From: an uncultured Clostridia bacterium
GTDB taxonomy: Bacteria > Bacillota > Clostridia > Christensenellales > UBA1242
Reading direction: 5' to 3'
Length of the DNA: 64,000 nt
NCBI GenBank assembly: GCA_944377165.1
Contig: CALWEJ010000001.1
Coordinates: forward strand, 107,490-171,489
Notes under the pieces: generated by a model
What the model was told of the DNA's origin: nothing
Databases searched by the model: none
What the model saw: only the letters and a program-made list of their open reading frames with translations
Part shown: positions 1 through 64,000 of the stretch, piece after piece
How the letters are laid out: each line of letters begins with the position of its first letter
How positions within the stretch are numbered: position 1 is the stretch's first letter
Position numbers and translations under genes: made by a program

Positions 1-89
1 CGACCTATTTTAGTAAAAATTTTACTACGTTCTGCGTCTGATTTTTCTTTTCTTCCCTTAATATTATTCCATTTACTATGTCCTGACAT
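1..89 (-). CDS. yebC: YebC/PmpR-family protein, N-terminal part only
   Basis: Only the first 29 codons are in the window; the gene runs off the left edge. The translated start, MSGHSKWNNIKGRKEKSDAE, is the highly conserved N-terminus of the YebC/PmpR family (DNA-binding regulators or translation factors that relieve ribosome stalling). The ATG follows directly after the stop codon of the upstream methyltransferase, with a GAGG ribosome binding site inside that gene's last codons, so the two are probably translationally coupled. The N-terminal signature makes the family call secure; nothing can be said about the rest of the protein. Confidence 0.9.
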   Translation of the reverse strand, partial: MSGHSKWNNIKGRKEKSDAERSKIFTKIG

Positions 90-797
90 TTAAACCTCAC
101 TTATTTTTTGCATAATAATACTACCCGCTACCCCTGCATTCAAACTTTCGACACCGTTAAGCATAGGTATGGAAATTTTAGTGTCAGCGAGCGCAAGAAA
201 ATCTGCACTCACACCGCTACCTTCATTACCTATTATAACAGCAATTTTAGATTTTGGCAAATGAATTTTACCTATCGGCGTACCCAACATATCGGCAACA
301 ATGAATTTATCCGCGATTTTATCTTTGTTTTTTGCGACATCAGTATAAGTGACTTTGTGTATTCGCGCTTTTATAATGTTCCCTGCAGACGAACGAACGA
401 CCTTTTCGCTATATGGGTCGGCGCAATTAACTAAATATATATCATTAAATCCAAATGCCACTGCTGAACGAATCAATGTCCCTACATTTCCGGGGTCTTG
501 CAAGTTATCTAAAATTAATGAATTATTGGTCGAATCAATATTATAAAACTTAGCTCTGCATACGCATAAAATATCTTGTGGGGTGACAGTGTTTGCTAAT
601 TGTTCGATTACTTTTTTATCTACCTTGCAAAAGTTAGGAAATTCATTATAATCACGTGCTCCAATAGTCATAATAATTTCTATATCAGTAGAAAGTAAAT
701 CTAAACAAAATTTTTCTCCTTCAACGAAGAAAATTCCTTGCTCTTTTCTATATTTTTTATCCTTTAGATTTTTAATTGTGTTTTTAGTTAATTCCAT
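90..797 (-). CDS. TrmH/SpoU-family RNA 2'-O-methyltransferase
   Basis: A 235-residue SpoU (SPOUT) methyltransferase that should use S-adenosylmethionine to methylate a ribose 2'-OH in rRNA or tRNA. Residues 1-90 form the substrate-binding N-terminal part (with the FFVEGEK motif near 24-29). The three SPOUT motifs are clear: DNLQDPGNVGTLIRSA at about 97-112, IIGNEGSGV at 188-196, and the knot motif ISIPMLNGVESLNAGVA at 208-224. Length fits RlmB-like enzymes of Firmicutes. The target nucleotide cannot be read from sequence. Its stop codon abuts the ATG of yebC, so they form one transcription unit. Confidence 0.9.
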   Translation of the reverse strand: MELTKNTIKNLKDKKYRKEQGIFFVEGEKFCLDLLSTDIEIIMTIGARDYNEFPNFCKVDKKVIEQLANTVTPQDILCVCRAKFYNIDSTNNSLILDNLQDPGNVGTLIRSAVAFGFNDIYLVNCADPYSEKVVRSSAGNIIKARIHKVTYTDVAKNKDKIADKFIVADMLGTPIGKIHLPKSKIAVIIGNEGSGVSADFLALADTKISIPMLNGVESLNAGVAGSIIMQKISEV

Positions 798-1147
798 AAT
801 TTCATACTACCATATTTATTTTTATTAGTCAATTCTTGTTTGATAGTAAATAGTTTAATCTCTATTAATAATCATTACTTTTAATTGCTGTTTTATCTAT
901 TATTTTAAAACTAATAAAAAGACTTTTTAAACATAAGTTGCTTTTTCTATATTCTGTTAGCTTTAAGATAGTTTAACTTTACTTTAATATTTTTTATTCA
1001 ATTTCTTAGCACTTAAAAAAGCAAATCAAAAAATATCATATCTACATTATTATTTATATTACAACCCATTCAATTACAAAGTCATTGTAAAATAACTGCA
1101 TAAAAATAATCATATTTTTTATGTGTAGGAGATTAACAAATCTTATA
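798..1147. other. AT-rich intergenic region, nothing recognised
   Basis: About 350 bases between two divergently transcribed units. I find no convincing reading frame, RNA fold, repeat or tRNA in it. The promoter of the rightward small protein-helicase unit lies just after its right end. The promoter of the leftward methyltransferase-yebC unit must also lie in this stretch but is too degenerate to place. Confidence 0.5.
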
Positions 1148-1176
1148 TTGACTATTTATTATAAATTTGATATAAT
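1148..1176 (+). promoter_or_regulatory. SigA-type promoter of the small protein-helicase unit
   Basis: TTGACT at 1148-1153 and TATAAT at 1171-1176 are separated by exactly 17 bases. The expected transcription start is near 1183, only about 12 bases before the ATG at 1195, and the ribosome binding site CGGAGAA lies at 1184-1190. A near-consensus vegetative promoter implies that the unit is expressed in normal growth unless repressed. Confidence 0.75.
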
Positions 1177-1194
1177 AATTTATCGGAGAAAATT

Positions 1195-1437
1195 ATGAAA
1201 CAACTTGTAGGTGTGGTAAAAAAAGTATATTTACCTGAAGAATATGTAAATGGTGAATCGGTTTTAGATTTATATAAGTCTAACATAGGATTTGAAGTTA
1301 ATGTTAATGGAGAGATAATTAAATTCGAACAAAAACAAAATAAAGAAAATGTTAAAATCTATAAAGGTGACAGAGTTGCCCTAATTTTTGACCCAACTAA
1401 AAGCAAAAATCCTATTGCTATTAAGGTGGTGAAATAA
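1195..1437 (+). CDS. small protein of unknown function, translationally coupled to the helicase
   Basis: An 80-residue protein I do not recognise. It has no signal peptide or membrane segment. The pattern is short alternating hydrophobic stretches (for example GVVKKVYL, GFEVNVNGEIIKF and KGDRVALIFDP), suggesting a small beta-barrel (OB- or SH3-like), but that is only an impression. A CGGAGAA ribosome binding site precedes the ATG. Its stop codon overlaps the helicase ATG (TAATG), so the two are co-translated and probably function together, for example as a nucleic-acid-binding or regulatory partner of the helicase. Confidence 0.75.
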   Translation: MKQLVGVVKKVYLPEEYVNGESVLDLYKSNIGFEVNVNGEIIKFEQKQNKENVKIYKGDRVALIFDPTKSKNPIAIKVVK

Positions 1438-3863
1438 TGAAGCGCTTTGAATTATATACTCATAACAAACAGTCATATGAAGCTATAAAATCTGCATTTG
1501 AAAATGGTCAAAATATTGCATCAATCGTTCAAGCAACCGGTACTGGAAAGACATTTGTAGCAATTAATCTTGCAAAAGATATTTACCCTAAAAAAATGTT
1601 ATTTGTCGCTCCTACTAATGCAATTATTGAACACGTACAAGAAACCATAAAAGAATATGGACTTGAAAAATCTGTAAATATTGAATTCGCGACTTATCAA
1701 TCATTCATTAATAAGTCTATTACAGATATTAAAAATATTAAATTTGATTATCTTGTTGTTGACGAATTTCACCACTCTGGCGCACCTATTTGGGGTCAAA
1801 GAATAACTGATTTAATTAATACTCACGGACATTCCTTCGTGCTAGGAATGTCTGCATATACTATTCGTGATAAAGGTACTGCTTATGCTATGGACATCGC
1901 TCCTACTATTATTGAACAAATGACGGACGAATCAGTCGATGAAGACGAAGAACTCCCTATTTTTGCTAATAGTATAGTCTATAAATATGATTTAGCGGAT
2001 GCACTAATAGACGGAGTTTTAAAAGAACCTAAATACATCGCGAGTGATATTAAATTGTATGCCTATTTAAAAGATTTGGAAGATAAAGTCATAAATGGCA
2101 ACTCAACTGCTAAAGAAAAAGAGACCTATTTAAAAGAACTAGATAGCATTAAAGCAAACTTAATATTGTCAGATGAAACAAAACAAATTTTAACTAAAAA
2201 CATTAAACCTAATTCAAAATGTATATATTTTGTACCTACTGGAAAAACGGACGGAAAACGAAATATTGAAAATGCAAAAAACGAGTTAAAAAATATCTTC
2301 CCAAATGCTGTCATATACTCTACTACTAGCGATGATAAAGACGGCGAGAAAAATCGTGAAGCATTCTATAACGATAAAGACTTAAACGGCAACGATGTAA
2401 GTAAAAGTTTGCGAATTATGGTCGCTATTAATCAGTATAACGAAGGTGTACACGCAAAAGGTGTAGATACTGTTATTATGGGTAGAAGTACGCAATCAGA
2501 TATTGTATTCTATGAGCAGTTAGGGCGCGCGCTATCGGTAAGCAATTCTTCTACTCCACTTTGTATTGACCTATCTGGAAATATTGACTTTATCTTAGAT
2601 CTGTCTAATGAAATCGGTTATCGAATTCGCGAGCGCTACGCTAGCAATGGAGAAAATGGCACATTAGATAGAGATTTGCCGTCATTTAATTTTGGTTTAG
2701 ACATTAAACAAATTGATTTATTAAATAAATTAATGCAAATAAGTGACAAATTAGATAACTGGCTACTTCGCTACAATCAATTCATTAAATATCTAGAAGA
2801 ACATAATGGCGAATATCCGTCACACTATAGTACTGACCCTGAAATTAAAACTTTGGCACAATGGGTAAGTAAACAAAGAACTCTATATAAAAATGATAAA
2901 TTAACTCAAGAAAAAATTAATTTACTTAATAAAATTAATTTTGTTTTTGACCAACAAGAATATATATGGTTAGCAAATTATAGAAAATTTATAAAATATC
3001 TTGAAATACATAATGGCAAATATCCGTCAACTACTAGTACCGACCCTGAAATAAAAGCTTTAGCACGATGGATAACAATGCAAAGATATTTATATAAAAA
3101 TAATAAATTAAGTAAAGAGCGAATTGATTTACTTAATAAAATTAATTTTATATTTGACCAAAAATTTTATTTGTGGTTAGCAAATTATAAAAAATTTATT
3201 AAATATCTTGAAGAACATAACGGCGAATATCCTACACGAAATAGTACTGACCCTGAAATAAAAGCTTTGGCACGATGGGTACAAGAACAAAGAGATTTAT
3301 ATAGAAACAACAAATTAAGTCAAGAGAAAATTGATTTACTAAGTAAAATTAACTTTGTATTTGAACCATTAGACTCAGATAAAAAATGGTTAAAAAATTA
3401 TAAAAATTTTGTAAACTATCTTGAAGAACATAATGGTAAGTATCCGTCACAATACAGTGTTGACCCTGAAATTAAATTTTTATCTATTTGGTTAATTAGA
3501 CAAAGAGATTTATATAAAAACAACAAATTAAGTCAAGAGAAAATTGATTTATTAAATAAAATTAACTTTGTATTCGAACCATTAAACGCAGACGAAAAAT
3601 GGTTAGAAAATCGCAAAAAATTAAAGAAATATCTGAATGAACATAATGGCAAATATCCGTCCAAAAAAACTACTGACCCTGAAATCAACGCTTTGGCAAA
3701 ATGGGTAAATAAACAAAGATATTTCTATAGAAAAGGTGAATTAAGTCAAGAGAGGATTAAGTTATTAAATGATATTAATTTTGTATTTAATCCTAGACAA
3801 AAGAAAGATGATAAAAATAATCTATCAAACAAAGTCGAAGATAGTTCACTAAAAAAAGATTAA
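1437..3863 (+). CDS. superfamily 2 DEAD/DEAH-type helicase with five helicase-associated repeats
   Basis: An 808-residue SF2 ATPase/helicase. Walker A is ATGTGKT at residues 33-39, the DExH box is DEFHH at 109-113, motif III is GMSAY at 137-141 (usually SAT), and motif VI is EQLGRALS near 360-367. Residues from about 442 to 788 are five tandem copies of the roughly 70-residue helicase-associated domain (Pfam HA type), each with W..., HNG(E/K)YPS, TDPEI and a closing INFVF motif. HA domains are thought to bind nucleic acid. No nuclease or methylase domain is visible, so it is not an obvious restriction enzyme. Proteins of this type are scattered in accessory regions of many genomes; the cellular role is unknown. 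Confidence 0.85.
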   Translation: MKRFELYTHNKQSYEAIKSAFENGQNIASIVQATGTGKTFVAINLAKDIYPKKMLFVAPTNAIIEHVQETIKEYGLEKSVNIEFATYQSFINKSITDIKNIKFDYLVVDEFHHSGAPIWGQRITDLINTHGHSFVLGMSAYTIRDKGTAYAMDIAPTIIEQMTDESVDEDEELPIFANSIVYKYDLADALIDGVLKEPKYIASDIKLYAYLKDLEDKVINGNSTAKEKETYLKELDSIKANLILSDETKQILTKNIKPNSKCIYFVPTGKTDGKRNIENAKNELKNIFPNAVIYSTTSDDKDGEKNREAFYNDKDLNGNDVSKSLRIMVAINQYNEGVHAKGVDTVIMGRSTQSDIVFYEQLGRALSVSNSSTPLCIDLSGNIDFILDLSNEIGYRIRERYASNGENGTLDRDLPSFNFGLDIKQIDLLNKLMQISDKLDNWLLRYNQFIKYLEEHNGEYPSHYSTDPEIKTLAQWVSKQRTLYKNDKLTQEKINLLNKINFVFDQQEYIWLANYRKFIKYLEIHNGKYPSTTSTDPEIKALARWITMQRYLYKNNKLSKERIDLLNKINFIFDQKFYLWLANYKKFIKYLEEHNGEYPTRNSTDPEIKALARWVQEQRDLYRNNKLSQEKIDLLSKINFVFEPLDSDKKWLKNYKNFVNYLEEHNGKYPSQYSVDPEIKFLSIWLIRQRDLYKNNKLSQEKIDLLNKINFVFEPLNADEKWLENRKKLKKYLNEHNGKYPSKKTTDPEINALAKWVNKQRYFYRKGELSQERIKLLNDINFVFNPRQKKDDKNNLSNKVEDSSLKKD
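2760..3800 (+). repeat. five tandem 207-213 bp repeats inside the helicase gene
   Basis: The repeats begin at the conserved Trp codons at about 2760, 2967, 3174, 3387 and 3600, so the spacing is 207, 207, 213 and 213 bases. The copies stay alike at DNA level (for example the segments coding DPEIKALA and LLNKINFVF), which suggests repeated in-frame duplication. Copies 4 and 5 carry two extra codons. Copy number could change by recombination without breaking the frame. Confidence 0.9.
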
Positions 3864-3960
3864 TTTCCTTTAGTTAGTAAAGATATATATGCAAATATAA
3901 CTTAATATCTAAAAAACAATAATAATTATAATTGTAAATAAAAATTAATAATTATAAATA

Positions 3961-3996
3961 AAAAGAAAAAAGTCGTGATAGTTAATCACGGCTTTA
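3961..3996 (-). terminator. terminator of infC-rpmI-rplT
   Basis: A ten-base stem (AAGTCGTGAT pairing with ATCACGGCTT, one G-T wobble) with a five-base loop lies just after the rplT stop codon and is followed on the minus strand by a T-rich run. It has the form of an intrinsic terminator for the leftward operon. Confidence 0.8.
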
Positions 3997-4002
3997 ATTT
4001 TA

Positions 4003-4356
4003 CTATGCAACTGATTTCTTTGCAGTTTCAACAAGCTTAGCAAATGCAGTTTTATCGCTAACAGCAAGGTCAGCAAGTACTTTACGGTTAAGGTCAATTT
4101 TAGCTTTCTTTAATCCGTTAATGAATACACTATAACTGATTCCATTTTCGTGGCAAGCAGCATTGATACGTGTAATCCATAATGAACGCATATCACGTTT
4201 TCTTAATTTACGTCCAACGTATGCGTATTGACCAGACTTCATAACTGCTTCACGTGCTACTCTATATAATTTAGATTTAGCACCACGGTAGCCCTTTGCT
4301 TGTTTTAAGATAGAACGGCGCTTTTTTACGCCATTTACAGCTCTTTTAATTCTCAT
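4003..4356 (-). CDS. rplT: 50S ribosomal protein L20
   Basis: A 117-residue protein with the L20 family pattern throughout: the basic N-terminus ([20 protein letters not shown]), the [15 protein letters not shown] segment and the [15 protein letters not shown] region. Length is that of the family. L20 binds 23S rRNA early in large-subunit assembly and in Firmicutes also binds the leader of its own mRNA to repress the operon. It is the last gene of infC-rpmI-rplT and is followed by an intrinsic terminator. Confidence 0.97.
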
Positions 4357-4366
4357 AATGCGCCTC

Positions 4367-4555
4367 CTATATCATTTCCTTTATGTTCTTTTCATATTGT
4401 TTAGAAACATAACCGGTTTTTCTTAAATTTCTTTTTCTTTTTCTTGATTTTTTGGTCAAAATGTGACCTTTGCCGTCGTGCATCATCTTAATTTTACCTG
4501 TACCAGTAGTACTAAAACGAGCAGCAACTGCCTTTCTAGTTTTCATTTTTGGCAT
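4367..4555 (-). CDS. rpmI: 50S ribosomal protein L35
   Basis: A 62-residue basic protein starting [20 protein letters not shown], typical of L35, with the [16 protein letters not shown] segment of the family. It lies 10 bases upstream of rplT and 17 bases downstream of infC, in the conserved order. Confidence 0.96.
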
Positions 4556-4572
4556 AATTTACTCCTTATAAT

Positions 4573-5088
4573 TTATTTTTTTGTGGAAATAGGGGCTAAA
4601 AACATAAAGATATTTTTCCCATTAATCACAGAAGGTTTTTCGATTTGTCCTACACTTGAGCATAGGTCAGCAAATTTAGCCATAACATCAAATCCAAGTT
4701 GCGGTCTATCCTGCAATCTACCGCGCATACGGATATACACTCTAACTTTACTGCCGTCAGCTAAAAATTTACAAACTTGTTTTGCTTTAACCTCAAGGTC
4801 GTGGTCGCTAATAGTCATACTAAGTGGCATTTCTTTTAGTTTAGCAACCTTTTGATTTTTCTTTTGGTCTTTAAGTTTCTTTAATTCATCAAAGCGGTAT
4901 TTGCCATAGTCCATAACTTTGCATACAGGTGGCTTTGCATCTGGCGCAATAAGGACAAGGTCAAGGTCATACGAGTGCGCAATCTCGTTCGCTTTGTCGC
5001 TAGACATTATGCCTAGTTGTTCTGAATTAGGTCCTATAAGACGAACCTCAGCTAAAACAATTTGTTCATTTTTAAGTGATTCTTTCAA
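4573..5088 (-). CDS. infC: translation initiation factor IF-3
   Basis: A 171-residue IF-3, with the N-domain (NEQI..EVRLIGP, then SYDLDLVLIAPDAKPPVCKV), a lysine-rich linker, and the C-domain (KVRVYIRMRGR). It binds the 30S subunit and checks start-codon pairing. The start codon is TTG behind a strong GGAGG site, a non-ATG start in keeping with infC genes, which are often started at rare codons and autoregulated. First gene of the operon, downstream of the structured leader. Confidence 0.96.
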   Translation of the reverse strand: MKESLKNEQIVLAEVRLIGPNSEQLGIMSSDKANEIAHSYDLDLVLIAPDAKPPVCKVMDYGKYRFDELKKLKDQKKNQKVAKLKEMPLSMTISDHDLEVKAKQVCKFLADGSKVRVYIRMRGRLQDRPQLGFDVMAKFADLCSSVGQIEKPSVINGKNIFMFLAPISTKK

Positions 5089-5099
5089 ATTCCCTCCTA

Positions 5100-5265
5100 C
5101 CCAAAGAAAAATGGGCTTCTTTATGTAAAGTGCCCACTCTTACTCTATAAAAATCAAATAATTCACGCAAAATTTACGTAAATTAAAATACAATTTTTAT
5201 AACCATTGTCGCTAAAATTGCTTCAAGGTGAGAAGTGGTACTCCTACTTTACGTGAATTATTTTA
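5100..5265 (-). promoter_or_regulatory. structured mRNA leader of infC-rpmI-rplT (L20-leader type)
   Basis: This is the untranslated leader of the operon. A perfect 11-base long-range pairing is possible between AATAATTCACG (complement of 5252-5262) and CGTGAATTATT (complement of 5157-5167). A second hairpin, GTGGGC with GCCCAT at about 5110-5137, is followed by a T run on the minus strand and looks like an attenuator just before the infC ribosome binding site. The position matches the known Firmicute L20 leader, where L20 binding favours termination. The family match is inferred from position and architecture, not from a covariance search. Confidence 0.7.
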
Positions 5266-5481
5266 TCAGATAATTTTTACTTTGTCAATGCTTTTTACTT
5301 AAATTTTGAAAATATTTTTTAATAACAAATATAATTATTTTGTTCGTAAATCACTTAGTTTGCAAGGGTTATTTGTTTCTTATAATATTGGTATTTCATA
5401 TTAATACTAATATATTTTAACTGATATATTTTAATGTGATTTTAATAATCAATAGAATGAATTTTTTATTAGTTTAAACTT

Positions 5482-6189
5482 TTATTTACTATTTGCGTGT
5501 ACGTGATTTATTTTAAATATATGTTTCCATTTTGAGATATTATCTAGTGCGTAGAATATATATCCTATTGCAATGAACGCAACTAACAAACCGAATACCC
5601 AAGCTATCAGTCCGCCCCAACCTAATACTCCTAGATTTAAGAAGAAATATGGATATAATAGACCTGTATAACTAGCACCTATTGTAGCATTTATTATTGC
5701 TGAGCGAATAAGTATGAAGAATACGTAAATCAAAGGCATAATTGTACAAAGCAAAGGATAATACCACTTTGTTTTTCCGTGCTCATAAAATAAAATCCAA
5801 TCTAATACGAACATTATCGGTAATATTACGTGAAGAATTAAATTTCCTATTGATGTAAAATATTCGAACACTGTATTTTCTTTTGCTAAAAGTATATTAT
5901 ATACTAGCCCTGTCACTAATATCATTATTACGCACATAAGTTTGAACTTAGGCGCAAGAGTAATGAATCCGTCCTCCTTTTTGTTGGCAAATTTCAAAGT
6001 TGAAACAAATATGGCAATCATCATTCCCAAGCAAATATAGTTAGATAAGTTAGTATAATATAGATAAAAGTCATAATTAAAAGATTTACTGAAATAACCT
6101 AAACTGTGCATTACTCCGATGATGCCTAAAACGATATATATAGTTTGAAATATAATTTGTGTTGTACGATTTTTTATCATAGTTCTCAC
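5482..6189 (-). CDS. Pr6Pr-family membrane protein
   Basis: A 235-residue integral membrane protein with about six hydrophobic segments. The pattern YTNLSN near residue 45, the HVILPIMFVLDWILF segment and the YPYFFLN motif near 180 fit the Pr6Pr family of uncharacterised membrane proteins. A second possible start is Met4. It lies 4 bases downstream of the lysoplasmalogenase-like gene, so the pair is probably cotranscribed. The function is unknown; a lipid- or membrane-related role is only suggested by the neighbour. Confidence 0.65.
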   Translation of the reverse strand: MRTMIKNRTTQIIFQTIYIVLGIIGVMHSLGYFSKSFNYDFYLYYTNLSNYICLGMMIAIFVSTLKFANKKEDGFITLAPKFKLMCVIMILVTGLVYNILLAKENTVFEYFTSIGNLILHVILPIMFVLDWILFYEHGKTKWYYPLLCTIMPLIYVFFILIRSAIINATIGASYTGLLYPYFFLNLGVLGWGGLIAWVFGLLVAFIAIGYIFYALDNISKWKHIFKINHVHANSK

Positions 6190-6193
6190 CTAT

Positions 6194-6874
6194 TTATTCC
6201 TCGTCCTTAGATTCATAAATTGAGTATGCTAACAAATATTCAGCAGGATAATATGTAGCTAAACACAATATTCCAAACACAGCACTTTCAATAACACTAA
6301 ATACATTGAATAAAAGCATTAAGTCTGAGAAAAAGAATAATACACTACCTACGACAATAAGCAAATTTAAAATTGACGTATTACGAATTAAGTTCGTTAT
6401 GGATTTGCCTAACATTAATGAAATTATTAGAGCATAGATTACAGCAACAACTTCTAATAAAACACTACTAAATTCAAAGCAAGGCGCTAAAGTTATTAAA
6501 AGTGTAGAAGCAACAAAGATGAATGCACCAATAATTAAATCTTTAAAATTAAATTTTTCAATAAAGCAGTATGAAACAAAGAAAAGTATATGTCCAACAG
6601 CAAATAATACTGCCCCACCAATGAAATTAAGTTCCAATACAATGTCACCTAAAAAGGCAAAGAATAATCCTATCATCATAATTATTGGAAAACGTTTATC
6701 TCTACTTGAATTTTTTAATACGAAAATTAAATTTATTATTCCAAGGATAACAAATAGTCCGCTTGTGATTCCTTTCAACAAAAGTCCGTCGAGAGTTATC
6801 AGTAAAATATTACAAATTGATATTAAGATAAAAAACATTAAATTGATTACGATAAATAATTTGTTTTTATTCAT
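6194..6874 (-). CDS. YhhN/TMEM86-family lysoplasmalogenase-like membrane protein
   Basis: A 226-residue protein with about eight hydrophobic segments. The pattern GLFFAFLGDIVLEL, then GAVLFAVGHILFF, later FFFSDLMLL and a late tyrosine-rich segment, is that of the YhhN family. Characterised members hydrolyse the vinyl-ether bond of lysoplasmalogen, releasing a long-chain aldehyde and a glycerophospholipid. Many anaerobic clostridia make plasmalogens, so the activity would make sense here. Downstream on the same strand are Pr6Pr; upstream, after a 273-base gap, an aldehyde/alcohol dehydrogenase pair. Confidence 0.75.
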   Translation of the reverse strand: MNKNKLFIVINLMFFILISICNILLITLDGLLLKGITSGLFVILGIINLIFVLKNSSRDKRFPIIMMIGLFFAFLGDIVLELNFIGGAVLFAVGHILFFVSYCFIEKFNFKDLIIGAFIFVASTLLITLAPCFEFSSVLLEVVAVIYALIISLMLGKSITNLIRNTSILNLLIVVGSVLFFFSDLMLLFNVFSVIESAVFGILCLATYYPAEYLLAYSIYESKDEE

Positions 6875-7147
6875 AATTCCTCCATTTATACCTACATAAA
6901 AATTTAAAATTTTATTAATTTTGTTAAAAAATATGTATTTTTCTTAAAATTTTATCGATTTTATTAAAATTTTTCACTTTTTACTTTATATTTTAGAAAA
7001 AGAAATATTAATTTCAAATTTTAATATTAATATCTTATCATTTAAGATTTTTTTATTAACATTTGCTTGTTCTAATAAGTTTTTATTTAAAAAATTTCAT
7101 AAATTTCCAAAAATTAACACTAAATTTTTGTATTTTTAATGTTTTTA

Positions 7148-8521
7148 TTATTTTAAAAACATTTTTATTAATTTTTCTTTTAATTTCGTAAATGGTTGAT
7201 AACGCATAGGAAGGTCAAGCCAATTATATTTATGGACGATACTCTTATAATGCGTAAATGTGTCGAATCCGTGCTTGCCGTGATATGCACCTATTCCGCT
7301 CTGTTTTATTCCACCAAATGGCAAATTATGGTTAGCAATATGCATAATAGTATCGTTAATACAACCACCACCAAAATCACAATTATTCAAAACTTTTTCT
7401 TGTGTCTTTTTATCATTCGAGAATATGTATAAAGCAAGTGGTTTATTATGTTTATTTACATTTTTTATTGCTTCATCAATAGTTTTAAATGTTAGTATCG
7501 GAAGCAATGGCCCAAATATTTCATTTTGCATAATTTCAGAATCAAAGTTTGCATCTAAAATAGTGGGTTCAATTTTTAATGTCTTATCGTTAAATTTCCC
7601 GCCAAACAAAATTGAATTTTTATCTAGAAGATTAACTAATCTATTATATTGTTTTTCGTTTATAATTCTTGGATAGTTCTCATTACCTAAAGCATCAACA
7701 GAGTATTGCAAAACTATTTGTCGTCCTAACTCATACAATAATTTGTCTTTTATTTTCTCACTACAATATAGATAATCAGGCGCAACACACGTTTGTCCTG
7801 CGTTAAGGAATTTTCCGAAAACTATGCGCTTTGCTGTAAGTTTTATATCCGCACTATCATCAACAATGCACGGACTTTTACCACCCATTTCTAGCGTCAC
7901 AGGTGTAAAATGTTCAGCAGCTTTTTGCATAACGATTTTACCTACACGCGTACTACCTGTGAAAAATATGTAATCAAAATCTTGGTCTAAAAGATAGGTG
8001 CATTCTTCTACCCCACCTATAACGACGTCAACATATTCTTTAGAAAAAGTTTTACTAATTAATTCTTGAATTACTGCCGACGTATTTGGTGAAAACTCAC
8101 TAGGTTTAATAATTGCTGTGTTTCCAGCGCTAATTGCGTCAACTAGTGGTTCAATCGCTAGCATAAAAGGATAATTCCACGGACTAATAATCAATACTAC
8201 TCCATACGCGCACGGCATTGTATAACTTTTAGCAGGGAAATTTGACAGCGGTGTAGATTCAGGCTGAATGTGAGCATATTGCTTTATGTGCTTAAGCATA
8301 TATGAGATTTCGTCTAAAACAATGCCTATTTCAGACATATAAGCTTCCGTGTCACTTTTGTTAAGGTCTAATTTTAATGCTTCACAAATTTTAGGAGCCA
8401 TTAATTTTATGTTTTTATATAATAATTTTAATGCTTTTATTCGCGTTTCAACACTAGGTCTATTATTAGCAAAATATTCGTGTTGAAGTTCAATCTTTCC
8501 ATTGATTTCAATATTATTCAC
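7148..8521 (-). CDS. NAD(P)-dependent aldehyde dehydrogenase (class 3-like)
   Basis: A 457-residue aldehyde dehydrogenase oxidising an aldehyde to the acid. Seen directly: SPWNYPF near 113-119, the nucleotide-binding FTGSTRVG near 187-194, the general base in LEMGGKSP (Glu211), and the catalytic Cys245 in AGQTC. The length and the C-terminal extension ending in a short amphipathic basic tail resemble the class 3/fatty-aldehyde branch (YwdH, AlkH) rather than betaine-aldehyde enzymes. Its start overlaps the end of the upstream alcohol dehydrogenase by 8 bases, so they are coupled. Substrate cannot be read from sequence. Confidence 0.88.
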   Translation of the reverse strand: MNNIEINGKIELQHEYFANNRPSVETRIKALKLLYKNIKLMAPKICEALKLDLNKSDTEAYMSEIGIVLDEISYMLKHIKQYAHIQPESTPLSNFPAKSYTMPCAYGVVLIISPWNYPFMLAIEPLVDAISAGNTAIIKPSEFSPNTSAVIQELISKTFSKEYVDVVIGGVEECTYLLDQDFDYIFFTGSTRVGKIVMQKAAEHFTPVTLEMGGKSPCIVDDSADIKLTAKRIVFGKFLNAGQTCVAPDYLYCSEKIKDKLLYELGRQIVLQYSVDALGNENYPRIINEKQYNRLVNLLDKNSILFGGKFNDKTLKIEPTILDANFDSEIMQNEIFGPLLPILTFKTIDEAIKNVNKHNKPLALYIFSNDKKTQEKVLNNCDFGGGCINDTIMHIANHNLPFGGIKQSGIGAYHGKHGFDTFTHYKSIVHKYNWLDLPMRYQPFTKLKEKLIKMFLK

Positions 8522-9716
8522 CTTTCACCTCGTAGTAAATTTTTTCTAACTCTTTGCTAGTAAATAAGACAGGAACTGGATAAAGTGGATTAGCCTCTTT
8601 CTCCGCCGTTTTAGCAAGTTCAGATATATCTTCTCGCTTAATGTCGTCAATATGATTAGGAATATTGAGTTTATCGTTTAATTCTTCGATTTTCTCTATA
8701 AATAATTTTGCGCCTACTTCGTGTGATATCGATTTATCAAACAAACCTGCATAGACTCCCATCTCATATAATTTTTTGTAAATTGAACGACCGTATTTTT
8801 TTAACACATACGGCAAAATTACAGCATTAGCAAATCCGTGCGCAGTATTGTATTTACCACCTAAAGAATGTGCAATGGCGTGTACATATCCTACATATGA
8901 TACTGTAAAAGCAACTCCTGCTAAATATGACGCGTGTAGCATATTTTCTCGTGCTTGCAAATTCCCTCCATCTTCATATGCAGTCAACAAATTTTCAAAT
9001 ATTAATTTAATTGATTTAAGCGCGCAATCACGTGTCTTTCTCGTTGTACTTCTTCCTATATAAGCTTCGATAGAATGTGTTAATGCGTCCATACCTGTAG
9101 TCGCAGTCACGAATTTTGGTAGTCCTATAGTAAGTGTTGGGTCTAAAAGTGCATAACTTGGTATAAGCGGAAAATCGTTAATTGCATATTTATGGCGCGT
9201 TTTTGAATCTGTTATTACTGCGGCGAGTGTAGTTTCACTACCCGTGCCCGCAGTTGTTGGTACAGCAATTAAAAGCGGTATTTTCTTTAATACCTTTAAC
9301 ACTCCCTTCATCTTGTTTAAACTTTTATTAGGTCGTGCAATTCTTGCACCTGTTGCCTTAGCACAATCCATTGCTGAACCTCCGCCGAATGCAATAATAG
9401 AATCACAGCCATTAGATAAATACATTTCTCTAGCACTTTCGACGTTATCCGTTGTAGGATTAGCAACTGTTTCGTCATAAACAACTACTCCAATATTCGC
9501 GTCCAATATCGAATTCTCTAACGATTTTGTAAGCCCTAACGAATTTATACCTTTATCAGTCACTAACAAAACTTTATGTTTATTGTTTGATTTAAGTATG
9601 TTTACAACATCATCATTTGATTTTAAAATCTTTGGTTCGCGATATGGCAATAGCGGAATCATTATTTTAAAAACTGTTTGATATGCCCTACAATAAAATT
9701 TTTTAAATAAATTCAT
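8514..9716 (-). CDS. iron-containing alcohol dehydrogenase
   Basis: A group III (Fe-dependent) alcohol dehydrogenase of about 400 residues. Visible are the NAD-binding GGGSAMDCAKA motif, PTTAGTGSE, and the metal-binding histidines in HSIEAYIG and HAIAHSLGG...HG. It interconverts an aldehyde and an alcohol with NAD(P)H. The reading frame stays open 16 codons further upstream, but the start at MNLFKKF (9716) is chosen because an AAAGGGGA ribosome binding site sits just before it. It overlaps the next gene, aldehyde dehydrogenase, by 8 bases, giving one aldehyde-processing unit. Confidence 0.88.
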   Translation of the reverse strand: MNLFKKFYCRAYQTVFKIMIPLLPYREPKILKSNDDVVNILKSNNKHKVLLVTDKGINSLGLTKSLENSILDANIGVVVYDETVANPTTDNVESAREMYLSNGCDSIIAFGGGSAMDCAKATGARIARPNKSLNKMKGVLKVLKKIPLLIAVPTTAGTGSETTLAAVITDSKTRHKYAINDFPLIPSYALLDPTLTIGLPKFVTATTGMDALTHSIEAYIGRSTTRKTRDCALKSIKLIFENLLTAYEDGGNLQARENMLHASYLAGVAFTVSYVGYVHAIAHSLGGKYNTAHGFANAVILPYVLKKYGRSIYKKLYEMGVYAGLFDKSISHEVGAKLFIEKIEELNDKLNIPNHIDDIKREDISELAKTAEKEANPLYPVPVLFTSKELEKIYYEVKGE

Positions 9717-9842
9717 ATGTTCCCCTTTTGTTTTACAATTCAAGTCTAAAAAATAAAAAAACAAGTGTCAATCAAAAAAATTTTAAATTATGAAAATTTA
9801 TAAAATTTATTTTAATTATGAACACTTGTTGATAATTTTGTT

Positions 9843-9865
9843 GAAAAAGACCACTTCCGTGGTCT
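9843..9865 (-). terminator. terminator of thrS
   Basis: The stem AGACCAC with GTGGTCT around a four-base loop (9848-9865) is followed on the minus strand by five T residues. It lies about 45 bases after the thrS stop codon and separates it from the alcohol dehydrogenase unit. Confidence 0.85.
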
Positions 9866-9910
9866 AAACATTTTTTAATAATTAAATATATTTTAAAGAT
9901 TTTTATTTTC

Positions 9911-11659
9911 TTAAAGATTTTTATTTTCAATTTGTTTTAAAACTTTTTGTTTGAATTCGGATAATTCCATAGTCGTTGTATCTTTACTACCGCGTTCACG
10001 AACGGCAATAGTATTTTCAGCCATTTCCTTGTCCCCAAGTACTAAAATATATGGAATTTTGTTTAGGACAGCAGAGCGAATTTTCTTACCGACGCTTTCA
10101 TTAGATAAATCTAATTCAGCGCGGATTTTTGATAATTTTAAGTTAGTATAAACTGATTTTGCGTAATCATCATTCTTTTCACTAACTGTCAGTATTTTCA
10201 CTTGAACAGGGCTTAACCAAACAGGCAAAATTCCCTTAGTTTCTTCCAATATAAATGCTAATGACCTATCTAATGAGCCTAAAATTGCGCGGTGAATAAC
10301 TACAGGACGCACGCGCTCATTATGTTCGTCAATATATTCTAGTTCAAATTTCTCAGGTAATTGATAATCTAGTTGCACTGTTGATAGCGTTATATCGTGA
10401 CCGATTGCAGATTTAACTTGCACGTCAATCTTTGGACCATAGAATGCAGCCTCACCCTCTGCCTCGTAATATTCTGCACCACTATTTGATAAAATCTCAC
10501 GTAATGCACTTTCACTCTTTTCCCACAATCCATCGTTGCCAAAATATTTTTCGGCATTATTTTTATCACGTAAAGACAACCTAAATTTATAATTTTTTAA
10601 GCCAAAATCTTTATAGACATCAAGAATTAATTTTATAACACCTTCAACTTCTTCTTTTATTTGGTCAGGACGGCAGAAAATATGACTATCATTTTGCGTA
10701 AATGCGCGCACGCGTTCAAGTCCGCATAGTGTACCACTAGTTTCAAATCTAAAATCGTTTGCGATTTCTGCAATTCTCAAAGGTAAGTCGCGATAAGAAT
10801 GTTGGAAATTTTTATAAATTAGCATATGATGTGGACAATTCATAGGACGCAAAACATACGCTTCGTCGTCTAACTCCATAGCTGGAAACATATATTCTTT
10901 GTAGTGGTCCCAATGTCCTGAAGTTTTATATAAATTTACATTGCCTAAAGATGGAGTAATTACGTGCTGATATCCTTGCGCCAACTCTTTATCAACAATA
11001 TAGTCGCTTAGTGCTTTACGAATTGTAAACCCATTAGGCAAATATACAGGCAAGCCTTTGCCGATAAGTTCGTTAAACATAAAGATATTTAAGTCTTTAC
11101 CCAACTTTCTATGGTCACGCTCTTTAGCCTCTTCTTCCAATCTAAGACATTCTTTTAAATCGTCCTTATTTAAAAAGCCATAGACGTAAATACGTGTAAG
11201 CATTTTGTTCTTCTCGCTACCGCGCCAATATGCACCATTAACTCTATTTAATTTAAAACTAAATCCACGCAAAAATTTTGTATTATCTACGTGTGGACCC
11301 CTACACAAATCATAGAAATCACTGCCTGTATGATATACTGATATAACTGCATCATTAGGTAAATCTTTAATTAACTCAACCTTATAAGGTTCGTCTTTAA
11401 ACAATTCAAGTGCAGTTTCACGGCTAACCTCATCACGCGTAAAATCTTCATTGCGTGCGATAATTTCTTTCATCTTTTCTTCAATTTTTGGAAAATCTTC
11501 TTGTGAAATTGTTAAATTATCAAAGTCATAATAAAATCCATTGTCTATTGCTGGGCCAATAGCTAATTTTACATTAGGATATAATTCCTTAATTGCCTTA
11601 GCGAGAACGTGACTCATACTATGGCGATACATTTGTTGTTTTTCATTTTCTTCTAACAT
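9911..11659 (-). CDS. thrS: threonyl-tRNA synthetase without the N-terminal TGS domain
   Basis: A 582-residue class II synthetase charging tRNA-Thr. The editing domain starts almost at once (RHSMSHVLAKAI, the HxxxH motif at about residues 13-17), followed by the second editing motif region, the catalytic core (motif 2 RIAEIANDFRFE, the MNCPHH zinc-binding segment, motif 3 GSLDRSLAFI) and the anticodon-binding domain. The usual family length is about 635-645, so the roughly 60-residue TGS domain is missing. It cannot be a mis-set start, because the T-box terminator and an AGGAGG site lie directly upstream. Controlled by the T-box leader. Confidence 0.96.
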   Translation of the reverse strand: MLEENEKQQMYRHSMSHVLAKAIKELYPNVKLAIGPAIDNGFYYDFDNLTISQEDFPKIEEKMKEIIARNEDFTRDEVSRETALELFKDEPYKVELIKDLPNDAVISVYHTGSDFYDLCRGPHVDNTKFLRGFSFKLNRVNGAYWRGSEKNKMLTRIYVYGFLNKDDLKECLRLEEEAKERDHRKLGKDLNIFMFNELIGKGLPVYLPNGFTIRKALSDYIVDKELAQGYQHVITPSLGNVNLYKTSGHWDHYKEYMFPAMELDDEAYVLRPMNCPHHMLIYKNFQHSYRDLPLRIAEIANDFRFETSGTLCGLERVRAFTQNDSHIFCRPDQIKEEVEGVIKLILDVYKDFGLKNYKFRLSLRDKNNAEKYFGNDGLWEKSESALREILSNSGAEYYEAEGEAAFYGPKIDVQVKSAIGHDITLSTVQLDYQLPEKFELEYIDEHNERVRPVVIHRAILGSLDRSLAFILEETKGILPVWLSPVQVKILTVSEKNDDYAKSVYTNLKLSKIRAELDLSNESVGKKIRSAVLNKIPYILVLGDKEMAENTIAVRERGSKDTTTMELSEFKQKVLKQIENKNL

Positions 11660-11669
11660 ATTTCCTCCT

Positions 11670-11890
11670 AAAAAATAAAAAAATCCCTAAACATAGGGAC
11701 GATATATTACCGCGGTTCCACCCAATTTGGCACAAAAGTGTCCAACTCATTTAACGGGAATTCACCCGCATTGACCTAATCGGTGGTTTCAATTATAAGT
11801 ATATTGCGCCAATCTCAGCCGGCAGGCACTCTCTGTAAACATTGACAAATAATCTACTTGTCCGATCAATAATCTATTAAGTTATACTTA
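11670..11890 (-). promoter_or_regulatory. T-box leader controlling thrS
   Basis: On the minus strand the T-box core GGGTGGAACCGCGG (complement of 11710-11723) is perfect. It is followed by a terminator, TCCCT pairing with AGGGA (11684-11699) with a T run, directly before the thrS ribosome binding site. Upstream is a long stem I containing GAAACCACC (complement of 11782-11790), where ACC, a threonine codon, is the likely specifier. Uncharged tRNA-Thr would bind and prevent termination. The core is decisive; the exact specifier position is inferred. Confidence 0.95.
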
Positions 11891-11933
11891 TTATAGTACT
11901 TATTTAAAAATTTTGCAACTAAATTTATACGTT

Positions 11934-12296
11934 TTATATTTGCCAGCCATCTCTTTTTAACCTTTCTTCTATCCAATATTCTTCTAGGCAGTTTTTAGCA
12001 AAGTTCTCACCTTCGGTTAAAGCGATTAAGCCGTTGAGTTCATTGTATCCCTTTTCTTCAAACTTTTTATCGTCAGTTAGGTCTATATCTAATATTTTCT
12101 TATTAAGTGTTCGAAAATACACGTGTCCAAAATGCAAACGCATATAATCAATCGCTCGAAAAGCCTGTTTTATATCCATTTTCTCCCCTAACTCTAAATC
12201 AGGAATTGTAAATGCCTCGTACCCGTCATAACTTGTCGCGTTATTATATAATACCATTAGCACTTCTGCTTGTGATAGGTTTGGATATTTTATCAT
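11934..12296 (-). CDS. unknown 120-residue protein
   Basis: A soluble, acidic protein without recognisable motifs, signal peptide or membrane segment. It is rich in charged and aromatic residues and looks mostly helical, ending in the polar stretch EEYWIEERLKRDGWQI. A short AGGAGAGC-type ribosome binding site precedes the ATG. It sits between ytxC and the thrS leader on the same strand. I cannot assign a function. Confidence 0.65.
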   Translation of the reverse strand: MIKYPNLSQAEVLMVLYNNATSYDGYEAFTIPDLELGEKMDIKQAFRAIDYMRLHFGHVYFRTLNKKILDIDLTDDKKFEEKGYNELNGLIALTEGENFAKNCLEEYWIEERLKRDGWQI

Positions 12297-12348
12297 ATGC
12301 TCTCCTTAGTGTAGTATATCATTAAAGGGTGTATATGTCAATATCAAA

Positions 12349-13101
12349 TCAATTTTTCATATAAATTTTTAATCTATTTGCAAATATATTGCTTAAAAAG
12401 CTTACTGCTTCATACGGTTCGCCCTGATTCACATATATATCAATATAATTAGGACAAGAATTTAAAACATTAATAATTAAATCTAAGTCATTATGGCATT
12501 CTGCTATTTTCTTTATTCTAGCATTTTTATTTTTCATATTGTAAACACTAAAATTTTCGCCATTGCATACCACTTTTACTTTATAGACTAAATTATCCAT
12601 AGTATTTATGAGAAATCTAATCACATCTAAAAAAGTGCCTGAATTAAAAAGTGTTAAATTGTCGCTCGACAATTCAGCTAGATTATCCCAATGTCGTTTA
12701 AGCGGGGACAATCTAAATTCAATGAAACTATCTAAGAAAAAAGTTTGATTAAACAATATTATTTTATTTAGAGAACTTTCATCGCTGTTTCTATCAAATA
12801 ATGCCAATACTTTTATGTATGCATTAAATGTCAACGAATCACATAGCGGATTCTTAATTCTCTTTTTTAAATAATTGATTTTATAAATAGACTCAATATA
12901 ATCAATAATTATATCGCGCAAAATCGTTTCACACGGCTCTACGAACTCTTTATCGCAAGCAAACAGAAGATAAACAAAGTTGTTGTCACTATAACTTGTC
13001 AAAATTGTCTTACAAAAATCTATCTTTGACTTAATATTAGCGTGCAAAAATTCTATTATTTCCCTATTTCGCACCCCGACCGCTAGGGCAATTTCTCTCA
13101 T
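12349..13101 (-). CDS. ytxC: YtxC-like sporulation protein
   Basis: A 250-residue protein resembling the YtxC family of putative sporulation proteins. The best-conserved part is FLDSFIEFRLSPLKRHW near the middle, matching the family's (I/L)DSFIxFRL segment, in a helical protein without membrane segments. Context supports the call: ytxC lies beside thrS in Bacillus subtilis too. The frame stays open 15 codons upstream, but an AGAGGT site just before MREIALAV decides the start at 13101. Its biochemical role is unknown. Confidence 0.65.
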   Translation of the reverse strand: MREIALAVGVRNREIIEFLHANIKSKIDFCKTILTSYSDNNFVYLLFACDKEFVEPCETILRDIIIDYIESIYKINYLKKRIKNPLCDSLTFNAYIKVLALFDRNSDESSLNKIILFNQTFFLDSFIEFRLSPLKRHWDNLAELSSDNLTLFNSGTFLDVIRFLINTMDNLVYKVKVVCNGENFSVYNMKNKNARIKKIAECHNDLDLIINVLNSCPNYIDIYVNQGEPYEAVSFLSNIFANRLKIYMKN

Positions 13102-13190
13102 AAATACCTCTAATGTAATATATGCATAAACTACGATTTTACTCATAAAAATTTTGGCAAAAAATATAATAATTTGAAACCTGAATTTGA

Positions 13191-13218
13191 ACTAAAGAAT
13201 AGCATATTTCATACTATG
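13191..13218 (+). promoter_or_regulatory. possible sporulation (SigK-like) promoter
   Basis: AC at 13191-13192 is followed after 17 bases by CATACTATG at 13210-13218, one base away from the SigK -10 pattern CATANNNTA. It would start transcription near 13225, in front of the small cysteine- and asparagine-rich reading frame at 13258. The match is short and could be chance in AT-rich DNA. Confidence 0.3.
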
Positions 13219-13222
13219 TATT

Positions 13223-13245
13223 AAAAAAGGACGCTTGCGCGTCTT
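13223..13245 (-). terminator. hairpin with T run, probable terminator
   Basis: GACGC and GCGTC (13230-13243) pair around a TTGC loop, extended by AGG/CTT with a wobble pair. On the minus strand it is followed by six T residues (13228-13223), the form of an intrinsic terminator for the leftward methyltransferase unit. On the plus strand the same hairpin would lie in the leader of the small gene at 13258. Confidence 0.6.
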
Positions 13246-13257
13246 AAAAGGAATAAA

Positions 13258-13458
13258 ATGTATTATTTTTACTATAGAACAGGTTGTTATGACTGTGTAA
13301 ATATTTCGAATCTCAGAGTTGAAGATTTTTCTTCTAGAGTTTTTTGCAATTACGTTCAAGATAATTGCTCGTGTCACACATTTTATAACCCAAACAATAG
13401 AAGAAACAGAAACAGCAGGAACAATAATTTCAATAATATTTTCTTTAATTTATTTTAA
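13258..13458 (+). CDS. candidate small Cys- and Asn-rich protein (coat-like composition)
   Basis: A 66-residue frame with five cysteines in the first 40 residues (TGCYDC, VFCNY, NCSCH) and an Asn/Arg-rich tail ending in aromatics. The sequence TTAAAAGGAATAAAATG offers a ribosome binding site. The composition recalls small clostridial spore-coat or exosporium proteins, and a SigK-like promoter candidate lies upstream. No homologue is recognised, it lies alone on the plus strand among leftward genes, and a similar-sized frame exists on the opposite strand, so it remains a candidate. Confidence 0.45.
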   Translation: MYYFYYRTGCYDCVNISNLRVEDFSSRVFCNYVQDNCSCHTFYNPNNRRNRNSRNNNFNNIFFNLF

Positions 13459-13464
13459 GAGATT

Positions 13465-14046
13465 TTAATATATAATAGCCCTTATCACGTGAATAATTTC
13501 ACAATTTGAATATATAGAAATTAAATATTTCTTTAAGCTTTCCATTCCGTGATTTTTTCGTATGACTAGAATTAGTTGACCATTGTCTTTAAGGTGATTA
13601 TATGTCTCTTTCATAAGGTTAAAAAGCATTGTCTTTCCAGACTTAATAGGCGGATTTGAGATAATAAAATCATATCTGTCGTTAACATTTTCAAATCCGT
13701 CGCTAAAGTATGCTTTTGCGCTATGTTGCACGTTGTTCTTTATTAAGTTTTCATTGGTAAGGCGAACTGCCGTTTTATTTATATCAATCATATCCATTTT
13801 TACGTGGAATGTTTTTATTAGTGCTATGCCTATTACTCCCAACCCACAACCTAAATCTAATCCATATCCCTCTAGATTTATTTGTTTTTTTATAGCATTC
13901 AAAAGCGCACGCGTGCCATCGTCAATTTTATCTTTTGAAAAAATGCTATCGCAACTGCGAAAGCATAGTTCATATCCAAGCACACTATCGCGAAATTCAA
14001 AATAATCTTCCGCGTTATGTGGTTTATCAATAAAATAATGTTGCAT
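13465..14046 (-). CDS. RsmC/YbxB-like class I SAM-dependent methyltransferase
   Basis: About 193 residues from the chosen start. The SAM-binding motif LDLGCGLGVIGI and the catalytic-type motif NPPI mark the RsmC-like (MTS) family, which methylates N2 of a guanosine in 16S rRNA; the short single-domain form is like YbxB of Bacillus. The N-terminus MQHYF is typical of YbxB relatives. An AAGGAG site four bases before ATG at 14046 decides this start over the open frame further upstream. The nucleotide target is not proven. Confidence 0.8.
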   Translation of the reverse strand: MQHYFIDKPHNAEDYFEFRDSVLGYELCFRSCDSIFSKDKIDDGTRALLNAIKKQINLEGYGLDLGCGLGVIGIALIKTFHVKMDMIDINKTAVRLTNENLIKNNVQHSAKAYFSDGFENVNDRYDFIISNPPIKSGKTMLFNLMKETYNHLKDNGQLILVIRKNHGMESLKKYLISIYSNCEIIHVIRAIIY

Positions 14047-14053
14047 ACTCTCC

Positions 14054-14311
14054 TTAAGCACGATAGAAACCATATGGTATATCTATCGCCATAACTATCA
14101 TTCCGATTAATAACAAACAAATACCAACGATAAACAAAGTTAAATATAATTTGTCTTGCTTATCAATGCTGTCCGTTCCGCGCTTTACCATAGTGATTTT
14201 TTTAGCTGAAAACAAAATTGCAACACCGATAATCATTAATATAATTCCTATTATTACAGTATATCTAAGTAAAAACTCCATTGGATTTTCGAATGATAAA
14301 ATTGTACTCAT
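14054..14311 (-). CDS. small membrane protein of unknown function
   Basis: An 85-residue protein with two transmembrane helices (about residues 15-35 and 54-75) joined by a short basic loop with the sequence KRGTDSIDKQDK. An AAGGAG site precedes the ATG. It lies 7 bases upstream of the methyltransferase, so it is likely cotranscribed with it. I recognise no family. Confidence 0.65.
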   Translation of the reverse strand: MSTILSFENPMEFLLRYTVIIGIILMIIGVAILFSAKKITMVKRGTDSIDKQDKLYLTLFIVGICLLLIGMIVMAIDIPYGFYRA

Positions 14312-14360
14312 AATTTCTCCTTAAGTATAGTTTATCACAAGCATTGCTTTTTGTCAATAG

Positions 14361-14903
14361 TTATTTTCTTTTTCTAAACATATTGCCCGCAGAAGTATAT
14401 TTAAATAAGAAATAAATTCTATATAAAATTGACACAGCCGTAGTTAAAATTATTGCTATTAAAGAGATATTTGTTATTGTAGTAAAATATGGAGCTAAAG
14501 CGAAAGCAACTAGCGCAAAACACTCAAAAAGCATATAACTAAATTCAACTGCATCGATTAACTCTGGCATACTCTTTTTGTACATTGACAAATTTATAAT
14601 ATAATAAACCCAAATAAGCACGATTACTGTTATTCCAAAGCCAATATTTACTTTATCGTTATAAATCAATAATGAAATTAATGTGGTAAATACAGCGACA
14701 CTTCCTATTGCGTCAATAATCGCGTGCGAAAAACTTAATCTATCTTTAAAAAGTTCTATCCATATTTTTACAAGCAAAATACCAGCAATAAATAGACTTA
14801 GCCCATAATTAGGTAAGAATATATTAGCAAAAATAACTAATGGTATAAGCGCTAACTCAATAGCAAACAACATTTTATAAAGTATATCATTTTTAGTAGT
14901 CAT
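14361..14903 (-). CDS. polytopic membrane protein of unknown function
   Basis: A 180-residue protein with about six hydrophobic helices and a basic C-terminus (MFRKRK). The second helix pair is linked by FKDRLSFSHAIIDAIGS. No catalytic motif is visible and I cannot name the family. It precedes the 85-residue membrane protein on the same strand and may be part of that operon. Confidence 0.65.
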   Translation of the reverse strand: MTTKNDILYKMLFAIELALIPLVIFANIFLPNYGLSLFIAGILLVKIWIELFKDRLSFSHAIIDAIGSVAVFTTLISLLIYNDKVNIGFGITVIVLIWVYYIINLSMYKKSMPELIDAVEFSYMLFECFALVAFALAPYFTTITNISLIAIILTTAVSILYRIYFLFKYTSAGNMFRKRK

Positions 14904-15016
14904 AAGTAAAATTCCTTCTTTTCCTGTTTATTCTATCAAAATTATTTACATTTTACAAACAAATTTTACTTAATTTTTATATTTTAACAAAAATTATCTT
15001 TGTACATATTATGAAT

Positions 15017-15050
15017 TATGGAAGAATTAAACCACTATAAACCTTCCATA
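15017..15050 (+). repeat. 8 bp inverted repeat just before the ABC operon
   Basis: TATGGAAG (15017-15024) and CTTCCATA (15043-15050) are perfect inverted repeats 18 bases apart, ending two bases before the AAGGAG ribosome binding site of the substrate-binding protein gene. It could be an operator or an RNA hairpin that affects translation. It does not match a riboswitch consensus I know. Confidence 0.45.
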
Positions 15051-15062
15051 TAAGGAGAATGA

Positions 15063-16079
15063 ATGAAAAAATTTTCAATTTTATTAGCAGTTTTTATCTG
15101 TGTGTGCTCCGTAATGCTATCCGCTTGCGGTAAAGACAAGGATAACAACACTATTCGAATCAGCGAAGTGACTCATTCACTATTCTATGCCCCTATGTAT
15201 GTTGCAATAAATAATGGATACTTCAGCGATGAAGGTCTAGAAATTGAACTTACAAATGCAGGCGGTAGTGACACGGTTATGTCTTCACTCATCTCTAACA
15301 GCGCAGACGTAGGACTAATGGGCCCTGAATCTGTAGTTTATGTTAGAAACAACGGTATGACAAATGCTCCTATTATCTTCGCTCAACTAACTGCTTGTGA
15401 TGGTTCGTTCTTAGTCGGCAGAACGGATGAAAATGAAGATTTTACTTGGTCAGATTTGAAAGGAAAGCACATAATTGCAGGTCGTAAAGGCGGTATGCCT
15501 GCTATGACACTACAATATATTCTAGAAAATAATTATGGCTTTACGACTGGCTCTGAGGCTGGAAATGGTATTGATACAGTTTTAGACACATCTATTGCAT
15601 TTAACCTTACAGCATCTTCATTTGTTGCTGGTACTGGTGACTACTGTACTATGTTTGACCCTACCGCTAGTCAATGTGAATTAGACGGTACAGGTGTAAT
15701 TGTTGCGGCGCTAGGAGAAGAAGTAAGTGACGTTCCATACACTTGCTTTGTGGCTACACAAAACTATCTTAATAATAACAGTAAAAAATTAGACAAATTT
15801 ATGTCAGCATTGAAAAAAGGTTATGACTATATAATTTCTGCTAACGACGAACAAATCTTAAGTGCACTAAAACCTTCTTTCTCTACTACAAGCGACGCAC
15901 TAATTCTTGCTTCTGTAAAAAACTATATACGAATTGGAGCTTATGCTGATAGTTTTGTCTTAAAAGAAAGTTCTTGGAATAATCTTCTAGATATTATCGA
16001 TAATGCTGGAGAATTAACTTCACGTGTTGCATATAACGATGCGGTCAATACAAGTTTTGCTTCAAAAGTACAATTATAA
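15063..16079 (+). CDS. ABC transporter substrate-binding lipoprotein (NMT1/SsuA-like)
   Basis: A 338-residue lipoprotein: signal peptide 1-21 with lipobox LSAC (lipidated Cys22), then a periplasmic-binding fold of the NMT1/THI5-SsuA type (HSLFYAPMYVAINNGYF, the GYFxxEGL element, GGSDTVMSSL and GRKGGMPAMTLQYIL segments). It would capture a small solute outside the membrane and pass it to the permease. Family members bind sulfonates, nitrate, thiamine precursors and others; the residues seen do not decide which. Its stop overlaps the ATG of the ATPase gene (TAATG). Confidence 0.88.
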   Translation: MKKFSILLAVFICVCSVMLSACGKDKDNNTIRISEVTHSLFYAPMYVAINNGYFSDEGLEIELTNAGGSDTVMSSLISNSADVGLMGPESVVYVRNNGMTNAPIIFAQLTACDGSFLVGRTDENEDFTWSDLKGKHIIAGRKGGMPAMTLQYILENNYGFTTGSEAGNGIDTVLDTSIAFNLTASSFVAGTGDYCTMFDPTASQCELDGTGVIVAALGEEVSDVPYTCFVATQNYLNNNSKKLDKFMSALKKGYDYIISANDEQILSALKPSFSTTSDALILASVKNYIRIGAYADSFVLKESSWNNLLDIIDNAGELTSRVAYNDAVNTSFASKVQL

Positions 16080-16855
16080 TGAATAAACTTGTTTCAATAG
16101 AAAATCTTAGTTTAATTTACCAAAGTATTGACAGCGAAACAACTGCATTAAAAAATATAAATCTAGAAATTGAAAAAGAAGAATTTATAGCAATAGTTGG
16201 GCCTTCTGGTTGTGGCAAAACTACTATATTATCTCTAATAGCAGGCTTGATTAAACCAACAACGGGTGAAATAAAAATATTAGATAAAGTCCCTAATCTT
16301 AAATCAAATCTGTGCGCGTATATGTTCCAACGTGACAATTTACTCCCTTGGCGCACTATTGAAAAAAATATATATTTTGGGCTTGAATTAAAGCACAAAA
16401 ATACTAAAGATAATCAGCAGTATGCTCTAAATTTAGCTGAAAAATATGGGCTAAAAGATTTCTTAAAAAAACACCCTAATGAATTAAGTGGCGGTATGCG
16501 ACAACGTGTAGCATTAATCCGCACTCTTAGTTTAAAACCTGAATTGCTACTTCTCGACGAACCTTTCTCTGCTCTTGACTATCAGACGCGTTTAAAATTA
16601 TGCGATGATATATTTAAAATAATAAAAAATGAAAAAAAGACAGCGATTTTAGTCACACACGATATTCAAGAAGCGATAAGTATGGCGGATAGAATTATAG
16701 TTTTAACCGCAAGACCGGCTGAGATTAAAGCAATTCACAAACTTGAATTTAAACCAGATTTAACACCTTTTAACAGGCGCAATACAGAAGAAGCTAAACA
16801 GATGTTTGACATTATTTGGCAGGAAATACAAAATGAAAAAGACGATAAATTATAA
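16079..16855 (+). CDS. ABC transporter ATP-binding protein (SsuB/TauB-like)
   Basis: A 258-residue ABC ATPase. Walker A GPSGCGKTT at 41-49, Q-loop FQRDNLLPW near 83-91, signature LSGGM at 136-140, Walker B LLLLDEP at 156-162, and the H-loop in LVTHDIQEA. The Q-loop-to-PW pattern is typical of the nitrate/sulfonate/taurine ATPases. It energises uptake together with the permease, whose start lies inside the end of this gene. Confidence 0.92.
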   Translation: MNKLVSIENLSLIYQSIDSETTALKNINLEIEKEEFIAIVGPSGCGKTTILSLIAGLIKPTTGEIKILDKVPNLKSNLCAYMFQRDNLLPWRTIEKNIYFGLELKHKNTKDNQQYALNLAEKYGLKDFLKKHPNELSGGMRQRVALIRTLSLKPELLLLDEPFSALDYQTRLKLCDDIFKIIKNEKKTAILVTHDIQEAISMADRIIVLTARPAEIKAIHKLEFKPDLTPFNRRNTEEAKQMFDIIWQEIQNEKDDKL

Positions 16856-17678
16856 TAAAAGATTGCGTAATCCTAAACAAATGTTTAGCAAAGCGCATTT
16901 CGATTACCTAAAAAAATTCCGCACAAGAAAACTACTAATAAGTTTTACTCAAATTCTAATTTTAGTTATATTCTTACTTTCTTGGGAACTATTAACTAAA
17001 TATGAAGTGGTAAGTTCTTTCTTCTTTTCCAGTCCATCTAAAATAATAAAGACAATTGGCGAACTATATTCTAGCGGAGAATTGTTCTATCACGCAAAAA
17101 TCACTTTAAGCGAAACTCTGATTGGATTTGTTATTGCTACTGGAATAGGCTTCTTGGTAGCGTTTGTGTTGTGGTATTGCGACTTCTTAAGGCGCGTGAG
17201 CGAACCTTATCTCGTCGTATTAAACTCACTACCAAAAATTGCCTTAGGCCCTATCATAATTATATGGTTCGGCGCAGGCAGTAAAGCTATTATATTTATG
17301 TGCATATTAATCATAATAATCGTCACGATAATGAATATACTAAATTCATTTACAAGTTGTGATAAACAATTAATAGCACTCGCAAAATCATTAGGCGCTA
17401 ATAAATTCCAAATATTCATAAAATTAATACTCCCCAACTCACTAAAAGACATAGTATCTACACTTAAAATCAATGTTGGTTTAAGTTGGATTGGCTCAAT
17501 AATGGGAGAATATCTAGTCAGCAAAGCAGGACTTGGATATCTATTGATATATGGCGGGCAAGTGTTTAATCTTAATTTAGTTATGACTTCGACTGTAATA
17601 CTTTGCGTACTTGCTTCCGCTATGTACTTCATCGTTGCATTATTCGAAAAACTTATGAATAAAGTTTATCATTCTTAG
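16833..17678 (+). CDS. ABC transporter permease (SsuC/TauC-like)
   Basis: About 281 residues with six hydrophobic segments and the cytoplasmic coupling loop LAKSLGANKFQIFIKLILPN (EAA motif) of the BPD inner-membrane permeases. It forms the membrane channel with the preceding ATPase. The frame is open from 16806, but the start at 16833 (MKKTINY) has an AGGAAA site and gives a normal N-terminus; it overlaps the ATPase gene by 23 bases. A hairpin terminator follows at 17741-17775. Confidence 0.88.
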   Translation: MKKTINYNKRLRNPKQMFSKAHFDYLKKFRTRKLLISFTQILILVIFLLSWELLTKYEVVSSFFFSSPSKIIKTIGELYSSGELFYHAKITLSETLIGFVIATGIGFLVAFVLWYCDFLRRVSEPYLVVLNSLPKIALGPIIIIWFGAGSKAIIFMCILIIIIVTIMNILNSFTSCDKQLIALAKSLGANKFQIFIKLILPNSLKDIVSTLKINVGLSWIGSIMGEYLVSKAGLGYLLIYGGQVFNLNLVMTSTVILCVLASAMYFIVALFEKLMNKVYHS

Positions 17679-17740
17679 CGCTTTATATAAATAAAAAAGA
17701 CGGGGTTTAGTCACTGCATTTTGAAACTAGTGTAATAATT

Positions 17741-17775
17741 AAGAGTTGAGATAGAAATATCTCAATTCTTTTTTT
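17741..17775 (+). terminator. terminator of the ABC transporter operon
   Basis: A 12-base stem (AAGAGTTGAGAT with ATCTCAATTCTT, one wobble) with a six-base loop is followed by a run of T on the plus strand. It lies about 60 bases after the permease stop codon and is the first of four hairpins in this intergenic region. Confidence 0.85.
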
Positions 17776-17778
17776 AAA

Positions 17779-17955
17779 GGCTATTTTATGCCGTGAAAGG
17801 TACTTGACAAGAGAAGAAATGAAAACACAATACAAAAAGGCAGAGAAACGGACAAACAAAGTGTGTAAGCACAAAAATCGTTTCTCTGTCTTAACCAGCA
17901 AAAGAAAAACTCATTTCAGAAACTCTTGTCAAGTACAGCATGGAATAAATTAGCC
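17779..17955. ncRNA. 177 bp rod-like inverted repeat, candidate structured RNA
   Basis: Nested arms pair along almost the whole length: GGCTA with TAGCC at the ends (17779-17783, 17951-17955), a perfect 14-base stem at 17800-17813 with 17923-17936, GAAATGA with TCATTTC (17816-17822, 17911-17917), and AAGGCAGAGAAACG with CGTTTCTCTGTCTT (17837-17850, 17879-17892; one wobble). Between them are large internal loops. Closing stem, open centre and terminal hairpin in about 180 nt recall 6S RNA, but a defective mobile element is also possible. On the minus strand TATAAT at 17961-17956 could be a -10 box. No coding frame of interest lies within. Confidence 0.45.
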
Positions 17956-17967
17956 ATTATATATACA

Positions 17968-18014
17968 GCAAAAAGCGAAAGTGTGTTTCGTTCACCAACG
18001 CTTTCGCTTTTTGT
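17968..18014. terminator. strong hairpin with T runs on both strands
   Basis: A perfect 12-base stem, AAAAAGCGAAAG (17970-17981) with CTTTCGCTTTTT (18001-18012), extends by one or two pairs. T-rich ends face outward on both strands, so it could terminate transcription in either direction, for instance of the 177 bp rod element read rightward. Confidence 0.65.
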
Positions 18015-18033
18015 CTGTTTTATTTAGTTTATA

Positions 18034-18100
18034 GGCGTGTGCTTGTCTGTTCGAGCGAAGCGAGAACACTTGTATCAAGACAAGCACACGTTTAAATGCC
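18034..18100. repeat. 13 bp inverted repeat with inner hairpin
   Basis: CGTGTGCTTGTCT (18036-18048) pairs perfectly with AGACAAGCACACG (18078-18090); inside it GTTC (18049-18052) can pair with GAAC (18064-18067) around the mirror sequence GAGCGAAGCGAG. GC content is clearly above the surroundings. No T run follows, so it is not a typical terminator. Fourth hairpin of the cluster. Confidence 0.7.
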
Positions 18101-18131
18101 ATTTAATATTTTTTAGAAATTTTTGTATATT

Positions 18132-18162
18132 TTCAACTTTTTTATAAAATATGTGCTATAAT
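18132..18162 (+). promoter_or_regulatory. extended -10 promoter of the HNH gene
   Basis: TGCTATAAT ends at 18162, giving a perfect TATAAT with a TG extension. A poor -35 (TTCAAC at 18132-18137) lies 19 bases upstream, tolerable with an extended -10. Transcription would begin near 18169, just before the AAAGGAG ribosome binding site. Confidence 0.6.
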
Positions 18163-18184
18163 ATTTCTATTAAAGGAGAAATTT

Positions 18185-19000
18185 GTGGGAATTTTTATAT
18201 TTTTAGGATTAGTGTTAATTGTTAGTACAATTTTCATCATATTCAAAGTTAGACAAAGTAAATACATTAGATACCTTTTAAATAATAGTTTTGCTTTAAA
18301 CAAATTATTAAAATTAAATGATAATTTTAAATTTGTTAATATATCAAATGACTTTTTTGACACCCACACATATGATAATGAAACATTTTTTAATAATATT
18401 TCTTGCGAAGATTACCTTATATATCAATTACAATTCAAAAAATTTGAAATAGAAAATGCAATAAAAAGCATTAAGTATAACATCACTTTATATGAAAAAT
18501 ATATTAATGAGTTAACAAAAATAAGTGATTTTGGCAAATATAAAGATGAAGAAAAATTAAATGTGGCATATTTACTAAAACTAGAAAAGAAACTATTTAA
18601 GCAAAAAGTATTAAATCCCAAAAGAGTTCTATATATACAGATTGTTTTATATTGTTCAAAAATTAATGGATATATTTATGCTAAAAAAGAACAAATCTTT
18701 ACAACAGAAGAAGTTGAAACATTAATAAAACGATTAAATAATAAAAATTATGAATTTTATAATGATAAAGGAATTTGGGCTGCATTATGTAGAGTTGAAA
18801 GAGGAAGGGTTTCAAATAAAATGAGATTCGCCATTTATAAAAGAGATGGTTATAGATGTTGTTATTGTGGAAGAAGTGAAGATGCTGATTATTTGGAAAT
18901 TGATCATATAAAACCTATCGCAAAAGGCGGGAAAAGCACATATGATAATTTACAAACGCTTTGTAGGAGATGTAACAAAAATAAAGGTGATTCATATTAA
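18185..19000 (+). CDS. membrane-anchored HNH-domain protein
   Basis: A 271-residue protein started at GTG behind an AAAGGAG site. Residues 2-22 form one transmembrane helix; residues 25-200 are helical, charged and unlike any family I know; the C-terminus is an HNH nuclease domain, with the zinc-type cysteine pairs CYCG and CRRC, the catalytic-type EIDHIKPIAKGG motif and a final NKNKGD. HNH proteins cut DNA or RNA, but a membrane-tethered form is unusual. Own promoter, own terminator, flanked by the hairpin cluster, which suggests an independently acquired unit. Defence, DNA uptake or processing roles are possible; none is shown. Confidence 0.8.
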   Translation: MGIFIFLGLVLIVSTIFIIFKVRQSKYIRYLLNNSFALNKLLKLNDNFKFVNISNDFFDTHTYDNETFFNNISCEDYLIYQLQFKKFEIENAIKSIKYNITLYEKYINELTKISDFGKYKDEEKLNVAYLLKLEKKLFKQKVLNPKRVLYIQIVLYCSKINGYIYAKKEQIFTTEEVETLIKRLNNKNYEFYNDKGIWAALCRVERGRVSNKMRFAIYKRDGYRCCYCGRSEDADYLEIDHIKPIAKGGKSTYDNLQTLCRRCNKNKGDSY

Positions 19001-19006
19001 TTTATA

Positions 19007-19037
19007 AAAAAGACTAAGTAAAAAACTTAGTCTTTTT
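19007..19037 (+). terminator. terminator of the HNH gene
   Basis: A perfect 13-base stem, AAAAAGACTAAGT with ACTTAGTCTTTTT, around a five-base loop directly after the stop codon. The T runs on both strands could also stop leftward transcription. Confidence 0.9.
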
Positions 19038-19262
19038 CGCTAGTTTCAAAAGTGTTAGCCCTTATATCTCGTCTTTTTTTATGAATTAAAAATATTAAAA
19101 TTAAAAGAAATACCATATCTCATAATGATTTTATTTTTATATCACAATAACTTAATAAAACTTAATAAAAAGATTAATTAAAGATTTTTAAATACATAAT
19201 AACTTTTTACTAATCACTATATAAATGTGTTTTATGTCTTTGTAAGTGTTATTTATAGACTG

Positions 19263-19661
19263 TTAATTTAGACCGATATTGCTAACTCTATCTTTATCTC
19301 TTATTAGATAGACCGCTTCTAATTTCTTTAAACCGACAAATGAAACTAATACACTATCCGCGCTTAAATCTACCCTTTTACCGCAACTTGACAAGTACAT
19401 AATGTTTTCTAATAATTCAGGGTGACTTAACATTGTATCAATAATTTGGTCAATTTCAAAATCTAAATAATGATGCAAAACAAAGGCAATCTGATGCAAG
19501 TCATTCCTTGCAAATTCACAAAAATCACTATAGTTAAGACCATAATCTTTAACGATGACTTTAGCCGTTTCTAAAAATTTTATATGATTACGCTCCTTTG
19601 CTCGTGATTTGCAAAGAAGTTTACGTCCTTCTAATTTAGTATCTAATTTTGTTTTTTTCAT
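19263..19661 (-). CDS. unknown basic/helical protein
   Basis: About 132 residues from the chosen start, with a lysine- and arginine-rich N-terminus (MKKTKLDTKLEGRKLL) and a helical body containing FARNDLHQIAFVLHHYLDFEIDQI. The site GGAGG lies six bases before ATG at 19661; an ATG one codon earlier is the alternative. No family recognised; no membrane segment. It lies alone downstream of ftsZ on the same strand. Confidence 0.65.
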   Translation of the reverse strand: MKKTKLDTKLEGRKLLCKSRAKERNHIKFLETAKVIVKDYGLNYSDFCEFARNDLHQIAFVLHHYLDFEIDQIIDTMLSHPELLENIMYLSSCGKRVDLSADSVLVSFVGLKKLEAVYLIRDKDRVSNIGLN

Positions 19662-19764
19662 CATCTTCCTCCAGCGAGAGTTATTATAATTCACAATTAG
19701 ATACTTGTCAATATCAAATTAATAATTGATTAGTTATTGTAAATTCTATCTAATCTCTAATTTA

Positions 19765-20952
19765 TTATTTTCTAAGTTTTCTTAGGAAAGGTGGTAAATC
19801 GTCATCATCTAAAAATGGTTTCTTTGCTTTGATAGATATATCTTCCACTTTATCTGTAGATTGTTCTTCCTTTTGTGGTTCTACATTAGGTTGTTCCATT
19901 TCTAAATCTGGCTCTGGATTTTCCTTAATTTCTTCTTGATTATTTGCAACGAAAGGTTTAAAGTCCGCACGATTGTCTTTAAATTCTGGAGTTAAAGTAT
20001 TTTCTTTTTTATTATCATCAAATCCTGTAGCAATAACTGTAATTGCTGTTTCTCCATTCATATCATTATTAATTCTTGCGCCAAATATAACATTACAATT
20101 CTTGTCTGCAACATCACGCACTAAATCAACTGCTTCATACACTTCAGACAATGTAATATCACGTCCACCTGTCACGTTTATCAATATACCAGTAGCACCT
20201 TCAATACTCGTTTCTAATAATTGACTAGTGACGGCTTGTCTAACTGCTTCAATCGTTTTGTTAGCGCCTCTACCTTTACCTACACCCATATGTGCAATGC
20301 CTTTACCTTTCATAATTGTTGAAACATCGGCGAAGTCTAAGTTAATAAGTCCCGGTACTGCGATAAGTTCGCTTACACCTTGAATTGCTTGTCTAAGCAC
20401 ATCGTCAGCATATCTAAATGCGTCCATAAATGGAACGTCTTTCTTTAAAATAGTATATAATTTTTCGTTAGGTATTATAACTAGCGAATCAACGTACTTT
20501 TTCATTTCCTCAATGCCTTGATCTGCATTTGATGCACGTTTAGGCCCTTCGAATCTAAAAGGTTTAGTCACAACACCGATTGTTAAAATTCCCATTTCTT
20601 TCGCAAGTCTAGCAATAACTGGCGCAGCTCCATTACCTGTTCCGCCACCCATACCTGTAGTGATAAACAAAAGATTAGTCCCAGCTAGCATCTTTTTCAA
20701 TTCTTCTTGACTTTCTTCAGCGGCAGCTTTACCTACTTCAGGATTGGCGCCTGCGCCTAGACCTTTAGTTAGTTGCTCTCCTATCTGAATTATTTCATCT
20801 GCGTTTGACATCATCAAGTCTTGTTTATCAGTATTAACTGCAACAAAATGTACACCAGTGATTCCCGCTGCAACCATACGATTAACAGCATTATTACCGC
20901 CACCGCCTACTCCGACAACTTTAATATTACATATTGTGTTTTGTAAATCCAT
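19765..20952 (-). CDS. ftsZ: cell division GTPase FtsZ
   Basis: A 395-residue tubulin homologue that polymerises into the Z ring. The tubulin signature GGGTGNG lies near residue 105, the N-terminal [11 protein letters not shown] and the T7-loop region [11 protein letters not shown] are present, and the C-terminus has the linker followed by the conserved tail [12 protein letters not shown], which binds FtsA or SepF. It lies 10 bases downstream of ftsA as usual and closes the minus-strand arm of the dcw cluster. Confidence 0.98.
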
Positions 20953-20962
20953 AAATAACCTC

Positions 20963-22084
20963 CTAAATAACCACCTGCGACAATTCTACTAAACCAGTCT
21001 GTGAAGTTTGGAACTTGTCTAAAGTTGTATCAAATTGATTTTTAAATTCATACACGTCAAGTCCAGTCACATCTTTAAAAATGTTCTTTACTCCTTTAAA
21101 GTTTGCAATTCCGTCCCCAGTAAGATATATATCAATATCTTTGAAGACATCATCTATTGATAGCATATCGCCTATAGACTTTGCTATAATTTCAATCCTA
21201 CTTTTTACGATTTGATTAGTAATATTGATAGGTGCTTTAATTAAACTACCTTTAGAACATATTTCATAATATTCATTTTTGTTAGTTTCAATCGTCAATA
21301 TTACTTTGCGCTTAATCAGTTCAGAATCTTTAAAACTTAAACCTAAAATTTGCATAATATCGCTTGATATATGTCCGCCACCAATCGGCAAAGTACTTAA
21401 GAATGCTAACCCTTCACCTTTGTAAACACAAATACTCGTAGAAATGTGCCCAACATCTACTACTGCAATAGGACGTTTCACGTCGAATTGTTTAGCGCAG
21501 ACCATTGCTTGACCTAATGCCGTAGATAAGAACTCAAAATTGTTTACGCCAGCAGTTTTTAAATTCTCAGTTATTATATTTAAGAATGATTTATTAACTA
21601 ATATATAACTTGCATCTAAAGTTAAAGTCCTGGTTTTCTTACCTAACGGTGATAATGTCTTCAAATTGTCGTCTAATATAAATTGCATTGGACTATAATT
21701 TATTACTGAATATTCTTCGCTATCTCCGAAATCAGCATTGACGTTATACAAATCTAAAATGTCGTTTTGACTAATTTTATGTAAATCAACGAATGAGCGC
21801 GAAATACGTTTGCATACGCATTTACAAAATTCGCTCGGCGCTCCCACAAGAATTTTTGTGATAGGCTTACGCAACTTATTCGACATCTTACCAATTAATT
21901 GTGATAACGTATCTGCTAAGTCGTCTAGTGACAAAAACTCTCCGTCCATATATCCGTCGTACAAAATGTCTTCCTTCGTGACTATATGTACTTTACCAGC
22001 AAAACGCGATATGGCGAGTAATGTTAATTTAGATGACCCTATATCTAGTATATAGTTTAATTTATTTAGCAATTTTACCCCCAC
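20963..22084 (-). CDS. ftsA: FtsA-like cell division ATPase, divergent and short
   Basis: An actin-fold protein of about 370 residues upstream of ftsZ. Phosphate-1 motif [13 protein letters not shown] at the N-terminus, the SHS2-type insertion (domain 1C) around residues 80-160, phosphate-2 [12 protein letters not shown], and the adenosine-motif [10 protein letters not shown]. FtsA normally tethers FtsZ to the membrane by a C-terminal amphipathic helix; here the protein ends at [10 protein letters not shown] and no such helix is visible. GTG at 22084 has no ribosome binding site upstream; GGGGGT before TTG at 22072 fits better, so the true start may be four codons in. Confidence 0.85.
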
Positions 22085-22304
22085 AAAACTATTATAATTG
22101 TATATTTTTTGATATTTTTAGTCAAATGTTTTAATTATAAATTAAAATATTTTATAGTGTTTTAGTTAAATTTTATATTTGTTATTTAGAATAACACAAT
22201 ATGTAGTATATGGTATTTATTAAGTACACAAATGATTTTTCCCTAATAAAAAAATATACAATATCTTGTGGCTATATTTTATTGTTGACATATGGTTTAT
22301 TTAT
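22085..22304. other. intergenic region between ftsQ and ftsA
   Basis: About 220 AT-rich bases after the ftsQ terminator. A promoter for ftsA-ftsZ on the minus strand must lie here, but I cannot fix a single convincing -35/-10 pair. No reading frame or RNA fold is evident. Confidence 0.4.
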
Positions 22305-22328
22305 ATAAAAAAGGTAGGTGACTCCTAC
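22305..22328 (-). terminator. terminator after ftsQ
   Basis: GGTAGG and CCTACC (22313-22328) form a six-base stem, followed on the minus strand by six T residues. It lies just after the ftsQ stop codon, so part of the transcription from murA-ftsQ should end here before ftsA. Confidence 0.75.
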
Positions 22329-22332
22329 CAAA

Positions 22333-23139
22333 TTATGCTTGATAACCAATTATTTCCAAGCCTTCACTATCGAATAAATATTTTATTGTTCCGTGAGTAT
22401 TATCGCCGTTTGCAATCTCTCCTAGTGCAAGTTTGTTGTATATAACAAAACAAACATTAATTTTATAATTTATATTTTCGTTTGGTTTACCGATTTTAAT
22501 TACAACACCTGCTCTAGTATTAATAGTTAAAACGTCATAACCTACATCGGTTAATTCAATGCTGTCGATTATCTCTTTTATATCATCGCGGTCAGCATTC
22601 TCTCCTTCAATAGTATCTACTTGCGTAAACATTGCTGTAAAAAGGTTGTCTGTTAAACTAGAAAAATCTGTTGTTCCAATAAATTCTCCAACTTTAGCGG
22701 TAGAATTAATTTCTAAACCGTTGTTTATTTTAATGAGCTTTTGAATAGAACTATCCTCTTTCGTCACTTCAAGAATCTTTAACTCTTCATCTAAAATGTA
22801 ATAATTATCATTTTGTATTGAATAATACATTGCTATTCTTAAGCGAATACGTATTTCTATAGCAATAACACTAGTGGTTTTAATTTGAACTACCTTAATT
22901 TCTGGATATGTAGTTTCTATTCTATCTATTGCGCTCTGTTTGTCCAATGCAAATATAGATTTTCCGTTTTTTAACTTTGCCGTATCTATGATTTCTTGCG
23001 ATGAATAAGGAATAGATGCACCATCGACAATTACAACGTTTTGCTTTCTCAAACAAAATACAGCGCCAAACAAAAGTATTATCAGCGCTAAAACTGATAA
23101 TAATACAGTCGTTAAGATTATAAATTTCTTTTTACTCAT
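22333..23139 (-). CDS. ftsQ: cell division protein FtsQ/DivIB
   Basis: A 268-residue bitopic protein with a short cytoplasmic tail (MSKKK), one transmembrane helix at about 6-30, then a POTRA-type domain (KNGKSIFALDKQSAIDRI, then YPEIKVVQI) and the beta domain. In the divisome it links FtsL and FtsB to other proteins. Sequence is only weakly conserved in this family; the location downstream of murA (4-base overlap) and upstream of ftsA makes the call firm. Confidence 0.85.
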   Translation of the reverse strand: MSKKKFIILTTVLLSVLALIILLFGAVFCLRKQNVVIVDGASIPYSSQEIIDTAKLKNGKSIFALDKQSAIDRIETTYPEIKVVQIKTTSVIAIEIRIRLRIAMYYSIQNDNYYILDEELKILEVTKEDSSIQKLIKINNGLEINSTAKVGEFIGTTDFSSLTDNLFTAMFTQVDTIEGENADRDDIKEIIDSIELTDVGYDVLTINTRAGVVIKIGKPNENINYKINVCFVIYNKLALGEIANGDNTHGTIKYLFDSEGLEIIGYQA

Positions 23140-24407
23140 CGTATGCGTTTTATGTCTGCACCTAGTTTGCTTAGACTATTTTCTAAATATTCATATCCCC
23201 TATCTATGTAATGAACATTGTTGACTATTGTTTCGCCTTTAGCCACTAACCCCGCCAGAACTAAACTTGCTCCACCGCGTAAATCTTGTGAATTGACTTC
23301 ACTGCCGTGTAATTCTTTTACTCCGTTAACAATTACATTACTAGATGAAATAATGTCAATATTCGCACATAATGATTTTAACTCATTCGCCGTATTAAAT
23401 CGATTGCTGAATATATTTTCTTTTATGCTAGTGCGCCCTGAAGCGGTTGTGCTAAGAGCAAGTATCATTGACTGCAAATCGGTAGGGAACTTAGGATAAT
23501 ATCCAGTAGATAACTTACTTATAGAATTTAGTCTAGAATCACTCCTAATATGAATTATATCACTATTCGACTTAATTTGACAACCCATTTTAATAAGTTT
23601 TTTTATTAAACTATGATTATGTTCGGGAATAGCATTTAATAAGGTGACATCACCGCCACACATAGCCGTCGCGCACATAATCGTTCCAGCCACTATTCTA
23701 TCACTAATAGGCTTGTATCGTATGCCGTCGAGCCTATCTACACCATATATAGTTATTTTTTTTGAACCAGCGCCATATATTTTTGCGCCCATTGATGCCA
23801 AAAAATTGCATAAATCTACAATCTCAGGTTCGCGCGCAGGGTTTAATATCGTAGTTTTACCACGTCTTAAGCAGGCAAATTCGATTATATTCTCGGTTGC
23901 TCCTACACTCGGAATTTTTAATTTTATCTTTGTAGGACAAAATTTTTCGACTCTAAAATGTATCTCATCTCCCTCTTGTTCGACTCTTACACCTAACTTT
24001 TTAAACGCGTCAATATGTATATCAATAGGACGATTTCCGATATTGCAACCGCCCGGCATACTTATGCAAGCATTATCAAAACGTGCAAGCATAGCGCCCA
24101 AAAGAAAAACCGATGAGCGCATAGTTCTACTAAGTTTACAATCAATTTTTATATCTCCTATTGTTCGTGGGTCAATAGTCACATTCGAATTTGCAACGTT
24201 TATCTTAGCGCCTAATTTATCTAAAATTCTTAGCATATTATCGCAATCTAATATGTCAGGCACTTTTTCTATCGTCACAGGTGAACTAGCCATTATGCTA
24301 GCGGACAATATAGGTAGGACTGCATTTTTAGACGTCTGAATTTCGATAGTACCATTTAAACGATTTCCTCCGTGAATAAAAAATTTGTCAACAAAACTAC
24401 TTCTCAT
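23136..24407 (-). CDS. murA: UDP-N-acetylglucosamine 1-carboxyvinyltransferase
   Basis: A 423-residue EPSP-synthase fold enzyme making UDP-GlcNAc-enolpyruvate from phosphoenolpyruvate, the first committed step of peptidoglycan synthesis. Evidence: the N-terminal GGNRLNGTIEIQTSKNAVLP, the catalytic loop MPGGCNIGNRPIDIH with the Cys targeted by fosfomycin, and the C-terminal DLRGGASLVLAGL. It overlaps ftsQ by four bases. The intact GNAT gene lies directly upstream. Confidence 0.97.
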   Translation of the reverse strand: MRSSFVDKFFIHGGNRLNGTIEIQTSKNAVLPILSASIMASSPVTIEKVPDILDCDNMLRILDKLGAKINVANSNVTIDPRTIGDIKIDCKLSRTMRSSVFLLGAMLARFDNACISMPGGCNIGNRPIDIHIDAFKKLGVRVEQEGDEIHFRVEKFCPTKIKLKIPSVGATENIIEFACLRRGKTTILNPAREPEIVDLCNFLASMGAKIYGAGSKKITIYGVDRLDGIRYKPISDRIVAGTIMCATAMCGGDVTLLNAIPEHNHSLIKKLIKMGCQIKSNSDIIHIRSDSRLNSISKLSTGYYPKFPTDLQSMILALSTTASGRTSIKENIFSNRFNTANELKSLCANIDIISSSNVIVNGVKELHGSEVNSQDLRGGASLVLAGLVAKGETIVNNVHYIDRGYEYLENSLSKLGADIKRIR

Positions 24408-24449
24408 ATTACATTGTATGAAAATTTATTGTTTGCCGACAAAATTTAT

Positions 24450-24995
24450 TTAAATATTAAACTCTCTTTTTAGAAGCCCATAATGAAGCACGTCATAAAT
24501 TTTACTTTCTTTTATGCGACATTCTCTTTCTCTCCCCTCAAGTTGAAATCTTAACTGCTCCGCTAATTTTATGCTCGAAATATTTTCGTCCCAAATACTA
24601 ACTGCAATCTTATTCATATTTAAATTGTTAAATATATAATTGATAAAAGCTTTTGATGCTTCTAATGCATACCCGTGCTTTTGGTAATTTAAATTTAAAC
24701 CCCAACCTATTTCACAACATTTATTTCGTGTAGATAGTTTACTTATATTTAAACTACCTATGATTTGTCCATTTTCTTTTAATGCAATTGCCCAAATTAA
24801 AGTTTGATTTTGTTGTCCATACTTGTCAATATAATTGTATAATATATTTTTAGATTCCTCCTTCGATTTAACATCTCCAGATATGAAATCAAAATATGAT
24901 TTTTGCGCATTCCACTCAATAAAACTATCCAAATCTGTTTTTACAAATTTTCTTAACACTAAGCGTTCAGTTTTAATTTCATCTATACTTATCAT
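24450..24995 (-). CDS. GNAT-family N-acetyltransferase (RimJ/RimL-like)
   Basis: A 181-residue RimJ/RimL-type acetyltransferase using acetyl-CoA. Visible: the N-terminal TERLVLRKFVKTDLDSFIEW, IGSLNIS in the beta-4 region, the acetyl-CoA loop region HGYALEASKAFINYIF, and the closing LEGRERECRIKESKIYDVLHYGLL. The substrate (protein N-terminus, antibiotic or sugar) is unknown. It is a paralogue of the broken gene just upstream. The pair stands where murG and murC are normally found between ftsW and murA. Confidence 0.88.
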   Translation of the reverse strand: MISIDEIKTERLVLRKFVKTDLDSFIEWNAQKSYFDFISGDVKSKEESKNILYNYIDKYGQQNQTLIWAIALKENGQIIGSLNISKLSTRNKCCEIGWGLNLNYQKHGYALEASKAFINYIFNNLNMNKIAVSIWDENISSIKLAEQLRFQLEGRERECRIKESKIYDVLHYGLLKREFNI

Positions 24996-25109
24996 TATTT
25001 ATCCTTATCACAAATTAACAAAACATTTACATTTTAATTAAAAAATCATTTAAATAAAATAAAATTAACTTTTAGATTATTAATGTACTTACTGATAATT
25101 CTTGCAAAA

Positions 25110-25681
25110 TTATTTTGTTGATATTATACTATTTTTATTTTTTAAATTCTCCCAATCTTCCCTGAAAAGTCCATAATGATAGACATCAAAAAATTTGTCA
25201 TTTTTAACTCTTGCTTGTCTTTCCACTCCTTCTTGTATAAATCCAAGCTTATTTGCTAAATTCTGACTAGCTATATTTCCATCCCAAACTGCTAAATCTA
25301 TCCTATTTATATCCGTTGTACTAAAAATAAAATCAATTATATAACTTGACACTTCAAACGCAAAACCTTGTCTTTGAAATTTTTTATTTATTCCATATGC
25401 AAGACTACAAGATTTACAAATATCATTATATCCATTTAAGAAATAGTCCCAATTAATTTATTATTGAAATATATTCCCCACATAAGAAAAGGTTTATCTT
25501 TGTTGTTATATCTTTCTATTATATTTTCAAGTTTCTCTTTACACTTTTGACTTGTCATTGGACTACCGGGCTGAAATTCATAATAATTTGGATCTCCCTT
25601 ATACTCAATAAAATCATCTAAATCACGCATCGTCATTTTCTTTAATGTTAATCTTTTAGTCTTTAAATATTTTGTTTCCAT
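25110..25681 (-). pseudogene. GNAT acetyltransferase broken by a one-base frameshift
   Basis: The first 81 codons (25681-25436) read METKYLKTKRLTLKK to IGTIS and then hit a stop. From there the next frame continues the family pattern without a gap (LNGYNDICK, then GINKKFQRQGFAFE) to the end at 25110. Adding one base near 25434-25437 restores a full-length protein of about 190 residues that parallels the intact neighbour. The second part contains QRQGFAFE, the acetyl-CoA loop. Either a recent inactivation or a sequencing error; programmed frameshifting is unlikely, since no slippery site and structure are evident. Confidence 0.85.
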
Positions 25682-25796
25682 ATCAGTCCTTTATTATTTA
25701 TTATTTAATTAAAATTTTCTAACTTAATAAATATTACGAAAATTGTTTGTTATTAATATATTTATTATATAATATAAAAACAAAAAATCAATTAAT

Positions 25797-26897
25797 TTAT
25801 AAAAGTTTTTTATCTTGTTTCGCTATATTCAACACAACGCCGATAGCGGACATAAAAACAAATAGCGACGTACTGCCTGCACTGATGAATGGCAGTGGAA
25901 GACCTGTCGGCGGAATACTACCTGATACAACTGCAATATTTAATATTACTTGTATGCTTATTATCGCCCCTATTCCAAAACATAAAAATGCAGAAAACTT
26001 GTTATTTGCGCGCATACCTACGCGGAATATACTAATTATCAAAGTTATGAAAACAAGGACAACTATCAAACAACCAACAAAACCTAATTCTTCCGCAATA
26101 ATCGAAAAAATGAAATCACTTTCACTAAACGGCAAAAATAGCTCTGCTTGTCTGCTATTGAATAGCCCTACACCCCAAAGTCCGCCACTTCCGATTGCGT
26201 ACAATGATTGAATGAGTTGATAACCTTCTTCTAGCGGATTTTGCCACGGGTCAATAAATGCTATTATACGACTTAATCGATACGGTTCTATCATAATGAG
26301 TACAACGACAAGTGCTATTGCTGGGACAATCATTAGTCCAAACACTTTTAATCGCATACCGCCTATAAAGAGCATAAAAATCAGTGTAAAAGCGACGCAC
26401 ATTGTAATGGACATATTCGGTTCTAACATTATAAGTAAGCAATAAATCCCGCCTAGTGATAATGTCAATAATACGTGTTTAACTTCTCCTAACTTATCTC
26501 CGTCTGACAAATAACCAGCAAGGAAAAAAACTAGGCAAAATTTAGCGATTTCGCTCGGTTGAATGGTAAAGCTCCCTATTCCTATCCAACGCGTAGCACC
26601 ATAACTTGTACGCGAGAGTCCAGGGACAAACACAAGCACAAGAAAAACTATGCCAACAATAAAAAATATCCAATAAAATTTTTTGTAAATTCTATTATTT
26701 ATAAATGTACAAACAATTAGCCCTATTAACCCAATTGCTACGCCTATGATTTGCTTTTTTAGATAGAAAAACTCGTCCGAATAATTAACTAACGCTGAAT
26801 ATTTACTTGCACTATATACCATTATACAACCAAATATGACTAGTGCTAACGTGCATATGATTATAATTAAACTATCTTTGTTTAAAGTTTTTTTCAT
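25797..26897 (-). CDS. ftsW: SEDS-family FtsW/SpoVE lipid II polymerase
   Basis: About 366 residues with ten hydrophobic segments. SEDS motifs: TRWIGIGSFTIQPSEIAKF, YQLIQSLYAIGSGGLWGVG, LPFSESDFIFSIIAEELGF and PPTGLPLPFISAGST. It polymerises lipid II into glycan strands with a partner class B PBP, here probably the product of 30743-32647. The frame is open to 26990, but the start at 26897 (MKKTLNKD), seven bases after GGTG and overlapping the end of murD, is preferred. In sporulating relatives the equivalent may serve division or cortex synthesis. Confidence 0.93.
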   Translation of the reverse strand: MKKTLNKDSLIIIICTLALVIFGCIMVYSASKYSALVNYSDEFFYLKKQIIGVAIGLIGLIVCTFINNRIYKKFYWIFFIVGIVFLVLVFVPGLSRTSYGATRWIGIGSFTIQPSEIAKFCLVFFLAGYLSDGDKLGEVKHVLLTLSLGGIYCLLIMLEPNMSITMCVAFTLIFMLFIGGMRLKVFGLMIVPAIALVVVLIMIEPYRLSRIIAFIDPWQNPLEEGYQLIQSLYAIGSGGLWGVGLFNSRQAELFLPFSESDFIFSIIAEELGFVGCLIVVLVFITLIISIFRVGMRANNKFSAFLCFGIGAIISIQVILNIAVVSGSIPPTGLPLPFISAGSTSLFVFMSAIGVVLNIAKQDKKLL

Positions 26898-28185
26898 ACT
26901 CATACACCATTTTATTAAAAGCTTTTCCGCGTGCAATATAATTAGGGAATTGGTCATAGCTAGCACTTGCAGGCGACAAAACAATAGCATCTAAGGGATT
27001 TACTAAACTCACCGCTAAATTAAAAGCAGAATTAAGGTCAGATGTCTTAGTTATTTCAAAATCTGTATTTTCTTCAATGAGTTTATCTGCAATTTGACCG
27101 AATGCTATTATATGTTTAACTCGTTTAGGTAATTTTGAAAATAGTTTAGTGTAATCTAATCCTTTTTCTTGCCCACCTAAAAGCAAGATTATTGATGTTT
27201 TTATACTCTCCACACACGCTAAAGTTGATGCTATATTCGTTGATTTGCTATCGTTTATGAAAGTAATATCGTTTACTGTCGCTACCTTTTGCACCCTATA
27301 TGCGCTCAGTTCAAATTCTTTTAATGCCTCAATAATTTTTAGTACAGGTACGCGATAAATATACGCAAAAGCTAGTGCGCACATTACATTGTAAACATTA
27401 TGCTTTCCTTTTAATTTTAATTCGTTAAGTGCAATGATTTTATGTTGGTGAATATATATGTACCCATTTTTGAGATAAATATCTGCCACGCGTTTTTGTG
27501 AATAAGTGACTGTTATGCAATCGCGCGTACAATGTATTTTATCATCTAAATTGATTATTGCATAATCATTTTGTTTTAAATTTTTGAATATAGAATATTT
27601 TAAATTTGTATATTCTTTCATTGTCTTATGTCTAATTAAATGGTCAGGTTCAATATTTGTTATTGTCGCCACGTGTGGGGAAAAACTATCGCAATGTTCT
27701 AGCATAAAACTACTAATTTCGGTCACGTGAATAGCATTTTTATGCTCTAAAACTGCGCGCGACAAAGGATAGCCATTGTTTCCGCAGGCTACTGATTTAT
27801 ACTTTTTACTTAATATTTTAGCGGTTAATTCTACAGTGGTCGTCTTGCCGTTAGTACCTGTTATCGCGACGAGATTTTTAGAAAACTGACTAGCGAACTC
27901 AACTTCACTATAAATTCGTTTATTTAGTTTGTTAGCTAATTTCACATAAGGATTATCCAGAGTAATCGCTGGAGATAGAATTAAAAAATCAAACTGACTT
28001 ATTAACTGTTCATTTAAGTCATAAACTAAATACACATTTTTTAATTTAACATTTTTTAATTTTTCTTCATTGTCGTCAAAAATATAGACGTTTACTTTTA
28101 ATTTATTTAAAAGATTTGCGACCCATTCCCCAGAGATTGACACTCCGTAAACGAGTGCATTCTTGTGCTTAAAATTATTCTTCAT
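26872..28185 (-). CDS. murD: UDP-MurNAc-L-Ala:D-glutamate ligase
   Basis: A 437-residue Mur ligase. ATP-binding ITGTNGKTTT near residue 110, EISSFMLEHC, the NIEPDHL segment, and the C-terminal substrate domain (NDSKSTN, GGQEKGLDYTKLF, LSPASASYDQFPNYIARG) are typical of MurD. It adds D-glutamate to UDP-MurNAc-L-Ala in the cytoplasm. Its 3' end overlaps the start of ftsW, and it lies 30 bases downstream of mraY. Confidence 0.96.
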   Translation of the reverse strand: MKNNFKHKNALVYGVSISGEWVANLLNKLKVNVYIFDDNEEKLKNVKLKNVYLVYDLNEQLISQFDFLILSPAITLDNPYVKLANKLNKRIYSEVEFASQFSKNLVAITGTNGKTTTVELTAKILSKKYKSVACGNNGYPLSRAVLEHKNAIHVTEISSFMLEHCDSFSPHVATITNIEPDHLIRHKTMKEYTNLKYSIFKNLKQNDYAIINLDDKIHCTRDCITVTYSQKRVADIYLKNGYIYIHQHKIIALNELKLKGKHNVYNVMCALAFAYIYRVPVLKIIEALKEFELSAYRVQKVATVNDITFINDSKSTNIASTLACVESIKTSIILLLGGQEKGLDYTKLFSKLPKRVKHIIAFGQIADKLIEENTDFEITKTSDLNSAFNLAVSLVNPLDAIVLSPASASYDQFPNYIARGKAFNKMVYEYEKNFKQR

Positions 28186-28215
28186 ACTTAATCATATTAT
28201 CCATAAAAATTTTTA

Positions 28216-29211
28216 TTACAAAAGGTATAAAATAATACAAATTACTGCGGTTATAATTGTTGTAGCTGAATATATGGCTACTACTTTTGGTTCACTAATA
28301 CCTGAAAGTTGCAAGTGATGATGAAAAGGAGCCATTTTAAATATTCGTTTTTTCTTAAGTTTATAAACGAAAACTTGCAATATAACAGACACAGCAGATA
28401 TTACAAAGCACACCCCTAATATAGGAACTAAAAATTCTTGTCCAAGCAAGCACGCACTTGTCCCAATATATCCACCTAAGCAAAGCGAACCTACATCGCC
28501 CATAAATATAGAAGCCTTAAATGTATTGAACATAAGAAAACCGAGTATCGCACCTACGAACAGCATACTCAAGACTGATATATTTTGTATGTTGTTTATT
28601 ATCGCACCTGTTTCGCCGTCGTTATATAGAGTAGTCCCAATAATATTTGTTATAATTGTAAAGGAAATTAAATAAATCAAACTTACCGTTCCAGCTAGTC
28701 CGTCAAGTCCGTCCGTCAAATTTACACTATTAGTTGTCGCTAAAAGTAGTATTATAATCAGCGGAACAATAAAAAATCCTATATCAAAAGTATTAGTTAA
28801 AAAAGGTATAAATAATTGACCACCTACATTTGAAAAATATATATAGAGCGAAAATATAATTGCAATGCCGACTTGTCCAATGATTTTTTGATAAGGCTTT
28901 AATCCTAAATTTTGTTTGTATTTTATCTTTATGAAATCGTCCATAAAACCAAGTACACCAAAAAATATACTAACAAGCAAACACATAAACCAAGACGTGT
29001 CATAATCTAAAAATAAAAATGCTAGCGCTAGCGTAGATATAATAAATACTACCCCACCCATAGTAAGAGTTCCATTTTTATCTTTATGATTCTCGACGTA
29101 TTTTAAAATCGTTTGTGATGCGTGCATATTGCGATATATTCGCTTTATTATCGGCATTAAAATGATGGAAAGAATAAAGCTTAATAAAAACGCGAGCAAG
29201 AGTTTTATCAT
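28216..29211 (-). CDS. mraY: phospho-MurNAc-pentapeptide transferase
   Basis: A 331-residue polytopic enzyme that moves phospho-MurNAc-pentapeptide to undecaprenyl phosphate, forming lipid I. The family motifs are TMGG near 51, LGFMDDFIKI, NSVNLTDGLDGLA and the FMGDVGSLCLGG motif, then the HHH segment in MAPFHHHLQL. Overlaps murE by four bases. Confidence 0.96.
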   Translation of the reverse strand: MIKLLLAFLLSFILSIILMPIIKRIYRNMHASQTILKYVENHKDKNGTLTMGGVVFIISTLALAFLFLDYDTSWFMCLLVSIFFGVLGFMDDFIKIKYKQNLGLKPYQKIIGQVGIAIIFSLYIYFSNVGGQLFIPFLTNTFDIGFFIVPLIIILLLATTNSVNLTDGLDGLAGTVSLIYLISFTIITNIIGTTLYNDGETGAIINNIQNISVLSMLFVGAILGFLMFNTFKASIFMGDVGSLCLGGYIGTSACLLGQEFLVPILGVCFVISAVSVILQVFVYKLKKKRIFKMAPFHHHLQLSGISEPKVVAIYSATTIITAVICIILYLL

Positions 29212-30668
29212 ACATTTATCTCGCTTAATTTAGTATTGTACTTGAAATAATTCTCTACTACCTTATAATCGCTATAGCTATATTTAACTCCCTTAATCTC
29301 TTGATAATTTTCCGCTCCTTTACCCAAAATCGCTACTACATCATTTGCCTTTGCTATACTCAAAGCATATTCAATAGCCGAAGTTCTATCAGTTATCCTA
29401 ACTAAATTTTTGCCATCGCAATTTCTAATGATGTCATCTATAATCATATCTGGATTTTCATCACGCGGATTGTCGCTAGTCACCACAACAAAATCACTAT
29501 AATTTACCGCCACCGTGCACATCTCACTTCGTTTTGTTTTATCTCTATTCCCTCCGCACCCAAATACTGTTATTAAACGTGATATTGGAAGTTTCTTTAA
29601 CGTACTTAAAACATTAGCAATACCGTCTGGAGTATGAGCATAATCAATTATTACGTGATAATTTGCATCTACGTTCAATACGTTAAATCTGCCAGGGACT
29701 TTAATCTCCGTGCTATTTATAACCTTTAAAATGTCTTTTAATTGGAAATTTAGTTTAGATAAAATTGTTATTGCCATTAATACATTTGATAGATTATATT
29801 CGCCCATTAAATTAGTATGCCCAGAGTATGTTTTTCCGTTGTACTCTATTTTAAAATCGCTACCATTTAATGTTTGAGTAGATGAAATTAGTTTTAATTG
29901 ACCTTCTTTTCCAAAAGTCGTTATTTCTATATTAGATTTTTTTAACAAATCTTTATTTGATTTTGCGTCTAAATTTACTACACCGCATTTCGCGTGCTTG
30001 TAATCAAATAAACTCATCTTACATTTTATATAGTTATCCATATTGATAAAGAAGTCTAAGTGGTCTTTTGTAATATTTGTTAGACCAACTACATCAAAAT
30101 GAATATTATCAATTTTATTTAGTGCAATCGCGTGCGCGCTTACTTCCATAACGACGTATTCGCACTTATTGTCTTCCATATCGCGAATCAACCTATGCAA
30201 CTCAATAGGGTCTGGCGTGGTTAGCTCGTTAGGTAATACTAAATTGTTAATAACTACACCTTCTGTCCCTATTAGCCCAACATTCTTACCCATATTCATT
30301 AAAATTTCGCGTATTAGAAAAGTTGTAGTAGTTTTTCCGTTCGTACCAGTGATACCTATAAACTTCATTTTCGATTTATATGTACCAAAGAAAATTGAGC
30401 AAATATACGACATTGTAGCACGTACATTTTCTACTAAAATTTGTGGTACAGCATAATCTAAAAATCGCTCTACGACTAAGCAAACAGCGCCGTTATCAAT
30501 GCTATCTTGAGCATAGTCGTGACCATCATTCTTAAGTCCTTTTATGCAAAAATAAATGCCGTTTGAAACCTTTTCATTACTATTGCAAGTTAGTGAATCT
30601 ATATCTATATCTCGATAATTCTTTATTCCTATAAATTTTAAATTTGAGATTATATCATATAATTTCAT
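29208..30668 (-). CDS. murE: UDP-MurNAc-tripeptide synthetase, DAP-type
   Basis: A 486-residue Mur ligase adding the third residue of the stem peptide. ATP-binding GITGTNGKTTT, the carbamylated lysine region, and the C-terminal GGNRDKTKR motif are visible. The specificity motif reads DNPRDENP, the DNPR form that binds meso-diaminopimelate, so the wall should be DAP-type rather than lysine-type. Lies between the PBP gene and mraY. Confidence 0.95.
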   Translation of the reverse strand: MKLYDIISNLKFIGIKNYRDIDIDSLTCNSNEKVSNGIYFCIKGLKNDGHDYAQDSIDNGAVCLVVERFLDYAVPQILVENVRATMSYICSIFFGTYKSKMKFIGITGTNGKTTTTFLIREILMNMGKNVGLIGTEGVVINNLVLPNELTTPDPIELHRLIRDMEDNKCEYVVMEVSAHAIALNKIDNIHFDVVGLTNITKDHLDFFINMDNYIKCKMSLFDYKHAKCGVVNLDAKSNKDLLKKSNIEITTFGKEGQLKLISSTQTLNGSDFKIEYNGKTYSGHTNLMGEYNLSNVLMAITILSKLNFQLKDILKVINSTEIKVPGRFNVLNVDANYHVIIDYAHTPDGIANVLSTLKKLPISRLITVFGCGGNRDKTKRSEMCTVAVNYSDFVVVTSDNPRDENPDMIIDDIIRNCDGKNLVRITDRTSAIEYALSIAKANDVVAILGKGAENYQEIKGVKYSYSDYKVVENYFKYNTKLSEINV

Positions 30669-30742
30669 ACTCCACCTCTTGAACGTAATTTAGCATAAAA
30701 TAATCAATATTTATCCTTGGCTACAAAATAAGACAAAAACTT

Positions 30743-32647
30743 TTAATTTGTGATTAAATATACTATTTCTCCCAAATACAGCAAGGTATTTTCTTCTGGA
30801 AGTTGTGCGATAACATATTCCCCTTCGCCATCAAACATTACATTTAACCCTAATTTCTTTAACTCAGCGCACGCTTCTGCAAGCGACTTACCTACTAAAT
30901 AAGGCATTATAATATTAGGCTGATTTTCTAACTGAGTATAATCGTTCGGCTCAAATGCTTTAAGTGTAAATATCTTGTTTAACACATTTTGACCAATCGG
31001 TTTAGCAACAACACCGCCGTAATAAACACCATTAGACGGCTCGTTCACACATATGATTATCACATATTGCGGATTTGTCGCAGGATATGTCCCAATAAAA
31101 CTTGATATATATTTACCGCTCGCTATCTGTCCATTTTCATCGTATTTTTGTGCTGTTCCTGTCTTACCGCCGACGTCATATCCTGCGATAAAAGTAAAAT
31201 TGCCTTCACTATTAACATTGTTTGCTAGCATCATATTTATTGTTGCGATAGTTTCGTCTTTCAAGTTAATTTTTGTCTTTGTAATAGCATTTTCATAAAT
31301 TTTTTCTCCGTCAATCTCCATATAGTCGAGTAAATGCGGAGTTGTATCATAACCTGTAGTTATTTTTGCATATGTTGAAGCCATTTGTAATTGTGTGACC
31401 GCGACTGCGTGCCCAAATCCAATTCGCGCTAGGTCAACTGTACGTACACTCTCTTTATTCATAACTATTCCGCTAGATTCGCTTGCAATGTCAACCCCTG
31501 TCTTTTCGCCTATGCCGAAATAATCTAAATATTCATACATCTTATCTACTCCGAGGCGCAATGCTAGATTAACAAATACGCAGTTGCAACTATTCTTAAA
31601 TGCGTCTAAAAGTGTTAGTCTGCCGTGCCCGGTAGTCTTCCAACATTTTATAGTTTCTCCGTCAACTGTTATATGTCCGGGACAAAAAAATGTTTCCTCA
31701 ATATTAGTAAGCCCTTCATTTAGCGCGGCAGCTAATGTTATTAATTTAAAGGTACTTCCCGGCTCATATACGTCAACTACGGTAGAATTCTTTGTCATTT
31801 GTTGAAGTGCAGATATATCATCACGCGGAACATTATTTAAGTCGAAATTCGGTATGCAACTCATTGCTTTTATTCCGCCTGATTGTGCATCTAAAATTAT
31901 ACCGCTAACCCCCATTGCTTTATGTTCGACATATGCGTTCATTAATTCTTGCTCTAATATATTCTGCATTTGTATATCTAACGTTGTGTATATGTTTGCA
32001 CCTGCTACGCTCGGAATATAATAACCTAATGAATTTTCTATTTCTTCTCCTCTAGCATTAGTCTGTGTTAAACTTTTTCCGTCAATTCCTTTTAAGTACT
32101 TATCGTAATAACTCTCTAACCCTGCCTGCCCAATATTATCTATAGTGCAATAGCCCAACACTTGTGTAAGCGAACTTGAATACGGATATACTCTCTTAAC
32201 ATTTTGCGACAAGTAGATTCCATCATATTCGGTTAATTTTAATGCTTTTTCTTCTTCTACCTGCATTTTTACAAGTATTTCACTAAACGCAGTATTTATC
32301 ACCTTAGTATATGCGGTATCATAATCAACATTTAATAATTCGTTTATAGCATTAGCAAGCGCTACCGGTTCAGTCACATTACGTGCACGCACATACACAT
32401 CATACGTGGTCACTGTAGTTGCAAGACTTACACCTGAACTATCAAAAATTTCACCCCTTTTGCTAGACAGGGGCAAATCTCTTAACCATTGTTCTGCCGC
32501 TAATACTTGTAAATTTTTTCCATTTAAAATTTGAAGATAAAAGATTCGGCTTAGAAGTGCAAAAAATAAAACTATTATGATTATAATTACTGCGACAAAG
32601 CGCCTTTGAAGTGAAAATAGGTTGTAAAATGTTTTAAACTTTTTCAT
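30743..32647 (-). CDS. class B penicillin-binding protein (PBP2B/SpoVD type) with one PASTA domain
   Basis: A 634-residue transpeptidase: cytoplasmic tail, transmembrane helix at about 16-38, dimerisation domain, then the penicillin-binding domain with SxxK as STFK, SxN as SCN and KTG as KTGT. One C-terminal PASTA domain occupies the last 60 residues (MPYLVGKSLAEACAELKKLGL). It crosslinks stem peptides, in a pair with the FtsW/SpoVE protein. Vegetative FtsI and sporulation SpoVD cannot be told apart from this. No Shine-Dalgarno-like site precedes its ATG. First gene of the leftward dcw arm. Confidence 0.92.
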   Translation of the reverse strand: MKKFKTFYNLFSLQRRFVAVIIIIIVLFFALLSRIFYLQILNGKNLQVLAAEQWLRDLPLSSKRGEIFDSSGVSLATTVTTYDVYVRARNVTEPVALANAINELLNVDYDTAYTKVINTAFSEILVKMQVEEEKALKLTEYDGIYLSQNVKRVYPYSSSLTQVLGYCTIDNIGQAGLESYYDKYLKGIDGKSLTQTNARGEEIENSLGYYIPSVAGANIYTTLDIQMQNILEQELMNAYVEHKAMGVSGIILDAQSGGIKAMSCIPNFDLNNVPRDDISALQQMTKNSTVVDVYEPGSTFKLITLAAALNEGLTNIEETFFCPGHITVDGETIKCWKTTGHGRLTLLDAFKNSCNCVFVNLALRLGVDKMYEYLDYFGIGEKTGVDIASESSGIVMNKESVRTVDLARIGFGHAVAVTQLQMASTYAKITTGYDTTPHLLDYMEIDGEKIYENAITKTKINLKDETIATINMMLANNVNSEGNFTFIAGYDVGGKTGTAQKYDENGQIASGKYISSFIGTYPATNPQYVIIICVNEPSNGVYYGGVVAKPIGQNVLNKIFTLKAFEPNDYTQLENQPNIIMPYLVGKSLAEACAELKKLGLNVMFDGEGEYVIAQLPEENTLLYLGEIVYLITN

Positions 32648-32796
32648 ATTTAATTCTATTATCTTTTTAGCTTGTTTAGAATAAATTATTATCTTCCCTT
32701 ATTTGTTTTTCTTAATCTAACGTTATTTATGTAGATTATTATTGAAGATTATTAAAATTAATTGAAGTTTAATATTTCTAGTGTTTTAACTAGCAC

Positions 32797-32825
32797 TTGA
32801 CTAAATTTATCTTATTTGCTAAAAT
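32797..32825 (+). promoter_or_regulatory. SigA promoter predicting a leaderless mRNA
   Basis: TTGACT (32797-32802) and TAAAAT (32820-32825) are 17 bases apart. The expected start point, about seven bases after the -10, coincides with the ATG at 32833, and no ribosome binding site lies before that ATG. The transcript of the metallophosphoesterase gene would therefore have almost no 5' leader. Confidence 0.6.
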
Positions 32826-32832
32826 TAATTAA

Positions 32833-33528
32833 ATGAAAATATTTTCTATTAGTGATTTACATCTTGATATAAATAATACCAAGCCGATGGATATATTCGG
32901 CCCTATTTGGCACGGTCATTTAGATAAAATTAAAGCGGATTGGAATGATAGAGTTTCGGATGACGATGTCGTAATTCTCGCCGGCGATTACTCTTGGGCA
33001 ATGAAATTAGACGATGTTGTACCAGATTTTGAACTCCTTAATTCGCTTAAAGGAAAGAAAATCATTATCCGCGGTAATCACGACTATTGGTGGAGCAGTG
33101 TTAGCAAAGTTCGAGAAAAATTACCTAAAAATTGCTATGCTTTGCAAAACGACGCTATTAAAATAGGTGATTATATTTTTTGCGGAAATCGCGGTTGGTT
33201 AATTCCAGAAGGAAAATTTAAATCAGAAGAAAACGAGCGCATTTACGCACGCGAATTGATTAGACTTAATTTGTCCTTGCAAAGTGCTAAAAAATTACAG
33301 ACAAACAATGAAAAAATAATCTATATAACGCACTTCCCTCCTTTTAATAATAAAATTGAAGAAAATGAGTACACTCGAACTATAGAAAGTTTTGGAGTTT
33401 CTGCAGTCATTTTTGCGCACCTGCACGGATATGTAAATCCTAAAATGTTATATAACGAGTTAAACAATGTTAAGTACTATCTAACTAGTTGCGACGCAGT
33501 AAAAAATAAATTAGTTGAAATTATTTAA
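32833..33528 (+). CDS. calcineurin-like metallophosphoesterase
   Basis: A 231-residue two-metal phosphoesterase with all the motifs: SDLHLD, AGDYSW, RGNHDYW, THFPP and HLHG. Such enzymes hydrolyse phosphomono- or diesters; the natural substrate is unknown. It occupies the place before rsmH where mraZ is found in most Firmicute dcw clusters, and rsmH begins 15 bases after its stop, so it is part of this operon. See the promoter above for the lack of a 5' leader. Confidence 0.88.
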   Translation: MKIFSISDLHLDINNTKPMDIFGPIWHGHLDKIKADWNDRVSDDDVVILAGDYSWAMKLDDVVPDFELLNSLKGKKIIIRGNHDYWWSSVSKVREKLPKNCYALQNDAIKIGDYIFCGNRGWLIPEGKFKSEENERIYARELIRLNLSLQSAKKLQTNNEKIIYITHFPPFNNKIEENEYTRTIESFGVSAVIFAHLHGYVNPKMLYNELNNVKYYLTSCDAVKNKLVEII

Positions 33529-33543
33529 GATAAATGGAGTATT

Positions 33544-34473
33544 ATGGAATTCAAACACATTTCAGTATTAAAAAATGAGGCGATTGACGGATTAAACATT
33601 AATCCTAATGGTATTTACGTAGATTGTACTACAGGCGGTGGCGGTCACTCGCTAGAGATTGCAAAAAAATTGGAAAACGGCAGATTAATTTGTATAGACA
33701 AAGATACTGACGCACTTTCAAGCGCAAAAATAAGGCTAAAAGATTATATAGATAAAATTACATTCGTTAACGATAACTTCGCTAATATTGACAATATTTT
33801 AAATGCTTTACATATTGATTACGTTGATGGAATTTTAGCCGACCTTGGTGTTAGTAGTTATCAAATTGATACCGCTGAGCGCGGATTCAGTTTTATGCAT
33901 AATTATAGGTTAGATATGCGAATGAATAAGGCGCAACCACTCTCCGCTTACGAAGTTGTTAATACTTACAGTGAAGACGAGCTAGCGCGAATAATGTTTC
34001 AATACGGAGAAGAAAAAAACTCACGACAAATTGCTAGAAAAATCGTTAAATTGCGTGAAAAGAAGCCGATTGAAACTACTTTTGAATTACGTGATATAGT
34101 TAAATCTAGTTATCCGCCTAAATTTCAAAATAAAACGACTTTACCTAATAAAGTCTTTCAGGCTATACGTATAGAAGTAAATAACGAACTTAACGATTTA
34201 GAGCTATCAATAGAAAAAATGTTGTCAAAACTTAAAAAAAATGGTAGAATATGCATAATAACATTTCATCCGCTTGAAGATAGAATTGTTAAATCTCAAT
34301 TTAAACTACACTCTACTGACTGCATTTGTCCGCCAAAAATTCCTAAATGTATTTGCGGTCACAAGGCAGATATTAAGCTTATAACTAAGCACCCTATTGC
34401 TCCAAGCGATGATGAAATTAGTAATAATTCGCGTAGCGCTAGCGCAAAATTAAGAATAGCGGAAAAATTATAA
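33544..34473 (+). CDS. rsmH: 16S rRNA (cytosine1402-N4)-methyltransferase
   Basis: A 309-residue MraW/RsmH protein methylating N4 of C1402 in the 30S decoding centre. The start (FKHISVLKNEAIDGL), the SAM site CTTGGGGHS, DLGVSSYQIDTAERGFSF and the ITFHPLEDRIVK motif are typical. It is commonly the second gene of dcw clusters. Next comes an ftsL-position gene three bases after its stop. Confidence 0.97.
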   Translation: MEFKHISVLKNEAIDGLNINPNGIYVDCTTGGGGHSLEIAKKLENGRLICIDKDTDALSSAKIRLKDYIDKITFVNDNFANIDNILNALHIDYVDGILADLGVSSYQIDTAERGFSFMHNYRLDMRMNKAQPLSAYEVVNTYSEDELARIMFQYGEEKNSRQIARKIVKLREKKPIETTFELRDIVKSSYPPKFQNKTTLPNKVFQAIRIEVNNELNDLELSIEKMLSKLKKNGRICIITFHPLEDRIVKSQFKLHSTDCICPPKIPKCICGHKADIKLITKHPIAPSDDEISNNSRSASAKLRIAEKL

Positions 34474-34476
34474 GTT

Positions 34477-35016
34477 ATGGATTTAGAAAGAGAAAAAGAA
34501 ACTAATACCAATACTATTACTGAAAGCGAGCAAGTTATTAAAAAAGAAAGCTTGCTTAATGATTTGCCCGACGTTAATGACCTTTTAAAGAGCGAGCAAG
34601 AGATTAAAGCGACTACTACTCCAACCTTAAAGGGATTGAAAAGTGCTGAAGATTTAAATCACGTAGAAAATAAAACCTTTACTAAGAAAAGTGACAAAAA
34701 AAAGGATTTAATTAAGCGACGTGTAAAGGTACTGACCGGAGTTTATATTGCTGTTGCGTCTTTACTATTTGCATTTGTTGGTATAAATTTAATAACACTT
34801 GCAATTCTTAATCGTGATATAAATTCAAATGCAAATACTATCGATGCGCAAACTCAAGCAGTCACTATTTATGAAAATCAAACGACTCCAGATGCTCCTC
34901 CTGCTGGTGAAGATATCACAATCACTCTAAATGAGCCACGTGATTATAGCGATGACGACCAAGAACTATCTTTCTTAGACAAACTAACAATATTATTTAG
35001 AAATCTTTTCGGTTAA
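34477..35016 (+). CDS. single-pass membrane protein in ftsL position
   Basis: A 179-residue protein with a long charged, low-complexity cytoplasmic part (residues 1-88), a basic stretch KKKDLIKRR, one transmembrane helix at about 93-113, and a short external part with an acidic, proline-rich tail. Placed directly after rsmH, it stands where ftsL normally sits; FtsL is also a bitopic protein but usually shorter, with an external coiled coil. That coiled coil is only weakly suggested (RDINSNANTIDAQTQAV). An FtsL equivalent is plausible but unproven. Confidence 0.6.
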   Translation: MDLEREKETNTNTITESEQVIKKESLLNDLPDVNDLLKSEQEIKATTTPTLKGLKSAEDLNHVENKTFTKKSDKKKDLIKRRVKVLTGVYIAVASLLFAFVGINLITLAILNRDINSNANTIDAQTQAVTIYENQTTPDAPPAGEDITITLNEPRDYSDDDQELSFLDKLTILFRNLFG

Positions 35017-35058
35017 ATTAATTATACAAAATTCCTAACGCATTTTGTTTTTTATATT

Positions 35059-35082
35059 AAAAAACAGGTTAAATTTTACCTG
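35059..35082 (-). terminator. terminator of the CrtO-like gene
   Basis: CAGGT (35065-35069) pairs with ACCTG (35078-35082) and is followed on the minus strand by a T run. It lies between two converging genes. It may also help end the rightward transcript of the preceding gene. Confidence 0.6.
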
Positions 35083-35084
35083 CT

Positions 35085-35699
35085 TTATGATTTTACTGAT
35101 TCTTCTTTTCTTTTCTCTTCTATTCTCTTGTTCCTATCATACAAAAGCATTAATTTCGGACGGTTATAACGTTGAATAATTATTGGCATAACATTAATGA
35201 TTAGACTTGCAATAACCATAGGTAGCGAAAACAAAAAACATAATTTAATATCTGTAAATAGCGCCGTTATAGAAAAGATTGCGCTAAGCGAATGCATAAC
35301 TTCCGCATAAATTGTTTCCTGCATAAATTTCATAATAAGGTCGTTATCGTGAGTATTAGCAATTTTCGATTTATCAAAACCTACTAATAATTTCCCTAAC
35401 TCTGGAATTTTATCTTTCCATTTCCTTACACCTAAAAACAAATACAACTTTGTTTCCCATTTATGCACTTTGAAAATCTTTGCATATGGATTTACATTTT
35501 TAGGTAAAAGCAATCTGGTCAAACTAGCGAACAAAACGTTTACCCCTATCACTACAATTAATGAGATAAGGACTTTCTGCATAGCATAACCTTCAGTTAT
35601 GTTAAAATAAGGCACGCCTACAAATACAGCGAGCAAACAAGATATTAATACTGCAACTACAGTTAAAATTTTAAAGCACATATTCTTATTCTTTATCAT
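35085..35699 (-). CDS. CrtO-like acyltransferase-family membrane protein
   Basis: A 204-residue membrane protein with about four hydrophobic segments. The motifs HKWETKLYLFLGVRKWKD and IIIQRYNRPKLM are those of the family annotated as glycosyl-4,4'-diaponeurosporenoate acyltransferase (CrtO of staphylococcal carotenoid synthesis). No carotenoid genes are nearby, so the family label does not prove the reaction; many clostridia carry such genes without carotenoids. Likely function: modification of a membrane lipid or glycolipid. Confidence 0.55.
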   Translation of the reverse strand: MIKNKNMCFKILTVVAVLISCLLAVFVGVPYFNITEGYAMQKVLISLIVVIGVNVLFASLTRLLLPKNVNPYAKIFKVHKWETKLYLFLGVRKWKDKIPELGKLLVGFDKSKIANTHDNDLIMKFMQETIYAEVMHSLSAIFSITALFTDIKLCFLFSLPMVIASLIINVMPIIIQRYNRPKLMLLYDRNKRIEEKRKEESVKS

Positions 35700-35896
35700 A
35701 TTATAACATTATTAGTGCTCCCTGTCAAATAAAAATTTTAAAATTAAATTTTAATAAAAATTTTAAAAATTATATAAAAACGACAGAATTTTTGCGAAAT
35801 TTCATTAAAAATTCAAATATTTTCCCAAAAAATTGTGATTAACAAAATTTTTCATTATTGAATATACATATAGTATAGAAAACTTAGGAGGTAAAA

Positions 35897-36562
35897 ATGT
35901 CTTTCTATACAGATTCACGACCAGGCATATTCCCTGGGCAGACAAACAATGTATTGAATGGACTTTGCGAAAGAATTTGCATACAAACGACAAAGGTTTT
36001 TGACGCGTGTATGAATCAAAGTCAAATAGACAACTATTCACTTACATTGACTGATTTTAATCCGTCTAGTCCAACTACTCCATTGACTTTTGTTAGTGGA
36101 AATTCTCTTGGCTCTACTGCGACGGTTAGTGGTCTTAATATAACTCGTTTCGAAGATAGACCAAATTTTGCACGTGTGCAGGCTGTAATTAATATCCCTG
36201 TGACAATTACATACACTGATGCTACCAATGTTCCCGGTACTGCTACTGGCACGATTTCATTAGCTCAAGATGTAGTTTTATATGTCCCACAACCTTCACT
36301 TACACCTATCGACGTTGTTGCATTTGGTAGTGTAGTGATTTCTTCTGGAGTGTATAATACATCGACCGGAGCTTTTGATATTAGTGCCTGTGTGACTACA
36401 ATATTAAAAGTTGTTGCTACTGTTGACGTATTAGTTCCAAGTTATGGATATTGTCCTATTCCACCTTGCACTCCTTACACTGGCGATGACGTCTGCCCAG
36501 GAGTGTTCGACTTACCGCTATACCCAACTGCTGTAAGTCCGCAATCAACTAACGCAAGATAA
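35897..36562 (+). CDS. conserved clostridial coat-like protein of unknown function
   Basis: A 221-residue protein beginning SFYTDSRPGIFPGQ with the segment CERICIQTTKVFDACMNQ, a pattern I associate with uncharacterised clostridial, often spore-related, proteins. The body is beta-rich, Thr/Ser/Val-rich and nearly free of Lys; the C-terminus is Cys- and Pro-rich (CPIPPCTPYTGDDVCPG). No signal peptide. A strong GGAGG site precedes the ATG and CATATAGTA (35867-35875) matches a SigK-type -10, but no matching -35 is found. A spore coat role is an inference. Confidence 0.6.
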   Translation: MSFYTDSRPGIFPGQTNNVLNGLCERICIQTTKVFDACMNQSQIDNYSLTLTDFNPSSPTTPLTFVSGNSLGSTATVSGLNITRFEDRPNFARVQAVINIPVTITYTDATNVPGTATGTISLAQDVVLYVPQPSLTPIDVVAFGSVVISSGVYNTSTGAFDISACVTTILKVVATVDVLVPSYGYCPIPPCTPYTGDDVCPGVFDLPLYPTAVSPQSTNAR

Positions 36563-36591
36563 TAAAATTATATTTTCGTTAGTTATCCCCC

Positions 36592-36627
36592 AAAAAGATA
36601 GTGATAATAAATTCACTATCTTTTTTT
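36592..36627 (+). terminator. terminator of the coat-like gene
   Basis: The stem AAAGATAGTGA with TCACTATCTTT around an eight-base loop, followed by a T run on the plus strand, lies about 30 bases after the stop codon. Confidence 0.9.
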
Positions 36628-36678
36628 ATATAAATAGATTTTTAGATTTGCACCTATATTGTACTAAAAATGTAAAAT

Positions 36679-36710
36679 TAAAAAACCACTAGACTAAATT
36701 CTAGTGGTTT
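36679..36710 (-). terminator. terminator of engB
   Basis: AAACCACTAGA with TCTAGTGGTTT is an 11-base perfect stem; on the minus strand it runs into T residues. It lies about 55 bases past the engB stop codon. Confidence 0.85.
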
Positions 36711-36765
36711 CATTATTAAAGAAAATCAAGACTTTGAAAATTTGCTATTAATGTATTTACCTTTT

Positions 36766-37353
36766 TTACTTTTTATTAATATAGTTTTCTAAAATATCTC
36801 CGATTGATTCTACCCCTATTTTTTTATTTGCACTTGTAGGAATAATTCTTATTTTATTGAATCTCAATTCGGACGCAATTTTATTTACTCTATCATTTAA
36901 TTGACTACGCGTGATTTTGTCCGTTTTTGTTAATATTATAATCGCAGGAATCTCAAGGTCCGCTAAATAATCTAACATTTTTTTATCTAATTCGGTAGCA
37001 GACATTCTACTATCTAACAGCAAAAGTACTACTTTTAACTGTGAATTATCAGTAAAATATTCGTTTAATACCATATCCCAACTATCAGACGTACTCTTTG
37101 ATGCGCGATTGTATCCATATCCGGGCAAATCAACTAAATAAAATTCATTATTTACTTTGAAATAATTAACTAGACGCGTTCTTCCGGGTGTAGCGCTCGT
37201 TTTTGCCATTTTTTTATTATTAGTAAGCATATTAATTAAACTACTCTTGCCTACATTACTTCGCCCCACTATTGCAATTTGTGGCAATTCATCAAATATA
37301 AATCCGTCGCGGGCACTGGCACTTTTAATAAAATTTGTATTAATAAATCTCAT
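36766..37353 (-). CDS. engB: ribosome biogenesis GTPase EngB (YihA/YsxC)
   Basis: A 195-residue GTPase for large-subunit assembly. G1 GRSNVGKSS at 30-38, G2-type Thr in TPGRTRLVNYF, G3 DLPGYG near 75-80, G4 TKTD near 141-144. Length and the N-terminal FIKSASARDGFIFDELPQIAIVG fit EngB. Monocistronic, divergent from dinB. Confidence 0.95.
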   Translation of the reverse strand: MRFINTNFIKSASARDGFIFDELPQIAIVGRSNVGKSSLINMLTNNKKMAKTSATPGRTRLVNYFKVNNEFYLVDLPGYGYNRASKSTSDSWDMVLNEYFTDNSQLKVVLLLLDSRMSATELDKKMLDYLADLEIPAIIILTKTDKITRSQLNDRVNKIASELRFNKIRIIPTSANKKIGVESIGDILENYINKK

Positions 37354-37430
37354 TGTTTTATTTTATCATATCTTAATCATATTGTCAAATTTATGCATTA
37401 GAAAAGATTTTGATTATTTTTGTAATTGTC

Positions 37431-37459
37431 TTGACTTTATCGAACATATGTTCTATAAT
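37431..37459 (+). promoter_or_regulatory. dinB promoter with LexA (DinR) box
   Basis: TTGACT (37431-37436) and TATAAT (37454-37459) are 17 bases apart. CGAACATATGTTCT at 37441-37454 fills the spacer and matches the Gram-positive SOS box CGAACRNRYGTTYC at all but the last base. LexA bound there would block RNA polymerase; the gene should be induced by DNA damage. Confidence 0.9.
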
Positions 37460-37485
37460 ATAATAATTAATTACGAGGGAATTTT

Positions 37486-38658
37486 ATGAGAGCGATTCTA
37501 CATATAGATATGAATAACTTTTATGCCTCCACCGAATGTTTACTTAATCCAAGTCTAAAAAATTATGCGGTAGCAGTTGCTGGTGACCCCAACAAGCGCA
37601 CTGGAATAATCCTTGCTAAAAATTATCTTGCTAAAGTCTATGGAGTTAAAACGGGCGAAGCTATTTGGGAAGCAAAGCAGAAGTGCCCTTCTCTTATTAC
37701 CGTTGCACCGCATTTTGATAAATATCTTGAATTTAGCAGACGTGCGCATACGATTTATTACCAATATACCGATTTAATTGAACCTTTTGGAATAGACGAA
37801 TGTTGGCTCGACGTCACTGACAGTCTGAAATTATTTAATTGCACCGCACGTGAATTAGCGATAAAAATACAAAATCAAATATTAAACGAACTTGGTCTAA
37901 CCGTTTCTATAGGCGTTTCTTTCGGCAAAACTTTAGCAAAACTTGGTAGCGATATGAAAAAACCTCTCGGTCTTACTGTGATAGATAGTTCTAACCATAT
38001 AGATATACTAAAAAAGTTAAAAATTGAAGATATGATTATGATTGGAAAACATACTTCAAAGAAGATGCGTACAATGAATATAAACACTTTATATGACCTA
38101 TATTTACAACCCGTTGAATTTCTAAAAAAACACTTTGGAATTATAGGGTTATATTTGCATAATGCAGTATCTGGAATAGATGATGACAAACTCATAACCC
38201 CTAAGGACGAAGATGTTAAAAGTGTTGGAAACGGTGCAACCGCCGTTCACGATATGACAAGTCTAGATGAGATTAAAGCATTTTTACACGATTTAGCATT
38301 GAAGGTATCTAAGCGATTACGTGCGCACAATTTCCGCGCTAAGACGTTGCACCTAAGCATAAAATATAGCGATTTCACCTATTCGTCCGCTCAGCACACT
38401 CATAGCCATTATTTCAGCAATGAACAGGACGTATTTAAATTTGCATATGAAATATTTTTATCTCTCGCTGGAGACAAATTCCCTCCTGTGCGTGCATTGC
38501 GAATATGTACAAGTAATTTAACGAATGGACAAGAAAAAGAGCAAGTAAATATCTTTACTAATATAAAAAATGAAAATTTATGTTTCGCCATTGATAAAAT
38601 CAAAGATAAATACGGAGAAAATAGCATAAATTTAGCAAAAGATTATAAATCATTCTAA
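37486..38658 (+). CDS. dinB: Y-family DNA polymerase IV
   Basis: A 390-residue translesion polymerase. Catalytic motifs: HIDMNNFYAS near the N-terminus, GIDECWLDVT (with the two acidic residues), then the helix-hairpin-helix MIGKHTSKK region and the little-finger domain. A GAGGGA-type ribosome binding site precedes the start. Behind an SOS box, so it acts in damage tolerance. The usual S(I/M)DE reads GIDE here. Confidence 0.95.
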   Translation: MRAILHIDMNNFYASTECLLNPSLKNYAVAVAGDPNKRTGIILAKNYLAKVYGVKTGEAIWEAKQKCPSLITVAPHFDKYLEFSRRAHTIYYQYTDLIEPFGIDECWLDVTDSLKLFNCTARELAIKIQNQILNELGLTVSIGVSFGKTLAKLGSDMKKPLGLTVIDSSNHIDILKKLKIEDMIMIGKHTSKKMRTMNINTLYDLYLQPVEFLKKHFGIIGLYLHNAVSGIDDDKLITPKDEDVKSVGNGATAVHDMTSLDEIKAFLHDLALKVSKRLRAHNFRAKTLHLSIKYSDFTYSSAQHTHSHYFSNEQDVFKFAYEIFLSLAGDKFPPVRALRICTSNLTNGQEKEQVNIFTNIKNENLCFAIDKIKDKYGENSINLAKDYKSF

Positions 38659-38677
38659 ATGCGTATAATATATAAGT

Positions 38678-39220
38678 ATGAAAGTTGGGGCAAGTTTAAT
38701 TATCATAACTAGTATTATATGCTTCGCATTGGCAGGATATAATTTATTAATTGTTGCCTCTCACCCAATAAAATATAGAGATGAAATTGTACATTATTCA
38801 AACGAATTTTCCCTTGACCCAGCGATTGTAGCAAGCCTTATAAATGTAGAAAGTTCTTATCGCGAACAAGTTATATCAAATAAGTCTGCAATCGGGCTTA
38901 TGCAAATAAAACTTTCAACCACAGAATATTTAATAGATTATTATAAACTTAATGAAACGATAAGTTCTGATGAACTAATGAATGCAGACAAGAATTTATA
39001 TTTTGGTTGTTTGTACCTAAGATATTTGATGAATAAATTTGAAGATAAATATACCGCACTAGCTTCATACAATGCTGGAGAAACTCGCGTGCGTGTTTGG
39101 CTTTCTGATAAACAATATTCGCTTGATGGTATAACTTTAAGCTCAATACCTTATAAAGAAACGCGCGATTATATTGTAAAAATTAAAAAAAATTTGAAAT
39201 TTTATCAAAAAATTTATTAA
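38678..39220 (+). CDS. membrane-anchored lytic transglycosylase (SLT domain)
   Basis: A 180-residue protein with an N-terminal transmembrane helix (about 5-27) and an Slt-type domain. The catalytic Glu lies in NVESSYRE; AIGLMQIK and SYNAGETRVRVWL are the companion motifs. It would cleave glycan strands outside the membrane, forming 1,6-anhydro ends, in wall remodelling. It begins 19 bases after dinB but has no obvious link to it. Confidence 0.88.
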   Translation: MKVGASLIIITSIICFALAGYNLLIVASHPIKYRDEIVHYSNEFSLDPAIVASLINVESSYREQVISNKSAIGLMQIKLSTTEYLIDYYKLNETISSDELMNADKNLYFGCLYLRYLMNKFEDKYTALASYNAGETRVRVWLSDKQYSLDGITLSSIPYKETRDYIVKIKKNLKFYQKIY

Positions 39221-39328
39221 TTTTGATTAAAATTTCTTTTTTTTCGCTATTTTTATTAAATTATATAAATTTATTTGTTGAATTGCAGAATAAACATTTG
39301 TTCTAGTATATATAAAAATTTTCAAATT

Positions 39329-40435
39329 TTACCTTTTCTTACCTCTAATATTGAATTTTAAATCTGATGTTTTTATTTTCAAATTTGTTTTAAATCTCTT
39401 TATTTTACTTTTGATTTTCTTCTTACTCATTTTATATTTTAATAAACAAATTAGCATTCCGACAACAAGTATGACAACATATACTCCACTAATAATTCCA
39501 GATACTACATACAAATATTTTACTATGTACGAATATCCGACACACGATAGCATTAAATTAAATATGACAACTAACAATGCTACAATTAATGATTTATTTG
39601 ACTTAGTTAGCATTTTATACATATTAAAGCTACAAATGATAAGAGTTGAAAATAAAGCTAAAATTAAGGTTATAAAATATATGTAATAGAAACTTGCATT
39701 AATGTTTGCACTGAGTTCAAACATAGGCATATTTGTTGAAAAAGTATTGCTAGCAAATACTAAAATATTTAATAATATAATTAAGCAAATACTAGCTATT
39801 ACAAAGAGTCTTCCTTTTGTCTTTAGCTTCGTTTCAAATAAAACGGGTAATGCCGCTACAAAGTTATTAACTCCGAACAACAATCCATAAAATAGAGCCA
39901 TTGACATATTCTTATCTATTATAGGTAAATTAACATTTTCTGGTGTTATGTTGCCTATAGAATTTATTATAATTACAGCAATCATAATCGGTATTATGAG
40001 ATTTGCAACAAGCTTAATTTTTGATATACCGCCTATAAGGAGTATTACTGTAATTACAGATAATATGGTTGATACAATATTATATTTGAGTCCAAAAAAT
40101 GTAGAAAATAAATAATCAGCCCCTGCTAACATACCTGCACTAGTAATTGCAAAGTTTACTATAAGTACAAATTTTGATAATTTATGAAGTTTTCCAAAGA
40201 TTTTAGCATTAAATTCATTAAAAGTATTTAGTTCTAATTTTTTCCTTACATATTCTACAACTAAAAATAAATATACATATAGCAGGCCAAAAGCGATTAA
40301 TCCAACAATTGATGCCCCTCCGAAGTCAAAAAAGAAGACGCATATCTCTTTACCCGAAGCAAATCCCACACCTATAATAGCGCTTAACACTAAAAAATAG
40401 TCCACGACAGTGGACCATATTTTTCCACCTCTCAT
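39329..40435 (-). CDS. YkvI-family membrane protein, probable transporter
   Basis: A 368-residue protein with about ten hydrophobic segments and a highly basic cytoplasmic tail of some 45 residues (KMSKKKIKSKIKRFKTNLKIK). The N-terminus GVGFASGKEI and the MAGADYLF-like segment fit the uncharacterised YkvI family, which resembles amino-acid/APC-type transporters. Substrate unknown. The basic tail is longer than I expect for the family. Confidence 0.75.
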   Translation of the reverse strand: MRGGKIWSTVVDYFLVLSAIIGVGFASGKEICVFFFDFGGASIVGLIAFGLLYVYLFLVVEYVRKKLELNTFNEFNAKIFGKLHKLSKFVLIVNFAITSAGMLAGADYLFSTFFGLKYNIVSTILSVITVILLIGGISKIKLVANLIIPIMIAVIIINSIGNITPENVNLPIIDKNMSMALFYGLLFGVNNFVAALPVLFETKLKTKGRLFVIASICLIILLNILVFASNTFSTNMPMFELSANINASFYYIYFITLILALFSTLIICSFNMYKMLTKSNKSLIVALLVVIFNLMLSCVGYSYIVKYLYVVSGIISGVYVVILVVGMLICLLKYKMSKKKIKSKIKRFKTNLKIKTSDLKFNIRGKKR

Positions 40436-40474
40436 ATAAATTTATATGAAAGATTTCTTAAAATAATGCAATAA

Positions 40475-41173
40475 TTACTGATTAATCATAATTATTCTTC
40501 CGCAGTGCTCACAAGTAAGCATTTTAGAGTGCTTCAACTTCTCTATAAAATTCAAAGAGAGTTCTACCTTGCAACCGCCACAAAAATCACCCTCAAGAGG
40601 AACAAATACAGGGAAAATTCCGTTTGCTTTCATTGTCTTATATTTTTCATATTTGTCTTTATCAACTACAGATTGCTCTAATTTTTGAATTTGTTTTTGC
40701 AATTCAGCGATTTTCGGTGCGACCTCTTGTTTCTTTTGCTCAATTCTTGCTTTAATCACGGTTGAACGTTTCTTTGCTTCCGTTAGTTTATTAGATAGCT
40801 CTGCGCTTTTTCTAACAATTTCTTCAGACTTGCGCACTAAATCGTCTATTTTCCTATTCTCTTCGCTTAAGTCACCAACAAGTGAATTTGCATCGGTTAT
40901 CAGACTTTCGATATTATCTAAGTCTATGCTATCAGTATTGCGTTTGTGTACTATCTCACTTGTACCTTTTAGTTTATTATACTTAGACAATTCTATATTG
41001 TATTGTTTGATTAATTCGCTAGCTTGCGCCTCTAGTTGTTCGAAACGCGCACGGCCGTCTTGTAATAACTTTTTATAATTTTTAAAATCAATACTAGCAG
41101 GACACTTCTCCACTTCGCGCTCTAAAGCTCGAATTTGCCTATCAATTCGTTGTATTTCTAAAATTGTTTTCAT
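40475..41173 (-). CDS. coiled-coil protein with C4 zinc ribbon (CT398-like)
   Basis: A 232-residue protein: residues 1-170 form a long coiled coil, then a zinc ribbon with FCGGC and CEHCG cysteine pairs. This is the architecture of the DUF164/CT398 family, proteins of uncertain role linked with RNA or secretion machinery. Its ATG shares a base with the rpoD stop (TAATG), so it is the last gene of dnaG-sigma fragment-rpoD. Confidence 0.85.
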   Translation of the reverse strand: MKTILEIQRIDRQIRALEREVEKCPASIDFKNYKKLLQDGRARFEQLEAQASELIKQYNIELSKYNKLKGTSEIVHKRNTDSIDLDNIESLITDANSLVGDLSEENRKIDDLVRKSEEIVRKSAELSNKLTEAKKRSTVIKARIEQKKQEVAPKIAELQKQIQKLEQSVVDKDKYEKYKTMKANGIFPVFVPLEGDFCGGCKVELSLNFIEKLKHSKMLTCEHCGRIIMINQ

Positions 41174-42270
41174 TATTTACTGTTTCTCCCTTTATCATCA
41201 TCTTCGTCCGCAATGTCATCGCGAAGTTTCTTTAATTTACTTGGGTGACGGAGTTTCCTTAAGGCTTTTGCTTCAATCTGCCTTATACGTTCACGCGTCA
41301 CAGAGAATTCTCTACCAACTTCTTCTAGTGTTCGTGGGTGGGCATCATCTAGTCCGTATCTCAATCTAATAACTTTTTGTTCACGCGGAGTCAATGTTTC
41401 AAGAACGCTCATAAGCTGTTCCTTCAACATATTTTGTTGTGCTATATCTTGAGGAGAAAGTGCATTTTCATCTGGAATGATATCTCCGATTTTGCTTTCT
41501 TCCTCATGACCCATCTTACTTTCAAGCGAAATTGGGTCTTGCGAAATACGTTGGACTTCAACGACCTTATCTACTGTTGTGTTAAGTCGCTCTGCAATTT
41601 CTTCAACTGTTGGGTCTCTACCAAGTTCTTGCAACAAATCGCGAATCGCTATGTTTTGTTTATGAATAGTTTCAACCATATGGACAGGGACTCTCATTAA
41701 ACGTGCTTGGTCTGAAATAGCACGTGTAATTGATTGACGAATCCACCAAGTACCATAAGTCGAAAATTTGTATCCTTTCGTATAGTCAAATTTTTCAACC
41801 GCCTTAGACAATCCGATATTTCCTTCTTGAATTAAATCCAAAAAAGGTAATTTGTTTTGGTAGTGTTTAGCAATGCTTACAACCAATCTTAAATTTGATT
41901 CCCATAATTTATTACGCGCGTAAATACTGTGTTCTTCTTTAAGTTGACGGCTTAGTTCGCACTCTTCCTCAGCGGATAAAAGAGGAATATTTCCAATTTC
42001 ATTTAGATACATTTTAACAGGGTCATTACGACTTATCTGACTAATAATGTTTTGAAATTCTTTATCATCAACAGGCACATCGCTTACAGAATCTGTGACT
42101 GTTATACCATTCGAAATTAAGAATTGTTTAACAGTTTCTACTTCTTCTGCGTTTATATCTTCATATTTGCCTATCAATTTAGAACATAGTCTGTCTTCTG
42201 ATATAGATTTTTGATGATTAGACTTAAATTGTTCTAACAATTTTTGTTCAATTTCTTCTAAATTAACCAT
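41173..42270 (-). CDS. rpoD: primary RNA polymerase sigma factor
   Basis: A 365-residue SigA/RpoD. Region 1.1 at the N-terminus, region 1.2 ([17 protein letters not shown]), region 2 ([35 protein letters not shown]), region 3, and region 4 ([14 protein letters not shown], then [18 protein letters not shown]). It directs transcription from TTGACA/TATAAT promoters. The frame is open to 42306 but GAGGAG seven bases before ATG at 42270 sets the start, 8 bases inside the preceding gene. Confidence 0.97.
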
Positions 42271-42784
42271 TTTTCTTCTCCTCAAATTCCTCTTTAATGT
42301 ACTCACCTATATAATAAATTACAAATTCTTTAAAATCTATTCTGCTATTTGGGTCATATTTATCTATAGCTTTCATCAGCCCTAAATTCGCGATTTGGAC
42401 TAAATCTTGCAAGTCTATGTCCTCGTGAAACGATTTATAGTTTAAGCATAAATGCAAAACGTCTTTCAACTGCGTATTCAATATCTCGTTGCGTAAAGTT
42501 AAATCGTGCGAAGTAAAATAATTTTTTAACATTTCGCTTAATTGCTTTTTATTTACGTGTTTTAATTTTTTTATATCTACATAATAATCTAAAATTTTTT
42601 CTAATTCTTTTTCGTCAAAATCATAATTGACACTGGGTCGAAATCGCGCTGATATATATGCCACAATATCATCGTGATTATATCGTCCATTTGATGCTAA
42701 CTCTATATATTTTTTATCAATATCATCTACTTTTAATCCTAAAAGATATTTATATAGCTTGTCCGTTTTGTCTATTTTTATCAC
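42263..42784 (-). CDS. sigma-70 region 2-like protein without region 4
   Basis: A 173-residue protein between dnaG (4-base overlap) and rpoD (8-base overlap). Residues about 97-167 resemble sigma region 2: LRNEIL, then [22 protein letters not shown] and [17 protein letters not shown], aligning with [19 protein letters not shown] and [13 protein letters not shown] of the neighbouring RpoD. The TWWIR residues that open and read the -10 element are replaced, and regions 3 and 4 are absent. Residues 1-95 are helical and unknown. It may bind the beta' clamp as a co-sigma or anti-sigma factor, or be a remnant of a sigma gene. Good reading frame and coupling argue for a real protein. Confidence 0.75.
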
Positions 42785-44559
42785 TTTCGCTCCTTATTGA
42801 TACGTTCTGTTATCTCTTGTAATTTCTTTAGACCGTCGACAATTTCTTGGTCAGTTTTTGCACTATCTAATTCTTTTTGAATACGATTTCGTTCTTTTTG
42901 CAACGAATATAATCGTACTCGTGCTATCGTTTCCGAAAGGAATACTGGATAAACATCATCAGTTGGGAAATCGTAATTTATAACTCTATCAATTAACGAA
43001 TTTTTATCTATATCGAAATTATCAAATAATGTTGAAGCATTATAATTTTGTCCATTTGTTGTTTTTTCTTTTAAGAAAGAATATAATTCGCTCAACTCAT
43101 CTTTCTCACTAAAGAGTTCTTCTATACTCGTCAAATCCGTAATCTTTTTATAAAGCATTGATGCTAACAGCATAATTTTACTCTCTAAAACAAAATTATC
43201 ACTCGTCATTTCCTGCCCTATTTGCTTAGCTTCTGATATAGTCTTAGTATTGCCGTTTTCTATCATATTCAAACTTTTTCTCAGTGCATCAATAGGAATC
43301 TTAACTAATTTTTGCACTAAAGACAAATATAATTCTTTATCTGCTGGTGATGAAAACTTTGATATGTAATTAAGGGCTTCAGACATATAGCGCGATTTAT
43401 CTGCATTTTGTTCTAGATTGTATTTTTTAGCTGTATCATTCAAGATAAAGTCAACACAATCTATCGCTTTTGATAGCACATCTACGAATGCATCTTTACC
43501 AAATTTCTTTATATATTCGTCTGGGTCTTTTGCTCCTTGTAATCTAACAACTCGGACATTCAACCCTGCGTCTTTTAAAATATCTATTGCCTTATAAGTG
43601 GCAGATTTCCCTGCATTATCTCCGTCTAGACACAAAATTACATTAGATACGAGTTGTTTTATTTTCTTTGAATGTTGTGTAGTTAATGCTGTACCCATAC
43701 AACCTATTGTATTAGTAATACCAACTTGGTGACAAGCTATTACGTCAATATGCCCTTCAACTATAATAATAGTATCTAATAAATTATTTTTCTTTTTTTC
43801 ATCTCTTACGAAATTATATCCGAACAAAATTTCACTTTTATTAAAGATTATACTTTGTGGAGAATTTTTATATTTCGTGTGTTCTGGATTTTCTTCAATA
43901 CTTCTCCCTGAATAAGCGACAACATCACCAAAACCGTTAAATATTGGGAAAATTAATCGCTTACCATAGAAGTCATATAATCCCCAATCTCCTTTACCTA
44001 CTACTCCTGCCATAAGCAAATCATTTGCAGTGTAGCCAAGTTTTATTAAATGTTTTGGTAAATCTTCATAATTTAGTGAAGCGCCTATTTGAAACTTCTC
44101 AATCATTCCTGTTGAAATTTTTCTTTTACTCAAATACTTAGCTTGTTCACTATTTGGGTTATCAATTAAATTTTTATGATAAAATTCTGTCGTCGCTTTT
44201 AAAATAGAATATGCTACATCTCTATCTCGCTTACGTTTGCGCATTTCGTCCGATTCTTCGTGACTTGGAAGCGGAACTCCGCTTTCTTTAGCAATCAACT
44301 GAACTGCTGAAAGAAAATCTATATTTTCCATTTTCATAACAAAATTAAAGATATTTCCGCTCTCTCCACATCCAAAGCATTTATAATATTGATGTTCAGG
44401 GTTAACGGCAAATGACGGAGTTTTCTCATTATGAAAGGGACAACAAGCCCAATAATTTGCTCCACGCTTCGTAAGTATCATATATTTAGATATGTAATCA
44501 ACTATATCAATCTTGGACCTTAAATAATCTAGAAACGAGCTATCAAATCCACCTTTCAT
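42781..44559 (-). CDS. dnaG: DNA primase
   Basis: A 592-residue primase making the RNA primers of replication. N-terminal CHC2 zinc finger (CPFHNEKTPSF, then CFGCGESG), the RNA-polymerase core (FNGFGDVVAYSGR), TOPRIM with VEGHIDVIA and LCLDGDNAGKSA, and a helicase-interacting C-terminus. It heads the macromolecular synthesis operon dnaG-rpoD. Confidence 0.97.
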   Translation of the reverse strand: MKGGFDSSFLDYLRSKIDIVDYISKYMILTKRGANYWACCPFHNEKTPSFAVNPEHQYYKCFGCGESGNIFNFVMKMENIDFLSAVQLIAKESGVPLPSHEESDEMRKRKRDRDVAYSILKATTEFYHKNLIDNPNSEQAKYLSKRKISTGMIEKFQIGASLNYEDLPKHLIKLGYTANDLLMAGVVGKGDWGLYDFYGKRLIFPIFNGFGDVVAYSGRSIEENPEHTKYKNSPQSIIFNKSEILFGYNFVRDEKKKNNLLDTIIIVEGHIDVIACHQVGITNTIGCMGTALTTQHSKKIKQLVSNVILCLDGDNAGKSATYKAIDILKDAGLNVRVVRLQGAKDPDEYIKKFGKDAFVDVLSKAIDCVDFILNDTAKKYNLEQNADKSRYMSEALNYISKFSSPADKELYLSLVQKLVKIPIDALRKSLNMIENGNTKTISEAKQIGQEMTSDNFVLESKIMLLASMLYKKITDLTSIEELFSEKDELSELYSFLKEKTTNGQNYNASTLFDNFDIDKNSLIDRVINYDFPTDDVYPVFLSETIARVRLYSLQKERNRIQKELDSAKTDQEIVDGLKKLQEITERINKERK

Positions 44560-44736
44560 CTTACGTGCAACTCCTAATGTTAAAAAAATACAACATACAA
44601 TCCCTTAATCCTAAAAAAATAGTAAAATTTATAGAAAAAATTAAAAAAACGAACGTTAATTTATTTATACATATTCTCTCTTCATTACTTAATACAATAT
44701 ATATCCTTAAATTCCTAAAACAATTTTAAAATTTTA

Positions 44737-44767
44737 TAAAAAAAAGACCCACAAAGAGTCTTTTTTA
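44737..44767 (-). terminator. terminator of rplJ-rplL
   Basis: AAAGAC pairs with GTCTTT (about 44744-44765) and is followed on the minus strand by eight T residues. It lies just past the rplL stop codon, separating it from dnaG. Confidence 0.85.
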
Positions 44768-44779
44768 CAGCATAAAGAA

Positions 44780-45148
44780 TTATTTAAGTTCAACAGTAGC
44801 ACCAGCAGCTTCAAGAGCTTTCTTAAGTGCTTCAGCGTCTTCTTTAGAAACGTTTTCTTTAACCTTTGCAGGAGCTCCTTCAACAAGGGCTTTTGCTTCC
44901 ATCAAGCCAAGGCCAGTAGCCTCACGAACAGCTTTGATGACTGCGATTTTGTTAGCGCCACATTCTTTTAATACAACTGTGAATTCTGTCTTCTCCTCTT
45001 CAGCTGGAGCAGCACTAGTAGCTGCAGGACCTGCAACAACTGCTGCAGCAGCACTAACACCAAATTCTTCTTCTAATGCCTTAACTAATTCGTTAAGTTC
45101 AACAACTGTTTTAGTTTTGATTTCTTCTACGATTTCTTGTACTGTCAT
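44780..45148 (-). CDS. rplL: 50S ribosomal protein L7/L12
   Basis: A 122-residue stalk protein: N-terminal dimerisation domain ([30 protein letters not shown]), Ala-rich hinge, and the C-terminal [22 protein letters not shown] domain that recruits elongation factors. Length is that of the family. Follows rplJ by 83 bases. Confidence 0.98.
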
Positions 45149-45231
45149 TTTCTTCTCCTTTATATTTTAAACGTTGGTCATTTTAATACCTGACTTGACC
45201 ACAGCCAGATATAAGTCTAATAGAAATACAA

Positions 45232-45714
45232 TTATTTCTCTGCGATTGCTTTGAATGCACGAGCAAGACTTGCAACCGGTGCATTGAGGACATATAGTAA
45301 TTGAGCAACAAGTTGTTCCTTTCCTGGTATAGAAGCAAGCACGTTTACTTCGCTTTCGCTAAGTGCTTTACCGTTAGACAATCCAGCTTTGATTGTTAAA
45401 GTTGAATAATCTTTAGTAGCTTTCTTAACCATACGTGGAGCAGTTGTCTCATCTTCTAGACCGAAAGCAAATGCTGTCGTACCATTCAATGATTCGTCTA
45501 AACCTGTAATTCCAAGTTGTTCACAAGCTTTCTTGAATATAGTGTTCTTAATAACTTTATAAACAACATTGTTTTCTCTTAAAGTCTTACGAAAAGCAGT
45601 ATCTTGACTAACAGTGATTCCACGATAATCAACTAGAACAACAGATTTTGAATTATTGATTAAGTTCTTAATTTCCTCTACCGCATTTTTCTTAGCTTCT
45701 AGATTTGCTGACAC
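45232..45714 (-). CDS. rplJ: 50S ribosomal protein L10
   Basis: The stalk base protein, about 160 residues. SANLEAKKNAVEEIKNLI and VVLVDYRGITVSQ are typical. The start is GTG at 45714, five bases after AAGGAGG; the frame is open 31 codons further, but that part is mRNA leader, not protein. L10 with L12 is thought to bind its own leader to limit expression. rplK and rplA are not next to it here. Confidence 0.94.
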   Translation of the reverse strand: MSANLEAKKNAVEEIKNLINNSKSVVLVDYRGITVSQDTAFRKTLRENNVVYKVIKNTIFKKACEQLGITGLDESLNGTTAFAFGLEDETTAPRMVKKATKDYSTLTIKAGLSNGKALSESEVNVLASIPGKEQLVAQLLYVLNAPVASLARAFKAIAEK

Positions 45715-45719
45715 TTTAT

Positions 45720-45845
45720 CCTCCTTTATGCTTTTTAAATAAAAATTCCTCTTGCGATAGACAAAAGGAATATAATCGACATAATTTCTTCTATCCTGCA
45801 TAGGCAAATGTTAGGCTAAAAGCACCTATGGTCTAAGGCACGAAT
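45720..45845 (-). promoter_or_regulatory. L10 leader of rplJ-rplL
   Basis: On the minus strand the leader contains CCTTAGACCATAGGTG, then GCCTAACATTTGCCTATGCAGG, whose outer parts can pair (CCTTAG-type with CTAAC-type, ATAGG with CCTAT), as in the Firmicute L10 leader, which includes a kink-turn region. A short ATTCC/GGAAT hairpin with T-rich end just before the ribosome binding site may attenuate. Family call rests on position and these motifs, without a covariance search. Confidence 0.75.
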
Positions 45846-45976
45846 TCTTATTTAACTTTTGCTATTTTACTCTATTACAATAATTTTGTCAAGAGATTTT
45901 TAATTTTTTTTCGCTTTTTATTAAAATTATAATATGTTGTTGCTATTTATACCAAGATTCATTTTTAGTTATTAAA

Positions 45977-46004
45977 AAACGAAGCTCTAAATTGAGTTTC
46001 GTTT
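45977..46004 (-). terminator. terminator of ppdK
   Basis: An eleven-base stem, AAACGAAGCTC with GAGTTTCGTTT (one wobble), and six T residues following on the minus strand. It lies about 240 bases after the ppdK stop codon, so the transcript should have a long 3' untranslated part. Confidence 0.85.
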
Positions 46005-46104
46005 CATATTTATCAAAATAATAAATTTTCGTAATAAAATTACTACCATATGATTTATTATCAATAATAATATAATTAACATATAACAGCAAATATACGC
46101 TTAG

Positions 46105-46240
46105 TCTAAAGTTGTAGCGCGTCACAACTCGCGCTTTTGTTAGATTGCTTTCGCAATCATTGACCTTCTCTGCGGTTGTTCCTTTTCCCCTTTCACAACT
46201 CTAACGTTGTGCCGAGGTCCCCTTTACGTTTAGCCTTGCT
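46105..46240. other. GC-rich, hairpin-rich element downstream of ppdK
   Basis: A stretch with clearly higher GC than the region. It has AGTTGT (46110-46115) with ACAACT (46124-46129), interleaved with AGCGCG (46116-46121) and CGCGCT (46130-46135). Further hairpins are GATTGC with GCAATC (46143-46158, loop TTTC) and CACAAC with GTTGTG (46194-46211). It would lie in the 3' untranslated part of the ppdK transcript. It could be a dispersed intergenic repeat or an RNA element; no protein-like frame. Confidence 0.5.
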
Positions 46241-46244
46241 CTAT

Positions 46245-48887
46245 TTACTTACGTGGAAATTTAATATTAGCTTGAGCGGCGGCTAAACGGGCGATAGGCA
46301 CGCGATATGGTGAGCAAGACACATAATCAAGTCCAATCTTATGACAGAATTCGATTGATGATGGGTCTCCACCGTGTTCGCCACATATTCCGGCGTGAAG
46401 ATTTGGTCTAGTAGATTTACCAAGCTTTATAGCCATTTCCATAAGTTTGCCAACACCTACTGTGTCAAGGCGCGCAAATGGGTCACTCTCATAAATCTTA
46501 TTAGTATAGTATGAAGGTAAGAATTTACCTGCGTCATCACGGCTAAATCCAAATGTCATTTGTGTTAAGTCATTAGTACCAAAGCAGAAGAATTCAGCTT
46601 GTTTAGCAATCTCGTCAGCAGTTAATGCTGCACGTGGAATTTCTATCATAGTACCAACTTCGTATTTAACTTTTGATTTTGCTTCTTTGATTAACTTATC
46701 AGCAGTTTCTACGACGATTTTCTTAACGAATTCTAATTCCTTAACTTCGCCAACAAGCGGAATCATAATTTCAGGTTGAACATTCCAGTCAGGGTGTCTA
46801 TTTTGTACGTCGATAGCTGCTTTAATTATTGCTTTAGTTTGCATTACAGCGATTTCAGGGTAAGTGACTGTTAATCTACATCCACGGTGTCCCATCATAG
46901 GGTTAAACTCGTGCAAATCTGCAATTATTTGCTTAATTTGAGCAACTGTTTTACCTTGAACTTTTGCAAGAACTGCAATATCTTCTTCAGTAGTAGGAAC
47001 AAATTCGTGTAAAGGTGGGTCTAGGAAACGAATAGTGACAGGCATTCCTTTCATAGCTTCCATTAATCCTTCGAAATCTTTTTGTTGCATTGGTTCGATT
47101 TTATTTAATGCTACTTCTCTTTCTTCAAGAGTATCAGCGCATATCATTTCGCGGAATGCACCGATTCTATCTGGGTCAAAGAACATATGCTCTGTACGGC
47201 ATAATCCTATACCTTGTGCACCTAACTCTATAGCACGTTTTGCATCAGTAGGAGTATCTGAATTTGTCCTTACGTCTAATGCTTTATATTTATCTGCAAG
47301 GCGCATAATTCTACCGAAATATCCGCTATTAGGGTCAGCAGGAACAGTCTTAATCTCGCAATTATAGATTTTACCTGTTGAACCATCAAGCGAAATTGCG
47401 TCGCCTTCGTGATATGTCTTACCTGCTAAAGTAAAGCACTTATTTTCTTCGTCCATTTTAATGTCGCCACAACCAGATACACAGCAAGTACCCATACCAC
47501 GCGCAACAACGGCTGCGTGTGATGTTTGACCGCCACGAACAGTCAAAATACCTTGTGCGTATTTCATACCCTCAATATCTTCAGGGCTAGTTTCAAGACG
47601 AACTAGAACGACTTTCTTACCTTTCTTACCTTCAACAACTGAGTCTTCAGCTGTGAAAACAATGCTACCAGTTGCAGCACCAGGGCTTGCTGGAATACCT
47701 TTACCTACCACATTGTTTTTATCTGCATTTTTCAATGATTCAACGTCGAATGTTGGATGAAGTAGCATATCCAAAGATTTAGCATCAATTTGCATTAATG
47801 CTTCTTGTTCGCTAATCATTCCTTCATCTATAAGGTCGCAAGCAATTTTAATAGCAGCGGCTGCTGTACGTTTACCATTACGTGTTTGAAGCATATAAAG
47901 TTTCTTATTCTCTATAGTGAACTCCATATCTTGCATATCACGATAATGTTTTTCTAGAATATTACAAATTTTATTAAATTGTTCATAAACTTCTGGCATA
48001 ACTTCTGCCATTTTAGAAATAGGCATTGGAGTACGAACACCAGCAACAACGTCTTCACCTTGCGCGTTTAATAGGAATTCTCCCATTAAGCCCTTTTCTC
48101 CAGTTGCTGGATTACGAGTAAATGCAACACCTGTACCGCTCGTTTCGCCCATATTACCGAATACCATCATTTGAACATTAACTGCTGTACCCCAAGAATA
48201 AGGAATATCGTGGTCCATACGATAGATATTAGCACGTGGGTTATCCCAAGAACGGAACACTGCCTTAATTGCTTCAAATAATTGTTCTTTAGGGTCAGAT
48301 GGGAAATCTTTACCTAATTGTTTTTTATACTCTGCTTTAAATTGATTAGCAAGCTCTTTTAAATCTTCTGCTGTCAATTCTACGTCGTATGTGACGCCTT
48401 TTTTCTCTTTCATTTGGTCAATAAGCTTTTCAAAGTACTTTTTGCCCACTTCCATTACGACGTCAGAGAACATTTGAATAAAACGGCGATAGCAGTCCCA
48501 AGCCCAACGTGGATTACCGCTCTTTTTTGCTAATGTTTCAACTACAGATTCATTTAGACCTAAGTTCAAAATTGTATCCATCATACCAGGCATACTAGCT
48601 CTAGCACCTGAACGAACAGACACTAAAAGTGGATTTTCTTTATCTCCAAATTTCTTACCAGTAATTTTTTCCATTTTAGCAATATTTTCAATAATTTCTG
48701 CCTTAATAGAATCGTTGATTTGACGGCCATCTTCGTAGTATTGAGTACAAGCCTCAGTACTGATTGTAAAGCCTTGTGGTACAGGCAAACCAATCTTAGT
48801 CATTTCCGCTAAGTTAGCACCTTTACCGCCGAGAAGTTCACGCATATTTGCACTACCTTCACTAAATTGATAAACATATTTTTTCAT
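46245..48887 (-). CDS. ppdK: pyruvate, phosphate dikinase
   Basis: An 880-residue enzyme converting pyruvate, ATP and phosphate to phosphoenolpyruvate, AMP and pyrophosphate, reversibly. ATP-grasp N-terminus (GGKGANLAEMTKIGLPVPQGF), the phosphohistidine motif GGQTSHAAVVARGMG, and the C-terminal PEP/pyruvate barrel (GTNDLTQMTFGFSRDD, ICGEHGG). In anaerobes it often replaces pyruvate kinase in glycolysis to gain energy from pyrophosphate. AAAGGGGAG site before ATG. Its own terminator is at 45977-46004. Confidence 0.98.
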   Translation of the reverse strand: MKKYVYQFSEGSANMRELLGGKGANLAEMTKIGLPVPQGFTISTEACTQYYEDGRQINDSIKAEIIENIAKMEKITGKKFGDKENPLLVSVRSGARASMPGMMDTILNLGLNESVVETLAKKSGNPRWAWDCYRRFIQMFSDVVMEVGKKYFEKLIDQMKEKKGVTYDVELTAEDLKELANQFKAEYKKQLGKDFPSDPKEQLFEAIKAVFRSWDNPRANIYRMDHDIPYSWGTAVNVQMMVFGNMGETSGTGVAFTRNPATGEKGLMGEFLLNAQGEDVVAGVRTPMPISKMAEVMPEVYEQFNKICNILEKHYRDMQDMEFTIENKKLYMLQTRNGKRTAAAAIKIACDLIDEGMISEQEALMQIDAKSLDMLLHPTFDVESLKNADKNNVVGKGIPASPGAATGSIVFTAEDSVVEGKKGKKVVLVRLETSPEDIEGMKYAQGILTVRGGQTSHAAVVARGMGTCCVSGCGDIKMDEENKCFTLAGKTYHEGDAISLDGSTGKIYNCEIKTVPADPNSGYFGRIMRLADKYKALDVRTNSDTPTDAKRAIELGAQGIGLCRTEHMFFDPDRIGAFREMICADTLEEREVALNKIEPMQQKDFEGLMEAMKGMPVTIRFLDPPLHEFVPTTEEDIAVLAKVQGKTVAQIKQIIADLHEFNPMMGHRGCRLTVTYPEIAVMQTKAIIKAAIDVQNRHPDWNVQPEIMIPLVGEVKELEFVKKIVVETADKLIKEAKSKVKYEVGTMIEIPRAALTADEIAKQAEFFCFGTNDLTQMTFGFSRDDAGKFLPSYYTNKIYESDPFARLDTVGVGKLMEMAIKLGKSTRPNLHAGICGEHGGDPSSIEFCHKIGLDYVSCSPYRVPIARLAAAQANIKFPRK

Positions 48888-48934
48888 AACTTCTCCCCTT
48901 TAAAAGAAATACATATAGAGTTTACAAAATGACA

Positions 48935-48962
48935 AGAAAAAAAGCAACTAATTAATTGCTCT
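48935..48962 (-). terminator. terminator of the recO operon
   Basis: GAGCAA and TTGCT-type arms around an AT-rich loop (48943-48962), followed by T residues on the minus strand. It lies between the recO stop codon and the ppdK start. Confidence 0.65.
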
Positions 48963-49131
48963 TTCTATAAAATAGACTATAATTTACATTCTTAACCATT
49001 ACGTGTTATCTATTACTTATCTATTTAATATGTTTCTAAAATTTATATTTTGGTTTTTCGCTTGCATTGATGATTTATCATATTCAAACGATTAAATTTT
49101 TCACACTCAAAAAAATGATTATATTAACTGA

Positions 49132-49812
49132 TTAAATATATTGAAAAGACTTAATATCTTCCCCCATTTTTATAAAAATTACGTTGTGCAATAACCTTAA
49201 AGCTTGTTTTAATACTCGCTCATCGATATCTATATTAGATTGACCAAATTTCGCGATATTATATAGGCACGAATAGACTTTCATATCTAGCGGTTGAGAA
49301 AATGTATCCTTTTTGTCAGTAAATTCTCCATTCATTTTATCAAAATAAACTTGCTTTGAATTTAGAAAAGAAATCTCTACCCCATTAAATGATAAAAAAT
49401 TTATTATAAAATCTATAGTTGCGACATAAGGATTTTTCGTTTCAATATTTTTAAGGGCATTGACTGTTAAAACAAACAACTCTTTTTCTACTTTAGACTC
49501 GGGCAAAATACTGTTTATTATATCTAGAACAATAAAGGCATTCATAGTACGCGCGTAATCGCTCGTAATCTGAGGAAAAGCGTCAAGCATATATGCGGAC
49601 GTAATTGTCCTTTTATTTGCTTTTATATTAATGTTAAATTCTGCTAAAACAAACGGTTGTGCAACCGATTTTAATTTTGCTTTTTCGCGTTTTACTCCTA
49701 CGAATTTCGCTAAAATTTTACCCTCTTCTAATGTAAAAATTGACGCGAGTTTATCCGCGTCTTTATAGTCAGTTAATTTTAGTACTATACCTTTAACTTT
49801 GATTTCATTCAT
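49132..49812 (-). CDS. recO: DNA repair protein RecO
   Basis: A 226-residue RecO with the OB-fold N-terminus (KGIVLKLTDYKDADKLASIFTLEEGKI) and the helical C-terminal half. It helps RecF and RecR load RecA at gaps. The family's usual zinc cysteines are not seen in the C-terminal part. Located as in many Firmicutes downstream of era. Confidence 0.88.
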   Translation of the reverse strand: MNEIKVKGIVLKLTDYKDADKLASIFTLEEGKILAKFVGVKREKAKLKSVAQPFVLAEFNINIKANKRTITSAYMLDAFPQITSDYARTMNAFIVLDIINSILPESKVEKELFVLTVNALKNIETKNPYVATIDFIINFLSFNGVEISFLNSKQVYFDKMNGEFTDKKDTFSQPLDMKVYSCLYNIAKFGQSNIDIDERVLKQALRLLHNVIFIKMGEDIKSFQYI

Positions 49813-49830
49813 ATCTTTTGTTTTAGTATA

Positions 49831-49998
49831 TTAAAGCGATAATTCGTCCGTTTTCTCGTTGGCTAATAAAAGGAGCGGTTCATTTGTGCGTTCAATATGT
49901 TTCGATATGACATAAAAGATAGGATTACCAGTTTCGTATGCTAGCGCAAAATAACTATTAATTAATGGTTTTAATTCGTCAACATTTTTCTTTTTCAT
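49831..49998 (-). CDS. 55-residue small protein between era and recO
   Basis: A short frame reading MKKKNVDELKPLINSYFALA and containing AYETGNPIFYVISK. An AAGGAGT site eight bases before ATG at 49998 and tight packing between recO and era support it. In many Bacilli the small YqzL protein occupies exactly this position, and the FxxTGxxxxY-like pattern (YETGNPIFY) is reminiscent, but the similarity is too short to be sure. Function unknown. Confidence 0.7.
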   Translation of the reverse strand: MKKKNVDELKPLINSYFALAYETGNPIFYVISKHIERTNEPLLLLANEKTDELSL

Positions 49999-50038
49999 AT
50001 TTCACTCCTTTTATTTATTCTATGTTTAGCATTTTAAA

Positions 50039-51403
50039 TTATTCATCAATGGAAAATCCAAAATCTGAAATAGCCTTATCGTCATCTCTCCAATTTGGTT
50101 TTACTTTTACGAAAATTTGTAAATTAACTTTATTCTCTATTAATTTTTCTATTGCTAATCGCGATTTTGTGGAAATTTCTTTAATTTTGCTACCGTTTTT
50201 ACCTAAAATAATTGATTTATGATTTTCCCTTTCGCAATATAGTTCAGCATAAATTTCAACCGGATTGGTACTTTCTTTATAATCGGTCACAACTACGTGA
50301 ATTCCGTGCGGTATTTCGTCATCTAGAGCCATAAGAGCCTTTTCTCTAATAATCTCGGCGCATATATGGCGCAAATCTTTATCTGTGTATTCATCAATAG
50401 GATAATATCGCATTTCGTGGTCATATTCTGGAAGATATTTCTTTATCATATCCATAAGTACGTCACAATTCTTTCCTTTAAGCGCTGATATAGGCAAGAT
50501 TTCATCTACTTTTGCTACTTCACTCAAATCCTTTAACTCTGGGTATAACTTTTCGTAGCTGACTTCGTCAATTTTATTAATTAGTAAAATCTTCTTTGCG
50601 CTCGAATTAATCTTTTTAATTAACTCATTATATTGTTTAACAAGCGGACGTTTAGCGCTAATCAACATTAAGATAATTTCTGTATCTAATGTCGCATTTT
50701 CTATCTGCTTATCCATTGCGTCATCAATTTTGTATTCGCGCTTATGATAGCCCGGAGTGTCTAAGAAAACAATTTGAGTATTCTCGTCATTATAAATTCC
50801 TACTATGTTTTCGCGCGTAGTTTGTGATTTTGGACTCACTATCGCAACTTTTTCTCCGACTAACTGATTGATAAGGGTACTCTTACCGACATTTGTGTCA
50901 CCTATAATTGTCACAAAGCCAGACTTAAATAAAACTCTATCTATTTTAAGGTCGCGCATAATATTGTTTTGCATTTCTATCATTTGCTGTTCGTCTGCTT
51001 TTTCAATATGGTCATAACCTAATATGTGCAACATTCCGTGGCAAAATAGGAAACAAATTTCGCGTTTTAGGCTATGCCCGTACTCTTGTGCTTGCTCCTT
51101 TGCGCGCTCTAGGCATATATAAATATCACCGATAGTAAGTGTTTTTTCTTCTGGGTCGATATCTAATAAATAGTCGTTTAAATTAAGTTTTTCGCCCACT
51201 TTAATATTAATATATGGATAAGTTAAAACATCTGTCACTTTATCAATATTGCGTGTAGATTTATTTAGCGAACGAATTTCTTCTGCGCTTATGAAATTAA
51301 GATTTACGCATATTTCTTTAGGCAAAGAAAAACGTTTTACGATATAGTCATAAACCGCATTTAATTCACTATTAAATAAGTTAGAATTATAAATTTTAAG
51401 CAT
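50039..51403 (-). CDS. fused YbeY endoribonuclease-Era GTPase
   Basis: One uninterrupted 454-residue frame. Residues 1-155 are YbeY, with the zinc histidines in HGMLHILGYDH (122, 126, 132). From about 160 it is Era: KSGFVTIIGDTNVGKST (G1, 168-176), LDTPGYH (G3, 215-220), NKID (G4, 276-279), then the KH domain to the end. The usual Era start codon is replaced by Leu in VLFKSGFV. Both proteins process and assemble 16S rRNA in the 30S subunit, so fusion is functionally sensible. An internal ATG at residue 149 could also start a separate Era. Overlaps yqfD by 8 bases. Confidence 0.92.
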   Translation of the reverse strand: MLKIYNSNLFNSELNAVYDYIVKRFSLPKEICVNLNFISAEEIRSLNKSTRNIDKVTDVLTYPYINIKVGEKLNLNDYLLDIDPEEKTLTIGDIYICLERAKEQAQEYGHSLKREICFLFCHGMLHILGYDHIEKADEQQMIEMQNNIMRDLKIDRVLFKSGFVTIIGDTNVGKSTLINQLVGEKVAIVSPKSQTTRENIVGIYNDENTQIVFLDTPGYHKREYKIDDAMDKQIENATLDTEIILMLISAKRPLVKQYNELIKKINSSAKKILLINKIDEVSYEKLYPELKDLSEVAKVDEILPISALKGKNCDVLMDMIKKYLPEYDHEMRYYPIDEYTDKDLRHICAEIIREKALMALDDEIPHGIHVVVTDYKESTNPVEIYAELYCERENHKSIILGKNGSKIKEISTKSRLAIEKLIENKVNLQIFVKVKPNWRDDDKAISDFGFSIDE

Positions 51404-52487
51404 TAATTACACCATGCACTTTGATAGTTGTCGTCGCATACATTGTATCTTCTATTATGGTTGTTTCTGTCGTTTGTGACAAAATTTCAACATTTTTAGG
51501 TAAGTCAACATATGCTCGCGCTTCGCTAGCCTTAACAAGTTCATCACGTTCACTTTCGAAATTATGATTGACTATGGTATAGTCAAGTTCATAAAAACAA
51601 AGTACGTCTCGACTAAGGAGCAACAAATCGCTTATACTTTCATTATACACTTCAATCTCAAAAAGCGCAAACGAATTTTTGTTTTTGCCATAAAAAAGGT
51701 GATGATTAAAAATTTTATAATCATAGCATATTGTTTTTCTACCTGTACGCTTAAGTTTAGTCTCCTCTCTTTCTAGGCTTAAACTAGATATTACTAATAT
51801 ATCTGCATAAATTTCCGCCATAGGTTTTACAGGTATTTTAGTATTTGTATTATCTAAATTAAACGGTAGGACTAAAATTTCTCCAACATTAACATAGTCG
51901 CCTACTTTTACGTTTAAAGTCCCTGTCACTAAATTAATATCAGTTATAATTCCATTGTATTTTGCGACTATCGGTTCGTACTCCCCTGCGTTATAAACTA
52001 ACTTTTCGCTGATATTGATAATAATTGCAGTACCTTCTTTAATCACAGAAACTTGCGCTATTCTATCGTAATTTTTTAGTAAAATTTTTTCAATATCTTC
52101 GCTTGAACATAAATTAATTTTACCCACCTTTACGCCGTTATTATAAAGGACAGATAATACTTCGCCTTCGGACAATTCTTCAGTACCATAAACTCTAATT
52201 TGCCACGTGTATGCGCTAGCAAAAATGAAGAATATGCTTCCAAAAAATATAGCAATAATTAGCCCTAGATTCATAAGTAAAATTTTAGGGAACTTTCGTT
52301 TTAGCGATAATGTAGTAGTAGATTTATAATTATTAATATATTTCTTTACTTTCTTTTCGTCCGAATCCGCGACCTCAAAAATTATATGATTATGTTCTGG
52401 ACGACATAGATTGTACAAAGTCACTTTCTTTGAATATAGAGTTTTAAGTAGATTGTCAATATTGTAGCCTTTTAAATCAAATTTCAT
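51396..52487 (-). CDS. yqfD: sporulation protein YqfD
   Basis: A 363-residue protein: cytoplasmic N-terminus (about 85 residues), a transmembrane helix around 90-112, then an external part with POTRA-like features. The motifs AYTWQIRVYGTEELSE and ISEKLVYNAGEYEPIVAKYNGIITDINLVTGT are typical of YqfD. Expressed in the mother cell under SigE in relatives. Overlaps yqfC by four bases. Confidence 0.88.
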   Translation of the reverse strand: MKFDLKGYNIDNLLKTLYSKKVTLYNLCRPEHNHIIFEVADSDEKKVKKYINNYKSTTTLSLKRKFPKILLMNLGLIIAIFFGSIFFIFASAYTWQIRVYGTEELSEGEVLSVLYNNGVKVGKINLCSSEDIEKILLKNYDRIAQVSVIKEGTAIIINISEKLVYNAGEYEPIVAKYNGIITDINLVTGTLNVKVGDYVNVGEILVLPFNLDNTNTKIPVKPMAEIYADILVISSLSLEREETKLKRTGRKTICYDYKIFNHHLFYGKNKNSFALFEIEVYNESISDLLLLSRDVLCFYELDYTIVNHNFESERDELVKASEARAYVDLPKNVEILSQTTETTIIEDTMYATTTIKVHGVINA

Positions 52488-52738
52488 TTAACCCCTACCG
52501 TGATAATCCCGCCTGTAATTACTGCACTATTTTTATCTAGATATTTGATTGATAGTTGTTTACCTATTATACTTAACGAACTTTCTTTTAACTGAAACTG
52601 CATCTCATCTATACTTAAAAAAATGACCGATTTTATTCCTTCGATATAAACACTTTTACCGCCTAAATTAACTATGCGATAATTGTAAGACGTGCCTACG
52701 CTCTGCATTAACTTTTCAATTTCGTCCAACATACTCAT
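52484..52738 (-). CDS. yqfC: sporulation protein YqfC (YabP/YqfC family)
   Basis: An 84-residue YabP/YqfC-type protein with VNLGGKSVYIEGIKSVIFLSIDEMQFQLKE and the late LSIKYLDKNSAVITGGI. A second start at Met3 is possible. Head of yqfC-yqfD-(ybeY-era), the conserved clostridial order. Probably SigE-dependent like yqfD. Confidence 0.88.
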   Translation of the reverse strand: MSMLDEIEKLMQSVGTSYNYRIVNLGGKSVYIEGIKSVIFLSIDEMQFQLKESSLSIIGKQLSIKYLDKNSAVITGGIITVGVK

Positions 52739-53012
52739 ATTAAAATATATGATTAAAATTCAGATAATATGATGACGAAAGTTCTATTCGATTTATTAAT
52801 AAAAATACGTTTTTAATAACAAACTAAAAAATAATATAGAATTTTATATTCTAATAAAATTCATTTATAGATTATAAAAATTTATTAAGTTAAGAATTTA
52901 AAAATCATCGAATTGATGTTTAATTGTGCATAAGTAAAAAATAAAAAGCACACTAAGTCTCTTTAGATGTTAACAAATTAAAGCTATACTATTAAAGTGT
53001 TTTGTTATAACT

Positions 53013-54593
53013 TTATTTTTTCATTTGGGTTTCTACGTAAGTGTCGTAGTCAATTTCTTTATCATATTCAAGGGTTGAATTTATGCGGATAATTCTATTT
53101 GCAACTGTCGAGATTATTTCTTCGTCGTGTGTCGCAAATATCATACAACCCTCAAACCTTTCCATTCCTTTATTTAATGCAGTTATTGATTCAAGGTCTA
53201 AGTGGTTAGTAGGTTCATCGAGAAGTAAGAAATTCCCTGACTGCAACATCATACGCGCTAACATACAGCGAACTTTCTCTCCACCTGAAATGACTTTTGC
53301 CTTTTTGTCCGCTTCTTCCCCACTGAATAGCATACGACCTAACCAACTACGAAGGAATGTTTCGTCATTTTCTTTCGTGAACTGACCTATCCATTGAACG
53401 AGCGACAAATCACAATTTTCGAAATATTCGTTATTGTTCTGTGGCAAGTAAGTCGCGGTTATAGTTTTACCCCATTTAACTTCGCCTTTATAATCTGTGT
53501 CTTTGCCCGCTAGGATTTCGAATAGTGCCGTGACGACATTACTATTATCGGACATAATCGCAATTTTATTATCTGGGCGAACTGTAAATGAAACGTTTTC
53601 GAAAAGTCCTTTCTTAGTTAAATTCTTAACGAACAAGATATCATTACCTATACGTTGTTCAAATTTAAAATCAATATAAGGATATTTCCTACTAGACGGT
53701 TTAATGTCTTCGATTGTTAGGCGCTCAAGTTCTTTCTTTCTACTTGTCGCTTGCTTTGATTTAGAAGCATTAGCTGAGAATCGCGCAATAAATTCTTGCA
53801 ATTCCTTTGCTCTTTGTTCTGCCTTTTTATTTTGGTCTTTTTGCTGTTTAAGTGCTAACTGACTTGTTTCGTACCAAAAATCGTAATTACCTAAATACAA
53901 ATTGATTTTATTATAGTCAATATCGCAAATATGTGTACATATCTTATTTAGGAAATGTCTATTATGGCTGACAACGATTATTGTATTTTCGAAATTTAAA
54001 ATAAAATCTTCCAACCAACGAATTGTCTTAACGTCAAGGTTGTTAGTAGGTTCGTCTAGTATTAAGTTGTCTGGGTTAGAGAAAAGTGCTTGTGCAAGCA
54101 ATACTTTAACTTTAATTTTACTATCCACGTTCGCCATTAACTCATTATGGAGTTCTTTAGGAATATCGAGTGAGTTCAAAAGATTTTCTGCTTCGCTCTC
54201 TGCGTCCCAACCGTTTAATTCCATAAATTCGGACTCGAGTTCGCCTAATTTTATGCCATCTTCTTCGGTGAAATCTGCCTTTTGATAGTACATTTCTTTT
54301 TCGTCCATAATCTCGACTAAACGTTTATGCCCCATAAGGACAGTACGAAGCACTGTATATTCGTTATATTTCTCTTGGTTTTGCTCTAAAACGGACAATC
54401 GCTCTTTAGGTGGTATTATCACTTCACCCTTATTGGGTTCTAGTTCGCCTGAAAGTACTTTCATAAAAGTTGATTTCCCTGCACCATTAGCACCAATTAC
54501 ACCGTAGCAATTACCTTTTGTAAACTTTAAATTTACATCTTCAAATAATTTTCTGCTACCGAATTGTACCGCTACATTACTGACTGTTATCAT
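53013..54593 (-). CDS. ABC-F family ATPase
   Basis: A 526-residue protein with two ABC cassettes and no membrane domain. First Walker A GANGAGKST near 36-44 and Walker B ILDEPTNNLD, the interdomain linker with many Lys/Arg, the second signature SGGEK and Walker B LLDEPTNHLD. In the second cassette the Walker A position reads IMSDNSN, so that site is degenerate and may not hydrolyse ATP. ABC-F proteins act on ribosomes; this one resembles the YkpA/YbiT subgroup. Antibiotic resistance is not implied. Overlaps the PAP2 gene by four bases. Confidence 0.9.
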   Translation of the reverse strand: MITVSNVAVQFGSRKLFEDVNLKFTKGNCYGVIGANGAGKSTFMKVLSGELEPNKGEVIIPPKERLSVLEQNQEKYNEYTVLRTVLMGHKRLVEIMDEKEMYYQKADFTEEDGIKLGELESEFMELNGWDAESEAENLLNSLDIPKELHNELMANVDSKIKVKVLLAQALFSNPDNLILDEPTNNLDVKTIRWLEDFILNFENTIIVVSHNRHFLNKICTHICDIDYNKINLYLGNYDFWYETSQLALKQQKDQNKKAEQRAKELQEFIARFSANASKSKQATSRKKELERLTIEDIKPSSRKYPYIDFKFEQRIGNDILFVKNLTKKGLFENVSFTVRPDNKIAIMSDNSNVVTALFEILAGKDTDYKGEVKWGKTITATYLPQNNNEYFENCDLSLVQWIGQFTKENDETFLRSWLGRMLFSGEEADKKAKVISGGEKVRCMLARMMLQSGNFLLLDEPTNHLDLESITALNKGMERFEGCMIFATHDEEIISTVANRIIRINSTLEYDKEIDYDTYVETQMKK

Positions 54594-55288
54594 AAATTCT
54601 CCTTACTAACACTTGATTTTGCTTCTTTCTCTGTGGTCGCCTGATTTTTTAGTTTCTTTCTATGATGATATATTATTCGCACGACTATCATCATTGCGAG
54701 CGTGAACGTAGCACCTAACAACCAACCTGCTAAAACGTCACTAAAATAATGAACACCTAAATATACTCTACTAAGTCCAATTAATAAAATTAGAATAGAT
54801 AAAATTGATGTCATTGTAATTTTAAAGGCAAGATTTTTACTATACTTAATTACAAAATAGATTATCAAGCCAAATACTGCCATTGAGAGCATTGAATGTC
54901 CAGACGGAAAACTATACCCCATTTCGCTAATTAATGCTACGTCTAATGGTCTATCGCGTCTAATTATATATTTTACAACAGTATTGACCGCTCCTGCACC
55001 GATTAAGCAAATTATACCTATAAATCCATAATATTTCTTACGCGTAATCATAAATAGAAGTATAACAACAAGAATTAAGAAATAAACTGAACCTGCGTGT
55101 GTTATAATCTTAAAAAAGCCTGTCCAAAAACTATTGCGACCATTATAGAAAATTTCATTAAGATTATCAATTTTAAATTCGTGACCGCACGCGACTAAAA
55201 TAAGCATAGTTAAAAAAGACAATGCTAAAACTACACAAACGCAAATCGCAATTATAAGTTTAATACGTTTTTCTTTACTCATAGGCAT
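54590..55288 (-). CDS. PAP2-family membrane phosphatase
   Basis: A 232-residue protein with six hydrophobic segments and the PAP2 motifs KYIIRRDRP, SFPSGHS and SRVYLGVHYFSDVLAG. It would dephosphorylate lipid phosphates, for example undecaprenyl pyrophosphate or phosphatidic or phosphatidylglycerol phosphate, at the membrane. The likely start is the second Met (MSKEKR). Located upstream of the ABC-F gene. Confidence 0.9.
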   Translation of the reverse strand: MPMSKEKRIKLIIAICVCVVLALSFLTMLILVACGHEFKIDNLNEIFYNGRNSFWTGFFKIITHAGSVYFLILVVILLFMITRKKYYGFIGIICLIGAGAVNTVVKYIIRRDRPLDVALISEMGYSFPSGHSMLSMAVFGLIIYFVIKYSKNLAFKITMTSILSILILLIGLSRVYLGVHYFSDVLAGWLLGATFTLAMMIVVRIIYHHRKKLKNQATTEKEAKSSVSKENL

Positions 55289-55318
55289 AATTATACACTA
55301 TTTTTAATCTTTTGTAAA

Positions 55319-55344
55319 TAAAAAAGGGCAATAAACCCTTTAAT
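55319..55344 (-). terminator. terminator of the 75-residue gene
   Basis: AAAGGG and CCCTTT pair around a seven-base loop; T residues follow on the minus strand, directly after the stop codon of the small gene. Confidence 0.8.
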
Positions 55345-55572
55345 CTAAATATTTAAACTTGCATTATTTCTATCAACTTCGATAGCATTTAGATTATTGT
55401 TAATTTCTACTTGACCCTTCCTTGTTGAAATTATTGTTTGCTCTTGAATTGCTTTCTTAGGTTTGGACAAAAATGCAGTTGTTCGTGAATAAGACTTAAT
55501 CTTCTTTTCTATTAGACTATCCGTTTTATTACTCTCTAATTTACTATCATTTAATTGGCTATATTTTATCAT
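55345..55572 (-). CDS. small polar protein of unknown function
   Basis: A 75-residue, Lys/Ser/Asn-rich protein (MIKYSQLNDSKLESNKTDSL) without membrane segment or recognised motif. GAGGAGA lies before the ATG and a terminator directly follows, so it is a proper single gene. The composition suggests a flexible or small spore-type protein, but no family is recognised. Confidence 0.65.
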   Translation of the reverse strand: MIKYSQLNDSKLESNKTDSLIEKKIKSYSRTTAFLSKPKKAIQEQTIISTRKGQVEINNNLNAIEVDRNNASLNI

Positions 55573-55654
55573 ACTCTCCTCTAATTGTTATTGTATCTAA
55601 TTATATGTTATTAATGCTATATTACTTTATGCATTTAATTTTGTCAATAGATAA

Positions 55655-55684
55655 AAAAGTGGCATTACCACTTCATTGCCACTA
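55655..55684 (-). terminator. terminator of nrdR
   Basis: AGTGGCA and TGCCACT form a seven-base stem around a short inner hairpin (AAGTGGTAA); six T residues follow on the minus strand, just past the nrdR stop codon. Confidence 0.85.
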
Positions 55685-55685
55685 A

Positions 55686-56120
55686 TTATCTATTAATAAA
55701 TCTGCGAATACCGTCGAAATTGTCACAATCAGTATGTTGAGTATAGTAAACAAGGCAAGCCATAGCACTAACTTCAAGCAATACATCTAACGCAATTTTG
55801 ACTATATCTTTCGTACTAATCTCTTGTTGTTGCAAAGATAAGAGTCTGCTCTCTATCTTAGACGCAATTTCGTCGTTAGTCTTGTCCATATCAACACAAT
55901 ATGTAGCATACTTAATGCTCTCTAACAATTTTTCGAATTTAAAAGGCTCGCGCATATTATCTACATTTGTCACAATCATCGGATTAGTTTCAACTGTCTC
56001 ATATGTTGTGAAACGTTTACCACAGCGCAAACACTCGCGCCTACGACGTATACTTGTATCTTTAAGATAACGACTATCTACCACCTTACTATCGCTATTA
56101 CCGCAAAATATGCACTTCAA
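55686..56120 (-). CDS. nrdR: transcriptional repressor NrdR
   Basis: A 144-residue repressor of ribonucleotide reductase genes. Zinc ribbon with CIFCG and CLRCG, the RRRRECLRCGKRFTTYE motif, and the ATP-cone domain (FKFEKLLESIKYAT). It binds NrdR boxes when ATP/dATP is bound. No nrd genes are in this window. Confidence 0.96.
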   Translation of the reverse strand: MKCIFCGNSDSKVVDSRYLKDTSIRRRRECLRCGKRFTTYETVETNPMIVTNVDNMREPFKFEKLLESIKYATYCVDMDKTNDEIASKIESRLLSLQQQEISTKDIVKIALDVLLEVSAMACLVYYTQHTDCDNFDGIRRFINR

Positions 56121-56245
56121 AGTGATTACCTCCTAATACATTTATTATCGCATATTTCGACAAAATTATCAAACAAATTTAATATAAATTATAAAATATT
56201 TTTCAATATGTTTTGTATTTTATTAAATTCTACCACTAAATATAG

Positions 56246-56276
56246 AAAAAGAATTAGCTCTACTAATTCTTTTTCC
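56246..56276 (-). terminator. terminator of the ymxH-like gene
   Basis: A 13-base perfect stem, GAAAAAGAATTAG with CTAATTCTTTTTC, around a five-base loop. It lies just after the stop codon of the YlmC/YmxH gene. Confidence 0.85.
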
Positions 56277-56278
56277 GT

Positions 56279-56677
56279 TCATTTATTGATAATTTTTGGT
56301 GTTATTTCTATACTTTGGGTATTAACTGGATTTTCTGCACTAACATTATTTTGTTTATTATTAAGTGCTATTATGTCTGCATAATCAAATCTATTGTTCT
56401 TATTAGGTTTATTCCTTCTCTGACGTGAATCATTATCGACTTTTATATCAACTAAAATAACGTCCACACCTATTTTGCAAACACAATTAAACGGAATAAA
56501 TAATTCTCTCCCACCTCTAAACATCTCCCAAAATCCTTGACAAGGTTGAGGAACAATAAAGCCCAATGCACGCGCCGTTTCGACGTCAAAAATTACATCT
56601 GTGATATGACCTAAGCATTTTCCGTCCACAGTATTAACCACTTGCTTTGACTTTAGTTCGAGGAAAGAAGTTTCCAT
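56279..56677 (-). CDS. YlmC/YmxH-family PRC-barrel sporulation protein
   Basis: A 132-residue protein with a PRC-barrel domain at 1-80 (LELKSKQVVNTVDGKCLGHITDVIFD, FIPFNCVCKIGVDVILV), typical of the YlmC/YmxH family of sporulation-linked proteins. The last 45 residues are an extra polar, Asn- and Lys-rich tail (RRNKPNKNNRFDYADI) not seen in short family members. Function unknown. Confidence 0.8.
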   Translation of the reverse strand: METSFLELKSKQVVNTVDGKCLGHITDVIFDVETARALGFIVPQPCQGFWEMFRGGRELFIPFNCVCKIGVDVILVDIKVDNDSRQRRNKPNKNNRFDYADIIALNNKQNNVSAENPVNTQSIEITPKIINK

Positions 56678-56730
56678 ATAATATATTTATGTTAAATTAG
56701 ACATAAAATGTCAAAATATAACAAAATATA

Positions 56731-59169
56731 TTAGTTTAAGTACAATCCGACTTCTTTTAAGTCTAATTTTGATTTCTTTATCAAAGGTTTGCAAGCGCTT
56801 GTTCTTGGCTGAATTGGAATATCATTTATGTCAATGACGTGAACTTGGTCTTTATCTAATAATACTAAATCACCTGTTATTATAGGCGAAATTATGCTAA
56901 AGATTTTTTCTTTACCTGTAATAATTTTTAGCCCTTTTCTATTTCTAGCGCTGATTGGAATTTCGTTTAAACTAAATTTCTTGCCACAGCCGTCTGGTGT
57001 TAATACTAATACTCTATCTAGTACATTAACGGCACTCGCGAATATAACTTTTTCGCCTTCATTCAAGTTCATTCCTATAACTCCACCGCTATTTCGCTTA
57101 GTCACAGGGGCTGTTTTATATTCAACGTTCACTGCCATTCCGTCAGAACTTACCATAAGGATTGAAGGTAAATTATCATTAATTTGTACTGCAACCAACC
57201 TATCAAAATCTTTTAGTTTTAGTGCAATGCTTCCGCTCTTTAAATTTAAAAATTCGCTAGTTTCTATGCGTTTAATATAGCCGTCTTGCGTCATCATTAT
57301 AAGCTCGCTAGCATCAGTTAAATCCTGCTCGGCAAATAGCGCAATAATTTTCTCTTTAGCTTCCGCGTGCGTAATTTGACTAAGAGCTGTGCCTTTTTGT
57401 ATAAATTTTGCATTAGGGATTTCGCGCACTGGTATCTTGAAGAAATTGCCGAAATTCGTAAACAAACATACATTACTATTCATACTCGTTTGCACAATGC
57501 ATTTATGCAAAGCATTTATAGTGTCATAATTATATCTAGCATTTGCATTCTGAATTTGCTTAATATCAAGTGTCTTTAACCTTAATCCGTCATATGTCAC
57601 CGCCACCGCGCACTCTGTATCTAAAAGTTTCTCAATAGGTGTTATATCATAGTTCTCAAAACTATCGACAATAACCGTTTTACGTGGGGAAGCATAATTC
57701 TTCTTTATCTCTTTCAATTCGCGCTTTATTACCGCATACTGCTTATCTTTACTTGCAAGTATAGAAGTCAATTCTTCAATAGTCTTTCTTAGTTCTTCAA
57801 GCTCTTGTCTTAACTTCTCTACTTCAAGATTTGTAAGTCTGCTAAGTCGCATATCTAGAATCGCTTGTGTTTGCATATCGCTTAAATTAAAGCGAGTCAT
57901 TAAACGTTTCTTTGCTTCCGCGGTAGAAGGTGAAGTTTTAATTATCTTAATAACCTCATCAATATTTTCTATCGCTATACATAATCCTTCTACTATATGC
58001 GCGCGCGCCTTTGCTCTATCTAAATCAAATTTTGTACGGCGGACAATCACATCTAGTTGAAATTTGATATAGTAAGATAAATAATCTAACAAGCCCAACT
58101 GCTTAGGGCTACCGTCTGCGATTGCCACTACATTATAGTTAAAATTAAGTTGCATATCAGTGTGCTTCAATAAAAGTGCTATGATATTATCTACATCTGC
58201 ATCTTTCTTGATAGTAATGCAGGCACGAATACCAGTTTTGTCACTCTCATCCGTTATATCTGATATTCCGCTTAATTCATCTTTTAATTTTTCCTTTAGG
58301 TCGTTAATTGACTTTAAGAGTTCAGCCTTATTTACTTGATAAGGAAGTTCAGTTATTACTATATTTGTCTTTCCATTTTTCTCGTCTTCAAGGTGGAATA
58401 CTGCACGCATTGCTACCTTGCCACGTCCTGTTAAATATGCTTCTCGCATCTCTTTGGACGCACATATCATACCACCTGTAGGAAAGTCCGGCCCTTTAAC
58501 ATATTTCATCATTTCGTCTAGCGAAATATTAGGATTATCTATATACGCAATACAGCCGTCAATCATCTCGCCTAAATTATGTGTTGGAATACTTGTAGCA
58601 AGACCTACCGCTATACCTGAAGCACCGTTGACGAAAAGATTAGGGAACCTACCCGGAAGATAATCTGGTTCTTTAATAGTGTCATCAAAGTTAAAACTAT
58701 AACTAACAGTGTCCTTATCTAAGTCGCGCATTAACTCAAGAGCTAGCGGACTTAGACGTACTTCGGTATAACGCATTGCTGCGTGTGGGTCGCCGTCTAT
58801 TGAACCAAAGTTGCCTTGACCTTCAACTAACGGTTCACCCATAACGAAATCTTGTGCCATACGCACCATAGCGCCATATACTGAAGAATCGCCGTGCGGA
58901 TGAAATTTACCTAATGTATCTCCGACTATACGTGCCGATTTTTTAAAAGGTTTATCTGGAGTGACACCCAACTCCATCATATCGAACAAAATTCTTCGCT
59001 GTACGGGTTTTAGACCGTCTTCCACTCTGGGCAATGCCCTATCCATAATTACATATTCACTATAAGGAAGCATTGAAGTTGACATTACTTCTTCAATAGT
59101 CTTTTCGAATAGATTGCCTGCAGGAGCCATATTACCCATAATATTTTCGTTGTCTTTATCTCTACTCAT
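56731..59169 (-). CDS. type IIA DNA topoisomerase subunit A (GyrA/ParC)
   Basis: An 812-residue subunit that cuts and rejoins DNA. The winged-helix region holds the [21 protein letters not shown] with its Ser, the catalytic Tyr lies in AAMRYTE, and the C-terminal part has the six-blade repeats (GVIGMN, LVLTPDG, SARNRKG). The canonical GyrA box QRRGGKG is not seen; RNRKGLK takes its place, which favours topoisomerase IV. But [14 protein letters not shown] is gyrase-like. Gyrase or topoisomerase IV cannot be decided here. Follows the subunit B gene with a 3-base gap. Confidence 0.9.
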
Positions 59170-59172
59170 ATA

Positions 59173-61134
59173 CTATTTATCCTCCTTATCGCTATCGTTC
59201 TTTTTGAAATTATCTATTTTATTGAAATTCGCATTTTTGTTAATATAGTCTTTACGTGGGCCAACGTCATCTCCCATCCACATAGTAATTTCTTTATCTG
59301 CAATGACCGCATCTTCAAGTGTGACTCTAATTAAACTGCGCTTAGAAGGGTCCATAGTGGTTGTCCATAATTGTTCGGCGCTCATTTCACCTAAACCTTT
59401 ATATCTTTGCAACGTATAGTTCTTTAGTTTAGCGGTAATATCATTCAATTCTTCGTCTGTATAGCAGTACCATTCCTTATCTTTTGTGCTGACTTTGTAT
59501 AGTGGTGGCATACCGACATAAATGTTTCCGTTCGTAATTAGCGGGCGCATATACCTAAAGAAAAAGGTCAATAATATGCAACGAATATGCATACCGTCTT
59601 GGTCGGCATCGCTTAAGATAATAATTTTATTATACTTTAAATTTTCTAGCTTGAAGTCTTCGCCTATTCCTGTACCTATCGCACCGATTATCGTCCTTAT
59701 TTCTTCGTTTGCAAGTACTTGGTCTATACGTTTTTTCTCGCTATTTAATGGTTTACCTCTTAGCGGTAAAATCGCTTGAAAATATCTGTCACGTCCTTGT
59801 TTAGCAGTACCGCCAGCCGAATCGCCTTCAACTATAAATATTTCGTTTATATCCGCGTTTTTGCTAGTACAATTAGCGAGTTTACCTATAAGCATACTCG
59901 TTTCAATATTTTTACTTCTTGCTAAATCTTTAGCACGTTTAGCCGCCTGACGAACGCGTGCAGCACTCTTAGCCTTCTCTATTATAATATTTCCTATATT
60001 CTCATTTTTCTTGCTGGCAAAAAACTCTGTCAACCCTTGGCTACATACTGCTTCGACGCGTGCGCGCGCTTCCACATTACCTAATTTTGTTTTTGTCTGA
60101 CCTTCGAATTGGACACTTTTCATTTTTATTGAAAGCACAGCGACTAAGCCTTCTCTGAAATCATCGCCTATAAATGCAATTTCTTTATCTTTTTTGTCTT
60201 TCGCGTTATCTTTCGTATGCTTTTTTATAAAATCGTTTAATACCTTAGTTAGTGCTGTTTTAAAGCCAACTTCGTGCGTACCGCCCTCTGGTGTAGGAAT
60301 ATTGTTAACATAACTAAAAATGTTTTCAGTATAACTATCAACATATTGCATAGCAAGCGTCACATATGTGTCTTCAATCTCGTTTTCTATATAAATCGGC
60401 GGAACGAAAAGCGGTTTCTTGTCCATTGTTAAACTTGTCACATAGTCACGAATACCACCTTCATAACAAAGTGTTTCGTGTTTGTTTGTTCGTTCGTCCG
60501 TAAGTTCAATATGAATACCTTTATTTAAAAATGCGGTTTCCTTTAATCGCTCATACACTGTATCATAATCGAACGTTATATCTCTAAAAACTCTATCATC
60601 TGGCAAAAAACGTACATACGTACCTTTCAATGTCGTATTGCCAACTTCTTTTAATTTAACAACAGGCATTCCGCTATGAATTTTGCCGTTCTTTTCGACC
60701 GACTCAAAGCGCGCGAAATATTTTTTACCATCTTTAAAAACTGTGACTTCCAAATATCTGCTAAGCGCATTTGTCACAGACGCACCAACACCGTGTAGTC
60801 CGCCTGAATATTTATAGTTGTTGTCGCCAAATTTACCGCCTGCGTGCAACTGAGTAAATACAACTTCCACACCGCTTACCTTTAATTTTGGATGCGGACT
60901 AACTGGAATACCACGGCCATTATCTAATACAGATGCAGTGCCGTCTTTATGCAAAGTCACTTCAACTTTATTACCGTAGCCATTAGCGACTTCATCTATT
61001 GCATTATCTATTATTTCCCATAAAAGATGATGAAGTCCCTTAACTCCTGTCGTACCAATATACATTCCCGGGCGCATTCTAACCGCGTCCAATCCCTCTA
61101 AAACAATTAAATCTTTTGAATCATAACTAGCCAT
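59173..61134 (-). CDS. type IIA DNA topoisomerase subunit B (GyrB/ParE)
   Basis: A 653-residue ATPase subunit. GHKL ATP site: EIIDNAIDE, LDNGRGIPV and SGGLHGVGASV; the TOPRIM part has VEGDSAGG and DADQDGMHI; C-terminal RYKGLGEMSAEQLW. HAGGKFG followed by GVGASV is closer to ParE than GyrB of Bacillus, which fits topoisomerase IV, but is not decisive. First gene of the pair, so both subunits are made together. Confidence 0.9.
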   Translation of the reverse strand: MASYDSKDLIVLEGLDAVRMRPGMYIGTTGVKGLHHLLWEIIDNAIDEVANGYGNKVEVTLHKDGTASVLDNGRGIPVSPHPKLKVSGVEVVFTQLHAGGKFGDNNYKYSGGLHGVGASVTNALSRYLEVTVFKDGKKYFARFESVEKNGKIHSGMPVVKLKEVGNTTLKGTYVRFLPDDRVFRDITFDYDTVYERLKETAFLNKGIHIELTDERTNKHETLCYEGGIRDYVTSLTMDKKPLFVPPIYIENEIEDTYVTLAMQYVDSYTENIFSYVNNIPTPEGGTHEVGFKTALTKVLNDFIKKHTKDNAKDKKDKEIAFIGDDFREGLVAVLSIKMKSVQFEGQTKTKLGNVEARARVEAVCSQGLTEFFASKKNENIGNIIIEKAKSAARVRQAAKRAKDLARSKNIETSMLIGKLANCTSKNADINEIFIVEGDSAGGTAKQGRDRYFQAILPLRGKPLNSEKKRIDQVLANEEIRTIIGAIGTGIGEDFKLENLKYNKIIILSDADQDGMHIRCILLTFFFRYMRPLITNGNIYVGMPPLYKVSTKDKEWYCYTDEELNDITAKLKNYTLQRYKGLGEMSAEQLWTTTMDPSKRSLIRVTLEDAVIADKEITMWMGDDVGPRKDYINKNANFNKIDNFKKNDSDKEDK

Positions 61135-61192
61135 AACATACCTTCTATTTAAGTTTTTATTAATACTGACTAATTATACCAAAATTTAAAAA

Positions 61193-62269
61193 TTATAGCA
61201 ATTTATTTGATAGTACAGAACTATTAAAATACGAAAATTTCTTAATTGGCTGAGCATTATCTATTAAATCGTCAATTAGCGAAATATAATCAATGCCTAT
61301 AGGTTCGAACAAATAAAAAGCCATAGAACCGGGGATTGTGTTAACCTCATTAAAGTACAATATTTTATTATCTATGTCATAAATGTAGTCGATTCGTACT
61401 ACTCCGTTTAAATTTAACTTTTTATATATTTTAGTTGTATAAGAGTCTAATGTGTCTTTTAATTTTTTTGTTATTTTCGCTGGAATAACTCTATCTGTGC
61501 GTTTGCCTTTATTTGATTTCATATATTTTTCATCAAAGGATAAAATCTCAGTTTCTTTAATAGGATTTTCTATCGCGCTTAATACTACTTTATCTTTAGA
61601 GCGATAGCACGCTTGATTATATTCTAGCATATTTACTATTCGGTTTTCTACAAGCGCATTGTCGTTGAGTAAAAATATTGCTTCAATTTGCTCAGCATAG
61701 TTTGTTCTGTCGCACGCTTTTACGCCTATGCTTGAACCTAGCGAATTTGGTTTTACTATTAATTCATCATTTAATTCATTTTCTATCAAGTTTTTACTTT
61801 GTAAAAAATTATCTTTGTTTACTAAAATTCCGCTAATAGTAGGAGCAATATCGCTTACTAATTCTTTTGTTAGTGACTTATCCATACAAATGTGCGCTGA
61901 TAGTGCATCACAACCTATATGTCTAATCTTGTTAACGGCGAAAAAACCTGCCAAATCACCATTCTCTCCTATCCCGCCGTGACAACAATTAATTGCCACA
62001 AAAATCTCGCAATATTTTTTTAAACAAAAGCCTTTTAAATATATCGCGTTGTCTATAACAATAAGACGTTTTAACTTTATTTTTGATTTATCGCTAAAAT
62101 ATTTTATATCATTAATATTCGTCGCTAGATAAAAGTTGTTATCTAGCCCTATATATATTTTTTCTATCTCGTACCTATCTTTTATATTTTTCGCAAGTTG
62201 CATAGCAGTTATAACTGAAATGTCGTGTTCAGTACTTGCGCCACCAAAAAATATACAAACTTTTTTCAT
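61193..62269 (-). CDS. ddl: D-alanine-D-alanine ligase
   Basis: A 358-residue ATP-grasp ligase making D-Ala-D-Ala. FGGASTEHDISVITA at the N-terminus, the substrate loop HGGIGENG, the ATP site VKPNSLGSSIGV, and FNEVNTIPGSMAFYL near the C-terminus. The usual GEDG loop reads GENG. It runs divergent from a hydrolase and MurF-type ligase that together use its product. Confidence 0.93.
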   Translation of the reverse strand: MKKVCIFFGGASTEHDISVITAMQLAKNIKDRYEIEKIYIGLDNNFYLATNINDIKYFSDKSKIKLKRLIVIDNAIYLKGFCLKKYCEIFVAINCCHGGIGENGDLAGFFAVNKIRHIGCDALSAHICMDKSLTKELVSDIAPTISGILVNKDNFLQSKNLIENELNDELIVKPNSLGSSIGVKACDRTNYAEQIEAIFLLNDNALVENRIVNMLEYNQACYRSKDKVVLSAIENPIKETEILSFDEKYMKSNKGKRTDRVIPAKITKKLKDTLDSYTTKIYKKLNLNGVVRIDYIYDIDNKILYFNEVNTIPGSMAFYLFEPIGIDYISLIDDLIDNAQPIKKFSYFNSSVLSNKLL

Positions 62270-62313
62270 ATTAGTATATATTCAAAACTTTTCATTTTTG
62301 CATATAAAAAAAT

Positions 62314-63021
62314 ATGAAATTTATTTTTAAGTCTGAAATTATAGATTATGACTATTTCGACTCAAATAGTAAAAATACAATATTATTTTTACACGGCTGG
62401 GGCGGAAACAAAAATTCCTTTCTATCTACAATTAATTTATTAAAAAACAGTTTTAATATTATTTCTATCACTATGCCTACTATAGAAAATACAAACACAA
62501 TTTGGGATTTATCTGATTATCGCGAACTTGTGTTAAGAATCTTATCTTGCAATAACGTCAGTAGTGTGATAATTATCTGTCATAGTTTTGGATTCAGAGT
62601 CGCGTGTAAATTAAATGGCTTTATAAACATAGAAAAAATTGTAGCAACAGGCGGTGCCGGGCTAAGAAAAATCAACATCTTTAAAACGATTGAAAATACT
62701 AACAATTCAATCCTTTTACGTCAAAAAAAGTTTAATTACCTTTATAATTTGATTGCTAGCAAAGATTATATTGCACTATCAAAAATTAACAAATTGACCT
62801 TTAAAAATATTGTTAATGAAGACTGCAAAAATTTGATTTCGTTTAACTGCCCTATGTTGCTATTTTGGGGCAAATTCGATTCTTCCACTCCTATTTGGAT
62901 AGCAAAGAAAATTAAGCAAAAAAATAGTGCAAAACTATATATTGTAAATAGTGACCATTTCGCATACCTAAATAAAAATGCTCTTTTCAATAATTTAGTA
63001 AGGAAGTTTGTTTATGATTAA
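62314..63021 (+). CDS. alpha/beta hydrolase
   Basis: A 235-residue hydrolase. The HGWGG motif for the oxyanion hole, the nucleophile elbow CHSFG, the acidic residue in GKFDSSTP, and the His in SDHFAY make the catalytic triad. Soluble, no signal peptide. Its last 8 bases overlap the membrane-anchored Mur ligase gene, so they are cotranslated. Only 44 bases separate it from the divergent ddl, and no clear ribosome binding site precedes its ATG. Substrate unknown; a cell-wall or lipid ester is a guess from context. Confidence 0.85.
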   Translation: MKFIFKSEIIDYDYFDSNSKNTILFLHGWGGNKNSFLSTINLLKNSFNIISITMPTIENTNTIWDLSDYRELVLRILSCNNVSSVIIICHSFGFRVACKLNGFINIEKIVATGGAGLRKINIFKTIENTNNSILLRQKKFNYLYNLIASKDYIALSKINKLTFKNIVNEDCKNLISFNCPMLLFWGKFDSSTPIWIAKKIKQKNSAKLYIVNSDHFAYLNKNALFNNLVRKFVYD

Positions 63022-64000
63022 AATTATTTACTACATTATTAATTTTTTATTAATATTTTCAAACATATTTTATATAAAAAAATATTTACATATTTATCAA
63101 TTAAAAAATTATCAAGATGCTAGATTTTTTAACTTTTTTTCTAAAATTTACAAAATTTACATCATTTTTCTAGTATTTTTTGTCGTTTTTATACAATTTT
63201 TTAAAAATTTTTATATTGTTATAACTTCCTACACATTAATATTCTTTATAAATTTCTCTTTTAATAGAAACTTAATTACGAGTGAAAAAACGCCTTTAGT
63301 ATATACCAATAAATTAAAAAGGTTATTTATTATCTCTACAATTTTAACAATTTTACCGATAGGTTTATTTGGCGGATATATTATATCATCTATCGTTCTA
63401 CTCATTTCTCCTTGTGTATCAAATTTTTTAAATATTTATGATAAAATAATTAATTATAAATATATAAAATCTGCTCAAAAAAAATTAAAAATCTATAAGC
63501 CTAAAATAATAGCTATAACAGGAAGCAATGGTAAGACTAGTGTAAAAAATATTTTACTTTCAATCTTGTCTTCCAATAAAAAAGTTATCTCATCACCTAA
63601 AAGTTATAACACTCCACTCGGTATCGCAAAGTTTATAAATGAAAGTCTAACAAAAGACTGCGAATATATAATCTTAGAATATGGTGCACGGCATAAAAAT
63701 GATATAAAAATTTTATTTAAATTATTCGGTGCGGACTATGGAATAATTACTATGGTTGGGAACCAACATTTACAGACTTTTAAAACAAAAGAAAATGTTT
63801 TTATCGCTAAATCACAATTATCCGTTTTATTAGATAAAAAACTTTGTATATATAATCTCGACAACATCTATACTCTTAGAATGTTTGAAAATAAAATTGG
63901 CCTACGTTTAGGGGTAAGTTGTTTTTCTTATATAAAAGACAACCGCGATATTGTATATGCAAATAATATAGAAATAAAAGATTTCAAAACACATTTTGAT
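63014..64000 (+). CDS. MurF-type Mur ligase with N-terminal membrane domain, partial
   Basis: An open frame of 329 codons continuing past the right edge. Residues 1-150 contain about four or five hydrophobic helices (MIKIIYYIINFLLIFSNIFY, then FFVVFIQFF), unlike soluble MurF. From about 170 comes a Mur ligase core: ITGSNGKTSVKNILLSIL (P-loop), then SYNTPLGIAKFIN, LEYGARHKNDI and TMVGNQHLQTF. This pattern is MurF-like (adds D-Ala-D-Ala). It starts 8 bases inside the hydrolase gene. Anchoring a Mur ligase in the membrane could bring precursor synthesis next to MraY. Confidence 0.85.
   Translation, partial: MIKIIYYIINFLLIFSNIFYIKKYLHIYQLKNYQDARFFNFFSKIYKIYIIFLVFFVVFIQFFKNFYIVITSYTLIFFINFSFNRNLITSEKTPLVYTNKLKRLFIISTILTILPIGLFGGYIISSIVLLISPCVSNFLNIYDKIINYKYIKSAQKKLKIYKPKIIAITGSNGKTSVKNILLSILSSNKKVISSPKSYNTPLGIAKFINESLTKDCEYIILEYGARHKNDIKILFKLFGADYGIITMVGNQHLQTFKTKENVFIAKSQLSVLLDKKLCIYNLDNIYTLRMFENKIGLRLGVSCFSYIKDNRDIVYANNIEIKDFKTHFD

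Follow-up and report, generated by a model that had tools for sequence, protein, structure and literature searches.

Group IIC introns insert at intrinsic terminators. Integron cassettes are small, hairpin-rich units that usually carry one adaptive gene and depend on an enzyme encoded elsewhere, and MITEs and transposase-less passenger-gene transposons are non-autonomous units with terminal inverted repeats. Multi-targeting large serine recombinases (LSRs), namely Cp36 and the TnpX/TndX-like clade, act on many targets that consist of an A-rich 5′ region, a 2-bp core and a T-rich 3′ region (with an AA core for Cp36 of Clostridium perfringens), and they use a symmetric donor of ~50 bp and duplicate the core (PMC10083194). 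The locus described here, in an uncultured Clostridia bacterium, has features in common with each of these systems and matches none of them fully. Its target, duplicated core and donor resemble those of the multi-targeting LSRs, but it lacks a recombinase of its own, its targets are specifically the loops of terminator hairpins and its cargo can be exchanged. In addition, a search of same-genus genomes did not recover the DUF4368 domain that is common in the LSR clade. It shares the integron cassette traits listed above, but has no attC and no attI platform, its cargo is enclosed by inverted half-sites, insertions are dispersed among terminators and a 2-bp core is present. MITE-like traits extend to 71–75-bp versions, whereas a constant structured head, common to HUH-Rep/LSR elements, and defined terminator-loop targeting set it apart from MITEs. 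Unlike group IIC introns, it has no reverse transcriptase or ribozyme match, and it inserts in the loop with inverted DNA ends. No earlier description of terminator-loop cassettes was found in the full-text literature, with subscription papers mostly outside its scope, which makes novelty provisional.

The analysis covers 64,000 nucleotides (the window) and began from a block of hairpins at positions 17741–18100. Four hairpins are present, as the first-pass annotation had reported, and the largest is a 177-bp rod with a perfect 14-nt inner stem (17800–17813 with 17923–17936). The fourth hairpin spans 18036–18090, within the slightly wider hp2 of Table 1. Folding energies for positions 17700–18130 are −147.2 kcal/mol (+ strand; z −10.45) and −127.3 kcal/mol (− strand; z −11.0), and no shuffle reached either value, so that hairpin stability is far above chance on both strands. 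The claim that almost every base lies in a palindromic arm was too strong, because the minimum free energy structure pairs 66% of the block. The block is the left part of a larger feature, 17707–19063, that includes the HNH gene (Table 1), and we consider it likely that it forms the constant head of a 1.36-kb non-autonomous mobile gene cassette. Units of this kind occur at many loci and in many genomes with exchangeable cargo, they target terminator loops and are bordered by a 2-bp direct repeat, and a relative has the uninterrupted terminator. That the cassettes are mobile is almost certain.

Table 1. Parts of the cassette and of its target site, in window coordinates
Feature	Position	Strand	Description
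Left half of the ABC operon host terminator	17693..17706	+	A6 + stem, AAAAAAGACGGGGT; left arm of target site
Left cassette end (attP half-site)	17707..17738	+	Core TT, TTAGTCACTGCA-TTTTGAAACTAG-TGTAATAA; based on the 63-end matrix and the core dinucleotide test
Hairpin 1	17741..17770	+	Terminator-like stem-loop immediately within the left cassette end; hairpin at this place in many listed ends
Rod	17779..17955	+	177-bp imperfect palindrome; invariant tips TTTATGCCGTGAAAGGTnCTTGAC / GTCAAGnACACCATGGAATAAAT
Hairpin hp1	17969..18013	+	
Hairpin hp2	18033..18094	+	Inner stem; outer arms GTGTGCTTGTC/GACAAGCACAC
Cargo gene	18185..19000	+	271-aa HNH protein, apparent N-terminal membrane segment; Pfam HNH 5e-16
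Terminator hairpin just within right end	19006..19037	.	A/T tracts on both sides; from sequence
Right cassette end (attP half-site)	19032..19063	-	CTAGTTTCAAAA-GTGTTAGCCC-TT
Right half of the host terminator	19064..19080	+	ATATCTCGTCTTTTTTT; right arm of target site

Cassette units are flanked by inverted copies of TTTTGAAACTAG. Each end is an inverted site of ~32 bp with the form XX-AGKYWA-N4-TTTTGAAACTAG-YRNAATAA, and a matrix built from 63 ends gives the consensus WWRGKYWA-N4-TTTTGAAACTAG-YRNAATAA. At the same threshold, the matrix has 120 matches in the fetched loci, which were partly picked for the motif, compared to 3 in the reversed control (859 kb). Exact outward-facing pairs of ends, as in arrays or a dif-like site, had no exact match in 34 genomes; imperfect tandem units occur in L096 and L098. 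Tiny units of 71–75 bp were also observed that consist of two cassette ends and one terminator hairpin (L070 5343–5413 and 10435–10509; L080 3509–3582; L098 3634–3704), some of them in tandem with a neighbouring unit with which they share one core.

Flank sequence differs between loci, but within a cassette the left flank is complementary to the right. Cutting 12 bp beyond each TTTTGAAACTAG yields a canonical intrinsic terminator in nearly all long cassettes; joined flanks have a mean ΔG of −10.2 compared to −4.9 for swapped flanks (0 of 20,000 permutations), and the junction with the core sits in the loop of a terminator-like hairpin in all 21 complete cassettes, although the hairpin of L086 is weak. 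The rejoined target in the window reads AAAAAAGACGGGGT-TT-ATATCTCGTCTTTTTTT, in which 17693–17706 pairs with 19064–19080 once the cassette is removed. In the related genome G012, the terminator after a permease ortholog with 90% identity is uninterrupted and reads AAAAAAGACGAG-TAAAA-CTCGTCTTTTT (L160). The cassette is delimited to 17707–19063 because excision restores a terminator and because G012 has an uninterrupted one at that place. The cassette is absent next to all other permease orthologs examined, most of which have an ordinary terminator-like hairpin on their downstream side. All of the genomes compared are drafts, and the uninterrupted site was recovered at the G012 locus only, where the right flank differs because of an extra gene in G000, the genome to which the window belongs. 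The permease terminator of G012 is followed almost directly by ftsZ, which implies a second insertion at this place in G000. An ORF of 143 aa (window 19263–19694, − strand) lies between the cassette and ftsZ and is absent from the other 33 same-genus genomes; being unique to G000, it is unusable as an orthologous anchor. No empty site could be recovered for the G000 cassette that lies between ychF and tyrS, where the order of neighbouring genes varies too much, and a search with the joined flanks of L026 returned only a weak DegV match.

The bases at the 12-bp offset are the same on the left and right in 16 of 20 cases, where 7.3 are expected, and offsets from 2 to 21 otherwise have no comparable excess. 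When later cassettes are added and the mini units are left out, the core (TT, AA or AT) is identical at both ends in 19 of 21 (0 of 200,000 permutations). One exception, L086, fits after a 1-nt shift; in the other, L083 (2680–3460), an HD-domain gene cassette lies between 14-bp direct repeats (TGCTAAACCAAGAG), which take the place of the 2-bp one. Four complete cassettes (L258, L269, L270 and L271), which belong to two other genera and to one other family, came to light only once the rule was in place, and it holds in every one. The reconstructed attP, or circle junction, is a symmetric 46-bp site, ctagtttcaaaa-n10-XX-n10-ttttgaaactag, with two inverted half-sites of ~22 bp. The tandem units in L096 and L098 have 22 bp between end motifs, that is 10+2+10, with one core in common. 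Dispersed copies with target duplications, which the first-pass annotation had proposed as the mark of a mobile element, are thus found in modified form: the copies are dispersed, and the duplication is that of a 2-bp core.

The rod is single-copy in G000 (1.02 Mb), and a head of 395 bp recurs with 84–99% identity in the same-genus genomes G009, G002, G018 and G003 at unrelated, non-syntenic places. Homology ends with the head, and the cargo side of each copy is a different gene: HNH in the window, radical SAM in L008, a CPCC protein in L010 and DUF6994 in L007. Cargo orientation relative to the head varies, and the cargo often comprises anti-phage defence genes. L077 carries 6.1 kb with AIPR, an AlwI endonuclease and D12 methyltransferases, and its AIPR protein is identified as AbiU by PADLOC (E 3e-191); other complete cassettes carry ThaI restriction-modification, peptide deformylase, GNAT and other genes. 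In another genome, L026 has an HNH body 98% identical to that of the window from 18024 to 19064, with a different terminator and a different left part, which indicates that heads and bodies recombine. The HNH gene is cargo rather than, as had been suggested, a recombinase that uses the adjacent site, since in other cassettes this head is accompanied by different genes. The proposal of a small non-autonomous mobile element was right in essence, except that the mobile unit exceeds the hairpins and the rod alone does not recur within its own genome. End motifs are present in 27 of 34 same-genus genomes and are rare in an even draw across the order (6 of 121 genomes). Within the family, complete cassettes were found in two further genera, one represented by G085 and G143 and the other by G125. 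Outside the family, G075 has the complete form and G070, of yet another family, a single end. The head was not found in plasmids, the only trace among phage records was hp2, next to an HUH-Rep ORF in one unannotated fecal scaffold (L285), and no viral contigs with an exact end were found.

Three other explanations of these structures were weighed. A structured non-coding RNA transcribed from 17741–18100, either 6S-like, as the first-pass annotation preferred, or an HNH-associated guide such as HEARO/omega RNA, would account for the very stable fold and for covariation in hp2, in which compensated double changes occur at 10 of 23 pairs among 24 sequences. We regard it as very improbable. The hairpin region has no Rfam match at gathering scores, and at E ≤ 10 it has only sub-threshold matches, none of them convincing and 6S not among them. 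The HNH protein has no RuvC/IscB domain, with Pfam giving HNH only, and the head has copies at unrelated loci, where it accompanies many unrelated genes in both orientations. Compared to the window copy, hp2 is flipped between its outer 12-bp arms in L007 (1455–1515) and L269 (3868–3928); such inversion speaks for a hairpin in DNA rather than for a fixed RNA. The sole Rfam match in the window is a ribosomal protein L10 leader at 45731–45856 (− strand).

A DDE transposase acting in trans is a more serious candidate, though still an unlikely one; the cassettes would then be MITE-like passengers of a classical transposon whose terminal inverted repeats are 32 bp long, which duplicates 2 bp of its target and which prefers terminator palindromes. 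Such an enzyme would give similar ends, and the terminal inverted repeats, small internally deleted copies of 71–75 bp, variable cargo and short direct repeat are all compatible with it. The 2-bp repeat, however, varies in content (TT, AA or AT) and is centred in a palindromic target, which fits serine-recombinase cores better, as do the two-part half-sites, and no autonomous copy bearing a transposase was seen. Integron-type movement, in which a tyrosine integrase would act on folded attC-like hairpins and place cassettes of one gene each at secondary genomic sites, is about as improbable as the RNA explanation. It shares with our cassettes the single gene per unit, integron-like cargo, trans-acting enzyme, folded structures and paired arms at the ends, but the cargo here lies between two inverted half-sites and not beside one attC, an identical 2-bp core is no signature of tyrosine recombinases, and the cassettes mostly occur without arrays. 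The tyrosine recombinases of G000 were considered as cassette-borne enzymes and rejected, as none lies in or beside a cassette.

Given mobility, the mobilizing enzyme is probably a serine recombinase. We infer this class from three traits of the sites that fit it: the 2-bp core is duplicated, the donor is symmetric and has two arms, and the targets consist of an A-rich region, core and T-rich region. No complete cassette encodes a recombinase gene, so the enzyme is expected to act in trans. The cassette would excise and insert as a unit by means of two inverted half-sites around the 2-bp core. Its insertions lie in the loop of intrinsic terminators whose stem is preceded by an A-tract and followed by a T-tract; in the window this is the terminator that closes the ABC transporter operon. 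A multi-targeting serine recombinase may join the 46-bp attP of the cassette circle to the terminator as attB. Against this account, none of the LSR loci fetched from the genus bears the cassette end motif, DUF4368-type LSRs were not found among the same-genus genomes searched, and LSRs are absent from several cassette-bearing draft genomes.

Head hairpins are not confined to the cassettes. Among the 21 complete cassettes, hp2 is present in 17 and the rod in 8, with 13 lacking the rod; alignment of rods reveals invariant tips and an interior that varies yet stays palindromic. Rods also immediately follow the 3′ end of large serine recombinase genes at loci that lack cassette ends (L188, L198, L247, L254, L256 and L284), and hp2 occurs near HUH Rep genes in L247, L198, L284 and L285, of which the first two have PF23343 genes and the last two sequence-similar Rep ORFs. 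The order in L247 is cargo, hp2, HUH Rep (PF23343), large serine recombinase and rod; L284 has a similar order, as does L198, where the LSR is truncated, and no Rep was seen in L188. In small integrative elements these two hairpins go together with HUH-Rep and serine-integrase genes, and the head is for that reason probably a replication or mobility region; that the rod and hp2 play this part for the excised circle, with an HUH Rep acting in trans, is a weaker suggestion than that of the recombinase. These small elements (L247 2461–5636, L198, L188 and L284) combine hp2, HUH Rep, LSR and rod, with cargo that includes restriction-modification genes.

Intrinsic terminators are intergenic and all have an A-tract, stem-loop and T-tract, so targeting of their loops lets an element insert widely without breaking genes, and the inner terminators of the cassette would insulate its cargo. 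We tentatively propose, as a possibility that falls somewhat short of an even chance, an undescribed gene-cassette mobility system that is the serine-recombinase counterpart of integrons, in which terminators are safe landing sites throughout the genome and the hairpin head lets an HUH Rep in trans replicate or transfer the circle. If true, this would explain how genomes of ~1 Mb gain single genes and defence systems such as AlwI/AbiU and ThaI restriction-modification. Cassettes can be sought elsewhere by the rule of an identical dinucleotide 12 bp outside TTTTGAAACTAG with terminator-forming flanks, and they provide a search target for a multi-targeting integrase. LSRs with readable ends lie mostly at tRNA genes, and in L194, L197 and L252 the large serine recombinase frame overruns the element end, and the break falls at CCGCACCA, resembling that at the 3′ end of a tRNA.
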